A stretch of DNA of 64,000 nucleotides from Glaciozyma antarctica PI12 (Eukaryota; Basidiomycota; Microbotryomycetes; Kriegeriales; Camptobasidiaceae): assembly GCA_002917775.1 (NCBI GenBank), contig KZ627156.1:332909-396908 (forward strand), read 5' to 3'. Below the pieces are notes generated by a model. It did not search any database. It saw nothing but the letters and a program-made list of their open reading frames with translations, and was not told the origin of the DNA. The translations under genes were made by a program, and so were the position numbers. Each line of letters starts with the position of its first letter. Within the stretch, counting starts at the first letter, position 1. Positions 1 to 64,000 of the stretch are shown here, piece after piece.

Positions 1-410
1 ATATGCTCCATCGTGATCACCCGTAGGAATCCGCACGCAGAGACTAAAGTTCGGATTGACGGGGTCGCGAGCTCGAGGGTACCGAGGGAGATCCATCGGT
101 CCCTTCCCCCGGATCCAAGCGGTCTCCTTCAAGCCGGAGGGAACGGACGTATCGACCTAGCCGGGCTGACGAAGGGGGGAGGAGCGGCGAGTGTTCGACC
201 TTGGGCCAACGTCCTGCGGCGTCCCGATGAAGGACGAGGGCGCTATAGACGGCGCCTTGTCCGAGGTCGCGCCAATCCCAACAGACAAGCGCGATATTCC
301 GACCATCTGAGGCGTCGAACTGGTAGGGATGGAGGATGAGGCCGGTGATTTCGCTGGGGATACGGGAGAAGGGCGAGTGGGGAGGGGAGGAGGGGGAGGG
401 TAGGTCGGAC
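1..410 (-). CDS. F-box protein, C-terminal part beyond left edge
   Basis: The minus-strand reading from about 410 down contains an F-box-like segment (RIPSEITGLILHPYQF, then ALVCWDWRDLGQ and RLGRYVRSLRL). The same three blocks, in the same order, occur in the two F-box genes near 54.3 and 61.5 kb, so this is a third member. F-box proteins normally link substrates to SCF ubiquitin ligases; the target here is unknown. The exon probably starts after an acceptor at 411-412 (donor GTGAGT at 472), but the 5' exons are unclear and no in-frame ATG was found. The frame stops at 44; the next frame, entered at the C5 run at 106-110, stays open to base 1, so an indel is likely. The gene continues outside the window. 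Confidence 0.6.
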
Positions 411-619
411 CTGGAGATGTTGCGAGTCAGCACTTTGGTTGAACGAGCTCGAAATTGGTGTACTCTACTCACATTAGGGGGGTTTAGCTGCGTGTAGACG
501 TCAGCGGCAGCAGCGGATGCGGGGGTAGAGGAGTTCGCACCTGAGCAAGACAAGACGAACTCGCAGAAGCCCACGACGCAACGGCCTTCGTAGCCAAGGG
601 AAAGCTGTAGAGCGCACAA

Positions 620-1319
620 TGTTAGCTATTCCCTATCTTGCGCGGCCGCATCTGGTCAGCTCGCTCCTGATTCACCTGATTCAAACACGCGCTTCGTTCG
701 ACCGAAGTAGAGCTTCGAGGCAGTCTCAAGGGCGAGAGAAGAGCAGCACAGCCTGCGTTACGCGTTTAGTCCTCGTTAACACGCCGTGGTGAGGGCTGCA
801 AGCTCACAGGTAGCTGGGAACGCCGTCGACGAGCGCGCGTGGGAGGAGCTGTCGAGGAGGAGGGGGAAGACCTGTCGCCGCAGAACCGCCGTCAGCTGGG
901 ATCGCAGCGTACGCCTGGCTATTTAAGAGCAGCTCACCTTGCGCAGAGCTGGAATCAAGGGAGTGGGAGCTTGCACGCAGTGTCGACGGCGGCTCCACGA
1001 AATGCGTCGTCTGCGTCCTCCTTCGCAATCTCCCCCACTCGACCAGCCACCTCGCTTCAGCTCTCTCGAGGCTCTCTCAAACATCGCCGACGACGAACCA
1101 GATAAGACAGAGTACAAGTACGTGAACGTTGCGCGCACAGGGAGGTAGCTACGGGGCCTGGAAGTGCGGAGGGAGGGGGGATGCGAAGCTAACTACGAAC
1201 GAGGTGATGAAGGAATGAGGAGGGGTGCTAAGCAAGAGAGGGGAAAGGGGTATCGACCAGCGAGTCTACGGAAACCATACGAACAACGTCCTCCATCGTA
1301 CCTCCCGCCAACAACGCGC
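620..1319. other. Spacer between F-box gene and HD2
   Basis: No convincing gene. A minus-strand stretch at about 840-1090 carries an intron-like segment (GTGAGC donor, CTGAC branch, CGACAG acceptor near 863-880) and may be a 5' untranslated or first exon of the left F-box gene, but the flanking reading frames are short and unremarkable. The part from about 1150 to 1319 is the HD2 3' flank. Confidence 0.4.
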
Positions 1320-2809
1320 CTACATCCTCCCCTCGCTCTCCCCCATCTCCGTATCCTCCTCACCCTCCAAATCAACGTGGACAACCCTAACGACCGGCGG
1401 TCCCATCGACCCAGGCATATCCATCTCCAACGCGCCGTTCGAAATCGCATCGTTGCTGTCAAAGACGCCTCGCCAGAACGAGGCATCGTACGCGCCCAAG
1501 TCGAGTTCGATCCCTTGGAAGAAGTTGGTCGGAGGGAAGGGGGACTCGGTGATGGCGTCGGGGGAGATGGGAGGCGACGAGTTGGTTTGGGCGGAGGAGA
1601 GGGCGATCGAGGGGTCGTGGTAGGCGTCGCGGAAGGCGCTCGTCGATCCCGAATACGAGGGGGAGGGTTGCGGGGAGGGAGAGGTGAGGTCGGGCGTCGG
1701 CTGCTGGATGGGAAGAAAGTGCGCGGCGGGGGAGGAGGGGAAGTAGAGGTCGAAGTGGGAGGGAGGGGAGGGACTGCTGCTTCCTCGGTGCGGCATGGGT
1801 TCCTCGTCGCTCGAACTCGAGTGCGGCGACTCGCTCTCGTCCCAGTCCGAGTAGACGACGCGGTGGAGGGGAGGGTAGTGGGGCTGCTCGTTGGCGTAGA
1901 GGGCGTATTGGGGGAAGGTCGAGGGAGGGGAGGGAGCGTCGTCGCGGTCGAACGAGGCGTCGCGATCGTAGGAGGCGTCGCGGTCGCGGTCGTAGGAGGC
2001 GGCGGAGGGTGCGAGCGAGTCGTCGGATTCGGTCGAAGTGTTGCAGAAGTGGGAGAAGGTGCGGAGAGACGATCGACGGGGTGAGAGGGCGACGGCGTTG
2101 GGGCGAGGGGAGGGGTAGGGGAGGGCAGTTGGGCGAGCGTTGCGGGGGTACCTTTCGGAGCGAGCGCGGCGGTTGGAGAACTGCTCGATGCGTTAGTGAA
2201 GGGGCTCGAGCGGGAACAAAGGGAACGACGCACCCAAGTGGCCACCTGCGCTAGGCTCAAGCCCGTCCGCTCCGACAACGCCTGCTTCTCCCTGCGCGAG
2301 ATGTTCGTCTGGCGCTCGTAGACTGCTTGCAGGATCGCCGTCGCGTCGTCCGAGAAGACGCCTCGCTCGTTCGCCGTCGCCGTCGCCATCCTCGTCCGGT
2401 GCGCCTCGACCTCCGTCAAAAGGCTTCCACGAATTCTCCCCATAGTGACGTCGAACTCTCGAACGTAGAGTTCCCGAAGCACCTTCCCGACTCGGCTCAG
2501 GGCCTCAGGCGTTTCTGAAAAGGTCGGAGCGATTCCCTGGACGGTGTCAACGAAAGCCTCTTGGACCCGCTGAGCAACGGCTTCCGCTGCACGATGAAAT
2601 GTGTCCATCAAGATCGCATTCGTCTGCGGAGTGCATCCTGCTGCTTCCAGGTCGGTCCGAACGTTGTCGGAAGAAACGCGGAGGTCAAGAGCAGGCACAC
2701 ACAACGTGCGGTCGGGCTCGAAGCCTTCAAAGAGTTCGGGACAGGCGGCTCGCAGGCGAAGTAAGAGGGCGTTTGTTGTTCTCGCAACCTTGGCCCAGGT
2801 TGAGGTCAT
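1320..2809 (-). CDS. HD2: Homeodomain transcription factor HD2 (mating type)
   Basis: Typical (non-TALE) homeodomain protein of about 478 residues. Exon 1 (2809-2234) encodes helices 1-2 (around residues 145-190, ending LAQVATW). A 53 nt intron (2233-2181, branch CTAAC, acceptor CAG) splits helix 3 between Trp and Phe. Exon 2 resumes FSNRRARSER, restoring the WFxNRRAR recognition helix. The ATG at 2809 is the first in frame; TTG codons lie upstream. The C-terminal two-thirds is Pro/Ser-rich with a YDRD-type repeat and an acidic patch (SDEEP). In basidiomycetes HD2 from one mate dimerises with HD1 from the other to start filamentous and sexual development. It is divergent from HD1, the standard layout. 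HD2 rather than HD1 is inferred from the helix-3 motif and the absence of a TALE loop. Confidence 0.88.
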
Positions 2810-2983
2810 CGGTAGGAGGAGCAAGAGAGGAAGAGGTCTGCCAGCGTCCGCCCTCCTTTGGCAACTTTCCCTTTGTTGTGTCGATCGCTCTCCTCAAGCG
2901 CTCGAGCCTCTCCCCACTTTCTTCCTAACTCTCGAGAACTCCCTTTCTTCTCCTTATCCCTTTATCTTCAAGCCACGTTCCAG
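2810..2983. promoter_or_regulatory. Shared HD1/HD2 intergenic promoter
   Basis: The 174 bp between the two ATGs must hold both promoters and both 5' leaders. The HD1 side is a pyrimidine-rich tract (TCTTCTCCTTATCCC) typical of leaders in this genome. No TATA box or clear regulatory motif was recognised. Confidence 0.6.
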
Positions 2984-4210
2984 ATGCCTCGAGTCCAATC
3001 CAACCCTCGCCTCTCCAACACGACCCCCAACCTCTGGACTCCTCTCCCTTCACCGCATTCGACTCCTTCCCATCGCTCGCGCTTCCCAGGCTTGGACAGG
3101 GCGATTCGCGCCGATATCTCCGCAGCGCAAGACGCCTTCCTTCAAGCGGTCTTGACGGGTGACGCCGGCGGGTTCAGCGCCGATTGGAAAGTCCTGCAAG
3201 CGCGAGTCAACGACGCCGTGGATGCTGGATGGCTCAGCGAGGAGACTATTTCCCGTTGTGCCGCTTTGGCGACGCGGGTTGAAGTCGTCGCGTCTGGTTT
3301 CTGTGAATGGCACCGCACCTTAAGCGAAGGTGTTGACACTGCTCTCGCAAAGACGCAGTCTTACCTGTCTCAAGACAGCTCCACTCCCACCATTCCTCTC
3401 TCCCTCTCCCACTCCCACTCCCCCTCGACCGACACCACCACCCGCACGCCCAAACCCTCCCTCCAATCGCGCTCGACCCCCTCCTCCTCCCCCTCAGGCG
3501 ACAACCTCTTCCTCCCCTACCGCACCTACTTCCTCACCCACCTCTCTCACCCCTACCCCCGCTCCTCCTACCGCCCTCACCTCCTCTCCCTCGTCCCACA
3601 CCACAACTCCACCCAACTCGCCGCCTGGTTCGTCAACGCCCGTCGTCGCTCCGGGTGGGCTGATCTCAAGCGCTTGCATGGTGGAGGGTCGACGAAAGGG
3701 TTGGAGGAGCTGTTGGAGAAGATTGGGAGTGCGAGCAGGGGGTGGGAAGTGAGCGAGGAGGCGAGGGAGGCGGTCGAGAGGGTCAAGACGTGGTTCGTCG
3801 AGGGGGGGAGGGATAAGTTGGGAGACGACGTGAGGGAGATTGTAGAGGGAAGGACGCCGAGCGCGAGTACGCCGAGGGACGTGAGCGATTCGAGCTTTGT
3901 GAGCAGCGGGGGGACGTCGGTCATTTCGTACGCGAGCGGGGAGGCGCCGGAGGAGGACGACTACGACGCAACCCCTTTTCGACAGCCTTACACCTACTCT
4001 CCTTACGTTGCCCTCCCTCTCTCCTTTCCTACGACGTACGGCTCTCCCGTCCCCATCCCTCAGCGGCAGCAGCAGCCAAACCAGTACTTTGCGACGATGG
4101 CGGATCACCCTCTCGTTGGATCGGGATCGAGCGGCGGGATGGGAGGAGCAGGAGCGGGAGCTGGGTTTGGTGGGAGGGGAGGAGCGGTCGGAGGGTCGAG
4201 GAGGTCGTAG
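2984..4210 (+). CDS. HD1: TALE homeodomain transcription factor HD1 (mating type)
   Basis: A 408-residue protein in one apparent exon. Residues about 174-228 form a TALE-class homeodomain: a first helix (LFLPYRTYFLTHL), the three-residue loop with the PYP signature (SHPYPRS), and recognition helix AAWFVNARRRSGW, which matches the WFxNARRR of TALE proteins such as bE. The N-terminal 100 residues, usually variable and used for self/non-self recognition, follow the ATG at 2984; the frame is open upstream but only from a TTG. The tail is Gly-rich (GSGSSGGMGGAGAGAGFGG). The partner is HD2 next door. The heterodimer forms only between alleles of different mates, so this pair marks one HD mating specificity. 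Confidence 0.9.
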   Translation: MPRVQSNPRLSNTTPNLWTPLPSPHSTPSHRSRFPGLDRAIRADISAAQDAFLQAVLTGDAGGFSADWKVLQARVNDAVDAGWLSEETISRCAALATRVEVVASGFCEWHRTLSEGVDTALAKTQSYLSQDSSTPTIPLSLSHSHSPSTDTTTRTPKPSLQSRSTPSSSPSGDNLFLPYRTYFLTHLSHPYPRSSYRPHLLSLVPHHNSTQLAAWFVNARRRSGWADLKRLHGGGSTKGLEELLEKIGSASRGWEVSEEAREAVERVKTWFVEGGRDKLGDDVREIVEGRTPSASTPRDVSDSSFVSSGGTSVISYASGEAPEEDDYDATPFRQPYTYSPYVALPLSFPTTYGSPVPIPQRQQQPNQYFATMADHPLVGSGSSGGMGGAGAGAGFGGRGGAVGGSRRS

Positions 4211-4619
4211 ATGGAGCGGAGGAGGAAGAGGGCGCTCGCGGGTCGAGCAGGGATGTAGAGTGGACTTTGGGCGGGAGTGGTATACCAGATAACAGTTGTC
4301 GTCTTATGTGTCGTCGTCGTCGTCTGCTCTTTGCTTCGTCGTCGCTGTTCGAGAGAGAAGAAAGGGACTCCGAGGCGTTCAAATCTCGCACGTTTGAGTC
4401 AATTTGATTGGTCGAGATGAGCAGCTTGCCCTCCCTCGTCCCTCCCTTGGAGTTCCCTCCGCTCACTCCAAACAGCTTAAAAACGACTTTGACGCCAGCA
4501 CCAGCTCAAGCAGCTCCCCTCCCTTGCCCGCCCTCTCCTCCGTCCCGACGCCGTCCCGCCGATCCGCCTCTCCCAGCACCTCCCATCGCAACACCCTCCC
4601 TCCTCTCACCACGACGACG
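4211..4619. other. Spacer between HD1 and the carrier gene
   Basis: HD1 3' flank followed by the leader of the carrier gene. There is a GTCGTCGTCGT trinucleotide run near 4305-4320 and a pyrimidine-rich stretch before 4620. No gene seen. Confidence 0.5.
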
Positions 4620-5840
4620 ATGGAAGCCGAAGCGATCCCACCACAAATCTACGTCGACCCCTTCGTCCTCGTCGCCTCCTCCGCCTCAGCCGTCTCAGCC
4701 CGTCTCTTTACCCACCCTCGTCCGTCCTCCCCTCCCCTCCCCACGCCTAACTAAGGCCTCGCCCACAGTGGACACTCTCCGAATCCGCGTCCAGACTTGG
4801 CCAGGGGCGATCGTGCCACCGCTGAAGGAGCTCATCCCACAACCGAGGATGAGAACGCTCTATGCTGGTGAGCTACTTGCGATCGAGCGGAGGAGGGGAG
4901 CTGATGAGGAGTGCAGGACTGCCGGTGGCGATTGCGTTTAGCGTACCGGCGTTGTCAATCTATTTATCGACGTACGAGATCTCGAAGAGGTACCTTGGAG
5001 CGAGGTGGTTGCAGGGGGATCGGAAAGCGACGTTGTTGGAGCAGTTGCCGGTGTTTATGCTGTCGGGCGTAGCGGCTGAGGGTGCGTTCGTTTGTTTTGG
5101 GGGTAGGGGAGGGAGCTGATGATTGTGCAGTGGCGTCTGGAGCGGTGTGGACTCCCCTCGACGTGCTCAAAAGCCGACTGGTGCGTTCTTCCTTGCGTCC
5201 CTACCTCTCGCAGCTGAACTCCCGCACAGCAAAAAGGGAACGAAGGAACGACCTCCGCCACGACTCTCCTCCAAAAAATCTGGCGTGAGGAGGGTCACCG
5301 GGGCGTCTGGCGAGGTTACTGGGTCTCCATGCTCGTCTTCGTGTACCGTTCCCCCCCCCCCCCCTCTCCCCTCTCCTGGCTAACCCCCTCAAAACAGACC
5401 CTATATCTCCCTCTACTGGACCCTCTACGAATCCTTCAAAACCTCCTTCATCCCCAACTACGACGCCTACCGACCCTCTCCCCCCTCCTCCCTCCCTTCA
5501 AAACCTTACGAGCTCCCCCTAACGCTCAAATACACCCTCTGCTCCGTAACCGCCTGCTCTCTAGCAGCGAGCGTGACGAATCCTATCGAGTTGGTGCAGA
5601 GTCGGTGGCAGACGAGTGCGGGGAAGGGACTGGGGGAGAAGGGGGTCAAGGGGATTGTGAGGGAGTTGTGGAAACAGGGTGGGGTCAAGGCGTTTGGGAG
5701 GGGATTGGGGATTCGTGTCGCTTATGCGGTGAGTGCGGTTTCTGAGAGGGTGGGGAGGAGGCTGATGAGAGGTGCAGATTCCGGCGAATGGGATCAGTAT
5801 GACGGTGTACGAATCGCTCAAGCGTTGGAAGGGGATTTAG
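4620..5840 (+). CDS. Mitochondrial carrier family (SLC25) protein
   Basis: A six-helix solute carrier of the mitochondrial inner membrane; the substrate cannot be told from sequence. After splicing, all three signature repeats are visible: PLDTLRIRVQ (intron 4720-4768 falls inside the Leu codon), PLDVLKSR, and PIELVQSR, each with the Px(D/E)xx(K/R) core. The aromatic segment PYISLYWTLYESF lies before repeat 3. About six introns of 40-90 nt with GTGAGC/GTGCGT donors interrupt it. The intron beginning near 5342 contains a run of 14 C (5351-5364). The ATG at 4620 starts shortly before helix 1, as usual for the family. It converges with the beta-helix gene, with stops about 110 bp apart. Confidence 0.85.
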
Positions 5841-5948
5841 AGCTCAGAGGGATAGACGCAGGGAACCGAATAGAGCAGCGATTGTTGTAGACGCATTAAC
5901 AAGGACAATACAACACTATAAAGCTACAAGACCAGCGACCCGCGCTGT

Positions 5949-7701
5949 CTACGACCTCCTCCTTACATGCGCCGGCGCCCTAGGCACACTCAATTTCCTC
6001 CTCTTCATCCCCTTCTCCCCCCTCACAACGTCACTCTCCTTCGGCTGCATCCTCTCCTTCTTCTGTGCCCCTCTCCCAGGATGTACCTCCTCCCTCCCCA
6101 CTCCCCCTCCTACCGGTCTCCCATTCCCATTCCTCCCCTTCCTAGCCGCCTGAGCCGCATACACCTCATTTATGGTGTGTCGGGAGAGAGGGGCTGAGGA
6201 AGGAGCGCCTGGTCCGACGCAGAGGAGGAAAGCGAAGTGCTCGTCTGTGAATTCGGGTTGGAGGTGACCGATGACGGAACGGGGGTCGCGGAGGAGAGGG
6301 GTGGGAGTTGTGAAAGAGGGAGAGTTGTAGCAGGCGGAGGTTTCGAGGCCCCAGATTGCGGCTCTGTTGAATCGGAAAGTTAGGAGGAGCTCGTTCACCG
6401 AGGGAGGAGGGACGGACGAGATGGAGTTCTCGGTGACGAGGATGGCGCGAGCGTCGGAGATGGCGATGGCGTAGCCGTAGTAGCCTGTGTAAGAGGAGAG
6501 GCGGTTCCGAACGATTTCGGAGCCGTAGGCGATCTCGTGCTCGCCGGGTTGCTCGTCCGTTGACCAGGCGCCTGCGCCTGTGGAGATGCCGACGCGGATC
6601 ATCGCTGAGGCGGCGTGGATTCCGTTGTCGCTGGGAAAGAGATTGTTAGCGACGGAGAGAAGCAGGAAAGGGAGAAGGACGAACCGAACGATCACTCCGC
6701 CGTCGTGAGCTGGGCGAGTGGTGAAGATGGGGTTGGCGACGATGGCGATGCCGACGAGCATGTCCCTATCGCGCGCGATGACACTGTTCGTCGTGACTTG
6801 TGTCCCAGGCGCTCCTCGCAGCGCGATTCCAACGCCAGAGACATCGCGAACGACGTTGCCCGAGATGGTCCTGCGCAAAAATCAGTTCCTGCTCCAGAAT
6901 GCGAGAGAAAAGACGCACGATTGTTGACAAGCGACAGAGATACCGTCAGTCCATTTTCCTGGGCGGTCGATCCCCCGGAATGGTGGGACGCCGCGACGGA
7001 GACGAGCGAGTTCCGAGGTGAGCATGAGGTCGAGAGGAGCGTCGCCGGAGGAGTGGAAGACGGAATCGGCGATGGTGACGGAGTTACATGTGCCTTTGAT
7101 TCCAGCTGCGAAGTGAGGGAAGAGTTAGCTACTGTGAGAAGGAAGCGAGGAGAACGGACGTACCTCCAGCATGAACGATGGCGTATCCTCGAGCCGCCGA
7201 CGCCTCAACATGCCGCACCTCCTGCTCTCCCACCAATCCACCGACAAGAATCAAAGCATCTCCTCCCTCCAATCCTCCCATCTCTCCCCTCCCTCCATCG
7301 ACGTAGACGTTCTTGATGATGACCCCGCTGCACGCGTCGCAATCCGCCTTGATAGCCGTCGTGAGATCCCCGCTGTAGTGTCCTTTCGGATGCACAATCT
7401 GGATCGTCGCACGCGAGTGATCCTCCGGTAGTCCAAGCGTGTAGATGCTCTGCTTCGCCGCCGTGAACGTGACGGGAACGCCGTGAGGGTCGATGGCAAT
7501 TTGAGCGTCGGGGCAGAGGACGATCTCGGTGCCTGCTCCGCCGGTGAGGAGGAGGTGGTTGAGTTGAACTGCTGAGGCGCTGTGGAGGCAGTCGGAGTTT
7601 TTGGGGAGGAGGGGAGTTTGGGAGGCCGAGGAGGGGGAGAGGAGAGAGAGGAGGAGGAGAGTCGAAAGGGGGAGAGAGCGGGCGCACCAGTCGCTAAGCA
7701 T
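5949..7701 (-). CDS. Secreted parallel beta-helix protein A
   Basis: The ATG at 7701 opens a signal peptide (LPLSTLLLLSLLSPSSAS). Downstream exons encode short repeated strands with N and V/I ladders (GVIIKNVYVDG, VTIADSVFHSSG, TISGNVVRDVSGVG, GGVIVRDNGIHAAS, YGYAIAISDARAILVTENS), the pattern of right-handed beta-helix proteins in the pectate lyase/NosD superfamily. Extracellular polysaccharide binding or cleavage is likely but not shown. The C-terminal block LQPEFTDEHFAFLLC is shared with beta-helix protein B near 38-40 kb, so the two are paralogs. The tail after it is basic and low-complexity. At least four introns are visible. Specific substrate and enzymatic activity are unknown. Confidence 0.75.
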
Positions 7702-8227
7702 GGCGGAGGTCGAATTGGGTGAGGCCTGTGGGAAGGAGGAGAGCTAGAGCGCAGGAGGTGAAGCTTCGCCGTCGGAAAGAGCAGAGTGAGCACTAAGACC
7801 AAATCCGAGTGCGAATGACACTTGGCCAGCGGGTGCCTGAGCCAGTGCAAACTGCCTTGAGTTAGGTGATTAAGTGGTGGCTCAGGGCGAGCAGAGGAGG
7901 AGAGTCAGGCACGCGCGGAGTGACAGAGCAAGAGAGACCTCCCGCTTTCGGCCGAATCGATTCCCTAGGTCGAGGCAGTTGAGTGCCTTCCTCTCCTGGC
8001 CTCCGCCTTATGACCACCGTCCCGACACAGGCTTGGCCATCTGGACTCGACGAGATCGGCACGCCGGCTTCGGAAGGCGACTGGAAGAGTCTGCCAGGCA
8101 CCGATTGCGTTGGTCCCAGACGAGCTCAAGTGCTGAGACAGGGCGAAGGCAAGCTACGCAGGCAAAGTGCTGCTCTGGGCTGTTCACTAGGCTGAGTGCG
8201 CCCGTAGGTGGAGCGCTGGCGCCCGCA
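7702..8227. other. Divergent spacer
   Basis: Region between the beta-helix A start and the Ser-rich protein. The frame of the downstream gene is open upstream to about 7874, but no ATG with good context precedes 8228. No RNA gene or repeat seen. Confidence 0.4.
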
Positions 8228-9769
8228 ATGTCGACGAGCTCCACTGCTCTTCCTTCCTCTCTTTCGCCTCGACGACGCGACGACTACACCTCCTCCTCGC
8301 TCGCTGTGACGCCATTCGAAACTCCTCAGATCCGTCAAAAGGCCTTATCGAGGTTTCTGGCGAGATATTCACTCTGGACAGGCAATATTGCCCGCATCCA
8401 TCGGGGTCTTCTCCCTCGCCTCTGCCGATCGAACTCTCCCTTTTCATCAAGACTGAAGTGGACGACTCTCGGTACAATGCTCCCCTCGCCATCGCCAGGA
8501 CCTGTCAGCCGCTCTCTTTCTCTCCCCACCACCTCCACCTCCTCAGCAGCTCGCCCGCTCTCCAAGATGCCTTTCACTGCCAGCCACGCCACCCTTCGAA
8601 AGCCCCGACGGCCCCACTCACTCCCCGCCGAAGACACCACAACTCGGCCTTCCAGCACGCCTCCCGGCTCCTCCTCGGCGCCTCACGATGGACGGTTCAA
8701 GCGGCTGCTCGGGAGGAAGGCTCACGAGGAGCTCGACTTTGGCTGCGCTGGAGATGAGAAGCCCGAGCAGACTGGGTGGGCTGCGTACAGCATGGCGGAC
8801 AAGGTGAGCTTCTGCTCTGAGCTCCTGGGGGGAGAGGTCGGAAGGATGAGGATCAAGAGAGGGAGGTGGCTGACCCCTGTTCCTTTGCAGTCAAGCCGGT
8901 CCACGAGAAGCAGCAGCTCCTTCACCTCCACTTCCACCTCCTCCTCGGCCGTCCCCGCCCTAGTTCATTCACGCGCCCACTCCTCCAACTCCTCCAACTC
9001 CTCCTCATCGCACTCGCGAACCCCCTCCTCCTCCTCAACCTTCTCCTCCGCCCACTCGCGTGGCCACTCTGGCTCCTCAACCTACTCCTCTTCCACCTCG
9101 GCGTCTTCCCTCCCTCCTTCACCCACTTTCTCCTCCGACCCCTTCTCCCCCTCTTCCGGCATCTCCAGCTCCCCCAAGAAGGCAGAACGACGATCAGAGG
9201 AGCTCGCCCCGCTCGACGGTCTGAACGCCTACTTCTGGGGAGTCCGTCTCAGCCGCGTCGAGGAGGATACCACCTCTCGCTCCGCCAGCTCCTCTCCCCG
9301 CCAAACCTCTCCCCAATCCTCCCCTCTCCAATCCTCTCCTCGCCAACTCCCCGCACGCAATTCCTCCCCCCCTCGCGAGACCTCAACGTACGGCCACTCG
9401 CGTCGACGAGATACCGCACCCGTTGAGTTCGACTTCGAGATCGCCTACACCCCCACCGGCGAGTCGACCTTTGTTCCCCTCACCATCCTCCCTCTCTCCC
9501 CCCGCTCCAACAAATCCACCCTCTTCCCTTCCTCTACCCACTCCCTCACCTTCTCTGCCCATTCTCTCTCTCTCCCCTCCGAAGACCTCGATACCGAACT
9601 CGAGGAGCTCTCGGAATACTTTTCCCACCCTGCGCCGAGGAACCAGGTGTTTCCGAGTTGGCCGCATCGGAAGACGGTCGAGGCGTTGAGGACGGAGCAG
9701 AGGAGGGTGAGTACGGAGAGTGGGAGGAACGCCCTGAGGGAGAGGAGGGTGGAGTACGAGTGGATTTGA
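8228..9769 (+). CDS. Ser-rich protein of unknown function
   Basis: Not recognised. The chosen ATG at 8228 (MSTSSTALPSS) is the first ATG that follows the apparent leader; ATGs at about 8479 and 8571 are alternatives. An 87 nt intron (8804-8890; GTGAGC donor, CTGAC branch, TTTGCAG acceptor) is a multiple of three, so the frame also reads through it. The middle is a long Ser/Thr/Pro low-complexity stretch. The conserved-looking pieces are FKRLLGRKAHEELDFG, DGLNAYFWGVRLSRVEED, EFDFEIAYTPTGESTFVPL and a charged C-terminus ending VEYEWI. No signal peptide or membrane helix is evident. Probably a disordered cytoplasmic or nuclear protein. Confidence 0.6.
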   Translation: MSTSSTALPSSLSPRRRDDYTSSSLAVTPFETPQIRQKALSRFLARYSLWTGNIARIHRGLLPRLCRSNSPFSSRLKWTTLGTMLPSPSPGPVSRSLSLPTTSTSSAARPLSKMPFTASHATLRKPRRPHSLPAEDTTTRPSSTPPGSSSAPHDGRFKRLLGRKAHEELDFGCAGDEKPEQTGWAAYSMADKVSFCSELLGGEVGRMRIKRGRWLTPVPLQSSRSTRSSSSFTSTSTSSSAVPALVHSRAHSSNSSNSSSSHSRTPSSSSTFSSAHSRGHSGSSTYSSSTSASSLPPSPTFSSDPFSPSSGISSSPKKAERRSEELAPLDGLNAYFWGVRLSRVEEDTTSRSASSSPRQTSPQSSPLQSSPRQLPARNSSPPRETSTYGHSRRRDTAPVEFDFEIAYTPTGESTFVPLTILPLSPRSNKSTLFPSSTHSLTFSAHSLSLPSEDLDTELEELSEYFSHPAPRNQVFPSWPHRKTVEALRTEQRRVSTESGRNALRERRVEYEWI

Positions 9770-10264
9770 GGAAGGGTTTGGTGCACTAGTGTTGTCGGTT
9801 TCTGTAGTGCTGCAAAGTGTGGGCTGTAGATTTTGCGTCTTTAAATGTAGCTAGCCTTAATCTCGTTCGTCAGCGAGACTTTGGGCGGACCTCAGCGAGG
9901 AGCGAGCAGGAGAGGCTCGCTACCGAGGTTCTTTTCGCGCGTTCGTCGCCTTGTTTTTTCCTGCGCTCTTCTCTCATCTGCACCATTCTGCTGAGTTACT
10001 TATTCGGCGCGTACAAGACACGCCTGCTTGCTCGGGATCGCGCACAAACGGTTGAACGCACTTTCACCGGCGTCTCCCCGCAAAGGCCCAGGCCAAATTT
10101 CGAGTCTCGCCTTCAACTGTCTCCCTCTCTTCCTCTCCCCGCGTCCTCCTCCTGCTTTAGCACCTCGTCCGCCGCCCACCACACCTCCCGCCCGCTCTCC
10201 CTCCTCCCCTCCCGCTCTCCGCCCTCTCCCGCCCCTCCTCACGCCGACACAGCTCGCCCCTGAG
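9770..10264. other. Spacer upstream of AIM6-like gene
   Basis: Pyrimidine-rich leader sequence (about 10100-10260) precedes the AIM6-like ATG. The rest (9770-10100) shows no gene, repeat or RNA structure that I can recognise. Confidence 0.4.
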
Positions 10265-11561
10265 ATGCTTGTTCTTCCAACGGCGCTGGTGGCTATGGGG
10301 ATCGTTGGGAAGCGGACGATCGACTCTCTCATCTCTTTCCTGCTCTCCGACCCGCCGCCGGCCTTGATCTACCCTACTCAGTTCACGCAGGTGAGGAACG
10401 CGCGCTTGGACTCTGGAGGGAGCTGATGGTTGTTCTGCAGGGGATCGTGCCGAAGGTGTGCTTGAGACCTGCGTTGTGAGAGGTTGCACTGATGCTGTTA
10501 CTGCTCGAAGGCCATCCACTCGCATAATGACTGTGAGTAGAGGCGCGCAAGACCGAGCTGCCAAGCTGATCTCTGAACGCGCTGCAGACTGGAGGACGGT
10601 ACCGCTGTTAACTGCGTTGGCGGTGGGAGCTACGAGTACGGAGGCGGATCTGTGGTTAGTCGATGGAGAGCTGCTGGTACGTTCGTGAGGGGGTGGAGGG
10701 CCGGAACGTGCGCTGACGGGGCTTTGGCGTGCAGGTCGGTCACTCCAGGTCGTCGCTGACGCGCAATAGGACGTTCGCTTCTCTTTACATTGGTGCGGAG
10801 AAAGTGAGGAGCGACTGGAATCAGCTGTACTGACGCTGGAGCTCTCGCAGATCCGCTGGTCGAGATCTTGACTCTTCAGAACCCCCGCTCGCTCGTCAGC
10901 GACTTCTCCAACTCTCGTCCCAAGTTCGTCTTTCGTCCTTGTTTACCTCGTTGGAGTCAGTGAGCTAACCCATTCACCGCAGCGGCGTGTTCGACGCGGC
11001 CGACGAGCAAACTCTCCAACTCCTCATCGACTATAAAACGAACGGCACCCTCCTTCACCCCTACGTCCTCGCCGCTCTCGAACCCCTCCGCTCCCGCGGT
11101 TGGCTAACCACCTTCTCCACCCTCACCAACACCACCACCCTCGGTCCCATCACCGCGATCGGTACGGGCTCGACCCCGCTCGCTCTCGTCAAGGCTCAAG
11201 AACCTCGGGATCTGTTCTTTGATGCCCCGCTCGCGGATTTGGTGGACGTGGATTATGGAGCGGAAATCGCGCCGCTTGCGTCGGCGAGTTTGAAGGCGGC
11301 GATAGGATGGCAGGGCCTGTTCCCCATCTCTCCTTCGGCTGCGACGAAATTGCGGGAGCAGGTTGAGGGAGCGCACGAGAGGGGAATGAAAGTGCGATAT
11401 TGGGATACTACTGAGTGAGTTGCTCCTTTTTTGTGTGGAGGAGGTGCTGATGGAGGTGCAGGTGGCCGATGTTTGCGAGGAACAGGATTTGGCAGACGCT
11501 GTTGGAGTTTGGGGCGGATTACATCAATGCGGATGATGTTCTGGCTGCTAGTCAGTACTGA
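10265..11561 (+). CDS. AIM6: AIM6-like PLC-type phosphodiesterase
   Basis: Member of the PLC-like phosphodiesterase (TIM-barrel) superfamily related to yeast Altered Inheritance of Mitochondria 6. Spliced motifs: HSHNDYWRTVPLL, GATSTEADLWLVDGELLVGH with the acidic residues that bind metal in this family, and the second catalytic-region histidine in VGHSRSSL. The barrel continues through PRDLFFDAPLADL and VRYWDTTEWPMF and ends FGADYINADDVLAA. An N-terminal hydrophobic segment (LVLPTALVAMGIVG) could be a signal anchor. Six introns with clean GT-AG ends interrupt it (for example after HSHND and after GELL). The substrate is unknown. The assignment rests on motif order and overall length (about 310 residues). 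Confidence 0.8.
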
Positions 11562-12205
11562 GACGGTGGAGGGACATTGCATTGTATCGCATCGTATCGA
11601 ATACATCGTCTGCGAGGGCGAGGAGGAGAGTCGAGCAGGCCTCGGCAGCGAGATCGTGTTGAAGGGGCGCTCCTTCTCGAGAGCAGCTCTTGTTCGAGAC
11701 TACATACACTATAAATTTCCTGAATTTGGCAGCGTGGGAGAAGGGGAGGAGAGAAAAAAGCTCGAGGAGAATCGAGCGGAGAGGAGTCGACTTCGACTTC
11801 GGTGCAGCGCCTTCCCTCTTGCTCCCGCTCTCGTCGCTGGACACAGCTTGCTCTCAGCTTGCTCTCAGTAAGTCCTAGACGAACTCGAAGGGACGACAGC
11901 TTACGCCTCAGCTCACAGGACTCAAAGCTCAGCTCTCAGCTTCCTCCATCGTCCGGCTCTCAAGGGTGTTCCCGCGTGCTGGTGAGTCTGCCACCTTGCT
12001 CCGACGGCGTTCCTGGCAGCTGACTTTGCTCATTATAACCAGCTTTCTCTCGAGATCCATCTCCAGGTCGCCGAGTCCGACGCGTGAACGTGTGCGAGCA
12101 GGCACGTGGATGCCGAGCCTGGTGGGGGAGGGACGCTAGCTGACCCCAGCTCTCCGGCTCTCCCAGCAAATTCACCTTTCACTCCTACCAGTCTCGGTTC
12201 GCAGC
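11562..12205. other. Spacer between AIM6-like and MYND genes
   Basis: No gene supported. It contains an AT-richer patch (ACACTATAAATTTCC near 11706) and CT-rich sequence before the MYND gene. Several short open frames here have no family resemblance. Confidence 0.4.
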
Positions 12206-13084
12206 ATGCTGCTCATAACAGATCGCGTCTGCCGTAATTGTGGACGTAGTAAGCTCTCGACCCTCTTCCCCTCGCCCGACAGCTGACGCCGAGATCCCAC
12301 AGCGCCCGCCGAAGCTGGGGTCGCCAAGCTGCAGGTCTGCTCCGCCTGTCATACCTTCGCCTGTACGTGTGCCCTCCCAGTCTCGTCTCCCCTGCTCTTC
12401 TCATCCTCGGCGCCAGCAGCTGAGCGCTGACGTTGCACCCCTCCTAGATTGCTCGAGGGCCTGTCAGACCCAGGCATGGAATGCGCATCGCGTTGAGTGC
12501 GCTCGCAACAAGGAGGCACGCGAGTCACTCGTCCAGACGTCTTTCGGTGCCCTCCTCGCTTCTCGCACCCGCGAATTCGGCAGCCGCTTCTCGAGGACAT
12601 TCGCTCGCTGGGCCCCGGACGCCTACCGCCTCTTTTCCCCTACTCCTCTTCACCACACTCAATTCCTCATGGCGAGCTTCGAGTACAATCCGAGCCGGGC
12701 AATCATCGCGACGCAGTTCAAGTGGAGCGACGCGGGCCTGAAGACGCACGGGGAGGTGGAGAAGCTGATTCGCGAGGGGCTTCAGGGGGACGAGGAGGGG
12801 AAGGGCTACCCTCGAGAGCTGGAGTGCTCGAGCAGGCGGAAAATTTTGTACACGAGCTGGGGCAGGAACACCTCCTTCGCAAGAACGCGAGCGCAATCGC
12901 GCACTCGGGGGCGATTCCGATCCCGCACGTCCTGCTCACAACGTCTCGGAGCGGTCCTGGAGGTCCGAGGAGGACGGTGTGGGACTTTAGGAAGGGGACG
13001 CTGATGCTCCAGGTGGGGGCATATCCGGCGTGGAGGTATAACGAGGCCTGGATGGAGGAACTGAGGAAGGCATTGAGCGAGTGA
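12206..13084 (+). CDS. MYND zinc-finger protein 1
   Basis: An N-terminal MYND finger is assembled from three exons: VCRNCGR, VCSACHTFA, YCSRACQTQAWNAHRVEC, giving the C-x2-C...C-x2-C...C-x3-C...H-x3-C ligand set. The ATG at 12206 lies just before it. MYND fingers bind Pro-rich partner proteins. The remainder (RYLF-like and LMASFEYNPSRA blocks, then ENFVHELGQEHLLRKNA and a C-terminal WRYNEAWMEELRKAL) has no assigned function but is shared with the next gene, so they are tandem duplicates. The C-terminal frame joins the first only if one base is added near 12821-12826 (GGAGTG to GGAGGTG), a probable sequence error or a real frameshift. Confidence 0.72.
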
Positions 13085-13869
13085 GGGGAGGCTGGAGCTA
13101 GCTTTTGGGAAACGCGCTGGGAGTGGGGAGTGGGGAGTGGGGGGGAAGGAGACAGAATGGATCGAACGGCTGCGTTCATGTTTTTGGTTGCGAGAGAGAA
13201 CGGGAGGAGAGGATGCAGAATGGCGGAGCTGGATTGTAGGGGCAGTACTGCGTGAGATTATTGAGCTAATCACCGCCGCCAAATAGGCAGGCGTGAGAGT
13301 GTGTTGCTCTCTCGAAGAGTTGGAGAGTGCGGATCTTAAAATCTCGCTGCCGAGAAGAGCAATCCTGCACTCATCGAGCCCCTTTTCAGCCGTCTTCGCT
13401 CGTCTTGCGTACAAGCATAACAGTGTGCTTTCTGTGCAAACAGAACAGACCTACGACGTCGTGGCTCAGCGTACCAGGTTCAGGAGGTTCCTGACTTGTC
13501 GACGTACCTCCTGCAGTCCGTTGGCTTGTCTCGCGCGCTCTCTCCCCTTTGCAAAGGGACGTGCTATATTTTGAGGCTTTTAAAAACCTATCGAGCTCAA
13601 GAAGTCGTGCAAGTGAGACGCAGAAGGTGAAGGAGGTGCGGCTGGCACGCGAGAGACGCCTCATCGGGCGCCTGCCTGAGATGCAGCTGTGGGGAAGGGA
13701 GAGGACTGCCTGACCTGCAACTTTCATACGTTTACATTAGCCAAACTGCTTAGCGGAACGAACTCAGTCCGGTGGGAGCAGCTCAGCCCAAAAAACGTCG
13801 CGGGGCGCGCGTCCTTTTTCCTTCCTCCCCTCTTCCCCTCCACCCAGATCAGACTCTCGAGGCATCAGC
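13085..13869. other. Spacer between the tandem MYND genes
   Basis: No gene, RNA or repeat recognised. The last 80 bp are C/T-rich and look like the leader of the second MYND gene. Confidence 0.4.
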
Positions 13870-14757
13870 ATGGCAGACTTGGGACAAATCTGCAGGGTCT
13901 GTAGCAAGTGTAAGTCGCCGCTGGGCTCCGACGCGGGCAGGACAGCTCACGGTGGGCGCGTTCCTCTCCTCCAGCTCACGTGGAAGCTCAGCTCTCCAGG
14001 ATGCTGAGGTGCGGAAGTTGTAGGACGGCACCTTGTAAGAGCTCTCACTGGGTGTACTGCTGCACCACGGGCAGAGCTGACCACCTCCTCTCCTTCTCCT
14101 CCCACTCCTCCTCCTCCCGCTCCTCCTCTTCCTCCTCCTCCACCACTCAGACTGCTCCCGCGAGTGCCAGTCCCTCGATAGACCCTCCCACCGTGACGAC
14201 TTCAAGCGGGACACCAAGACCCGTCAAGCGCTGAGCGAATCCTCCCCCCTCGCCCCTCTCCTCCTCGCTCGCACGATAAAGCTCGATGTGCATCTCAACA
14301 AGGTCTTCTGTCGCTATATCATCGACGCCTACCGCTTCGACACCCCATCTCCTCTCCACACCACTCACGCCTTCTGGGCCGTCTTTGAATTTGACCCGAA
14401 TCGCGGCGAGAGGGTGGAACAGCAGTTCCAGTAGGTCGACGGAGGGATGGCGACGCATTTGGAGATCGGGCGATATCCACGAGGAGGTGGAAAGAGGGGG
14501 AGGGGGAGAAGCTCGTTAAGTCGTTGGGACAGGAAGCGCTCATTCGCCAGTGGCCGTCGAACCACGCCCGCGGACGGATCACGATCCCGTTCGTCTTTCT
14601 CGCGACGCTCGCGCCAGGTCTCGAGGAAGGAGACCGACAAACTACTTCACCTTTAACCCAATCTTTCATCGCTTTCAACCCCAACGGCGGACACGAAGGG
14701 CATGTCTACGACGAGAACTGGCTGCAGAAGCTTAAGAAGGAACTGAGCCAGCAGTGA
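13870..14757 (+). CDS. MYND zinc-finger protein 2 (tandem paralog)
   Basis: Same plan as the neighbour upstream: ICRVCSK, LRCGSCRTAP, YCSRECQSLDRPSHRDDF from three exons (introns after 13909 and after 14033) make the MYND finger; then a helical block ending AFWAVFEFDPNR aligns with AFEYNPSR-type sequence of copy 1, and the end GQEALIRQW...DENWLQKLKKELSQQ aligns with its C-terminus. Between 14430 and 14505 the frame shifts twice (an in-frame TAG at about 14434 and G5 runs near 14490-14505), so the model is joined by homology. Either assembly errors or decay of this copy would explain it; the finger itself is intact. Confidence 0.62.
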
Positions 14758-15493
14758 GGGATGCGGGGGAGCTGGAGCTATTCGAACTTTTCGAGCAGAG
14801 GGGGGATTGGAGGATTGAGGTGCTTGCTTGCGGGAATATGAACGGGGTCGTCGTCGTGGGCGAGAGCGAGATGGAGAAGGATCTGCGCGTGCGACGGGGT
14901 GTACTTCCGCTGCTCTTCCTACCTTCCTGCTCGTCTTCTCTCCTCCTACGCTACAAATCGACGTCACTGCGCAAAGATATTGGCTTCCCCCTCGCTGAAA
15001 GCTGTCATCGCATTGTTCAACCCGCTTTGCACACCCCAAAAGTCCGCCCGAACGAGCTCGCTCCCACCGAGCGGGGCGCTGGACTTGCGCCATTATTAGT
15101 TATAACGGGAGTCCTCTATCTGTGACGGGTTCAGCGAGCCTTTGGGAGAGAAAGCACAAATCTTGCGAGGAGCGAGAGCTTGAGAAGTGAGATGAAGGAC
15201 GTGCGGAGGAGGACAGCGACCCAGCCTCACGCCCTCTCTGGCTCATTCTTTTTCTTACTTGTAGCAGCGTTTTCACCGCAAGCTCTCAGCTGTCTGTAAC
15301 AAACGAAAGAAGGACCACGAAAGGGAAAACAGCAGAAAGACGGGACAGCCGAGAAACACTTGGGTGGGACGCAAAGACGCTGTCCCCTCACCTTCGCGTG
15401 CGCTTGCCTTCTTCCTCGCTCCTTCCTCCCACCTCCCCTCAGCCCCTCAAGCACCTCGTTGCTCTCTCCAACTCCTCACCCTCACCAAAAACG
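14758..15493. other. Spacer upstream of aspartate aminotransferase
   Basis: No gene supported. The final 100 bp are CT-rich leader sequence (TCCAACTCCTCACCCTCACC) before the transferase ATG. Nothing else recognised. Confidence 0.4.
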
Positions 15494-17405
15494 ATGCTCT
15501 CCCGCTTCACCGGCCGCGCCGTCGCCTCCTCGAGGATGGCTCCTTTGGCTCGCTCCGTCTCAGTCTGGTCCCACGTCCCCGCAGGACCTCCCGATGCGAT
15601 TCTCGGTTCGTACAAAGTCTTTGCGAGGTGCATAGGTGGAAAGGAGCTGACTGGCGCGTCGCGATCGCAGGAGTCACGGAGGCGTTCAAGGCTGACAAGG
15701 ATCCCCGCAAGATCAACTTGGGAGTCGGAGCCTACCGCGATGCTGAGGGCAAGCCTTACGTCCTCCCTACTGTCCGCACCGTACGTTCTTCCTCCTTACC
15801 ATCCTGCCCTCGTCACCCCCTCGAAGACGCCGTTTCAGCAGCTAACCGGGCTTTCTTCTCTTTCTTCCGGGCATGCATAGGCGGACGAGCTCATCGTCGC
15901 CCAGAAGAACGACAAGGAGTACCTCCCCATCACTGGATTCCCCGAGTTCACCAAGCAAGCTGCGATCCTCGCATACGGCGCCGACTCTGCGCCTCTCAAG
16001 GAAGGCCGGGTGCGTCCTGTCGAAGAGCCGCGGTCGACGCCCCTACTCACACTTTTGATTCCTCCAGATCGCCATCACTCAGTCCATCTCGGGCACTGGA
16101 GCTCTTCGCATTGGAGGAGCGTTCCTTGAGCGCTTCTACCCCCACTCCAAGGCCATCTACCTCCCTACTCCTACCTGGGGCAACCACATCCCGATCATGA
16201 AGGATTCGGGACTCGAGGTCAAGAGCTACTCGTACTACGACAAGAAGACCGTTGGACTCGACTTTGAGGGAATGAAGAAGGATCTCAGGGTGCGCGCGTC
16301 TTCTTTGGGCGGTCGCGGGAGGGATGGAGCTGATGCGTTCGTTCGTTTGATGTGTGCAGGCTGCACCCGCCAAGTCCGTCTTCCTCCTCCACGCCTGCGC
16401 CCACAACCCCACTGGAGTCGACCCCACTCCTGAGCAATGGCGCGAGCTCTCCGACATCTTCAAGGAGAAGGAGCACTTCCCCTTCTTCGACTGCGCCTAC
16501 CAGGGCACGTTTCTCGGGCCTCATGTCCCACTGCACCTAGCTAATCTCTTTCGCCGCTCGCAGGATTCGCTTCTGGTGACCTTGATGCCGACGCTGCTCC
16601 CTTCCGCCACTTTGTCGCCGAGGGACACTCGATCCTCCTTGCCCAGTCGTTCGCGAAGAACATGGGTCTCTACGGCGAGCGTGTTGGTGCTTTCTCGGTC
16701 GTCACGGCGAGTGCGGAGGAGCGTGCCAAGGTTGATTCTCAGATCAAGATGTGCGTGGTGTTCTTCTCTCCCTTCCCCAGCCGACTCCTTCGCTCGATTC
16801 GAGCTTTGAACGTGGAACGGAATGGTGCTGCGAAGAAGCCTGTGCTGACCCTACCTCGCGCGCAGTCTCGTTCGTCCTATGTACTCCAACCCTCCCGTCC
16901 ACGGTGCTCGCATCGCTGGAACCATCCTTTCCGATCCCAAGCTCAACGCTCAGTGGTACGTTCTCCCTCCTCGCTCCTCTCGCCATCTACGACGAGCTAA
17001 CACGTTCTTCAGGACTGTCGAGGTCAAGGAGATGGCCGACCGTATCATCAACATGCGTTCGACCCTCTACGATCTCCTCGTCAAGGAGCTTGGCAGCAAG
17101 AAGGAGTGGGGACACATCAAGTCCCAGATCGGTGCGCTCCCTCCCTCCACTCCTCCATCCTCGCAATGACATTTCTCGCTCGTAGGAATGTTCTGCTTCA
17201 CCGGCCTCACCCCCGAGCAGGTCGAGAAGCTCACCAAGGAGCACCACATCTACCTCACCAAGGACGGCCGTATCTCCGTTGCTGGTGCGTCCTTTCGTAC
17301 TGTTTTCGGTCGAGGGTGGAGCAGGACTGACGAGTAAGCACAGGCATCACTCCTCACAACGTTCGCCACCTTGCCGAGTCGATCCACGCTGTTACTTCGC
17401 CATAG
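15494..17405 (+). CDS. AAT1: Mitochondrial aspartate aminotransferase
   Basis: PLP-dependent class I aminotransferase converting aspartate and 2-oxoglutarate to oxaloacetate and glutamate; part of the malate-aspartate shuttle. Family hallmarks: [19 protein letters not shown], the substrate loop [20 protein letters not shown], the PLP-phosphate segment [13 protein letters not shown], the Asp/Tyr block [13 protein letters not shown], and the Schiff-base lysine in [15 protein letters not shown]. The N-terminus ([23 protein letters not shown]) is rich in Arg and Ser without acids, a matrix-targeting presequence, so this is the mitochondrial form. About ten short introns split the gene; the length of about 425 residues after splicing is normal. 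The end [18 protein letters not shown] matches the family. Confidence 0.95.
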
Positions 17406-17701
17406 AGATGTAATGAGCGCGACGAGTTTGACATGAGCTTTCGTTCCTCTGCGACCTCGGTGGATTGCTGCTGAGCATGTTCTGCTCCAGCGACGCGATT
17501 AGACCTCAGCTGGAGGCAGTCACGAGCTTCGCAGATCTTTTGTCTCGCTTCGCACGGGGCAGTTCCCACTACTTTCTCTCGTTTTGGCCCAACTTCCCTT
17601 TCTGTCCTGGGCTCTTGCTTGGCTACACAGCTTCTCTTCTTTCCTCCCTCTGCTTCCTCCCCCATCTCGCCCCCCCTCACCACCTCCCAACACCCATCAC
17701 T
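17406..17701. other. Short spacer
   Basis: Transferase 3' flank followed by a pyrimidine-rich leader (CTTCTTTCCTCCCTCTGC) of the next gene. No other feature. Confidence 0.4.
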
Positions 17702-18269
17702 ATGCGACCCCTCCTCCTCCTTTCCCTTCCCCTCATTTCCACTTCCCTCGCCCAACCCCCCGCCACAGGCATCCCCGCCGCTCCCACCGCCACCACTTTC
17801 GACTGGACAAACACGGACAACCTCCCCTATCCCACGAACGATATCTCCTGGTCCATCTTCACGCCGACGGGGACGGACGATACGTGGCGGGTGGGGCCGA
17901 CGAGCGTCCCTGGGGAGCCGGGGGAGGGTTGGACGCCGGGGTTTCCTGGAGAAGGAGATCCGGGGGGAGCCTTGGTTTCCTGGAGAAGAAGAGCCGAGGG
18001 ATCAAGGGACGGATTGGGAGGGTGCGTGGACGGGAGCGGGGGAGGGAGTGACGATGATGGATCTGGGATGGACGAAGGATGCGGAGGGGGCGACAGCGCA
18101 GGGAGGGAGGGCGACGACTTCGAAAGGGACGAGCGAGATGCTGGAGAGGGCGACGGGGACGGCGAGCAGGGCGGCGGTGGAGACGCTCGTGACGAATGGT
18201 GTGGAGGGGGGCGGTGGCGGTGGGGTGGCGATGGTGGTGGCGTGTGTGTTTGTGATGTACTGGGCGTAA
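17702..18269 (+). CDS. Small secreted, probably GPI-anchored protein
   Basis: The ATG at 17702 opens a clear signal peptide (RPLLLLSLPLISTSLAQ). The mature part begins Pro/Thr-rich and continues WTNTDNLPYPTNDISWSIF and PGEGWTPGFPGEG. At the G6 run 17962-17967 the sensible frame changes by one base; the following frame gives a repeat of the same motif (EPWFPGEEEPRDQG), a Ser/Thr/Gly-rich stalk and a hydrophobic end (GVAMVVACVFVMYWA), the usual GPI-attachment layout. The model therefore assumes one surplus G. No known family. Likely cell-wall or plasma-membrane surface protein. Confidence 0.55.
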
Positions 18270-18644
18270 TTGAGAGTAGTTGAAATGGACTTGCGAGCTT
18301 GAGAGTATGTGAAGCAGAGGTGGAGGAGGGAAGTGGTAGAGCTCGCTGTCGAGCTTGAGGCCGGCGATGCGCTACTTCATCGAATCGACAGGAAGAGCAG
18401 CTGAGGGCGCAGAAAGAGGGTAAATACCGCCGCGAGCAGGAGTCAGATTGGTAGAGAGGTAGCAGAGGGCAGAGCAGGCGAGGACGGAGCAGTGTGCGAG
18501 GAGCGAGTCGGAAACGTTCCTCCGCATTGACTGACAAATAAACTCAAGCTCTACGTCCCCCGAAAGCACTCCCCCTGATCTGCGGAAAGAAGCGAGTCAG
18601 CGGGGAGAGATAGCCAGAAAGTGCTCGCTACTGACCAGAATCGC
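18270..18644. other. Convergent spacer
   Basis: 3' flanks of the GPI-type gene and of the F-box/LRR gene. No further feature seen. Confidence 0.4.
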
Positions 18645-19666
18645 TCACGCCTCCCACCTTGCGCCAAAGTTCAGCTCGATGCCCTTAACCTCGCCCTCGC
18701 GCTGCAGCTCAACGCTTCCCTCAGTTCGAACGAAATCGTTCCTTTCCAGCTCGAGATGCAAGCGTCGAAGCGTCGACACCGCCTGCCCACCCGAAGCGAG
18801 CGTCTCCCGAATCGTCTCCAGCGTCGCCCCGCCGCGGAATACGTCCAGCACCGTCCACTCGTTCAACGCTCCAGGCAAATGGAGAAGGATTACTGGCGAT
18901 GCGGAGGAGTTGCATGTGAGGTGCTTGACGTTCGTGCAGCGCTCCAGGAAGGGCTTGAGGAAGGTTGCGGGTGGCGAGAATGATAGCAAGACAGAGACGA
19001 GCTGGTGAGCGATGTTGGAGAGGAATAGGACGCTTTCGTCGTCGCGTGTCGTCCATCGCGTCCCGTGGAGGCAGAGGGAGCGTACGGAGGGCTTAAGGAG
19101 GTCTTTGAGGATATCGAGGGAGGGCAAGTGATCGAAAGAGAGGCGAACGAGCTGGAATCGGTAGAGCACCGGGAGCCATGTCGGCCGCAAGTGGATCTTC
19201 AAAGTAAGGTCCACTAGGCCTGGCAAGGTGCGACTGCTTCAGCGACGTTGGCCGCCACAGGCAAAGAGGGAGACTCACCTTGTAGAGGAACCAAATGCAG
19301 ATTATTCTGTGCCTCACCTGTATACTCATCCAACGTGAGCTTGGTCAAGCGCGGACACGCCTCAGCCACTTGACGAACCAGCATCGGCCCATGTACCACG
19401 TCTGTACTCAGAAAGAAGTCGTTGACCAGCGCCAGCTCCGAGGTTCCATGTCGATGATTACGCCCCGCCAGGAATAAGATCGCCTGCTTGTGGTTGGACA
19501 GGTGAACCCTCCTCTCGAGCAGCGGCTGCGCGATGGCGCGCCAGAGGCGGCAGACTCGAACAGCCGCAGTGAGGAAGGCGTACCTCTTGTGGGGGGACTG
19601 ACGGGGGTCGGTGCCGAGCTCCAGGATTCGAGTGATAGTTTCGGTGGGGAGGGATTGGATGGGCAT
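18645..19666 (-). CDS. F-box/leucine-rich-repeat-like protein
   Basis: Begins MPIQSLPTETITRILELG, a canonical F-box start, followed by RVCRLWRAIAQPLLERRVHL, so the F-box spans residues 1-50. The rest has leucine-patterned blocks (LPSLDILKDLLKPSVRSLCLHG, CTNVKHLTCN, LRRLHLELE) like degenerate LRRs that bind substrates. An intron at about 19280-19225 (GTGAGT donor, CTGAAGC branch area, TTGCCAG acceptor) joins LVPLQ to GLVDLTLKI. An upstream in-frame ATG at 19867 is possible but would give a low-complexity extension. Probably a substrate receptor of an SCF ubiquitin ligase. It is not close in sequence to the 54 and 61 kb F-box pair. Head-to-head with ESS2. Confidence 0.75.
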
Positions 19667-19948
19667 AGTGGCGGGGAAGGTGGGAGGGGAGGGAGGGGAG
19701 GGGAGCCTGGGAAGGCGGGAGCTGGTTCTGGCGCTTCTGGCGAGGCGGGTGAGCTCGGTCGGCAAGGGGCGCACGGTGGCTTGAGGAGAGCTTACCTGGC
19801 CCTGTTTACGAGCGGCCTGAGAAGAAGCAAGTCCAGCGCGTGTGGTAGGTAGGAGAGAGGCCAGCAAGGACGGTCGCGAGCTTCACCCAAGTCCTCCAGC
19901 CCTCCCTTGGTTCCGACCACGACATTCCGCTCCCTCGACAGCTTCAGA

Positions 19949-22053
19949 ATGAGCAGGAACCCTGTTGCTTCCATTTCAGGAACGCCCTACGACTCCCCCC
20001 ACGGCTCAGACTGGTCTACCGCCTCCAATGCCATCGCCGTCCCGCGCTCGACCTCCTCCCAGCTCACTCGAACAGTGATCACCAAGCCGTCCCTCTCCCT
20101 TCTCAAGCAGGAGATCCTCTCTGTGCGCTATTCCCCTCTCTGCGATTGGGCTCAGCTGACGTGCAGTGGGTTACAGGATGAGCCGAATACACCGATGCGC
20201 TCTCCGACATCATCAAGCGTGACTTCTTCCCCCAGCTCCGGGAGCTGGACGCCCACAACGAGCTCGTACGGGCGTACCGCTCCGAGAACCCTTCCCAGAT
20301 CGAGGAAAGCGTCCGCCGGATGCGCGAAGTCGTCACCCCCACCCCTCGTCGACGGAATCGAGGTGCGCTCTCTCCTCCCCCCTGCCCCTACTCAGCTGAC
20401 GAGAGGACGACAGGAGCTACCCCCGGCCGCACACCCTTCGGTACAGAACCCTCCGACACCCCGACCTACTTCTCCGAAACCCCCTCCCGCGCCACACCCC
20501 GCACGAAGGCCGCTCGAGCTCTGCCGGACACGCGGTACGACGACACCCTCTCCCTCGACGCCTTTCAGGCCAAGTACACCTCGGAGGATAACTCGTCGTT
20601 TGCGGGACTGTTGAACTCGGACAACAAGGTTCGGAGGGAGAAGTACAATTGGGCTTGGGACGCGGAGCGCAAGGCGAATGTCAAGGCTATTCGAGGGAGG
20701 GAGGCGAGGGAAAGACTGGTGGATATGACGAGGAAGATGGTGGAGAGCGATAAAGATGGGGTGGTGAGGATGGTGGAGGGAGCGCCGGGGAGGCCGGGGG
20801 AGCGAAGGTTGGTGGTGGAGGGTGGGATGGAGGCGCCGTCGAGGTTGATGGTGGAAGGAAAGACGTGGGGGGTTGGTGGTTTCGTGGTTACGGGGGGAGG
20901 GGAGGCGTCTGCGAAGGGGAAGGGGAAGGGGAANNNNNNNNNNNNNNNNNNNNNNNNNNNNNNNNNNNNNNNNNNNNNNNNNNNNNNNNNNNNNNNNNNN
21001 NNNNNNNNNNNNGGGAGGGAGGGAGGGACGGAGGAGGAGGAGGAGGAGGAGAGGGGGAAGGGGAAGGAGGTGGTGGAGGGGAGTGGGTTTGTCGATTGGG
21101 ACAAGCCGACGGTCGAGGAGGAGGAGGATGCGAAGGCGGTCAAGGATATCGACTGCCAGGTCCCAATGGACGGCTGGAAGTTTACCGTATGTCCGCCTCT
21201 CTTCGCTGCCCTCGCAGAAACTGACCTCGCCTGCAGAACCGCAACTCGTTCATGTTCCCTCCCGACGCCGACGTCCCCTTTGATCGCGATCCTATCCTCC
21301 CCGACGCGAATCCCGACGCGCTACTTCTCGGCGACCCCAAGGCGATTCGGCACCATGCGACGAGGCTGGAGGAGGTCGAGAAGGGAGATCCAGGAGCGCC
21401 GAGTCCCAGTCGAAGTCGGATCAACGCTGCGATCACTGGAACGCCTTGTACGTCCGCTTTCTACTCGAACCACCACTCCTTCTTCGTCTCCTCCGTATCC
21501 CCTCGCAACGCTGAGCTAACAAACCCTCGCAGATCCCAACCCCACCTCCGGCACTCCCAAAGTACGGGGCTTCTCCTTCGTCTCCGCCCTCCCCACTCCT
21601 CGTGCTTCGACTATCGACCCCCAATCTCTGCAAGACCTCATGACCTGGGGCACCATCGATTCTACCCCTGTCGCCCTCTATCGCTCCTCGCTCTCCTCCG
21701 GCGGCGGTCCCTTCCACATCACCGACACCTCCCGCCGCGAAGTCCTCGCGCACCGCATGGCGAACAAAGCCAAGCGCTCCCTCTCTGCGCGCGACGGCGA
21801 GGAGAAGAAGAGCCGCGCGAGCTCGCTGAGGACGGGGACGCCAAGAGCGGCGGAATTGAGTCCTGCGGCGAGGATGCTGCTGGGGAGGACGGGGCCGGGG
21901 AAGGCGTTGGAAGGTGGGATGGGAGGAAGGGAGAGGGCGATGAAGAGGGCTAGGGAGGTGGAGAGTAGGGAGAGGTTGAGGAGGGAGAGGTGGACGCCTA
22001 GTCCGAGTGTGGATTTGGGCTTTGATCCGGATTTGCCGGATGAACCGATGTAG
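19949..22053 (+). CDS. ESS2: ESS2/DGCR14 splicing factor
   Basis: Nuclear protein of the late spliceosome (C complex), homologous to DGCR14/ESS2 and fission yeast Bis1. Diagnostic segments: EYTDALSDIIKRDFFPQL near the N-terminus, TPRRRNRG, YTSEDNSSFAGLLNSDN with REKYNWAWDAE, NRNSFMFPPDA, and SPAARMLLGR with a basic charged tail ending DLPDEPM. Introns of about 45-60 nt follow ILS, the Arg-rich segment, DGWKFT and GTPY. A run of 79 N (20934-21012) falls in a low-complexity Glu/Gly linker. One base appears missing at 20178-20184 (GATGAGCCGAA where GATGAGGCCGAA would keep the conserved DEAEYTD in frame). The ATG at 19949 (MSRNPVAS) is the first in the exon. Confidence 0.88.
20934..21012. other. 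Assembly gap (79 N)
   Basis: A run of 79 unknown bases flanked on the left by repeated GGGGAA units and on the right by GGGAGGGAGGGA and GGAGGAGGA. It most likely covers a purine-rich tandem repeat inside the ESS2 linker; its true length is not known. Confidence 0.95.
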
Positions 22054-22463
22054 GAGTGGCGTGGGAATGGTATTGAGGTGTTGTTGTTTGTCGATTGGCC
22101 GGTGGGAGAGCCTGTGAGGAGGGAGAGGACGAGAGCAGCTCGCTGACCCCACCCGCTCTTGCTCGAACGACATGGCCTGCTGGGCGAGGACCTCAAAGAG
22201 ATCATCCGTGCGTCTTGCGAGCCGCTTTTGAGGGAGAGAACGAGCAGTGAGAGGGCAGGGAGGTTCCTCGGCGATCAAACTGCTCTCCTCTCGGGGACTG
22301 ACAGCGCTGAGCGCAGGTACCGAGTCGGTGAACAAAGGCTTCCATCCTTTCCAAGCTACTAGATCACTCCTTCAAGCAAGCTCTCCCTCAAATTTCTGAG
22401 CGCGGGGAGGTCAGTGAGGACCCAGCGAGGGAGAGCGAAGGGGAGCAGCACCTTCGACCTTCT
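22054..22463. other. Convergent spacer
   Basis: 3' flanks of ESS2 and the IFI6-like gene. No gene or repeat recognised. Confidence 0.4.
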
Positions 22464-22870
22464 TCAACGCCCCTCCTCATCCTCCTTTACCGAACGCAGC
22501 TTCAAAACCGTTCCCGCAACTTTCGCTCCGGCGCCCACTCCGGCAGCACCGACTGACTGGCAAACAGAGAAAATGGACCCGGCGGGGACGGCGGCACCAT
22601 AGCAGGCTGACTGGATGGCGGCGGCCATCGAGCCTGCGAATGAGTCGTTAGCTCGGATTCTTCCTGTGGCGAGGAATGAGGGCTTAGCTTACCAGCAACC
22701 ACCCCCGCTGACCTGAACCCCGCGGCAGCGACCGCCAGTGAAACTCCAACGGTGGCGGTGGCGGCACCAAGCACTGCACACCCGACTCCGTAGGCGATCA
22801 GGGGGATATCGAGGCAATCTGACAATCTGTGTTCTGGATGGTTGAGTTTGAGTGGCGTGGAGAAAGTCAA
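22464..22870 (-). CDS. IFI6/IFI27-like hydrophobic protein
   Basis: After removing one intron (about 22694-22635; GTAAGC donor, CTAAC branch, CGCAG acceptor) the protein reads PLIAYGVGCAVLGAATATVG, GFRSAGVVAGSMAAAIQSAC, YGAAVPAGSIFSVCQSVGA and GVGAGAKVAGTVLKLRSVK, ending EDEEGR. Gly/Ala-rich helices and the GFxxxGVxAGSxAAxxQS motif are hallmarks of the interferon-induced 6-16/ISG12 family, small membrane proteins usually of mitochondria or the nuclear envelope. No in-frame ATG was found in the first exon (up to 22870), so the true start lies in an undetected upstream exon. The role in fungi is unknown. Confidence 0.7.
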
Positions 22871-23104
22871 GGAGTCGCTGGCGCCGAGATTTGACCGGAA
22901 CTCCGCGACCTGCGCAGCTGGCGCTCGCTTTCGGTCAGGGCTTGAGGGAAGTCGCCTTCCTTTGGTTGTCGTGGCTATCTAGACACTATCAATACTCGAA
23001 ACAAGACGAACGCAGTCCAGAGATCGCAGAGAAGAGCTGCATTCCTGCGGCGAGATATCGAGCTTCGTCCCTTCCTCCCTCTCCACCCTCGTCTTCTCCA
23101 GAGC

Positions 23105-24307
23105 ATGGCTACCACAGACCCGAACCACAGCACCATCTCTCCATCCCTCGCCACCTCTCACGCCCTCTCCGCCCTCTCTATCGCCCCTCTCCTCGCCGCC
23201 GCTCATTCCCTTCGTCCCTCCCACACCGCCCCGGTCCTCCACGGCTTCCCCTCCTTCGGCACTTCTCACGTTATCCTCCGACTCGCACACTCGGACGAAT
23301 CGCACTGGGCCGCCAAGCTCGCTCTCATCCCGCACAAGGGGGAGGAGACGATGTTGGCGAGGGAAGCGGCGACGCTGAAGTGGTTGGAGGAGGTCGCGCC
23401 GGGATTGAAGGTCCCGAGAGTGTATGAGCACTCGTTAGAAGGAGGAAAGGAGTTTGTGTTGATGGATTGGATGAAGGGGAGGCATTTGGGGTGGACGGAC
23501 GAGTGGCCCGCGGAGAAGTGGCAGAGGGAGTGGGTACTCAAGCAGCTGGCGGAATGGGCGGTGGCGTTGAGGGTTGCTGAAGTGCTTATGGAGGGAGAAG
23601 GGAAGGAGGATGCGGACGAGTGGTTCTTGGAGCGAGCGGACGAGCGGGTTGCGGAGTTGTTGGAAGGACGGAGGAGGAATTTCGACCTCGTTGACTGCTT
23701 GCTCTTTCGAGAAAAGGTGGAAAAGACGTGCGTGAGGCCCGAGATTGGATGGCATCGGTTCGTTCTAGCGCACGACGCGTTGAGCGCCGACAACATCCTC
23801 GTTGACGACGACTTTAACATCACTGGGTTCGCCCGTCCCTTTCTTTCCTTCCGTTCGGATTCACTAACAGCTCTCTCGCATCGCAGAATCATTGACTGGA
23901 CGGGTCCCCACACTGGCCATCCCATCCCTCTCCTCCGCGCCCTCGTCCACCCCACCTGCATCAGCATCACGCACGCCTCTCCTCTCGCCTCCTCCGATCG
24001 CGCCCTCTACCGCAAACACTACTCCGCCGCCGAATCCCGTCACAACATTCCCAGCGCAGCGTTCCTGCTCGACGACAGCGAGCTGCAGCGAGTCATGCTC
24101 GCGCTTTCGAACAAGGACGCGTTTGAGAGGTTCTTTGCGGAGGGGGAGAGGGGAATGAGGGACTGGGAGGTGGTGCGGGAGCAATTGGATAGGTTCTTGG
24201 AGAGGAGAGGGGAGGAGATGGAGAGGTTGGAGACGGTGCGTGCGGTGCGAGAGCTGGTGAAGGAGGAGTTGGAGATGCTCGACAGGAGGGGTGGGAGGTT
24301 TGTGTAG
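23105..24307 (+). CDS. Aminoglycoside-phosphotransferase-like kinase
   Basis: Protein-kinase-like fold of the APH/choline kinase superfamily. Seen: a Lys-containing N-lobe strand (HWAAKLALIPHKGEE with EAATLKWLEEV), hinge EFVLMDWMKG, catalytic loop FVLAHDALSADNILVDD, which is the HxDxxxxN brackets motif, and the metal-binding IIDW after the splice. The 60 nt intron (23827-23886; GTTCGC donor, CTAAC branch, CGCAG) separates GIIDW across a Gly codon and also leaves the frame open. The third Asp of the usual IDWD motif is replaced (IIDWTGP), a family variant or loss of activity. The C-terminal part is helical and charged. Fungal genomes hold many such kinases with unknown small-molecule substrates. 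Confidence 0.78.
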   Translation: MATTDPNHSTISPSLATSHALSALSIAPLLAAAHSLRPSHTAPVLHGFPSFGTSHVILRLAHSDESHWAAKLALIPHKGEETMLAREAATLKWLEEVAPGLKVPRVYEHSLEGGKEFVLMDWMKGRHLGWTDEWPAEKWQREWVLKQLAEWAVALRVAEVLMEGEGKEDADEWFLERADERVAELLEGRRRNFDLVDCLLFREKVEKTCVRPEIGWHRFVLAHDALSADNILVDDDFNITGFARPFLSFRSDSLTALSHRRIIDWTGPHTGHPIPLLRALVHPTCISITHASPLASSDRALYRKHYSAAESRHNIPSAAFLLDDSELQRVMLALSNKDAFERFFAEGERGMRDWEVVREQLDRFLERRGEEMERLETVRAVRELVKEELEMLDRRGGRFV

Positions 24308-24527
24308 CGTGCATGAATGAGTCGCTGTTGTTCCTTTTGTTTGTTCGGTACCTCTTCACTGCGCGAGAGCAGCGCGCGAGAGAAGCAGAGAAAGCAGCGG
24401 GAAACTTGCCTGAGCGCAGCTGGATCCGGGATCCGGAACTCAGACCTTCGCAAGCTCATTTTTTTTTCGATTTCGTACTTCATCGTCCCCTCAATCTCAA
24501 GTACATTTCAATGACGGATACAACCAG
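24308..24527. other. Convergent 3' flanks
   Basis: Short convergent intergenic region with a T9 tract (TTTTTTTTTCGATTTCG near 24461) that may aid termination or polyadenylation of the kinase gene. Nothing else seen. Confidence 0.35.
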
Positions 24528-27500
24528 CTAAGCCCAGAACACCATAGCTCCGCTCAACAGAAACGCGACCCCGACAGCCCTAGCCCCGCCCAGCTCGAGC
24601 TTCGCAACCTTCCTGCTTGCCGCGCTGCGAGTGACGGTCGCCGTTGAGATAGCTGCAGTCGCCGAGCGGCTACTCGTGACGAAAGGCGTCGAGTTGGCCC
24701 CGTCGGCCGTCGCCTCCTCCCCCATCACCCCATCATTTTCTCCTATCACCTCCTCCTTCTCCTCCTTCTCCTCCTTCTCCTCCTCCTCCTCCACCGCCAT
24801 CGCTTCCTCCGCTATTGCCTTCCCTTCCGTCTCCTCCGTCAATGGGAGGCTCAGTGATGATAAACTCGATTTTATCGTCGGGGAGGATGCGGAGGTTGTC
24901 GTTGCGATCCGGAATGACAGCGATGACAAGAGAATCCTCGTTCTCTCCGTCCCAGGGTGCCCAGCAGATGTACTTGAGCTCTGGCGGTCACAGAATTAGA
25001 TGAGCGTTGGCGACAGAGTGGAAAAGGGAACGAACGCACCTTCGATGATGTTGGGACGCTGAGAGAAGATGCCTCGCTTCTGAAGCTTCTTGCGATGCGC
25101 CAGAATCCGCTTGTAGATGCTCGGAGTGTCGGCTCGCTGGATAAGGGTGTTGCGACGGAAGCGGAAGGGACGGAGAGGCTGGTTCGCGCAGCTTTGGCTG
25201 AGCGCGTGGTTGCGGCGGTACTTGAAGAACTTGGTGTAGGCCGACGCACGCTGTCCTTGGACCCACGGAGCGACTCCGTTGCCAGTCTTTCAGGTGTCGT
25301 TAGTCAATTCCCCTCGAGATGTTGCTGCTACACACCTTCTGTCCCTTGATAGGCGAGTACGACATCCAGTTCCTCCTGCGTAAGTGGGCATCAGTATTCG
25401 ACCGGCGGCGGGCATTTGAGCAAGACTCACATGTCGGCGGCCACCGAGGTACGCCCAGCTTTAGGACAGGGAGCCTCCTGGTCTTGCGAAGCCGTCTGGA
25501 GAGAGGAAGTTGTCAGCAACCAAGGCTGGCGTAATGTCGACCGCAGAAAGAAGGGGGAAGCAGCGAGATTGAGGTGACAGCGAGCAACTTACGGCCCATG
25601 GAAACTGCGGAAGCGAGGCAATCTCATTGATATCTTTCTTGGGGCACACTGGTGCACCTTCTTCATCTACAATCGGGGAGGTAGCGTGAGCTCAGGCCTC
25701 AGGGGCCGAAGGAAGCGAGTGGCAAAAAACGCACCGTGCGTGTGCTTGAGGCCGAACCTGGAAGAGGGAAAGTTGTCAGAGAGGTGTTACGGAGAGCTGT
25801 GAGAAACAAATGCCAGTGACCGACCTGCGCGGGGAAGAAAGAGGTGAGAAAATGACCTGGGGAAGAAGTAAGGAAGATGGTCTCACTTCGTCAACGAGAG
25901 TGGTTCCGCCGTCTTTATCCTCATACTTGAACTGCACGTTGGTAAGCCTGTCAATAGTAACAACGCAGCCGTCTGAATCCATCCAAGGCTAGAAAAATGA
26001 TGTGAGTTAGCGAAAAGCTGAGCAAAGCGACTTGCAAAGGTCATGCAGAAATTCGGCGCACAAATTATGTTGGAGCTCATCAGAATAGTATTTTTGCTGT
26101 GCAGGCGAGGGCTGAACGTACTGCAGAATCCGGTCTTGATAAGTTTGGGATTTTCGCCCAGGATCTCCTCAATGATAAAGACGTGGAGGTCTTTCCTTGG
26201 ACCGTGACGAAAGCGACGGGTTGCGAGTGTACTCTTCTCCAATTCCGGATCACCAGTGTTACGCGTAAAGGATCGCAGGCTGGTAGACGCTTCCCAATAA
26301 GTAACGCCGCGAGTGAACTTGATGCGCATCGGATCGTAGGCGTCGTTCGGCTCGGCGACGGCGATGTCGAGAATGTCGTCGGTGACATTTTCTCTAGTGG
26401 TATCGCTGCATTAACGTCAGGAAAGCAAGTGAGAGCGGCAGCTTGCTGCGTACTTGGTAGTGAGAATGTTGAAGTGAATCTTGAGGGTCTGGAGAGCTGT
26501 GGAAGAGCAGCATCAGCACTGAACAGCTCAAGAGGCACATACAGCCGAAAACGCACAGGTAGTGAGGCATCCGGTAAGCGCAGGCTTCGTTGGGGCCTTC
26601 GCAAGCCACTTCATCTTTGTGAGCGTGTTCCCGACCGACTTGACGAAGTCGTTAAACACCCCACGCTTTGCGAGACCTTCCTCGGGGACTAGCCCCGACC
26701 CGATTCCGCAATAGGGCAGGTCGAGCGGAGCCTCGTCGTTCATCGGCGAGTTTTTGAGGAACTCGGCGAGTAGCTCGAGCTGCGAAGCCTGTCAGCTATC
26801 CCGTTCGTTCGACACTGAACGCGTGCAGAAACGTACCTCCGTGAGCTGGTATTCCTGTAGGTTGTCGTCCGTCATGACTGGACCATCCTCGCCGTCGTAG
26901 AACTCCTCCTCTGGCGACTCAAAGTCATCAGAGCTGCCTAGCTGAGTGTCTGTGCAAGGAATGAGATGATCAGCAACCTCTCAAATTAGTTGAAACGGGA
27001 GGGAACGAACGTACAAGGTCCGCAATCGAGGTCGTCCATCCCCTCGGGTGAGTCCGAGCAGGGATCAGGCGCGTCAGGACAGCCGCACCAAGGGCCGAAG
27101 CCAGGTCCAGGGTTCGTCGGACGGACAGCGCAGAGGCCTTTCTCGCAGTAACCTGTCAACGAGATGAGTTGGGATTAGAGCGAGGGGAGAGAGAGTGACG
27201 AACCGGAGCCACAGAGGGAATCTGAGGAGCACGCTGAGCCGAGTTCGCCAGAGGGGAAAGGTGCGCAGGTGCCGTTCTCACAGTGTGCTGGTAGGAAGGT
27301 AAGCTGGCTTGAAAGTGAGGTGAGAGTGAGAATGACGAACAGGACGCGCAGTTGGAAGCTGAGATGCAGGTCAAGCCGTCGGGGCCGAGCGAGTTGAAAG
27401 CGTAATGCCTGCATTCCCCGTCGACGCAAAAGTTTTCGCAATCAGAGGAAGTAGTGCCTAGAGTGGACGTCAGCTCCCTGCCTACGGCTGAAAGTAACAG

Positions 27501-27998
27501 GACGAACAGGCAGAACCATTGGGACCAAGTATGCATTGCCCGAGAGGGCCGTCACATTGGCCTGCCACACCAGATTGATCAGCCTGAATACGTGCTGCTC
27601 GAAAGAAAGAAACATACCGCTGGCACATTCAAAATTGGCGGTGCAGAAATCACCACCGAAGTCGAATCCATCGCCGCAGATGCCGTTGACGCAGAGCGTG
27701 GCTCCCTGGCAGTCTAGCGACAAGTAGTCCAAGTAGCCTACATCGAAACGCGTTAGGATAACGTGTGAAGGACGAGGAAGTTGGCTCACAGGAGCTGCCA
27801 TCGGGGTACTGGCAGTAAAACGTGTCGGGATTGCAAGCTGTGGCGAGTCAGCGCTTGAACGGCGACCTGGGAGAGCACGAACTACGCAGTCCCGCTTCCG
27901 TTTTCAGCGCAATAATCATCGGTACAGTCGGTGTCGGATGCAGCGTAGATGATGCGACCGAGAGGAGCAAGGAGGAGGAGGAAGAGCGGGAGTTTCAT
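24528..27998 (-). CDS. Secreted Cys-rich M43-type metallopeptidase, DExxH variant
   Basis: About 16 exons. Signal peptide MKLPLFLLLLAPLGRIIYA at 27998. Residues roughly 25-260 form a Cys-rich module (CYLDYLSLDCQGATLC, TTSSDCENFCVDGEC, CSSDSLCGSGYCEKGLC), then a linker and a catalytic-like domain: DLHVFIIEEIL, KTGFCPWMDSDGCVV, GGTTLVDEVGHWFGLKH, NWMSYSPIKGQ and APWVQGQRASAY. Order and spacing match pappalysin-like M43B peptidases (HEVGHWxGLxHTF, NxMxYS, FTxGQ). The first zinc His is Asp here (codon 25892-25890). The intron inside VGHW|FG uses a GC donor (25813-25758). The C-terminus ends in a hydrophobic GPI-like tail, but a frame change in the GGA-rich region (24750-24840) and a phase mismatch after exon 1 leave both ends provisional. 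Confidence 0.68.
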
Positions 27999-28678
27999 GA
28001 AGCTGGGATTGAGTGGCTTGCGCAGCTCAGCGTTGGCGTAGAAAGAATGGGAACGATAAGGGCGGGGAGGAGGCAAGGAGAGAGACTCGTCGAAGCTGAG
28101 CGCTGAACCTTGCTGGTCCGTAACTCCGAGCAGCGGTGCTCACAAGGTTTTGCTCAGAATATCTCCTCGTTCCCCAGGACGACAAGAGGCACGAGATGAG
28201 GAAGCTGCTGTAACCCCGTTTGCCTAGCATGCCTTGAGTGGGAAGGAGCAAGGGCAAGATGGAGGGACTAGAGGGAAGAGGAGAAAAGGTTCGCTGCCCG
28301 AGCTCGAGTCGAGCCTCAGCGCACAGCCACGACGGTTGAAGCGGCAGCGCAAAAAGAGCACGTGAGGGGAGTTTAGAAACACCAGTCGTGAACTGCTCGG
28401 CAGCGAAACGAAGGAAAGACCTCCTGAGCGTCCGAAGCGCGTCCCTCGCCGCCGCCAACCCTCGCGCGAACACGCCACAGCCAGGCACGCAGAGTCTCTC
28501 GCGCACGAGCAGACACACCACAGCAGCCGCCTCTCCCCTCCCTCAAAACCGCCCCTCTCCTCCAACGCATCCCCGGCAGATTTCGAAAGTGCATAAGATT
28601 GTCGCCCCATACACCTCCATCTCGTCCTCTCCGCACCCCGCACCTCCATAAACCCCATCCCGTCCCAGACGTTCTTCT
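27999..28678. other. Spacer between M43-type gene and RPS5
   Basis: Promoter side of the peptidase gene and 3' flank of RPS5. No gene is supported; open frames here lack splice structure or similarity. Confidence 0.4.
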
Positions 28679-29749
28679 TTAACGGTTGGACTTGGCGACA
28701 CGCTCGAGCTCGTCCTTCTTCTTGATGGCGTAAGAGTTGGAGGATCCCTGCGCGGTCCTCTGTGGTTAGCTGTGGTTAGCAGTGGACGGAAGAGGTAGAA
28801 AGGAACGCACCTTGGCGGCGTTGATGAGCTCGTCAGCGAGGCACTCAGCGACCGACTTGACGTTGCGGAAAGACGACTCGCGGACCTGCGACAGAACTTC
28901 GTCAGCTCCCGTTCCCTCGTTCTTCAATAACTCCAACGCACTCCGATGGTGATGAGAGCGATCGACTGGTTGACGCGACGGAGGGGGGAGACATCGACGG
29001 CCTGCCTTCGGACGGTTCCCTGAGATCCAATGCGAGTAGAGTCCTCGCGAGGTCCGGTGTTGACGATGGCGTCAACGAGGACCTGGATGGGGTTCTGGTC
29101 GGTGAGGAGGTGGACGATCTCGAACGCGTGGGCGACGATGCGGACGGCCATCTGCTTCTTCTGCGGAGGGGAGAGGGTTGGGTGAGTCGGGCGCTTTGGG
29201 AGGTCGGGGACGGGACGGGCTTACTCCAGAGTTGCGTCCGTTCATCATCAGGCTGTTCATGGAATGGGTTAGCTGCCATCCTGCGTGACGGGAACCTAGT
29301 CTCCCCCTCCCCACAGCATCCGCCCCTCCATCTCAAATTTGACGATACCCCTCCTTCCATCCTCTCCCCGCCAATGCCCTGCTCCTCCTATCCCCTCGTA
29401 CACCCCCATAACGCCCTCTCCCAATAGAATCCATCCTCACCTGTTGACGAGGCGCTCGACAATGGGCATCTGCGCCTTGCGGAACTGCTTGGCGGCGTAG
29501 CGACCCGCCGTGTGGGGCAGGAGGACCGCGTTGCGGACCTGGATGTAGTCGGTAAGGGAGATATCCTTGACCTCAACATCGGCGCTCTCCCAGCGGTTGA
29601 AGAGCTTGATACCACTCTCGTTGGCGGCGAGCACGTCTGCGTCTCCTCGTCAGCTCCTCGTTCCTTGGTTCGAATTCGGAGCAGTTGGGCGTGAAGGGGG
29701 CTGGAGTGGGCTGTAACGTACCGGCGGGCACGGGGGCGAAGGAGTTCAT
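28679..29749 (-). CDS. RPS5: 40S ribosomal protein S5 (uS7)
   Basis: Component of the small ribosomal subunit head, at the mRNA exit/E-site. Spliced sequence shows the uS7 core: [96 protein letters not shown], and the C-terminus [18 protein letters not shown]. Exon 1 is 28 nt (MNSFAPVPA) and is followed by an intron with a GTACGT donor and CTGACG branch. At least five introns. Length of about 205 residues is normal. Divergent from RPS28 across about 800 bp, so the two ribosomal genes may share upstream control elements. Confidence 0.95.
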
Positions 29750-30547
29750 CTTGACGGGGGCGGAGAGAGTCACACAAGTCCCTTCGAGCGTCCTCAATCG
29801 ATTTTCGCTCGGAGTTACTATTTTCTAGAAGAAAGTAGCACTCCACTTCAAGTCCTGTCCTTCTTCCTCATTTCTCTACTTTTCAAGAAATCAGCCTGGC
29901 GAGCTCAGAGTCATATAGTAGTGTGGCAAAAAATTAGAGGAGGAAAGGTGGAGCAGAAGAAAAGAGGGCTTTGACGACGAAACAAGGCGTTGAAATTGCG
30001 AAGCTCGCTGCCTTCGCGAACTGGGGCTACAGGTGAGCACTGCAAGGAGACGACGCTCGGTAAAGTAGTACGAGTATCGAGAACCACGACAGGAGTGCCT
30101 GAGCGCGAGAGGAAGTGGACGCGGGTCTCGGGGCTGGTGCTTCGCAAGCTGAAGCTCTGACTCTCAACTCCGCACTGCTCCTCGTTCTATGAGGGCTCTT
30201 GGCTAAACTGATTTCGATTCAATCCATTACAAAAGTGCGTAGCGAGCTCCTGGAGCACCTTCACCAGGGGACTCGGTGAGGAATGGAGTATCGAGTCGGG
30301 AGCAGCTTCTCGAGCGAGTCGAGAACTCAGTCTCGCGCACCGACTCAGGCTTGTACGAGGACCTTCTCTAAATCGTTCAAAGCTGCTCTACTCGCCACAA
30401 GCAAGCCCGACGGTTCCTTGCGAAGTGTCTCTCGGTTAAGTGGGTAACGGGACCAATTTATTGGGTTCTGAGAGAGACGCATTTTCTTCCCACTCTGGTT
30501 TTTTCTACTCACTCGATCCATCCCACCGACCGCTTCATACTCACAAA
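29750..30547. promoter_or_regulatory. Divergent RPS5/RPS28 upstream region
   Basis: 798 bp between the start codons of two ribosomal protein genes. AT-richer than the surroundings in places (GGCAAAAAATTAGAGG near 29922; GGTTTTTTCTACTCAC near 30498). A T/C-rich tract just upstream of the RPS28 ATG resembles leaders of highly expressed genes. No known ribosomal-gene motif could be named with confidence, and no gene is seen. Confidence 0.45.
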
Positions 30548-31147
30548 ATGGTGAGCCTACGTTTCTGCTGAACACACGCAGGAACAGCGCCGGCGAGCGT
30601 CTTCGAATTGACGTAGGACGACGCCCATACGACGACGGAGGAGGTTTTCATTCGAGGGGTCGGAGGGAGGACCAGGGCGACAGGGAAGGAGGGGAAACCC
30701 CTGCTCGTACTGCCACTGGGAAGGAGAACTATGGTCGACTTGCAGCGCGGGAGACGGAGGAGGAGGGCCCACACGACTACGCACACGAACGCCCCAGCTG
30801 ACACGTCCCCCACTTCCGCCCCTCGTAGGAGTCCTCTAAGACCCAAGTCAAGCTCGCCAAGGTCGTCAAGGTTCTCGGTCGCACCGGTTCCCGTGGAGGA
30901 GTCACCCAAGTCCGTGTCGAGTTCATGGATGACTCCACCCGGAGCATCATGAGGTGCGTTCCCTCCTATGTAGCGGCGACGATGAGAGGGGAAGCTGATG
31001 CGTATGGTTGATAGGAACGTCAAGGGACCCGTTCGCGAGAACGACATCCTTGCCCTCCTCGAGTCCGAGCGAGAGGCTCGGTACGTTCACCTCTCTACTC
31101 CCCCTCACGGCACCCACTGACGACCCCCTCACAGCCGTCTCCGTTAA
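30548..31147 (+). CDS. RPS28: 40S ribosomal protein S28 (eS28)
   Basis: Encodes about 68 residues: [67 protein letters not shown], the full eS28 sequence. The start ATG (30548-30550) is an exon by itself: GTGAGC follows immediately, and a 278 nt intron (30551-30828, CTGAC branch, CGTAG acceptor) precedes GAGTCC. Two more short introns follow IMR and EAR. Small-subunit platform protein near the mRNA exit channel. The first intron is the largest in its neighbourhood and could hold regulatory sequence. Confidence 0.95.
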
Positions 31148-31517
31148 ACCCTCTCCCCTCTTCCAACCCGACCCTCCGTGCCCCTCCCTCCCCTCTCTCC
31201 CTCCACCCTCGACGACTCTCGACTCTCCTTCGCCCTACGGTTTCGGAAAGATGGGAAACGCTGGAGATGGAGGATCGACCCGATCGCCTTAATAACAATA
31301 ATAGGGCGGACCCAGGTTTCCTTTGATGGTGTGAATGCAACGCCCAGCCTCATGCCGATCTTGTGGGAGGAGAGGACGCGTTCGAGGGAGAGAGACTCTG
31401 CGCAGGGAGATGGGCTGCTCGTTCCTTCTGCTCTGCGCTCTGCTCCGGGAGTATGTGTACTAGTATGGCAAAAGAAGGGTCAATGATAAAGACGTAAACA
31501 AGGCTCCCTCCAAGCGC
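31148..31517. other. Convergent 3' flanks of RPS28 and KOG1
   Basis: Contains AT-rich TTAATAACAATAATAGG (about 31288-31305), a plausible RPS28 polyadenylation region. No gene seen. Confidence 0.4.
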
Positions 31518-34500
31518 CTACAGCAGTACCCCGGCAGGCGAGTACATCCTCCTCGCGACCGCAAGCGGCGAGAGGGACTGACTCATCGCGTCGACCGCAC
31601 TTCGGTAGTTCTCTGCGACCCCGTCAGTGAGCGCTCAGCGAGAGGAAGCGAGATGGACGAACCCATCTCGAAAGTGTTGATGTGGCCATCGGCGGAACTG
31701 CAACCTAGGACCATGTGGTGCGGGTGGAACGCCATGCTCGTCATAGACGCGACCCTCTGGTTCAGGAACCCGACTGCGAACACTCATCAGCGAGAGCTCG
31801 TCGCGAAAGGGGGAGGGAACGCACAGCTGTTGCGAAACTTGGAGATAGGCTCGCTCTCCTCCCCTCCGCTCATGTTCCAGACTTTGACGACGTTGAACGT
31901 CGAGCTCCTGCGGTCCTCATCAGCACCGCGCGAGAGAGAGAGGGAGGAGGCAACGCACGTCGCGAAGATCGGCGCGTGCTCGTGAATGGCCATCTGGGTC
32001 ATCCCACCCTGATGCGCCTGAAAAGTCCTCAACGGCTCCGTCAACCTAATATCCCACAAACAGACCTCCCCTCCCACACTGTTCCCTATCAGCGCCATCC
32101 CCTCGCAAGCAGCGAAACGAACTCACCTCCCACTGAGCAACTCGCGATTCCCCCCGCGCTGCATGTGCACCTGCAACAACCACGCATTATGATGCCCCTT
32201 GTAGCTCCGCACCATGTTATCCCTCGGCGGGATCCGTCGGTCGTACACCTTGAGCCCGCCGTCTCCGAACCCAGCGACGAGGATGTTGCCGGCGACTTGG
32301 TCGCAGGTGAGAGCCGTCAGGCACGAGTTGGCGCGCGTGGGGAGGTCCTGTGCGTCCGTTAGTGGGGAGAAGTGAGAGAGGGAGGGGAGAACGTACTTGG
32401 AGAGTCATCTCGCGCGTGGCGTCCCAGACGCGGATGTACTTGACGTTCCCGCCGAGGAGGATCTGCCCGCGGCCTTGCTGCCATTCGAGAACGAGGCCGG
32501 CGTCCGCTTCGGTCGTAGAAGTGGGAATCGCCTCTTGGATACCTTGGAAAGCTGAGACGAGGCTGACGCGGGACTTGGACTCGTAGTTGCGGAAGAGGCG
32601 GACGTGGCCGTCGGCTGCGAGGTCAGAGGTCAGCTTGATGCTGGGAGCGGGAAGGAGGAAGACGAACCGGAGGCGGTGAGGAGAAGAGCGACGTCGTCTT
32701 CGTTGGCGAAGCGGAGAGTGGTGATCGGGACGCCAGGTCGGCTGCCGTTCGCGAATCGGTTCGTGCGGGCGTTCTTCTCCCAGTTGTAGACGCTGTCAAC
32801 GACGTCGAATGTCAGCGAAAGACCTGTTGAGCAAACGAGAAAGCATACGTGATGTTGCCTTGGTCGTCGGCGGCGAGGAGGTGAGGCTCGAACTGGTGGA
32901 AGAGGATCCGATTCGGAACGGCGTCGTTGCTGTAGAAGCCAATCTGCTCGTCCCAGCGCGCGCGACCTGCAGATACTTAAAGTCAGCGTTCGTACGAGTA
33001 CGCAGAGAAGACGAGGCACAGGCAGGACCCTTCATCGGCTGCGTCTGAGTGATGATCGTCTCGTTCCTCGCACGACGCCAAACTCGCTCGTTGTGAAGGA
33101 CGCTCCCAGGCTCGTCCGCTTCGGTAGCCTGCACAAGCCAGTTAGCACGCCGTCGCCGAGGTAGCAGCAGAAAACGCACCTTCATCTGCGACTCCTTGTA
33201 GTACTCGAGCGAGAACTCGTAGAAAGTCCCCTTGAGCGGGAGGACCTGCTCTGGCGACCCCTCTCCCGCGACATTCGGCACCGCCCTCCGCTTCCTCAGT
33301 CGGTCCGCGTCCTCGTCGAGTAGCAAAGCCATGATATCCTCGATGGAAGAAGGGTCCATCGGCGAGGTGATCTTGGGTTTCGGTGCGGGCTTGCCAGCTC
33401 GCGATTGGAGGTAGCGGAGCGAGTCGGTCGAGGCGGAGGATTGGAGGCCGGAGGTGGTGGATCCGGTGGGAGATTGGGAGAGGGAAGAACGGCCGTTGAG
33501 TCGGAGGGCAGAGGGAGGAGGGGGAGGAGGCGTGGGAGTAGGGTCGGAAAGGACGCTCGTCGTGAGCTGGGCGAGCGACTTCATCGCCGATGCGAGAGTG
33601 CCTGAGCGACCGACGGTGGGAGTGGTGACTGGTGGTGTTCCTCCGACGTCCTGAAGTTGATCGTGGAAGACGGTTCCTGCGGTGGCGGGTGGCTTGAGGA
33701 ACGCCTTCGAGGCCGACGCCGGTGCCGAATCGAGTGCCGCGCGCGCTGCTGGTCCGAGAGGTCCGGCGAACTGGAGCTGGAGCTTGTAGTCCATGACTTG
33801 AGCTGCGAGCGCCGCGATGTCGGGGATGGGGTCGACCATGAGGTCGAAGAGCGTCTTGAACATGCACGAGAACATGGCCGCTTGGAAGGCTGGGTTCGAC
33901 GGTCCCTCGTCGCTCTGCGCCGCTGCGTGAAGGCTCGCTGCGATGGAGAGCTCCGCCGCCGTGCCGCTCCCTCCACGACGCCCGCGCGACTCGCTCCATG
34001 ACGGCTCGGTACGCCGCAATCGCGAACTGCCCTCGATGCTCGTTGACGACGGCGGAGAGGAGGACGATGAGCTCGCGACGAACGGGCGGCGAGCCGTCCG
34101 CAGAGCACTTGAGCGTCGCCATCGCCACTCCCAGCTCGACGTCCGTCTCCTCCGCCGGCGTCAATCCCGCCGCAGGCCCGCTGCACGCGATCGACCTCCC
34201 AAATTTCCTCGCCGCCGACGACGATCCCGACGTCCCGAGAAGCGTTCCGAGCGCGTACATGACCGACGCGCGCACCTCGGGCACGGCGTCCGTGTGGAGG
34301 ATGTTGCAGAGGAGCTCGTGAAGGCGTTCGTGCACTCCGAGTCCCTTCGCCTCCTCGAAGTCGTCCCACATCTGCGCGATGCAGAGTGCTGCCCATTGGC
34401 GAAGGAGAGGGTCGGAATCGCGGAGGTGGACGACGCACGCCTGGAAGACGCCGACGCGGAGGCAGGCGACTTGGCCGGGCTTGAAGTCGCGGCAGCAGAC

Positions 34501-36599
34501 GGAGAGGATGAAGGCGCACATGGAGCGGTGCTCGGAGATGTTGGGAAGAGGGTTGGGTTGGTTGGGGAGGAGGATGTTGACGAAGTAGGTGTAGGGGGCT
34601 TGGTCGACCGATCGTGTGGGCGGGTACGTCTGCTTGAGGAGGTCCTCCTTGCAGCTCTCGTAGACGGCGAGGATCCGCGCCCAGATGTAGATGAGGACGG
34701 GCTTGAGTTCGGCGGCGGGGGCTTGGAGGAGGCGAAGGACGTAGGCAAATATCCCGATCGAGAGGGCGACGTTGACGGCCCACGGTCCGAGGTCGAGGAA
34801 CCGACAGAGGAGGACGAGCGCCTTGAGTCGATGAGCTTGGGAGAGAAGGACCTGGAGGACGACTGGTAGCTGCTCGGGCTGTGACCGCTTGGCGACCTTT
34901 CCTTGCTCGAGCCAGATCTCGAAGGCGGTGAGTTGCTCGGCGAAGAAGGTCGAGTGGACGTAGGGGAGGGGAGGGCCGGGAGGGAGGGGCGGAGGAGGTT
35001 GGTCGGGGAGAGTAGGGGGGTTGAGGAGGGAGGGATTCGAGCCAGCGCTGCTCGTGCTCGAGGAGGGTAGGGAGTTGGGCGAGGCACATGTCGACGGCGA
35101 GGTCCCAGCTGTCCCACAGGGGGTGGTTGTGCGTCTGAGGGAGGGCGGGGACGGAGATGGGAGTGCAGTCGTAGAATCGCATGATCCGCTCCGCGAGGAG
35201 GAACCCGCGGAAGAGTGCGGCGACGACGAGGTCGTGGCGGAAGAGCTTCTGGAAGAGCTCTCGCGGGAGCGTGTTCCATGCGATCGTGTCCGTCACCGCG
35301 GTGAAGATCCACGTAAGCTCTCCGAGGGGCGTCCTGCGATCGTTGAGCTTTCCGGGAATCTTGAGGAGCATCTCGATGTTGAGGTTCGTCTTGAGAGGGT
35401 TGCGAAGGAGGAAGAAGCGAAGGCCGATTTCGATGGGGGAGGTGAGGCAGCAGGTGAAGAGGTCGGCGGGGAGGTCGGGGTTCATGGGGAGGGTCTCGTG
35501 CCCGAGGCACGCACCGAGTTGGATGGTGTCGCGGAAGGGGACGGTGGGGATTTGAGGGCGAGGGTCGGGAGGAGGGGTTTCGGTGCCGGAGGGACCTTGG
35601 GAGCCGTTGGCGGAGGGAGAAGAGGGGCTGGCGGCCTCGCGGGCGAGCTCTGCGTCTCGCTTGATGCCAAACTCCTGCACCTTTGTCACGATGTTGCCTG
35701 CCGCCGAGCAATCCCAGACCATGATGGTCGGGCTTCCGAGCCAGACGACGACCTCCGCGAGCGAGACGGGGATGTACTGCGTGTACTGCTTGTTGAAGAG
35801 CCACAGCTCTCCGCTCGACGTCGGCTTGGGCACTCCGTGGCCGTTGTAGTAGAAGAGGACGCGCTCGTTCTTAGCCGACTTGCGCGCCGCCGTGCAGAAC
35901 TTCTTGGCGTCCTCGATGGGAGGGTCGAGGAACTGCTTGTAGCGCGTCTTGGGAGTCGCTGCGAGGGACTCGAACTGATGCTGGAGGTTCTTGCCGATCC
36001 GTTCCATCGCCTTGTCCTTCGCCAGCGCGTACGGGTCGACCCAGCATTCGAGCTTCGCGCAGGGATCCGTCTTGATCACGTCGGGCGGGTCGTAGCCGAT
36101 GCGAAGGCAGACGACGAGCACGGCAGCAGCGGTGCGCACGCGGTCCCGGTTGCGCCAGTCTATGCGGAGGTCGGCGGGGTTGGACGAGGGAGGCTTGGGG
36201 AGACCAAGATGTTGATGGCGGGGCTCAGTCCAGTAGAGGAAGTAGCTCTTCTCCAGCGCCTAAAGACCCAGCAGAGATGTTAGCTAGCGTCCGTTCCTGA
36301 TAAAGCAGGCAACGCGCCTCGAGGTACTCCTCAGACGAGTACGCCTCCGCGAAGCCATGCTTGACGTTCTGTAGGCCCAACACCGTCAGCGGAGGTCCCC
36401 CAACTGCCAGGAAGCCCAGCGGAGCACGTACCGAATCGATGTCCACCTGGCGCTCCCATTCAATCTGCTGTTGGTGGGCGAACTCGCTCGAGTATCCGAG
36501 CGTGGACGGCGGGGCGTCCTCGTCGTAGTCATCGTCCGAGTCTGATATGTCGCTGGACGAGCTTGAGGCTGGTGGCGGGTATTCAAGCCTTCTGGGCAT
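31518..36599 (-). CDS. KOG1: TORC1 subunit KOG1/raptor
   Basis: Scaffold that brings substrates to TOR kinase. The ATG at 36599 starts an acidic region (SDISDSDDDYDEDAPP). The raptor N-terminal caspase-like domain follows (WRNRDRVRTAAAVLVVCLRIG, LFYYNGHGVPKPT, IMVWDCSAAGN, GHETLPMNPDLPADLFTCCL, LGELTWIFTAVTDTIAWNTL). Next are FFAEQLTAFEIWLEQG, HEAT repeats (LRQWAALCIAQMWDDFEEAK, VRASVMYALGTLLG, ELIVLLSAVVNEH) and, after a Ser/Pro linker, WD40 blades (ITTLRFANEDD, GGEVCLWDIRLTEPLRTFQAH, VASMTSMAFHPH). The frame breaks twice without splice sites, at G6 35015-35020 and near 33955-33985, each cured by one base fewer. In an essential gene this points to assembly error. Introns are mostly in the 5' end and WD40 part. 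Confidence 0.92.
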
Positions 36600-36783
36600 C
36601 GCGCTGGCGAAACGACAAAGCGTAAACCAAGTCGCTCGGAGAGGGCGGGAGAGAGGGAGCTGCGCCAACGCGGAGGGCGCGCGCGCGGATTACCTTGCGG
36701 GTCAGCTCAACAACTGGCTTGGACTCCACCACAACCGCTCCTGACTTGATAACGTACTAATCGTTCGAGGAGCACCGCCCACG
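36600..36783. promoter_or_regulatory. Shared KOG1/ATG12 intergenic promoter
   Basis: 184 bp separate the KOG1 and ATG12 start codons, so their promoters overlap. It includes GC-rich GCGCGCGCGCGG-type sequence (near 36680) and GATAACGTACTAATCGTTCG just before ATG12. No factor site can be named. Confidence 0.55.
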
Positions 36784-37494
36784 ATGGCCAGCGCGCTCCC
36801 TATCCTCGACGGCTCCAACACCCCCGCCCTTCCGTCCTCCGCCATCTTCGACTCACTCCCTCGCGAAGCCGGCGCTGCTCTAGAGACTTACAAGCAGCGA
36901 GATACTACCAAAGGTGCGGCGTGCTCAGGGGCGGCTTGGATCAGGTCCGGAGGGCGCAGCTGACAGCGTTGCATTGTTCGCGTCCTCCTCGCAGTGGTGG
37001 TGCGGTTCAAGGCGACGGGGAACGCTCCTATTATGAAGCAGAACTTCTACAAGATCACCTCGAGCAACAGGTTTCAGACGGTGATTGCGTTCTTGCGGAA
37101 AGAGCTGGGGTGGAAGCCGAGTGATGCGTTGGTGAGGCCTGTTCGCTCTGGAGTTGCGGTTGGAGAGAGCTTGCTGGAGCAGCAAAGCTTCCCGGAGTGT
37201 GGAGCTGGGAGGTATCTGCATCGCAACCGGAGCTGACTGCCGCTCGTCGTGTCTCGCAGTTCCTCTACATCAACGCGTCTTTCAGCCCTGCTCCTGACGA
37301 CACTGTAGCCAACCTGTTCAAGGTACGCTCTGCGACCTGTTCTCTGTGTTTATCAGCTGACGAGAACCGCCGCACAGTGCTTTGCAACAGAAGGCCACCT
37401 AATCGTCAACTACAGGCGAGTCCCTTCGCCCCTCCTCCGACCACCCCTCTCTCGTGCTAACACTCCTCGCAGCTCGACAGCAGCTTGGGGATAA
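36784..37494 (+). CDS. ATG12: Autophagy ubiquitin-like protein ATG12
   Basis: Ubiquitin-like modifier conjugated to ATG5; with ATG16 it promotes ATG8 lipidation on the growing autophagosome. About 129 residues in five exons: a 43-residue N-terminal extension, then VVVRFKATGNAPIMKQNFYK, ITSSNRFQTVIAFLRKELG, FLYINASFSPAPDDTVANLF, KCFATEGHLIVNYSSTAAWG. The obligatory C-terminal Gly is the last codon. The last intron (37416-37472) has a GC donor (AG|GCGAGT) with a CTAAC branch and CGCAG acceptor; splicing there yields the invariant WG end. Head-to-head with KOG1, the upstream inhibitor of autophagy through TORC1. Confidence 0.95.
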
Positions 37495-37892
37495 CACCTT
37501 TCGCCCAAATCCTGGGCCACTCTTTTCTCCTACTTATTCCCCCAGCCATATACCCCTTGCATTCCAGCGCCGATACCCACCTCGTACTTCCAGCTCGCCC
37601 TCCAACTCTCCCTCCTTGCTCAATTCGTTGGCTTTCTCAGCCGATTTCGTCTAGTGAACTGGAGTGCATCGGCTCGTATCTGCTCAAAGTTTGCCAGTCT
37701 CTGCATCTCTCATCTCGGAACTGCTCTTAGCCTCTCGACCTTCGACATCTCGCTGATCGCTCTCTGCTCTCGCTTCCAACCGCTGCTCCTCCGCCTCTCT
37801 CTCCAACTGCTCAACGACATTCATCAACCAATTACATACACAAATAAACTACACTTGTTCTACACACACCCAACTGCTCTCTACCCGCCACT
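37495..37892. other. Convergent 3' flanks
   Basis: AT-rich patch ACCAATTACATACACAAATAAACTACAC near 37828-37855 looks like a polyadenylation region. No gene seen. Confidence 0.4.
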
Positions 37893-40399
37893 CTAAACCT
37901 CGACCTGCCTCACAAGCCCCGGCGGCTTCAACCCCGGCAACCCCTTCCTCTTCCTCTCGACATCGATCCTAAAGAACGGATTGACCATAACCTCCTTTCT
38001 AACCTCGGGCGTCGTGCGAGGGCTCTTGGCTCCCTTGCCCGTCTGGCGTTTCTCGAGCTCGGAGAGAGTGGGAGGGTAGCGTTTCGCGTAGGATTTCTGT
38101 GGAGAGGGTTAGTGGAGTAGTATGGGAGAAAGGGAGGGACGTACGACTCCGCGGCCGGGACCGGTGGTGGTGGTAGTGGTGGCGGCGTAGGTGGCGACGC
38201 CTCGTCCCTTTGTCTTGACCGTAGTTACTTTCGTTGTCGTAGCGACGACCGCAATTGACGATGCAGTCGTAGTTGATGGTGCTGCCGTGGTAGACGCTGC
38301 GGTCGTGGAAGATGCTTCGATTGTGGAAGATGCTTCGGTCGTTGAAGATTCGGTGGTGGTCGACGTGCTCGCGTCGGGTAGCAAGATGGGCACGATTGGG
38401 TCGAGGATGGGACCGAGGAGGGGAAGAGTGATGATGGGACCAGGTTGTTGGCCTGAGGAAGGGAAAGTCAGCGAGGGTAGCGAGGTGGGAGGGAAGGACG
38501 CACAGATGAGGAAGACGAGAGCTTTGTCAACGAATTCGGCCTGGAGACGGGCGCCAGGAGTCGTCCAGCTGTCGAAGACGAAAGGTTGACTGAGAGGAAC
38601 TAGGGGATAGGGAATGCATCTGCGAAACGAGTGATGTTAGCGAGAGCTTGCGAAGGATGGAATATGGGGACGCACTGCCACGAAGGTGTTCCTCCAAACG
38701 CAGCTCGTGTAGCGTCGTTACCGGTAACGTCAGCATTGACGTGGCCAGCGACGGCGATGGCATAACCAAAGTAGCCAGTCGAACCCGACTTGAAGACGTT
38801 GTTGCGAACGACTCCCCCCTAAATCGAGCCCGTCAGCGCAGTTCCGTGAGAAAGAAGTTGGTGCGGAACATACCTGCGTGCGTGCAGCGGTGACGTTGTA
38901 GCTTCCCCAAGTCATGCCTCCCTGCGAAGACGAGGCGGTTAGCGAGGTTCGCAAGCTTCAAAACGAAAAGGGGACGAACGACGGCGACTCCGATCTTCAT
39001 GAACGCGGTATCAGCGAAGAAGGTGTTGTTTTCGACGACGGTACCGGTGAAATCACCGGCGAACGGTCCCCAGTCGACGAGGTTGATGCCTGCGCGGAAT
39101 TAGGGTGAGTTGGTGACCTCGTTCGCAACAGAAGCTCGCGCACCTCCCATCGTTACGCGTTCCTTCTGAACGATGGTGTTGCCGCTCAGAATCGAGCCAG
39201 GTGCGCCGAAGATGACAATTGCGCCTGAGTTAGCAGAATTCAATCAGCAAGGAGCGAAGAGCTGGAACTCAAAGGACTCACCGTCTGTGGCGTCAGTAAC
39301 GACGTTGTTCTTGACGATGCTGTTCTTGCACGCGAGCGAGATTCCGTCGGCCTGCAAAAACGAGCCCAAAGTCAGCGACCTTCGCGACGGGAAGAGGAAA
39401 CGACCGCACCCATTGAAGAGCAGTGTACTCCGTCTGACGCTTCTCGAGCTTGTCCTCGCCGCGCTTGCGAACTTGGTAGCCGTTGTTGGGAGCGTTACCG
39501 CAGGGTCCGATCTGGTTGTTGGTCAAGATCATCCCATCGCAACTGTTCGCGTAGCCCTCTGCGGAGGAATCGTTTAACGAGAGCCAAGAGAAGCGACCGA
39601 GAAGGGCGTACCGATGGCGTGAACGCAAGTCCATCCTCGAGGTTCGTAGATGTGCACGTTGTCGATGATCTGCGAGCGATACAGTCAGTTCAGCAATTCG
39701 CACGGGGAGAAAGGAGAACGCACCTGTCCCGCCGTATTGCCACCGAACTCGACCAGTCCGAGCCCTCCCCAAATCATCCCGAGCGCCGGACGAGAACCAT
39801 CAATCTGGATATTGCGCATCGCGATTCCCTGGCACGCATCTCCCATTCCAAACACCGCGCACGACATTTCGGGATTGGCGACGCGGAGGATCGCACGACT
39901 GTTGTCCGTGGGATAGCCTGGTACGTTATCGAATGGTTAGTTCCGATCATAACAAAGCGAGGCATCGTTGCTGACCTTGAGTTGAGATCTCCTGGTCCGG
40001 AGCGGTGAAGAAGATGGTCTGGTTGAGAGCGAAGACGGCGTTCGGGCAGAGGGAGACGATGGCTCCAGCACCGCCGTACCAGAGCTGGATGTTGATATCG
40101 TAGTCCGTGCCGGAGGGAATGCAAGCTGCGGTCGTTTGCCGGCGCTGAAGACGAACGCCGTCAAAGAGGGTGTCGCCAATCGAGACGTCCTCGTCCGTGC
40201 TGAGGTCAGGAGCTAGGACGAAGTCGAGCGAGGCGGCTTGGGGGTTGAAAGAGACGTCCGGGTAAATGGGAGAGGGAGGGTGAGGAGAGTCGTCGTTGCG
40301 AAGGTAGGGAGAGGGGGAAGGTGCGGCGGACGCGAGGGCTGCGAAGAGGAATGCGGAGGGTAGGACGAGTGCTGCTGCTGAGCTGCTGCGGAGCTGCAT
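37893..40399 (-). CDS. Secreted parallel beta-helix protein B
   Basis: Signal peptide (LRSSSAAALVLPSAFLFAAL ASAAP) from ATG 40399, then a prodomain-like acidic stretch ending LQRRQT, a possible kexin site. About ten exons give beta-helix coils: GIAMRNIQIDG, IIDNVHIYEPRGWTC, CDGMILTNNQIGPCG, NSIVKNNVVTDATD, GSILSGNTIVQKE, GTVVENNTFFAD, GGVVRNNVFKSGSTGYFGYA. The fold is that of pectate lyase/glucanase-like proteins; activity not proven. LQAEFVDKALVFLIC matches the end of beta-helix protein A. After it comes a Thr/Ser-rich linker (STTTESSTTEASS) and a basic tail ending PPGLVRQVEV. Likely cell-wall associated or secreted. Confidence 0.78.
38225..38365. repeat. Thr/Ser-coding short repeat in beta-helix B
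   Basis: Imperfect repeats of about 21-24 bp (GTGGAAGATGCTTCGNTTGTGGAAGATGC pattern on the plus strand) encode the ESSTTEASSTIEASSTTAAS linker. Typical low-complexity, probably O-glycosylated stalk; length may vary between strains. Confidence 0.6.
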
Positions 40400-41110
40400 G
40401 TCGACGAGGATGCTGGAGAGGGTAGTCGGGAGGTGGTATAGGTCGTGACTTTGAGGGTGTGAGCTGTCGTGACTTGGTGGAGGAAAGTCAGAGGGGGGTG
40501 GGTAGTGGCGGTGGCGGTGGCGGTTAAGGAAGAGAGAGAATGAGAGCGAGGCCTTCTTGAAGGAAGGAAGCAGAGGACTCTCGCCCGCAGAGCGAAGAAC
40601 TCTGTCATGGAGAGAGGGCTCTTGATTCGATCAATGGCCAGTGGCAAACGAATAAGCTCCGTCTGCGGTGATACGGCCCGAGGAGAGACACAGAAGATGG
40701 AGCGCAAATTGGCCGGATGAGGAGGATTCAGGCACGAACGGGCGGGCTCCAGATGGGGATCCGCTGAGTGTCGAGAACTTTGTTGCAAGCCTCGTCGTCG
40801 AGACCGCCCCAGCAAGCATTGGCAGGAGACCGCGGCCCTGCGAGGAGGACTTGCAAACACACCCGCTCGCTCGACAGAGTCACGCGCAAGGAGAATCCGA
40901 GACGGAAGATCAGGAAGACTGGCGAGGTCGATGCGTCGTTTCTACCTGCGCCCGAGACTCGAGAGCGCGAAGGTGGCAAGCAGTCCTGACGAAGTTGAGG
41001 CGAGGAGCGAAGGGAGGAAAGAAGGACGAAACTAGGTCGAGGCGAGCTGAGCGCGCCCGACACCCCTTCGCCTGGCCGTCTGCTCCTCGCACAAAGACCA
41101 CCAGCAGCAA
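40400..41110. other. Divergent spacer before TTC1-like gene
   Basis: Includes a short GGTGGCGGTGGCGGTGGCGG run (about 40505-40525). No gene could be supported on either strand. Confidence 0.4.
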
Positions 41111-42299
41111 ATGCAGGCGAGCTCGACCACCCAGGCACAGGACGACTCGTCGCGGTTCGAAGAAGTCCCGTCCTCCCCCACCTCCTCGAGCGCCTCTCTC
41201 GACTTCTCCGACGCTCCGACCTTCCCTCCGCTCTCCCAGAACACTCGTCAAGCTGGCCCGAACCTCTCTCACCCCGATATCGTAGCTGGCATAGCTCGGG
41301 AGGAGGAGGATAGCGAGGATGAGCACGAGGACTCGGTGTGGTGGACGCCGTCAGAGCTACGCGCAAGCTCTCTCCTCCCAGCGTTCGTAGCAAGGAGCTG
41401 AACTCGGGCACGCAGGATATCTTGGAACGCGCAACGGCACTGAAGGCGCAGGGGAACGCCGAGTTTGGGAAGGGAGAGTGGGAGGACGCGCTGGTGACTT
41501 ACCGGGATGCGCTGGTCGAGCTACCGGTCAGGACACAGATTGGGATCAAGGGGAAGGAAAAGGCGGTGGAGGGAGCAATGGAGGAGTCAGAGGTGGAGAA
41601 GCTGGCGGAGGGAGTTGAGGCACTCGAGGTGAGCAAGGAGGTACTCGAGGTGGAGCATCGACGAAGTCGCAGGAGCTACGGGAGCTGCGTTCGATGCTCT
41701 TTGCGAACTGTGCTGCGTGCTTGCTGAAGCTAGTACGTCCCGATCCTCTGCGTGCCAGCTCCGAGCTGACTCGCTCCCCGCAGGAACGATGGAAGGAGGC
41801 TGTGACGGCGTGCGATGACTGTTCGTGCTCTCCCCTGTCGCGCTTACGCTCCTTCTGAACTCCTACACAGCTCTGGAAGACAACCCGATTTACATCAAAG
41901 CCCTCCACCGCCGCGCCCTCGCCTCCGAATCCATCGCATCCTGGTCCAGCCTCTCCTCTTCTCTCGAGGGTGCGTCGCTTCGACTTCCATCCCCGATCAA
42001 CCTAACCGCTCTCGACCAGACTACAACACCCTCTCCTCTCTGCCCGACATCCCTCCGCACCTCGCCAACACGATCAAGATCGCTCAGAAGCGGCTTCCGG
42101 GCCTCATCGCATCGCAGCAGGACAAGGAAAAGGACGAAGTCCTGGGGAAGCTCAAGGATCTCGGAAACACAGTCCTAGGTGCGTCTATTCTCGCTGCTTG
42201 ATCGAGGAACGGGAGCTGATGCGAGAGGGAGCAGGCAAGTTCGGTCTCTCGACGAACAACTTCAAGTTCGTTCAACTACTAGGGAACTATGAGTGCTAG
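41111..42299 (+). CDS. TTC1-like tetratricopeptide repeat protein
   Basis: Co-chaperone-type TPR protein resembling human TTC1. The acidic N-terminus (EEEDSEDEHEDS) is followed, after an 80 nt intron (41336-41415, GCTGAAC branch), by TPR1 ATALKAQGNAEFGKGEWEDA, TPR2 ANCAACLLKLERWKEAVTAC, TPR3 NPIYIKALHRRALASESI, and the TTC1 C-terminal block KDEVLGKLKDLGNTVLGKFG, LSTNNFKFVQ. Further introns follow EALE, LLKL, CDD, SSLE and VLG. Ends LLGNYEC, slightly shorter than the animal protein. TTC1 binds Hsp90/Hsp70 and small GTPases; that role is inferred here. Confidence 0.8.
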
Positions 42300-42376
42300 A
42301 TGAGCTTTGAGCGGTAGACGAGTTTGGGGAATGATTCAACTGGCTTGCATCATCCTGCGAGTCCTGGTGGCGTCGT

Positions 42377-42817
42377 TTAGAGGAGGGAGCTGACGAAGGC
42401 GACGGCGAAGGGCACTGCGAGAAGGAAGAGTCAGCGTTGCTCTTTCGCCTGGTGCCCACGCTGTTCCAGCAAGCGTCGTATCTCTCGAGGATCCTGGAGC
42501 AGTCTGCTCCTGCACCCTCGCCGCTCCCGCCTGCCGCCCTCCAGCAGCTCTCTCCACACCTCACGTCACCGTCGCCTCTCCCTCGCCAACACTCACCGAC
42601 GTTAAGGATCCCAACCGCCTGCACCCAATCCAAGTTAGCATCCCGTCCCACTCTGCAAGCGAGAGAGAGACGTACCCAGACGAACTGGAACGCCGTGGTG
42701 CGAGCCGTGTTCTTAGCAAGAGCGATCTGCGCAGGCGAAGGGCTAGCTTGTTCTCCTGCTCCCTTTCATCAGCTGCCTTCCCTCCACTGCGGCGGTGGCG
42801 AGCGTACCTCCAAACAT
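42377..42817 (-). CDS. Tiny tail-anchored protein, TOM5-like
   Basis: Exons too short for simple gene finding: MFGA (ATG 42817), then SPSPAQIALAKNTARTTAFQ with FVW, AVGILNV, and PFAVAFVSSLL before TAA at 42377. Total about 46 residues. The MFG start, a short polar N-terminus and a single C-terminal hydrophobic helix resemble fungal TOM5, the small subunit of the outer-membrane translocase. Introns: GTACGC donor after MFG, GTACGT after FVW, and a long one (about 177 nt) with CTGAC branch and CTCGCAG. TOM5 identity is inferred from size and layout; other tail-anchored micropeptides are possible. Confidence 0.5.
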
Positions 42818-42890
42818 GATTGAGGTGATGGGAGGTGCGCAACCCTCCTCGAAGCTCTTTCGTCTCTTGTCCTCCTCCGAAGCAGCGAAG
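42818..42890. promoter_or_regulatory. Very short bidirectional promoter, TOM5-like/CSL4
   Basis: Only 73 bp lie between the two opposing ATGs. The leaders or promoters must overlap the neighbouring transcript. No motif identified. Confidence 0.45.
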
Positions 42891-43638
42891 ATGTCAACCC
42901 TCGTCCTCCCAGGCCAGCCCCTCAGCGCACCTTCCACGACTCCCTTCCTCGCCGGTCCAGGAACTTTCCAGCGCGGAGGAACCATCTTTGCCTCTCTAGT
43001 CGGTCACGTCTCTCGCTCCGGCGGCGTACGTCCTCTCCCTCCCCCTTCCCAACTCCTCTAACGGTGCGCGTAGGTAATCAGCGTACAAGGCAAAGACGAC
43101 GCGCAAGCCATCCCCGAACCAAACTGCACCGTCCGTCCCCCCTCTCCTCCCTCGTTCCCTGCTCACCCTGCGCAAACCAGGTAATCGGCACCATCACCCG
43201 CATCACTCGACAAGCCGCTACTCTCTCCCTCCTCACTGTTGATGGAAGGCCTTGTCGACCGGATTTTGTGGGCGTTATAAGGAGTCAGGATGTTAGGATG
43301 ACGGCGAAGGATACGGTCAAGATCTGGGGGTGCTTTAGGCCTGGAGATGTCGTGCGGGCTAAAGTCGTGCGTGCCTTCTTCCCTCCTTTGAAGACCCAGC
43401 TGACCCGTCGCGTAGATCTCATTAGGCGACTCGCGCTCCTGTGCGCCTTCCCTCCCTCTTCTTTGCGCTCCCAGCTCACACGCACGCAGATTTCCTCTCA
43501 ACGGCTTCCAATTCCCTTGGAGTCCTCTTCGCCGTATCAGCAAAGACGGGAGCAACGCTGGAAGCGATCAGTTGGGAGGAGATGAGGGATCCTGGGACTG
43601 GAGAGGTCGAGGGGAGGAAAGTGGCTGGGCCGGAGTAA
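42891..43638 (+). CDS. CSL4: Exosome subunit CSL4
   Basis: Cap protein of the RNA exosome, which threads RNA to the nucleases in nucleus and cytoplasm. The N-terminal domain starts [12 protein letters not shown] and contains [20 protein letters not shown]; the S1 domain follows ([60 protein letters not shown]) and the C-terminal zinc-ribbon region is reduced ([32 protein letters not shown]). Introns after SGG, NCT, AKV and SRS have good GT-AG ends. Length of about 215 residues fits. Confidence 0.92.
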
Positions 43639-44374
43639 GACGGTGGAGAGCTGGATGGGGTGAGTGCTGGCTTTCTATCTGGGGAGGACGGAGCTTATGG
43701 AGTGGCGCAGCGGAAGCCTGAGAGCTGGTCCTTTGGCGACGATGTTCGCCTCGAAAAGCCAGCGGGAACCTGCGCTGCGAGCGAGGCGCTGGTAGAGTGG
43801 TGGAGGATTGAGGGGATGGGATGTATTGTGAATCTACGAGCGAATCTACTCGCCTTCGTTTGGCAGTCGACGCTCGCTTTCTTTCGTTCTGCTTGTGCGA
43901 TCCCTTCCGCGGGACCGACTTCGCTGGCACGATGCCGTTCTCTTGAGTGTCTGTTGAAGAAGGAGCACACTGGAAGTCCAGCTGAAGATTGAGGAAGGAG
44001 GACTGAAGCGAGCGTTCACCAGGAATGGCGGCGGAGAGGAGACGAGGAGCAGCGATCCGAAGCCAGTCCCCTCGTCTCTTCAGTCGAACCAGTGCTCGCG
44101 AGTCGAAGCGGTGCTCACAATTCCGATGTTGCCTTGACGATATAGCGAAGCAGCGATACGAGAATCCGAGAGCAGCTGAGAGCAGCAAAACAGCGACCGA
44201 AGCGCTCCGACGCGGTACGCACTCGTGTCCACGCCTTCCCTACCTCCAACGAAGAGCAGCGAGAAGAGCAGCCAGAAGATCCTATAGAAGCAGTACTCCA
44301 CCCTCTCCCTCCACAACCGCACGCAGTTCTCACCCCACTCATCCCTAACCATCTTCACTCCAATATCACACACT
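43639..44374. other. Convergent spacer
   Basis: 736 bp with no supported gene on either strand. Open frames lack splice structure and family similarity. Confidence 0.4.
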
Positions 44375-45078
44375 CTACTCCTCGACCGCCTCGACCAAAC
44401 TCCTCTTCTTAAAAAACGCCAACCTTTCCCCCTCCCTCGTCTTCCTATCCTTCTTCCCACTCTCCCACCCCAACTGTCCTCCCGCAAGGTCATACGTCCC
44501 GATCGTCGCTCCGAGGAAAGCGCACATCCCCATCGCTTTGGGGAGGGAACCGGTACGGATACCGGAGACGAAACCGGCGGCGCAGCCGGCTGAGGCACCG
44601 GCGAGACCGTCGGTCGATGCAGGTTTGCGACGTTGGCGACGGTGTGGTCGACGAAGGAGAAGACGAAGCCGGCGGTGGCTGCGGGGTGGGGTTAGCGGGG
44701 GCTCTGGTGTTGGGGAACGGGTCGAAAGGGGGAGCGGGAAGGAGGATAGTGGGAGGGAAGGAGAGGGAGATGGAGACGTCGTTGGGGTCGTGGAGAGGGG
44801 AGACTGGCGATGCGGAGGACGGCAGCAAGCGACTCACCAAAGTAGCCCACGATCCATCCCGTGCGCGTAAACACCCCCATAGCTCCCTTGTTATGCGGCT
44901 CCAACGAGTTCTTGATCGCACTAACAAAGAGTCCCACTCCAGCGGACGTGAGACCGACGCTGAACGCGGGTCCCATGGCCGAAGTAGGGACGTAGGGGTT
45001 TGCGATTGGGGCGGAGAGTGGGGGGAGGAAGGAGCGGGGAGGGAGGGTGACGTCGAGATTGGGGCGGGGAGTCTCCAT
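44375..45078 (-). CDS. Tim17-family protein, complex I NDUFA11/B14.7-like
   Basis: Four-helix inner-membrane protein of the Tim17/22/23 superfamily. Exon 1 (ATG 45078): YVPTSAMGPAFSVGLTSAGV, GLFVSAIKNSLEPHNKGAMG, VFTRTGWIVGYF; after an intron (GTGAGT donor): TAGFVFSFVDHTVANVRKPA, DGLAGASAGCAAGFVSGIRT, SLPKAMGMCAFLGATIGTYD. The N-terminal position of the first helix and the NSLEPHNKG loop fit the fungal complex I 21.3 kDa (NUO21.3b, NDUFA11) subunit better than the protein translocases. Ends with a charged tail FFKKRSLVEAVEE. The exact subunit assignment is moderately sure; the superfamily is sure. Confidence 0.7.
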
Positions 45079-45565
45079 CGCGGAGGGAGGGGCGAGGGCT
45101 GGGGGAGGAGGAGAAGAGGGTTAGCGTTGCGTTCCGCGCTGTGGGCTGGGTCTTCTGGGTGCAGTGGCGCTTTCAAACCCCTCTTTGTGCGGCGGTCCTG
45201 CTCCCTACTGCCTTGTTCTGTGCCGTGTTCGTGGCCTGACAGCTGTTCCCTCGTTCATCCGAGCTCGACGCTCCCTCCCTCCTCCTTCGAGATCCCTCAA
45301 ACGCCTCGTCGCCAGGTGGTTCCTGCCTCGAGTGAAGCTCTTCGTTCAGCCAAAGTACTTACGTTTTGAAGGGAAGAGCGCGGCGGGGGGGGGGGGGACA
45401 GCAGCCAGCAAGAGACGAGCGCAAGGGAGAGTCTCCGTCTGTGAAATATTCATCTCAAATCCTGTGAACCTCCTCCGGCTCAGCTCCCCTCTGCGAGCAC
45501 TTTCGACTCTCTCCTTCCTCCCAAACACCTCTGCTCTCACTTGAACTAGCTTGATATCGACGACG
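45079..45565. other. Divergent spacer with G13 run
   Basis: Upstream region of the Tim17-family gene and the reductase gene. A run of 13 G occurs at 45385-45397. No gene seen. Confidence 0.45.
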
Positions 45566-46889
45566 ATGAAAGCAGTTTGGATCTCTATCACTGAGCGAGT
45601 CATCAAGGACTATCCGATCCCCGAACCCGCTGCGAACGAGGTCCTCGTCAAGAGTGCGTCCTTCCTACGAACCTGGAGACGGACTCCGACCTTGCCACTC
45701 GCAGACGTCGCCGTTGCTTCTAATCCAAAGGACTGGAAGCTACCTCACTGTCCGCTCTCACGCTTCAAAGCTCGCTTCGGAGTTGCTGACCAGATCCCCG
45801 CAGACCTTGCGCCGTACTCTGCTGTCGAAGGTAATGATATCGCTGGCTACGTCGAATCCATAGGAGAAGGTGCGCTTCCTTCCGAGTGCGAGTGAGCCTC
45901 AGAGCGGTACTGACCGCATTCCAGGTGTCACGGACTTCAAGAAGGGAGACAAGGTCGCTGCGTTCACCAAGATGAAGACGGCGGACAAGTACGGTGCCTA
46001 CGCCGAATACAGCGTGCGTCCTCTCTCTTTGCCCTCCTATGCTCTCCTCCCACCTCCCACAGGTCTCCCCCGCCAACACCGTCTTCCACCTCGGTCCCAA
46101 GACCTCCTTCGAAGGTCCGCCCCTCTCCCATCCCACACCACAGCACTAACGCCAAAAGCAGAAGCCGCGACCCTCCCACTCGCCTACATGACCGCTGCGA
46201 TCGGTCTCTTCCTCCGCCTCAACCTCCCAACCCCTCTCGCCCCCTCCACCGCTTCTCCAAAGCTCCCAATCCTCATCTACGGCGCCTCCACCACCGTAGG
46301 TATCTACGCCATCCAGCTCGCCAAAGTCCGTCCTCCCCTCCCCTACCGCTCGAAAGAAATTAACGCGAAACAGCTCGCAGGCCTCCACGTCGTAGGCATC
46401 GCCGGCGCAGGCTGCCCTCACGCCATCTCGTACGGCGCAGACGAGATGTTCGACTACCGTTCTCACTCCCCCGAAACCCTCTCAGCCGCTATCGCACTCG
46501 CCGCAGGCGGTAGGATCCGCCATGTTTTCGACTGTATCTCCGAAGGAGGAACGATGGAGACTATCTCCGACGCCCTCTCCGCGAACGGGGGGAAAGTCAC
46601 ATACGTCCTCACGTACTCTCCTGAGGAGCTCTCTACCGTCCCCGCCAACATCGAGATGGTTCGTACGCTGGTGGGGACCGCGCATGACGGGGACGAGGAA
46701 TTCGCGAAGCAGTGGTTTGGGAAACTGGGGGAGTGGATGGAGGAGGGACGGTTTAGGGGACAGAAGGTGACGGTGGTGGAGGGGGGGTTGGGCGGAGTGA
46801 AGGAGGGGTTGAGGAGGTTGGAGGAGGGGAGTGTTAGGTGCGAGAAGTTGGTTTGTAGGATTGAGGAGACGGAGGGGATTAAGGCGTAA
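45566..46889 (+). CDS. Zinc-type MDR reductase (enoyl reductase-like)
   Basis: Medium-chain dehydrogenase/reductase. Spliced N-terminal GroES-like domain: MKAVWISITERVIKDYPIPE, VLVKNVAVASNPKDWK, YSAVEGNDIAGYVESIGEG, FKKGDKVAAF. The Rossmann domain has LPILIYGASTTVGIYAIQLAK (nucleotide-binding AxxxxVG), LHVVGIAGAGCP, HAISYGADEMFDYRS and HVFDCISEGGTME. The zinc-ligand cysteines of true alcohol dehydrogenases are absent (NPKDWK in place of CxxD), so it belongs to the zinc-independent, NADPH-using trans-enoyl reductase/quinone reductase branch common in fungi. Introns after VLVK, IGEG, AEYS, SFE and QLAK. The substrate is unknown; no biosynthetic cluster genes are adjacent. Confidence 0.85.
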
Positions 46890-47325
46890 GATAGGATTGG
46901 GAATGGATGACGTTTTGGCGAGCTGGTCGTGCGGCGTTCTCTCAGATTTCAGGCTGCAAAAGCAGTGGTACGGCGAGTCTTGAGGAACGTCGACCATCGC
47001 AACTCGCTCGTGCTCGCCACTCCTTTTCGATTTCTTGCAGTTGGGCAGAGGCACCGCTGGCAGATCTTCTGCAATACAATCGTCGTCAAAGCACCCTCTG
47101 AAGAGCTTGAGCAGAGTCGTAGAATCGAGAGAGTTGACCGTAAGATCGACGAGGACGCGAAGACAGCGCGTTCGCCTCTCTCTCTCCTCTCACTTCCTCT
47201 CTGCTCCCTGCACTCCCCAAACTCTCAGTGCGTGCCCTCCAGCTACCCAATCACGAAGAACTGCTCATCAGACCCCCCCAGCGCCTCCAGCTCTCCCGCC
47301 GCTGCTTTCTTCAACTCCTCCCGCC
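46890..47325. other. Spacer before MDP1
   Basis: Reductase 3' flank and a CT-rich leader (CGCCTCTCTCTCTCCTCTCACTTCC near 47172) ahead of the phosphatase ATG. No gene seen. Confidence 0.4.
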
Positions 47326-48156
47326 ATGACCGACGCCAGCGCCCGTACCTTCCCCCGCCTCATCGCCTTCGACATCGACTACACCCTCTGGAATCTCTGG
47401 ATCGACGTCCGTCTCCCCTCCCTCCCCAGGCCCTCACTAACGCCCTAAACAGACACACGTCACCCCCCCTCTCAAGCGCCGCTCCACCTCGCTGAACCAG
47501 ATCTACGACGCGCGTGGAACGCCCCTCTCTTTCTATCCTGACGTCCCCTCGATCTTGCTGGAACTGCATCATGCGAAGGTACATGTCGCAGCTGCTTCGA
47601 GGACTTCTGCGCCGGGAGCGTGAGTCCGCTCTTGCTGGTCGGGGTGGAGAAGCTGGAGAGGCTGATTTTTGGGGAAGGGCGAGAGAGGCGCTTAAGGAGT
47701 TGTTGGTGCCCGGGTGGCATAGGGAGGAGGAACAGGGGAGGGAGGGCGGGGTGAGTGCGATAAGGCTGTTTGATACGCTTGAGATCTATCCTGGTGCGTT
47801 CGTTCACGCTTCTGAGGAATCGTAGGCGTACTGATGGATTTGGGGGCAGGGTCGAAGCTGGCGCACTTTAAGGAGATTCATGAGAAGACGAGGATTCCGT
47901 ATGAGGAGATGGTGCGTTCGCCGACCTCGCTCTCTCGCCCCCAGCTAATGTTGCTGGTTCTGCAGGTGTTCTACGACGGTATTCACAGGCACTGTACCAC
48001 CTAGAGCTCTCGCTGATGTTCGACGCCGCAGACGAGCCTAGGAACAGGGAGGTAACGAAGCTGGGAGTGACTTTCGTCCTCGTCCCCGACGGCGTCCACC
48101 GCAAGGTCTTCGAAGCAGGTATAGAAACGTGGAGGAAGAAGCGCGAGTCGATGTAA
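47326..48156 (+). CDS. Magnesium-dependent phosphatase MDP1
   Basis: HAD-superfamily phosphatase of the MDP-1 type (acts on phosphotyrosine and glycated or sugar phosphates in other species). Motif I LIAFDIDYTLWNLWID supplies the two catalytic Asp; motif II is HVAAASRTSAP with the Ser; motif III Lys follows in LEIYPGSKLAHFKEI; motif IV is MVFYDDEPRNREVTKLGVT. Ends VPDGVHRKVFEAGIETWRKK. Six exons; one 58 nt intron after SAPGA removes a stretch otherwise read as a stop. Here motif I is DID rather than the common DLD/DGD, which keeps both Asp. Convergent with the oxygenase gene, 32 bp between stops. Confidence 0.9.
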
Positions 48157-48188
48157 ATCTCACAACCTGTGCGATTATGAATGGTGGC

Positions 48189-49961
48189 CTACATCCTCGA
48201 GTAGACTTCTCGAACGACGAGGGAGGCTCCCAGCGCCAGTCCTGCTCCACCGATCGCTACGACCCCCACCAGCTCAGCGAGCAACCACTTCCATCGTCGC
48301 TTCACATCCAGCCCCACCTCCCTACCCATCTTGATCCCCTGCTCTCCCAAATCAGCATCTCGCCCCCGATCTCGCAAAAAAGTACGCACCGGTTCCTCCC
48401 CCTCATCCTTCCCAAACTTGTCCGCTCTCCTCCCCTCCTCCCTCCACGCGAAATTTGTCCTCCTCTCTCCCAGTTGCCAAACCACCAACAACTCAATAAC
48501 CTGCGAAAAAAGCGCCACCCTCTCCCTCTCCCACCCTCCTCTCCACTTCCTCCCAAACTCAATCATCAACCAACTACTCCAAACATCCACTTCCACCCCG
48601 ATTCGCTCCTTCGTAGACCCGCGCGGGATCGCCAATTGGTCTGCGAGACGAGGGCCCAGGAGACGACGGGAGTATTCGCAGTGATAACCTATTTCGGAAG
48701 AGCGGGGAGGGCGGGAGGAGACGGCTTGGAGGATGCCGTACGTGGGAGTGGAGTAGGGGTCGGAAGGGACTGTGGAGGGGAAGGCGTCGAATGCGAGAGA
48801 GGCGAAAGAGGTTTCGGCGACGGTGAAGGTCGTGCCGTAGCACCGGATTAGGAGGGCAGGGGAGATGCCGAGGTAGAAACTGCGAGATGTTAGCTGGTTT
48901 TTTTTGTTGAAGAGGAGGACAGGGACGGACCCGACGTGCCGCCAGGCGGCTTGGTAGGAGGATTCTTCGTGAGGTGTGAGGAGGATTCCGGTCCTTCGCA
49001 TGCTCCAGAGGGGAGCGATCATGAAGCTGCCTAAAACAGTCGCGAGATCCCTGCGAGCTCTCCATCAGTTTTATGTACCTCGAAAGAGAACGAGGACTCA
49101 CGCTTGGTTGATAGGGATGCCAGAAACGTCGGAATCGTACGTGTTGAGCTTCCCCTTCTTCTGCGCTATCCGTCGTCGAACTTGAGCGTGAAGCAGTCGA
49201 ACTCGAATCGCACTCTTCCATCCTCGTCCCTCTCCAACCGTCATGTCGGTCATCGCCTGTCAATCTCGCAAAAGTCAGCTGCGCGCCTTCAGAGGAATGA
49301 AGAAATCAACGCACGTCCAGCACGAAGAGAGTCGTTTCTAGCAGCCGGCGATACGTCGCATCGTGCTGCTTGGACGTGAGGTATCCCGTTTCCCGCATCG
49401 TAGCTCCCAACCTCGGCGACGAGAACCCCCCTGCCTTCGCGTCAGCCAGCGAACTCCCTCTCCCTCCGCTTAACACTCACCAGCCAAGCTGAAATGAAGC
49501 AACGCCGCAAAGATCGGTCCCGAGTACTTCCAAAACACCTTCTGCCCTCTCGCCAGCTCTCCCTCCTCCCCAGGCCTCGCCTCCTCCCTCCTCCTCTTCC
49601 CCTCTCGGCTACCAAACGCGCTCACTCCCTCCGGCGGCTCACAATTCACCGATTCCCAAAACGCCCTGACACAAGGCTCCACCTCCTCCTTCCCCAGTTC
49701 CGCTTCCAGTGCCGCAAACGCGTCTTGCCCGACTTTGAGATCGAGGAACGCCACCAGATCATCGGCGAGTTCGTCCGACTCCTGACGGAGGGGTAGGAGT
49801 TGGGAGGGACGGAAAGCGGCGGGGGAGACGATGGAGATGTAGTCGAAGCGGCGGAGGACTTCTCCGTCGACTGCGTCCTCGGTCTCGGAGTTGTGATGGA
49901 TCTCGCGAGGAGATGCCAGGGAGGTGGGAGAGGCGCCGCCGATGTAGAGGATTGGCGACAT
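48189..49961 (-). CDS. MpaB-type ER-bound oxygenase (DUF2236)
   Basis: Member of the ER-bound oxygenase mpaB/rubber oxygenase catalytic family (haem enzymes that cleave prenyl-like chains). Evidence: QKVFWKYSGPIFAALLHFSL, a tail-to-motif distance typical for the family, the conserved GWKSAIRVRLLHAQVRRRI with Arg and putative haem-ligand His, GIPINQADLATVLGSF, then IGYHCEYSRRL and a C-terminal membrane helix (WLLAELVGVVAIGGAGLALG). ATG 49961 (MSPILYIGG) is the first in frame; farther upstream only TTG. At least four introns, among them one after LAG near 49480. Substrate unknown; possibly terpenoid or lipid modification. Confidence 0.78.
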
Positions 49962-50225
49962 GGATCGCGGGGGTGCTAGCGATGAGGAGGCAGATCGGGG
50001 GGAAAGAGGTGCTGCTCTGGAGGTGGAGAGCGTCGACTCGAAACGGATGGACGATGGGAAGAAGGAGAAAGCCAAAAACGTGGCGATCGTCGAAGTTGTT
50101 TTGAACCCCTATTCCGAACTCTCTCCTCGCCTTCGCCCGCACCCAGCCCGAACAGAAGAAGCGGCTGTGAAAGAGACTGCTCCCCTGTCGGGTTTCTCGA
50201 TCCCATTCATTCGTTCCTAGTTGCT

Positions 50226-52191
50226 CTACTCAAACTTGACTCCCTGAGCAAGGCCGAGCTCATCACTCCAGTTGAGAGTGCACGAGCTCCAACGGCAGTA
50301 CTGCTTCCACGCATCTCCTCCCGACTCTCGTCCCCATCCAGTCGACTTGTTCCCCCCGAAAGGAGCTCCTATCTCAGCGCCAGAAGTAGAGCCGTTCACG
50401 TTGACGACTGTGAGCGAGGTCAGTTTCTCTTTCAGTTTTACGTTTTTTTGAGGACGTACTGCCGCAATCGCTGCCCGAGGGACCGATCCACTGGAATGCG
50501 GAAGACATGTCGCTGCGAAACCTTGTTAGTGCCCAAACAATGGCGCTCTCGGAAAAGAAGGAACTCACCGAGTGAACAACGACGACGAAAGTCCCTGCTC
50601 GACCGAGTTGTTGAGCTCGATCGCCTCCTCAAGCGTCTCAAACGTCTGCACAAAAAGAACTGCCACCGTAATCAGCGCCATCAATTTTCACACGCAGCGA
50701 ACGGACTCACTAGGCGCGAACGTCTCGCGCTTCATCACCGGCGCTCCCTTGCTTCCAAAGAACGCAATCGTCGGCTCAACCCAGTTCCCTCCCCCAAGCG
50801 CACCCTCCATCTTCCGCACGTTCCCACCGACGACAATCTCTCCTCCCTGCTCCTTGACGTCCTTGACCGCCTGAACAAACTTGTCGACTCCAGCACTCGC
50901 ATGCAAAGGTCCTACAAGCGTCTCAGCGTCCATGGGATCTCCGAGGCGCGTCGAGGTGGATTTGTACGCTGCTGCGAGGGAGGCGAGGAAGGAAGGAGCG
51001 ATGGAAGAATGGAGGAAGAGGCGACGAGTGGAGGTGCAGCGCTGGCCTGCTGTTCCGAGAGCGGAGAAGAGGATCGTGCGGAGGGCGAGGGGGAGGTTGG
51101 CGTCGGGGAGGACGATAGCGGCCTGCAAACGTTTGGGTTAGATCGAGCTGCGAAGAGAGAGGGGAGGGACGCACGTTGTTGCCGCCTAGCTCGAGGAGAG
51201 ACTTGCCGAAACGACCTGCTACCTCCATGCTCACGAGTCGGCCACGCTCCTCGCTTCCAGTGAAGGAAAGGAGGTCGACGCGCTTGTCGCTAACGAGCGC
51301 TGCGCCTGCCTCTCCGCCTCCGCAGAGCAGGGACGAGAGAGCTCCAGGGAGCTTGTGCTCCTCGAGGACCGAAGCGATGATTTTGGTGGTGGCGATCGCG
51401 GAGAGAGGAGTTGTTTGAGCGGGCTTCCAGATGGAGGCGTTGCCGGTGATCATGGCGAGAGAGAAGTTCCAGCCGTAGACCTGTTTCAGCGACGAGGTCA
51501 GCTTCTTCAGCATTGCGAGGGGAGCGGATAGGACGAACGGCGACGGGGAAGTTGAAGGCGGAGATCTGCGGGACTACATCAGCAACGTCTCAGAGCAAAG
51601 AGGAAGGCGAAGACTCACCACTCCAACGACACCAAGCGGGTTCGCAACCTCGGTGATAAAGTGCTTCTCCCTCTCACTCGGCACAACCGTCCCTCCGTAC
51701 CCTCTCGACAATCCCACCGCATAATCCATCACATCCACAAACTCCTGCACCTCGCCTTGCGCATCCCATCAGCCCGGCAATCCCCTACGCAACTCTCCTC
51801 ACTCACCCTTTCCCTCCGACTTGATCTTCCCCATCTCCATCGTGACCAACGCTCCCAAATCCTCGACATTCTCCTCCAGTCTTCCCCTAATCTGCCTCAG
51901 CACCTCCCCCCTCTTCGGCGGCGCTACGTTCCTCCAACCCCTGTACGCCTCTCGCGCCTTGACGATCGTCCGCTCGACGTCCTCCTTCGACGCCTGCTGC
52001 ACTTGAGCGATCTCCTCCCCTGTAGCGGGGTTGATGGAGGCGTGGAGAGTACCCGAGGCGGACCAGGTGCCGTCGTACACGCCGGCAAGCGGGGAGGACG
52101 AGGAGAGTCCTAGGCGACTGAGGACGCCTTGGGCGGTCGTCGAGAGCGACCTGGCGTGCGCGCGGTTGGACAGGCGGCGGACAGCGAGCAT
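50226..52191 (-). CDS. Aldehyde dehydrogenase, ALDH7/antiquitin type
   Basis: NAD(P)-dependent oxidation of aldehydes to acids; ALDH7 enzymes act on alpha-aminoadipic semialdehyde in lysine breakdown and on osmolyte precursors. N-terminus (ATG 52191) [20 protein letters not shown] is a matrix-targeting presequence. Motifs: [72 protein letters not shown], catalytic Glu in LLELGGNN, nucleophile Cys in [14 protein letters not shown], and the C-terminal [20 protein letters not shown] with WKQY. The GTAGQRCTS form is typical of ALDH7. Eight or so introns. Ends AQGVKFE. Confidence 0.9.
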
Positions 52192-52830
52192 CTTGAAGTT
52201 TTTCTGAGCTCAAGAGGCGTCTCGTCCAAGTCTCGTCCCCTTGGAGAGCAGCGTGGAAGGAGGGTCACGCTTGCCGGTAAGCCGGATCTCGGTCGAACTC
52301 GCTGCCCCAAGCTTTTGGGCGAGATTGAGATTCACCACGTCGAAAGTTCAAAAAGTCAGCGCTCCGGCTCATCTCCTCCGGTCGGATCGCGAGGAAGCTC
52401 AAGGAGCTGGATGTAGAGGCTGGGGATCAATTCATTTATCCATTTGTACTTCTGGAGACCGCTCTTCGAAAGTTGCTCGGTCGAGAGATTCCTCAGACTC
52501 AGGTCCGCGGAGACAGTGAGAGGAATGTCGGTTTCGAGATCGTGAGCTCGCTTCGCCGGTGATTCAAGTTTCCTCGTACGTAATGCACAGCTCGTATCAG
52601 CTGGCCAGAGGGGGGAGAGGAGCTGTCCTCGCACTTGTGTGCACGAACCTCGCGGTCGCGTCCTAATCGAATCCAGTTCGCATTCTCCTCCTTCAACTCC
52701 AGCTCTCTTCCAGCCTAGTCAGAGGCCTTAAGAGCGCCTTCTGGCTCTCTTTCTTCTTTCTACCACTACCTCAGCTCACGCCCACTGCCGTCCCGCTTCA
52801 ACCAGCCTCGCATTCAACGACAACAACACG
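52192..52830. other. Divergent spacer
   Basis: Upstream of the aldehyde dehydrogenase and of the Pro-rich membrane protein. Contains a CT-rich leader (GGCTCTCTTTCTTCTTTCTACC near 52740). No gene seen. Confidence 0.4.
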
Positions 52831-53500
52831 ATGCCAGCCTCTCCTCCCCCCTTCCCCAAGCTCACTCGTCACGCCTCCCTCGCCGACGCTATCGAAGTAA
52901 CCATCGAAATCACCACCAGCTCAACCTACACCGCTCCCTCCTCCGCCCCGCCCTCGTACCCCCCTCCCACTCCCTCCTCCACCCCGCCAGCCTACACCTT
53001 CCCACCCTTCTCCACTCCGCTCTCCTTCTTCCCCTCCACCACTCCCCTCCCCTCCACTACCTCCCTCGAATCTCCTCCCGAATACCGCTCACCCCCTCGC
53101 ACCCTCGCCGAGCAATACTTCTTCTGGGGAATCCTCTGCCCCTTCCTCTGGATCCTCGGCGCTCGCAAACTCTGGTACCTTGAGCCGGTGATTGGAGTAG
53201 GGAAACATGCGGCGTTCGGTGGAGGATTCGATTTCACGGATCGGGAGGTGGATGAGGAGGCGGTGGTGAGGGGGTTGGGAGGGCCGAACGAGTGGACGAG
53301 CGGGAATCCGGAGGAGAGTAGGATGCTTTGGAGGGAGGTGAGTGGCGTTTGGTTTTGGGAGATTTAACAGGAGCTGATGCGGTCGGCAGGACGAGACGCT
53401 GTGGTCGAAGCGGTGTGCATGGTGCGCGGGAGGGTTCGTCGTCGTTGGAGGGATGATGCTGGGCGTTGGATTCGCGAGCGGATTGTTTGGAGGAGATTAG
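52831..53500 (+). CDS. Pro/Ser-rich membrane protein, unknown
   Basis: Not recognised. Exon 1 encodes a Ser/Thr/Pro-rich N-terminus of about 90 residues (PPSYPPPTPSSTPPAYTFPP) and then RTLAEQYFFWGILCPFLWIL GARKLWYLEP, a probable membrane helix with flanking positive charge. An intron (GTGAGT donor, CTGATG branch, TCGGCAG) joins to DETLWSKRCAWCAGGFVVVG GMMLGVGFASGLFGGD, a second helix. The ATG at 52831 follows a purine-rich ACAACAACACG context. Proteins of this layout (Pro-rich head, two helices, WSKRCAWC) recur in basidiomycetes without known function. Topology suggests both tails on the same side. Confidence 0.65.
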
Positions 53501-54251
53501 AGAGTGGAGGGTGTTGTCAAGTCTCTTGATCAGTGGTAATCAGCAGTTCTCGAGACCGGTGCGAAGCTGCGAAAGAGACCTTCGCAAGGAGCGAGAGCTG
53601 GCGGGACGCGATGGTCTGCTCTGAAGATTCGCTTGAAGTTCTCTAATCTACCACAGCTGTCCACTGAAGCACCCCGAATAAGCTGAGGCAGAGAGAACAA
53701 ACGGAAGAAGCATGCGCCGCAGCTCGCTGCCGAGGTCCTGTCCTGAGATTCCGAACCACGCAGTTCTAACCCCAACTTTCTTCAGTTTATAGAGCTCTTT
53801 AATCGGAAATCATCTACTCCTCAGTGAGGCTGAAAATGAGGCCAGATTTGTAGGCAGGGAACATTGGGAGCGCCGGAGCCTCTTCTCGATTTTTGCCAGC
53901 CCGAGCCCTCTCTTCCTTCTCCGCCCCCCTCGTCGCTCTTCTCCATTGCAAGTAGGCACGGAAGCGACACTAACTGCGCCCACAGCGTACTAACGGCTTC
54001 TCTGCAGGCAGCAGCTCGTCACTCGGTTCCCCGCGCAGAGCCAGCTCCAGCTCCTCACGCCGACCTCTCCCAACCGGAGAGTACCTCGACAAGACCACTT
54101 CCGCCACACCTGAAGGTGCCTAGTGGCGAGTTGAAGAGCTCAAGAGACCTGTCGCCTACAGCTGACCAGAGCTCGGCAGGCTGCGGCTCTCGCCGACGAT
54201 TCAACTCGACCCTCCGCCAACTCCTCGCGCTGAGCCTTCACCGCTCATTCG
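53501..54251. other. Spacer before F-box gene
   Basis: No gene supported. A plus-strand open frame from 53864 overlaps the F-box start in a different frame and is likely untranslated leader. TTTATAGAGCTC at about 53785 is a weak TATA-like element. Confidence 0.35.
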
Positions 54252-55509
54252 ATGAAGTGAGCTCGAGGCTCAGGAAGCTGACGGCGAGTAGCTGATCCAG
54301 TGGCGCAGCTCTCCTCTAATCCCTCCCCTTCCCGACGAAGTCACCATTCTCATCGTCAACCCGGACACGTTTTCGCCCGCCGAGGCTACTCTGCTATGCC
54401 TCGTCTCGAAGCGCTGGCGTGAGTTGGGACAAGCAATCATTTGGAATCACCTCGACATTGAGCCTCGAGATGCGAGATCGCTGGCTCCGCAACAGCTCGT
54501 TCTCTTCAAGGATCTCGAGACGACGCATCGACTTGGAGCCTACGTCAAGAAGCTCACGCTGCGGGGAAAGCTCGTCTTTACTCAGCCGCGCAATCCTGGA
54601 ATCGATAGGGGGGATGACGAGGTTGAGGTCGCAAGGATGCTCGTCGAGCCGACTCTGGAGGAGGCCGACTTCATCTTGTCCTGGTGCCGCAAGATGGTCA
54701 GTTCGTGTCCACGATTGGAGGATCTCGAGGTCGTCGATTTCCATCTCGCGACGTTCAGGACTATCGTCAAGCAGGCGGCAGATTCAGTAGCGACCAGCCT
54801 GCGACACTTTCGATGGGGCGACCATTCAGAAGGCCTCCTCACGATGCCGTACCCCCGGCTCCACTTTACCCCTTCCCAATTCCTCATCACTCTTGGCTCT
54901 TTCACCAGCCTCGAAACGGTCGAGATTCACAGCGCCCTGCCAGCGACTTTCGCTCCTGGTCCAGCGTCCTGCCTCCCTCTCCGCCTCTCCACTCTCCGCC
55001 TCTGGGCCCCCCGATCACTCCCAGGCGAAAGAGTTTACGAAGGCTCTTTGGCAGGACTAATGTACGCAGCGAGAAAGGAGACGCTCCGCATCCTCAACGT
55101 CAACGACTCCATTCCCTTCCCCCTCGTCGTCCGACAGCTCTCCCAGCCAGGATACGACCTCGTCGAACTCAAGCTCCACTACCAGTCCATCAACTCTCTC
55201 CACCTTGTCGCCGCCGTCACCCAGCTACTCCCCTTCCACCCCAACCTCTCGAACCTCTTCATCATCAGCGAACTCCACCCTCACGTCCACTCGCTCCCTC
55301 ATTCCTTCATCATCGCACTACCACCGAGTCTGAGGAAGCTCAAGCTGGGAATTTCGGTCATCAATCCGGACGATGCGGGGATCGAGGAGATTAGGAGGAG
55401 GGTACCGCGGTTGGAATCTTTCGTCGTACGGGCGACGCCGAGGGGGCCAGAGTCTGATTACGAGTGGAGAGTCTTTGGTCGACGAGGTGAGGGGATTGGT
55501 CGGTCGTGA
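54252..55509 (+). CDS. F-box protein with LRR-like C-terminus (paralog B)
   Basis: The first exon is only ATGAA (54252-54256), followed by a 52 nt intron (GTGAGC donor, GCTGAT branch, GCGCAG acceptor to 54308); splicing gives MNSPLIPPLPDEVTILIVNP, an F-box, then LLCLVSKRWRELGQAIIWNH. Later leucine-rich blocks (RLGAYVKKLTLRGKL, CPRLEDLEVVDFHL, LVELKLHYQSINSLHLVAAV, NLSNLFIISELH, LRKLKLGIS) form an irregular LRR-type array ending FVVRATPRGPESDYEW. The gene at 60-61.5 kb has the same 5-nt exon and the same block order. Probable SCF substrate receptor. The intron-start arrangement decides the start; no long upstream ORF fits. Confidence 0.82.
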
Positions 55510-55875
55510 GGAGCATAGCTGATGGATTCGCAGAGGCGACGACGTACTGAGGACGAGGACTGGAGTCGGGGGCGGAGGGATAGCTGAACGAGGGGATCTG
55601 CGAATGCTTTGGAAGTACTGCTGTCGGTCGAACGCCTGCGCTGCGAGGGAACGTCGTTTTTCGAAGCGAAGAGAGAGCGACCGTACGGGAACCAGCAGCG
55701 AGCGAACGAGGTCCACCTCCCTCAAGCGAGCAGACCCAACCTCACCACCCAGTCGTTCTTGAAGCGAGCGAAGCGACGAGAGAGCGACCGTACGGGAACC
55801 AGCAGTGATCGAGCGCAGTCCACCTCCCCCAAGCGAGCAGACCCAATCTCTTCGCACTCCCTCTAAAACCTCTTC
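55510..55875. other. Convergent spacer holding a tandem repeat
   Basis: Between the stops of the F-box gene and the voltage-sensor-like gene. Apart from the tandem repeat listed separately, no feature is seen. Confidence 0.5.
55663..55850. repeat. Direct tandem repeat, period 107 bp, two copies
   Basis: GAGAGAGCGACCGTACGGGA recurs exactly 107 bp apart (55671 and 55778), as does AAGCGAGCAGACCCAA (copies ending 55743 and 55850 with the next bases). The matching units are about 80 bp with a few substitutions; the 25-30 bp between them differ. Non-coding, in the convergent 3' region. Confidence 0.85.
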
Positions 55876-56796
55876 CTAATTATCATCCTCATCCTCATCC
55901 AAGAACGCCCGTCCCTCTCCCGTCCCTCTCTTCCTCCTCGCCTCCTCATCCCCTCCCATTGCCCGTCGTTCAGTCGATAAGGCCTCTTCGTCGTCCAAGT
56001 CCAGGTCGAGCGAGTAGGAGTAGGCCCGGGAGGAGGAGAGGTCGATAGGGGTCGGGCGGGTGAAGACGTTTTTGCCGCTTCTAAGGGGGGAGGGGAGTCA
56101 GTAGCCGGGTGGAGTGGGGGAGGGGGAGGGACGTACTTTCGCATGACGAGTGCTAGACGCCCGAACTGGAACAGATTCCGCACGACGAGGAGGAAGATGT
56201 CGAATACCTCCTCGCCTTTTGCTGAGCACCCCGAGAAGAAGATAACGACCAGGGTTAGGCAGCAGAAGAGCGTGATGATTAGGTCGAGGGTGTTGTAGTA
56301 CGACTTCCAGAATTGCTGGAGGAGCAGGTCGTGGGTTAGCTCGGCTCGAGGGAGGAGCCGCGAGCAGAGCGTACCTTTCCGAACGCCAGTAGCCGAATGG
56401 AAACCTCTGTAATCATCGCCGTGTTGACTATAACCTCGAGAACGTAGAACATCGTCGTCGGGCACTCGGACAGCAAGCTGAGCACGAGCGTCGCTAGCCT
56501 GCGCTCCAAGGCCGCATCAGCTCCCTCCCTCCTCTCCGAGGGAGCATAACGCACGATAATAGCGCCATGGCGAGGTAGAGGTAAATATAAAAGGTGGAGA
56601 AGACAAATCGGTTTGACACCCCCTTGATCACCTCAGCTCTTGTGACGCGATGTGAGGGTCTGCGAGCCTCGTCAGCGTGGGATCGGCTGGAAGGGAGGGA
56701 AGGGACGGACGTGGAGTTGTCGGAGAAGCGGACGCCGTGAGAGTCGCCTGGTGGAGGCGTGGCGGAGGGGGAGGGGAGAGGACTCAAGGCGCTCAT
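55876..56796 (-). CDS. Four-helix voltage-sensor-like membrane protein
   Basis: ATG 56796 (MSALSPLPSPSATPP) starts a Pro-rich cytosolic head. Helices: FVFSTFYIYLYLAMALLS (S1), TLVLSLLSECPTTMFYVLEV with IVNTAMITEVSIRLLAFG (S2), YYNTLDLIITLFCCLTLVVI (S3), and VRNLFQFGRLALVMRK (S4-like, with Arg and Lys at spaced positions). Asp in helix 3 (NTLDLII) and Glu in helix 2 are the counter-charges of voltage-sensor domains. No pore region follows, so it is a VSD-only protein as found in fungi. The tail is acidic (FLDEDEDDN). Five exons. A proton or ion permeation role is conjecture. Confidence 0.72.
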
Positions 56797-57049
56797 TTCG
56801 TTGGCGAGGGTGTGCTCGCTGGTTGAGTGTAGTCCTTGGTGAGCTCTGGTGATTTGGTTCTGGTGTGGATCTGAAGGTGAGTCGAGGTTGTAGAGGGAGT
56901 CAACCGCTGCAGCTGAGCCAAACTCCAGCCTGCCCGACGAGAGTTCCCACGTTCTCACAGCCAGAAGCCTCCGCCCGAACTCGTGCTTCGACACTTCTCC
57001 ATCGCGATTCCTCCAGAGCTCAGCAAGTCACATACAGCACCCTCAAGCG

Positions 57050-59981
57050 ATGGCGAAACCTAAGAAGCCACCGCCCAAGACTCTCCTCTCCTTCTTCCGA
57101 CCCTCTCCCGCTCCAACCCCTCCCCGAGCTCGCAACCCCGCCTCTCGCGCCACTCCCACCCCACTCGACAGGGGAAAGCGCAAGGCAGAAGTAGTCGAGC
57201 TCTCAAGCGATTCGGAGGTAGAGATCGTTGAGCCGAAGCCGAAGGTGGTCAAGGTGGCGCGGAGGGAGGTCGAACGCGTCCGGGGGGTGCAGGAGGAGAG
57301 GAGGGCTGGACCGTCGACTGTGACTGCGGTCAAGGAGGAGGAGAAGCGCGGATCTGACTCGGATGAGGGGTTCACGGTGGAGCAGCTCATTGAAGCTGTC
57401 CTGCCTGCGGAGGAGCTCTCGGAGATCGGCGAGCTGCCACCTCACGACGAGGCAGGAGGAGCAGAGGATGATCTCAAGGGAGCAGAGATTGAAAGAGAGG
57501 ACGAGCCGATGCAGGTCGAGGAGGGGAGTCAGTGGGGGGACGACGAGATCGAGGGAGGGGAGTGGGATCCTGATGGTGGCGGAGAGCCCGAGGACTGGGG
57601 AGAGGAGAGCATGGGGATGGACGAGGGAGATCATTTTGCGTTCGAGGAGGAAGCGGGCGCGGAGGGTTCGCGGGAGCGCGAGGACGATGTCGTTCAGGGC
57701 TGCTCGAAGGACCTCGACGCTCCCCCTACCTCTGGCGAAGTCTGCCCCATCTGCGCCAAGGACCTGTCACTGCTCATTTCCCAAAACGTACGCTCGTTCT
57801 AGTCGTACTTTCGTTCCTTTACTGATGCCAGCTCAATCACAGCAACGCCAACTGCACGTCAACAAATGTCTCGACACGACCGCTCCCGCCACCCCCGCCT
57901 CGACCTCCTTTCTCCCGCGCCTTTCCTCCCTGATCCGCTCCGCCCCCGTACCCCCCAAACCCTCCAAACCCTCTCCTCTCAAGCCACTCTCCGCCCACCC
58001 CGTCCCTCCCCCTCCCATCCCTCCAGTCTCTGCAGGCCCAAACGCCTTCACCGCCCTCATGTCCTCGACCGCCGAAGCCCTCCTCTGGAAAGCGGCTGAA
58101 GTGGTCGATAACCACAGGGGGAGGTATGCGAAGGGGGAGACGAGGGAGGTGCCGTTCTATAAGTGGATCGAGGGGATGGAGGTCACGGTTGATGCGTTCA
58201 AGTATGGCAAGATTGACGGGTGTAAGGGGTACTTTCTCAGTCATGCGCATTGTGAGTTCGCTTTTTCCGTCGAGTGGAAGGGACGCTGATGCGCGTGTGC
58301 TGTAGCGGATCATTGTGCGTTTGAATCTCGCCGGAGTTCCGAGAAGCGAACTCACCCCCTCCGCAGATCAGCAACTCAACTCCTCATGGAAGCACGGCCC
58401 GATCTACTGCTCCCTCACGTACGCTTTTTCCCCCTTCCCTCCACTCACGCTAACCCCGACACCCGCAGCACCGCGAACCTCATCAAGCTCAAGCTCAAAG
58501 TCGACGACGAATGGCTCCACGTCCTCCCGATGAACGAAACCGTCACCGTCCGAGGAATCCAAGTCACTCTAATCGACGCGAACCAGTGCGTCCTCCCTCC
58601 TCACCCCCCGCGACGAGGCTGACGCTGCGACGAAAGCTGTCCCGGCTCCGTTTTATTCCTCTTCGAAGGCCCTCATACAGATCCTAAGAGCGCCTGGTCC
58701 AAGACCCCGAAGAAGATCTTCCACTACCTCCACTGCGGTGGTTCGTCCCTCCTCCTACCTCCCTCTTCGCGTACTGCTTAATCGATCGAGAACAGATTTC
58801 CGCGCCTCACCCCTCCACATCACCCACCCCGCTCTCATCGGGAAGAAGATTGAGAAATGCTACCTCGACACAACGTACCTTGATCCAAAGTACTGCTTCC
58901 CAGCGCAGGAGCTCGTGGTGGAGGCGTGTGCGGAACTGGTGAGGTCGAGAGTGGAAGGGGATGAGAGGGCGTTAGGGAGGGTTGGGGGGGCGGAGCAGGA
59001 GAGGGGGGTTAGATTGATGAAGGGGTGGCTTGGGAAAGAGGAGGAGGAGGAGGAGGGAGGGGAGGGAGAGGAAGGAGGAAAGGCTGCTCGTTGTGATTGG
59101 GACGTATTCGATTGGGAAGGAGAGGTGAGTTTTTCGCGCTGTGAGCTGCTCGGAGGCTGGCTGATGGGCGTCTCGCAGGATCGTCAAGGGTACGCACTTT
59201 CCTCACCGACGACGCAAAGACGATCTAACGAAGAACGCAGGTATCGCCGAAGCTCTCTCGACCAAAATCTACTGCGACGACCGGAAGCTCGCCCTCCTCC
59301 TCGCTCAGGACGACCCAGCCCTACACGCGCTCATCACGCGCAACCCACTCGAAGCGCAGGTCCATTTCGCCTACCTGCAGGACATCAATCATGAGAAACT
59401 ATCGGCGTACGCGGAGCAGTACCCGATGAGCGAAGGAGGATTCTCGGCGTGCGTGGGGTTGAGGCCTACCGGTGAGTTTAGTCTCAGTGGGATGTGGAGG
59501 GGGAGGGAGCTGATGAGGTTCCAGGGTGGACGTATAAGGGCGAGGGAGGACTCGAGAAGATGCCCAAGGTTGCGAAGGTCCTCGAGCGGGAGAGGATGCG
59601 CAAGCCTTACTCGCCTGCGGGAATGTGTTCGTCTTCGTCCCCTCGCTCTCCGCCTCGCATCGCTAACGACGTCGCTACAGATCCTCAACGCGACTCGACT
59701 CCAACCTGCCTTGGCTACGGCGTTCCCTACTCGGAGCATTCCTCCTTCTACGAGTACGTCTCCTCCCCTCTCCCCACTTCCTCGCTAACGACCATCGCAG
59801 ACTCACATGCTTCGCCCTCTCCCTCGACTACCGCAAGATGATCCCAACCGTCAACGTCCATTCCCCGACTTCGCGCGCGAAGATGCAGGAGTGGTTCGGG
59901 AGGTGGGACGCCGAGAAGAAGAGGAGGAGGGACGCGAAGATGCCGATGCTGGTACCGCCGCGATCGACGAATTACTGGTGA
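57050..59981 (+). CDS. PSO2: DNA cross-link repair nuclease PSO2/SNM1
   Basis: 5' exonuclease of interstrand cross-link repair. The N-terminus KTLLSFFRP resembles a PIP box; an acidic disordered region follows; then a UBZ4 ubiquitin-binding zinc finger (VCPICAKDLSLLISQNQRQL HVNKCLD, C2HC). Metallo-beta-lactamase motifs: GYFLSHAHSDHY (HxHxDH, split by an intron), LIDANHCPGSVLFLFEG, FHYLHCGDFRA and the beta-CASP part with TTYLDPKYCFPAQ, TKIYCDDRKLALLL, GVPYSEHSSFYELTCF. Ends with a Lys/Arg-rich tail and TNYW. About 11 introns; all observed phases keep these motifs intact. Full domain order of SNM1A/Pso2. Convergent with the F-box gene. Confidence 0.95.
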
Positions 59982-60210
59982 TTCTTGTACGCGCTTTTTG
60001 GTTATCGCAATTTGCAAACATGTTGGGCTAGGCAGCGTTTGAGTCTCGGTAGCGAGGAGCGAAGCTTCCCCATCCCCTCGAGTCGCCCGCGATGTTTCGG
60101 GAGCGGACGTTCGGGCAGCGCACCGACTATCGAAGTAGCGCGTGCGGCTAGGGATACTATTCAAGCATTGCAACCCTCGCCGCCCGATTCGGTTGGCCAG
60201 AGATCCTCCC

Positions 60211-61552
60211 CTACGCCACACGATCGATCCTGCGAGAAGGGCGTCAGCAACTTCGCTGGTGGAGAAGCCTAGCCATAGACTCGTAACAAACCTTCGTTCG
60301 ATAAGTTGCTCCCACTTGTTTGGGCTCCTCAGTACAAGGAAGCTCTGAAGCGTCGCGCCGAGAGGGCCCCTCATGATCTCCTTCGCCCAGTCCTCCTCCT
60401 TGTCGACGACAACTCTAATGCTCAAGAACTTAAGCCCACGAGGAAGAGCGTCGAGGAAGGACCGTGGTGCGGCGATGGATCCCTGAGGCTGGACCTGCGA
60501 GGCTGGCGCTAAGATGTGGAGGGCAGAAAGTTGTTGATGGAACGGAAGGATCGCGGCGACGGTGTTAAGCAAAGTAGTCGGCTCGAAATGATAGCAACGG
60601 AGGCCAAGCGACGTGAGGTGGAGTCCAGGGCGGCGGAGCTGCTCGCAGACGGGATCGAATGGCATCGGGCCCTCGAATGTAAGCTCATGAAGCGTCTCCT
60701 TGTTCGCGCACCGTAGAAGCGACGCGACGAATTCCTCGGAAGCCTCCGTATCGTGCTCGTCATCGGATTCAGCCTCTTCAAAGACAAGGCGGATGGTGTG
60801 GATGAGGGATACGAGGGGAAGCGAGGGGAAGGGGAGGGGGAGGGGGAGGGGAGGACGACTGGAGCCGAAAATGGACCGTTTCGACGCCAAGATAATGTCG
60901 ATGTCGAGAATCTCCAGCTCGTCGAATCTTGAGAGCTGCGAAAGGAATTCCACTGGGGAGAGGTCGAGTGGGTAGCTCACGGTGCCGAGCCCGGATTGGT
61001 TCCACTTGAACGACTTGAGGCTCGTCCGCATCGGCGATGCCGTAGCTGTCTCGAGAATCGCCCTGAGTGCGACGGGATGGATGTTGATGAATTCGAGGTT
61101 CTCCAGCCTCGTGCAGAGCTTAAGCATCTTGCGGCACCCTTCGACGACAAACTCGAAGCTGCGGAGGGTCTTCCCAATAACCGTGGGCATGTCGACCGGA
61201 CCGTTCTCGTCCGTACCATTGGTAAAATCGAAGCATCCGTACACGACGAGCTTCTTGATGTAGCGTCCAAGTCGGCTCCCGACCTCGTCGCTCTCGAAAA
61301 GGACGATTCGGGCGGAGTCGAAAGCTCGAGGTTGCTGCTGCGAAGTGCGAAGCTGCCTCCAGACGATCGCCTGTCCCAGCTCGCGCCAGCACTTCGAGAT
61401 CAGGCACAGCGGAGCAGCTTCGGCAGGCGAGAAGTTTTCGGGGCTGACGACGAGGGCGGTGATTTCGTGCGGGAGGAAGGGAATTAGGCGAGAGCTGCGA
61501 GCTTCAGCATCAGTATTTGCCACCACCTTCCTCTTCACCGAGCGTACTTCAT
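60211..61552 (-). CDS. F-box protein with LRR-like C-terminus (paralog A)
   Basis: ATGAA alone is exon 1 (61552-61548); a 53 nt intron (61547-61495; GTACGC donor, CTGATG branch, CTCGCAG) is followed by CTCTCGCCTAATTCCC, giving MNSRLIPFLPHEITALVVSP, the F-box. Shared blocks with the 54 kb gene: APLCLISKCWRELGQAIVWR, RLGRYIKKLVVYGCFDF, LCTRLENLEFINIHPVALRA, LHLTSLGLRCYHFEPTTLLN. The last intron (GTTTGT donor near 60298, CTGAC branch, TCGCAG) brings a quick stop (IERRIDRVA), which keeps the gene from running into PSO2. Probable SCF receptor. Confidence 0.8.
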
Positions 61553-61963
61553 GGAAGGAGCCGGGAGGATGCAGCGTGAGGAATCCACGAGCGTCGAGTC
61601 CGGCGGCGAGAGCTGCTAAGCCGTAGTCAGCTGGTAGTCCACACCAACGCTGAAGCTGAGCAGCTTACCGTTTAGCAGCTGAATCGAAAGCAGAGGGAGA
61701 GGCGGGGTCGAACTCGAAGCGTTGGCGGGGATTGTGAGAGTGAGGGAGACTCGAGTAGCTGCGAGAGCGAGGCCGTCAGTTCCACACCCCAGCTTTACGC
61801 TAGCTGAACGTACCTGGAGCAGTCCTGAGCACACGCTGCAGCTCGAGCGTCGTGGTAGGAAGGAGAGAGCGCCGTGGCCGAAGTCGACCTTCGTCGCCAG
61901 ATCGCCTTCTTCGTCGCCAGATCGCAGCTTGCGTTCCTCCCTCCCCCTCGAACTCAGCCAGCG
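61553..61963. other. Divergent spacer F-box A/COA1
   Basis: Contains a duplicated 16 bp phrase (CGTCGCCAGATCGC near 61892 and 61910). No gene seen. Confidence 0.45.
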
Positions 61964-62731
61964 ATGCTCTCCTCAAGATCCCTGCCCACCCGGCGCCTCT
62001 CCTCCCTCCCCTTGCCGATCCTCCAATCCATCGCCGCCCCCCGTTTCGCCAGCACCTCCTCCGCCGTCCCTCCTCCCTCGAACAAGTTCCCCGATCCCCC
62101 TCGCCATCGCTACGCCCGCGAAGTCCCTATCGCTCGAGACCTTCCCCAGCTTACCGTACGTCCCTCTGCCCCCTTTGCTCGAGCGCAAGCTCACCTTGCT
62201 GCTCGCAGTCCCGAACTCCCCTCTACCTCGCCGTAGCCGTCGCCTCAGCCGTCAGCTGGGGCGGGTTCCTCTACTACGCCACGCACAACGAGCGCGCCAA
62301 CTCGTCCGTCGTCCGGTCGCTCACGTTCCAGCTACGCAACTCGAGCGCCGTCGAGGAGTTTTTGGGCAGCAACGTTCGGTTGATGCCGCTCTTTGGAGAA
62401 TTCAGGAAGGTGGATGGATCGGTGCGTTCTACCTTGCAGACGGACAGGGAGGAGCTGATGAGGAGCGCAGATCAACATGCTGGCAGGCAAGATCGACGTG
62501 CAGTTCCGCGTAACAGGATCGAAGGGTGCGTTCCCCATCCTCGCCTCTCACAGAGGCTAGCTAACGCTCTCTTGCACGTTGCTAGCGAAAGGAACGGCGA
62601 GCTTTACGTCTGTACGACGAGGGAAGCAAGGACGGTTCGAGGTCCTGCGGTGGAGAATCACTCGCGACGATGGAGAGGTGCTCGACCTCGCAGGCAAGGA
62701 TCCTCGGCGCGTGAGAGGGGACGGAGAATAG
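61964..62731 (+). CDS. COA1: Cytochrome c oxidase assembly factor COA1
   Basis: Inner-membrane factor acting early in Cox1 maturation. Presequence MLSSRSLPTRRLSSLPLPIL (Arg/Ser-rich). After an intron with the spliced junction LTV|SRTPLYLAVAVASAVSWGGF comes the single membrane helix, then SSVVRSLTFQLRNSSAVEEF and the Coa1 core INMLAGKIDVQFRVTGSKAK GTASFTSVRRGKQGRFEVLR, matching the family KGxxDxxFxVxGxKGxG pattern. Ends DLAGKDPRRVRGDGE. Four exons with GTGCGT/GTACGT donors. Length of about 205 residues is normal. Confidence 0.85.
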
Positions 62732-62810
62732 AGGTTGGAATTCTACACGGGTGGTGTTTTACTACTTTGCATGGGGGGTATCTTCAAGGGCGATTGAGGA
62801 GGTGTAGGGA

Positions 62811-64000
62811 TCAGACGGAGGGAGGGGGAGTAACGGGGAGAGTCTCGAGGCCGACGTCCGTGAGGAGTTTGCGAATACGGTTCATGACTGGAAAGAGGCA
62901 GATCAGCATCGGCTTCGATAAAGGAAGGAGAAAAGAACGCACCCGCTTCGGGGAAAGCTCGCTCCTCAACTCGCCTCAGCAGCGCGACGGCACGCTGGTT
63001 CTCTCCGGCTCCGAGCTCCGAACGAACCATGATATCCCACGTCGACGGCTCGCGGTAGACGGGGGCGTTGACTGAGGGGGGAAGAGTCTCGCTCTGGCGG
63101 TGCTGGGGGTGACGCTCGGTGGGGTGGTTGCCGGGGGCAGCGACGCCGCTGGGAGGGTCGGCGAGGGACTCGAAGATGACGCGAGCGCTCTCCATGTTGT
63201 TCTGCGATGCATGACCCTGTGCGCGAATGAGATCGTCAGCGAGGAACGAGAGGAAGAAAGCGAAAGAACGTACCTTGATAAGAGTGTTCGCGACGTAAGC
63301 CGTCATCCGCACGCCTTGAGCCTTCATCTCGCCGAGGTACTGCTCGCAAAGATCGGGTCGCTGGTTGGCGAGGAACGCGTTCAGGAGGCTCTCGAAGACG
63401 ACGGCGTCGGGGAGGTGAGATCCAGATCGAACGGTGGAGGGATGAGTCGCGATCGAGTCGAAGATGCTCCGCGCGCGGTCGAGGTCCTTCGCGACGCAAC
63501 CCCAAGCGTTGATGAGCGACGCCCAGTGTGCGCCGGTGACGGTGACGGTAGAATCGGCGAGGAGGCGGTCGAAAACGTCCGACATGGATTGGGGGTCGGG
63601 GTCGCCGATCGCGCCGTAGGCGTCGAGGAGGAGCTTGTACGTGTGTCCGGTGGGCTGGACTCCGGCCTTGAGCATCTGGTCGTAGAAGTAGAGGGCGCGT
63701 TCGCGGGAGGGCTTCGTCTGGGTGTAGAACTGGATCATCGTGTTGTAGGGCGGCACGCGAGGCCTGAAGCCAGGCGATTCGACCATCTCCTTGAAGAGGA
63801 CTTCGGCCGTCGCGACGTCTCCCGTCTTGCAGCACGCGTTGATGATGGCGCCGTACGTGATCGAGCTCGGGCGGAGACCGCAGTCCTTCATGAGGCCAAA
63901 GTAGTCGATGGCGTCCTTGGCCCGACGAGCGCGCGAGAGCTTCGAGATGAGCGTGTTGAAGAGGTAGACGTTAGGGACGACCTTGAACCTCTGCGACTCC
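62811..64000 (-). CDS. Pentatricopeptide repeat protein, 5' end beyond right edge
   Basis: Organelle RNA-binding protein of the PPR class. From 64000 inward the repeats run VVPNVYLFNTLISKLSRARR, GLRPSSITYGAIINACCKTG, RPRVPPYNTMIQFYTQTKPS, GVQPTGHTYKLLLDAYGAIG, TGAHWASLINAWGCVAKDLD, PDAVVFESLLNAFLANQRPD, MTAYVANTLIKGHASQNNME, each about 35 residues with the two-helix signature. Introns near 63270-63215 and 62940-62885 are supported by splice sites; the true end after the last is RIRKLLTDVGLETLPVTPPP SV. The start is outside the window. Likely mitochondrial RNA processing or translation. Confidence 0.85.

Follow-up and report, generated by a model that had tools for sequence, protein, structure and literature searches.

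A divergent HD1/HD2 homeodomain pair, very probably a basidiomycete HD mating-type locus, and its placement relative to STE3

The window analysed here is a 64-kb stretch of DNA (C11:332909-396908) from a genome assembly of 19.98 Mb in 18 contigs, and it contains two divergently oriented homeodomain genes. These genes raise the question of whether they constitute the HD mating-type (MAT) locus of a basidiomycete and, if so, where this locus lies relative to the pheromone-receptor (P/R) locus. The placement of HD relative to P/R in red yeasts bears in part on the ancestral organization of basidiomycete MAT, namely on whether it began with unlinked loci (tetrapolar) or with a loose linkage between them (pseudo-bipolar; PMC2916851). 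Linkage to the pheromone-receptor locus is more informative than the gene pair itself: the pair corresponds to a textbook HD locus, and the added value lies in its chromosomal place.

Two divergent homeodomain genes of different types

Gene models, Pfam matches, alignments and structure models resolved the pair and its immediate surroundings into the following features, given in window coordinates.

2984..4210, plus strand: HD1 gene, 408 aa, a single open frame with no intron needed (gene model, Pfam)
2984..3373, plus strand: HD1 residues 1-130, less conserved N-terminal region with helices predicted at 35-130 (P0003 alignment, structure model)
3476..3664, plus strand: HD1 TALE/KN homeodomain, residues 165-227, with HPYP loop and WFVNARRR (PF05920, 29.3 bits)
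2810..2983, no strand: shared intergenic region between the HD1 and HD2 start codons, 174 bp (gene models)
2809..1320, minus strand: HD2 gene, 478 aa when spliced (gene model with one 53-bp intron)
2234..2809, minus strand: HD2 exon 1, 192 aa, N-terminal region and most of the homeodomain (gene model, Pfam)
2414..2809, minus strand: HD2 residues 1-132, variable N-terminal region, predicted to be mostly helical (conservation change point, structure model)
2234..2377, minus strand: exon-1 part of the HD2 homeodomain, residues 145-192, with the remainder at 2180..2145 (PF00046, 46.9 bits)
2181..2233, minus strand: HD2 intron, 53 bp, GT..CTAAC..CAG, inside the homeodomain codons (gene model)
1320..2180, minus strand: HD2 exon 2, end of the homeodomain, long Ser/Pro/Asp-rich C-terminus and stop (gene model)
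5384..5890, plus strand: flanking mitochondrial-carrier gene, 3' frame, context outside the locus (PF00153, Mito_carr, 43.5 bits)
47..625, minus strand: flanking open frame with a weak F-box-like match, context (PF12937, 17.7 bits, under the cut-off of 24.3)

HD1 and HD2 point away from each other, and their start codons lie exactly 174 bp apart. Twenty 64-kb sequences simulated with a first-order Markov model of the window each had a longest stop-to-stop frame of 256-380 codons, as compared to 464 codons for HD1 and 566 codons for the raw HD2 frame, which continues out of frame through the intron. This intron cuts the HD2 homeodomain between VATW and FSNRRAR, so that the WFSNRRAR motif arises only when the 53 bp are spliced out and is absent from the unspliced frame.

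Pfam searches assigned the two proteins to different homeodomain types. HD2 matched the typical homeodomain family PF00046 with 46.9 bits (cut-off 22.9), and HD1 matched Homeobox_KN (PF05920) with 29.3 bits (cut-off 24) and contains the HPYP loop and WFVNARRRSGW. No PF00046 match was listed in the search of HD1, and its Mating_N score of 19.9 bits fell under the cut-off of 21.4. Since HD2 gave an additional, overlapping and weaker Homeobox_KN match that also passes the cut-off (26.9 bits; cut-off 24), the two models separate the classes uncleanly. Sequence matches to solved structures comprised engrailed, NANOG and yeast MATa1 (E 4e-5) for HD2 and, weakly, Meis, PKNOX and TGIF for HD1 (E about 0.01 to 0.06), the TALE proteins Meis and PKNOX being the best at about 0.01. 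A Foldseek search with the HD1 structure model ranked PKNOX1 (E 0.32) and MEIS1 (E 0.96) first and second, and none of its 81 matches at E <= 10 reached E <= 0.001; as these homeodomain matches are weak, we counted the fold search as agreement and nothing more. The structure models themselves were built on thin alignments, with five sequences for HD1 and three for HD2 exon 1. They predicted helices at HD1 residues 35-130 and a mostly helical N-terminal region in HD2 exon 1, with mean pLDDT values of 56.5, which is low, and 73.1, respectively; beyond residue ~287, HD1 was modelled without regular structure and at low confidence.

Across the 20-Mb genome, a six-frame search gave a single PF05920 match with E <= 0.001, that of HD1 (four candidates scored). 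HD2 was one of five PF00046 matches (eight candidates scored), the other four being located on C7, C13, C3 and C16.

An earlier note on this DNA had described two divergent genes with different homeodomain types, the motifs WFSNRRAR and WFVNARRRSGW with a PYP loop, and a 174-bp shared promoter. The gene models place HD1 and HD2 accordingly, both types score over their Pfam cut-offs, the motifs are present (that of HD2 after splicing) and the spacing of the start codons is exact; both homeodomains were recovered by profile search, neither being absent. The note had also named the flanking genes. The carrier holds up in its 3' frame with 43.5 bits to Mito_carr, another carrier frame tried (4853-5116) being without a Pfam match, and the F-box call is weak at 17.7 bits against a cut-off of 24.3.

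Divergence of the N-termini and conservation of the homeodomains

We then compared both proteins with database relatives, scoring for each the roughly 8,000 candidates that share most words with it. This resulted in two relatives of HD2 (P0001 and P0002) and four of HD1 (P0003-P0006). Both HD2 relatives are database records of environmental or unnamed origin, not strains of known species, and a wider HD2 query (residues 1-202, 3044 candidates scored) retrieved the same two records and no named red-yeast HD2.

In the exon 1 alignment of HD2 with these two database relatives, 27/132 columns were identical in all three sequences through residue 132, as compared to 53/60 thereafter, and 0/2000 column permutations gave a split as strong. 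The pairwise counts, with five gap columns (in the P0001 comparisons) and the extra N-terminal residues of the relatives set aside, were 53/132 before and 54/60 after the switch for the window HD2 and P0001, 42/132 and 53/60 for the window HD2 and P0002, and 49/132 and 58/60 for P0001 and P0002. Both relatives read through an apparent intron at the same position as in HD2. On the 3' side of VATW, where the read-through covers the putative intron and runs on into exon 2 out of frame, P0001 and P0002 agreed at 58/66 aligned residues, the window and P0001 at 56/73, and the window and P0002 at 38/56. The likeness of this downstream read-through suggests that HD2, P0001 and P0002 are closely related in DNA sequence, with the greatest divergence in their N-termini.

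Complementarily, HD1 and P0003 were identical at 34/84 positions over residues 46-130 and at 49/60 over residues 173-232. For P0004, P0005 and P0006, identities to HD1 amounted to 22, 26 and 26 of 85 in the N-terminal region and to 27/60, 26/60 and 29/56 in the homeodomain, respectively. Among the candidates scored, the nearest named relative of HD1 was a KN homeodomain protein from Leucosporidium scottii.

Taken from database relatives, these counts support hypervariable HD N-termini only indirectly. The prediction of hypervariable N-termini in the earlier note is supported in this indirect sense, short of proof; the variable part of HD2 spans ~132 residues and not the ~100 given there.

A base-composition signature of the variable block was considered and rejected: the GC content of the block was unremarkable, with 672/3100 windows as low or lower. 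GC3 measured 0.60 and 0.63 in the variable blocks versus 0.92 and 0.85 in the homeodomain stretches, and the GC3 of the first 132 codons spanned 0.60-0.88 over the nine long frames listed, which include the two HD frames.

Chromosomal places of HD and STE3

A profile search of the genome located STE3 matches at one place, on contig C15, with the following features.

C15:313159-314465: STE3, spliced product of 381 aa with one GC-AG intron (PF02076, 318.6 bits)
C15:311337-311462: RibL18ae
C15:314682-315467: RibL6 frame
C15:315546-316085: RNAPOL (RNA-polymerase) frame

The resulting gene order, RibL18ae-STE3-RibL6-RNAPOL, is that of MAT A1, which excerpts of PMC3236058 describe for most members of the Sporidiobolales. 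This match is one of gene order, judged on the RibL18ae, RibL6 and RNAPOL neighbours; LSm7 is the neighbour on the A2 side. On the basis of the MAT A1 order and the L. scottii relative of HD1, we assign the organism to the Microbotryomycetes and most likely to the Sporidiobolales.

A tandem-repeat pheromone precursor was found neither in the 40 kb around STE3 nor in the 64-kb window. Two CAAX-ended short frames occur in the 40 kb around STE3, neither of them repeat-bearing or otherwise convincing, and the DNA pattern for the rhodotorucine-A-like peptide WTRNGC had 0 matches in the genome. As 4,197 of the 40,000 bases around STE3 read N, the negative result in this region holds for its readable bases.

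C11 measures 1,332,751 bp and carries CCCTAA arrays at its start and TTAGGG arrays at its end; C15 measures 965,466 bp, with a TTAGGG array at its end and a first 2 kb that read N. The HD genes occupy ~334-337 kb of the former contig, and STE3 lies at 313-314 kb of the latter. In S. roseus, the HD scaffold also contains isocitrate lyase (IsocL) according to excerpts of PMC2916851, which place PAN6 on the STE3 scaffold and name MIP as a further marker, taken here as STE3-side. Here, isocitrate-lyase-family matches all fell on C11, at 924-967 kb and thus ~590 kb from HD, and pantoate-ligase (PAN6-like) matches fell on C15, at 141-143 kb. Two M3-peptidase (MIP-like) loci were found, the stronger one on C15, at 857-859 kb, and the other on C5. 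All three marker assignments are to Pfam families and not to positions in a tree. Both MAT halves appear to have kept their Sporidiobolus salmonicolor-type partners while residing on different contigs.

With HD on C11 and P/R on C15, the assembly does not have the two loci loosely linked on one chromosome, as a pseudo-bipolar arrangement would; as it stands, they are physically unlinked, as in a tetrapolar one, and, provided that the assembly is correct, the organism looks tetrapolar in the physical sense. HD and STE3 would then occupy different chromosomes and therefore segregate independently if the species is sexual. We consider it probable that this is a physically tetrapolar red yeast from an order described as pseudo-bipolar, in which the S. 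salmonicolor-type MAT group takes up two chromosomes, one with HD and isocitrate lyase, the other with STE3, PAN6 and MIP. Linkage would either have been lost here or have been gained in the salmonicolor lineage, the unlinked state being ancestral to the Sporidiobolales in the latter case.

That HD and STE3 truly share one chromosome in a pseudo-bipolar arrangement, their separation being an assembly artefact, strikes us as improbable. It would agree with S. salmonicolor, in which a cross and allele associations point to linkage of HD and STE3, and the left end of C15 is unseen, its first 2 kb being N; yet C11 has telomere arrays at both ends, and the markers are distributed as named in the excerpts of PMC2916851, with isocitrate lyase accompanying HD on C11 and the PAN6-like and MIP-like genes accompanying STE3 on C15. 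Errors in the assembly are possible, because C1 carries telomere-type arrays away from base 1.

Readings of the locus and comparison with known systems

The pair is very probably a basidiomycete HD mating-type locus from the group named above, which would act through inter-allele HD1/HD2 pairing. The earlier note had read it as an HD MAT locus, which fits the presence of both homeodomain classes, their divergent arrangement, the single copy found in the genome search, the predicted helical N-termini and the intact STE3 elsewhere in the genome. The locus itself is of an ordinary, well-known kind. By analogy to its studied relatives, HD1 and HD2 would be expressed from the shared promoter, and their N-terminal regions, predicted to be helical, would settle whether the two proteins can pair. 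HD1 and HD2 products of the same allele would not pair; after cell fusion, HD1 of one mate would pair with HD2 of the other to form a heterodimer, which would bind DNA through both homeodomains and turn on the dikaryotic/filamentous programme. We infer allele-specific pairing, DNA binding by the heterodimer and the control of sex from these studied relatives.

Homeodomain genes are not rare in this genome, given the four further PF00046 matches, and the pair could in principle consist of ordinary non-mating homeodomain genes that are divergent by chance. We regard this as extremely unlikely: the sole PF05920 match in the six-frame genome search adjoins a typical homeodomain gene, the L. scottii KN homeodomain protein stands closest to HD1 among the named relatives scored, and the N-terminal divergence follows the pattern of mating genes. 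Considerably less far-fetched, although still rather unlikely, is the reading as a relic of a lineage that is asexual in effect: the genes would still be open but would have lost their mating role, and relaxed selection, not diversifying selection, would account for the N-terminal divergence. HD1, HD2 and STE3 are indeed all open, which speaks against such a relic, whereas the absence of a convincing pheromone gene among the frames recognised (with the 4,197 of 40,000 bases around STE3 that read N) would be in line with it. Excerpts of PMC3236058 offer precedents, in that relaxed selection is inferred for HD1 of one clade and early stops interrupt HD2 of some asexual red yeasts; those of PMC6476726 add an HD1 accompanied by a mere HD2 remnant in Rhodotorula mucilaginosa JGTA-S1. 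P0001 and P0002, in turn, agree at 58/60 positions in the homeodomain stretch and at 49/132 in the N-terminus, a focus of divergence that relaxation over the whole gene does not predict.

Yeast MATa1/MATalpha2 resembles the pair in combining one typical and one TALE-like homeodomain, and HD2 matches MATa1 (E 4e-5). The yeast proteins act as a heterodimer; their genes are not known as a divergent, multi-allelic pair. The b locus of Ustilago maydis (bE/bW) is a further comparison, which likewise consists of a divergent homeodomain pair, with HD and P/R on different chromosomes, and in which the N-termini decide self/non-self. Excerpts of PMC2916851 give 33 alleles for U. maydis b, and separate chromosomes. 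This species belongs to another subphylum, and the likeness drawn here is one of description.

Microbotryum is a member of the Microbotryomycetes. Unlinked HD and P/R are treated as known in Microbotryum and other basidiomycetes (excerpts of PMC5962589, PMC7898863, PMC6730849 and PMC10977897), so that the class already offers examples of this state; Rhodotorula babjevae served as an outgroup in PMC5962589. Red-yeast HD and P/R on different complete chromosomes were described in none of the open-access matches listed, which were mostly titles and abstracts. In R. mucilaginosa JGTA-S1, HD genes and STE3 lie on separate scaffolds, as here, but HD2 is a remnant and linkage is left undecided in the excerpts of PMC6476726, whereas the present locus has a full HD2 of 478 aa on a contig that is capped at both ends. 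An intact HD2 thus contrasts with the mere remnant reported for a Rhodotorula genome.

S. salmonicolor and other Sporidiobolales share with this locus the divergent HD1/HD2 genes, the conserved homeodomains and the conserved P/R order (PMC2916851, PMC3236058); their 5' ends are variable, as those of the present pair would be on the indirect evidence above. Excerpts of PMC3236058 report HD1/HD2 alleles in six species; Rh. mucilaginosa and four further asexual species yielded no receptor alleles. For S. salmonicolor, excerpts of PMC2916851 describe the 5' ends of the HD pairs as variable and heterozygosity at both loci as required. HD and P/R were inferred to be partly linked there (pseudo-bipolar), in contrast to the different contigs found here, with the HD contig telomere-capped at both ends. 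As the segregation evidence from S. salmonicolor rests on eight teliospores (PMC2916851), either linkage state may be the ancestral one. A telomere-capped HD contig with STE3 elsewhere would, if the assembly is right, bear directly on this choice.

STE3 gene on contig C15

The receptor frame of the STE3 pheromone-receptor gene model was maintained only with a GC-AG intron:

C15:313734-313793 (734-793 in the numbering of L012, a stretch of C15): STE3 GC-AG intron, donor GCGAGT

Around the gene, no convincing pheromone precursor was detected in C15:293001-333000; 4,197 of these 40,000 bases are N, so that a precursor may be concealed there.

Frame adjoining the carrier gene

Next to the mitochondrial-carrier gene flanking the HD locus lies a further frame, whose right-handed beta-helix match, at 14.6 bits, falls short of the 25.9-bit cut-off:

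window 5952-6881, perhaps extending to 7743 (-): frame with weak right-handed beta-helix match

Elsewhere in the window, 79 bases (20934-21012) are N.

Other features of the assembly

Contig C1 of the same assembly (G000) carries telomere-type arrays at 77112-77231 and 777671-777778, with CCCTAA on the plus strand and neither starting at contig base 1, possibly reflecting a misjoin or internal telomeric repeats. On the HD contig, C11, two isocitrate-lyase-family genes are spaced about 40 kb apart:

C11:924430-926632: isocitrate-lyase-family gene
C11:965046-966842: isocitrate-lyase-family gene
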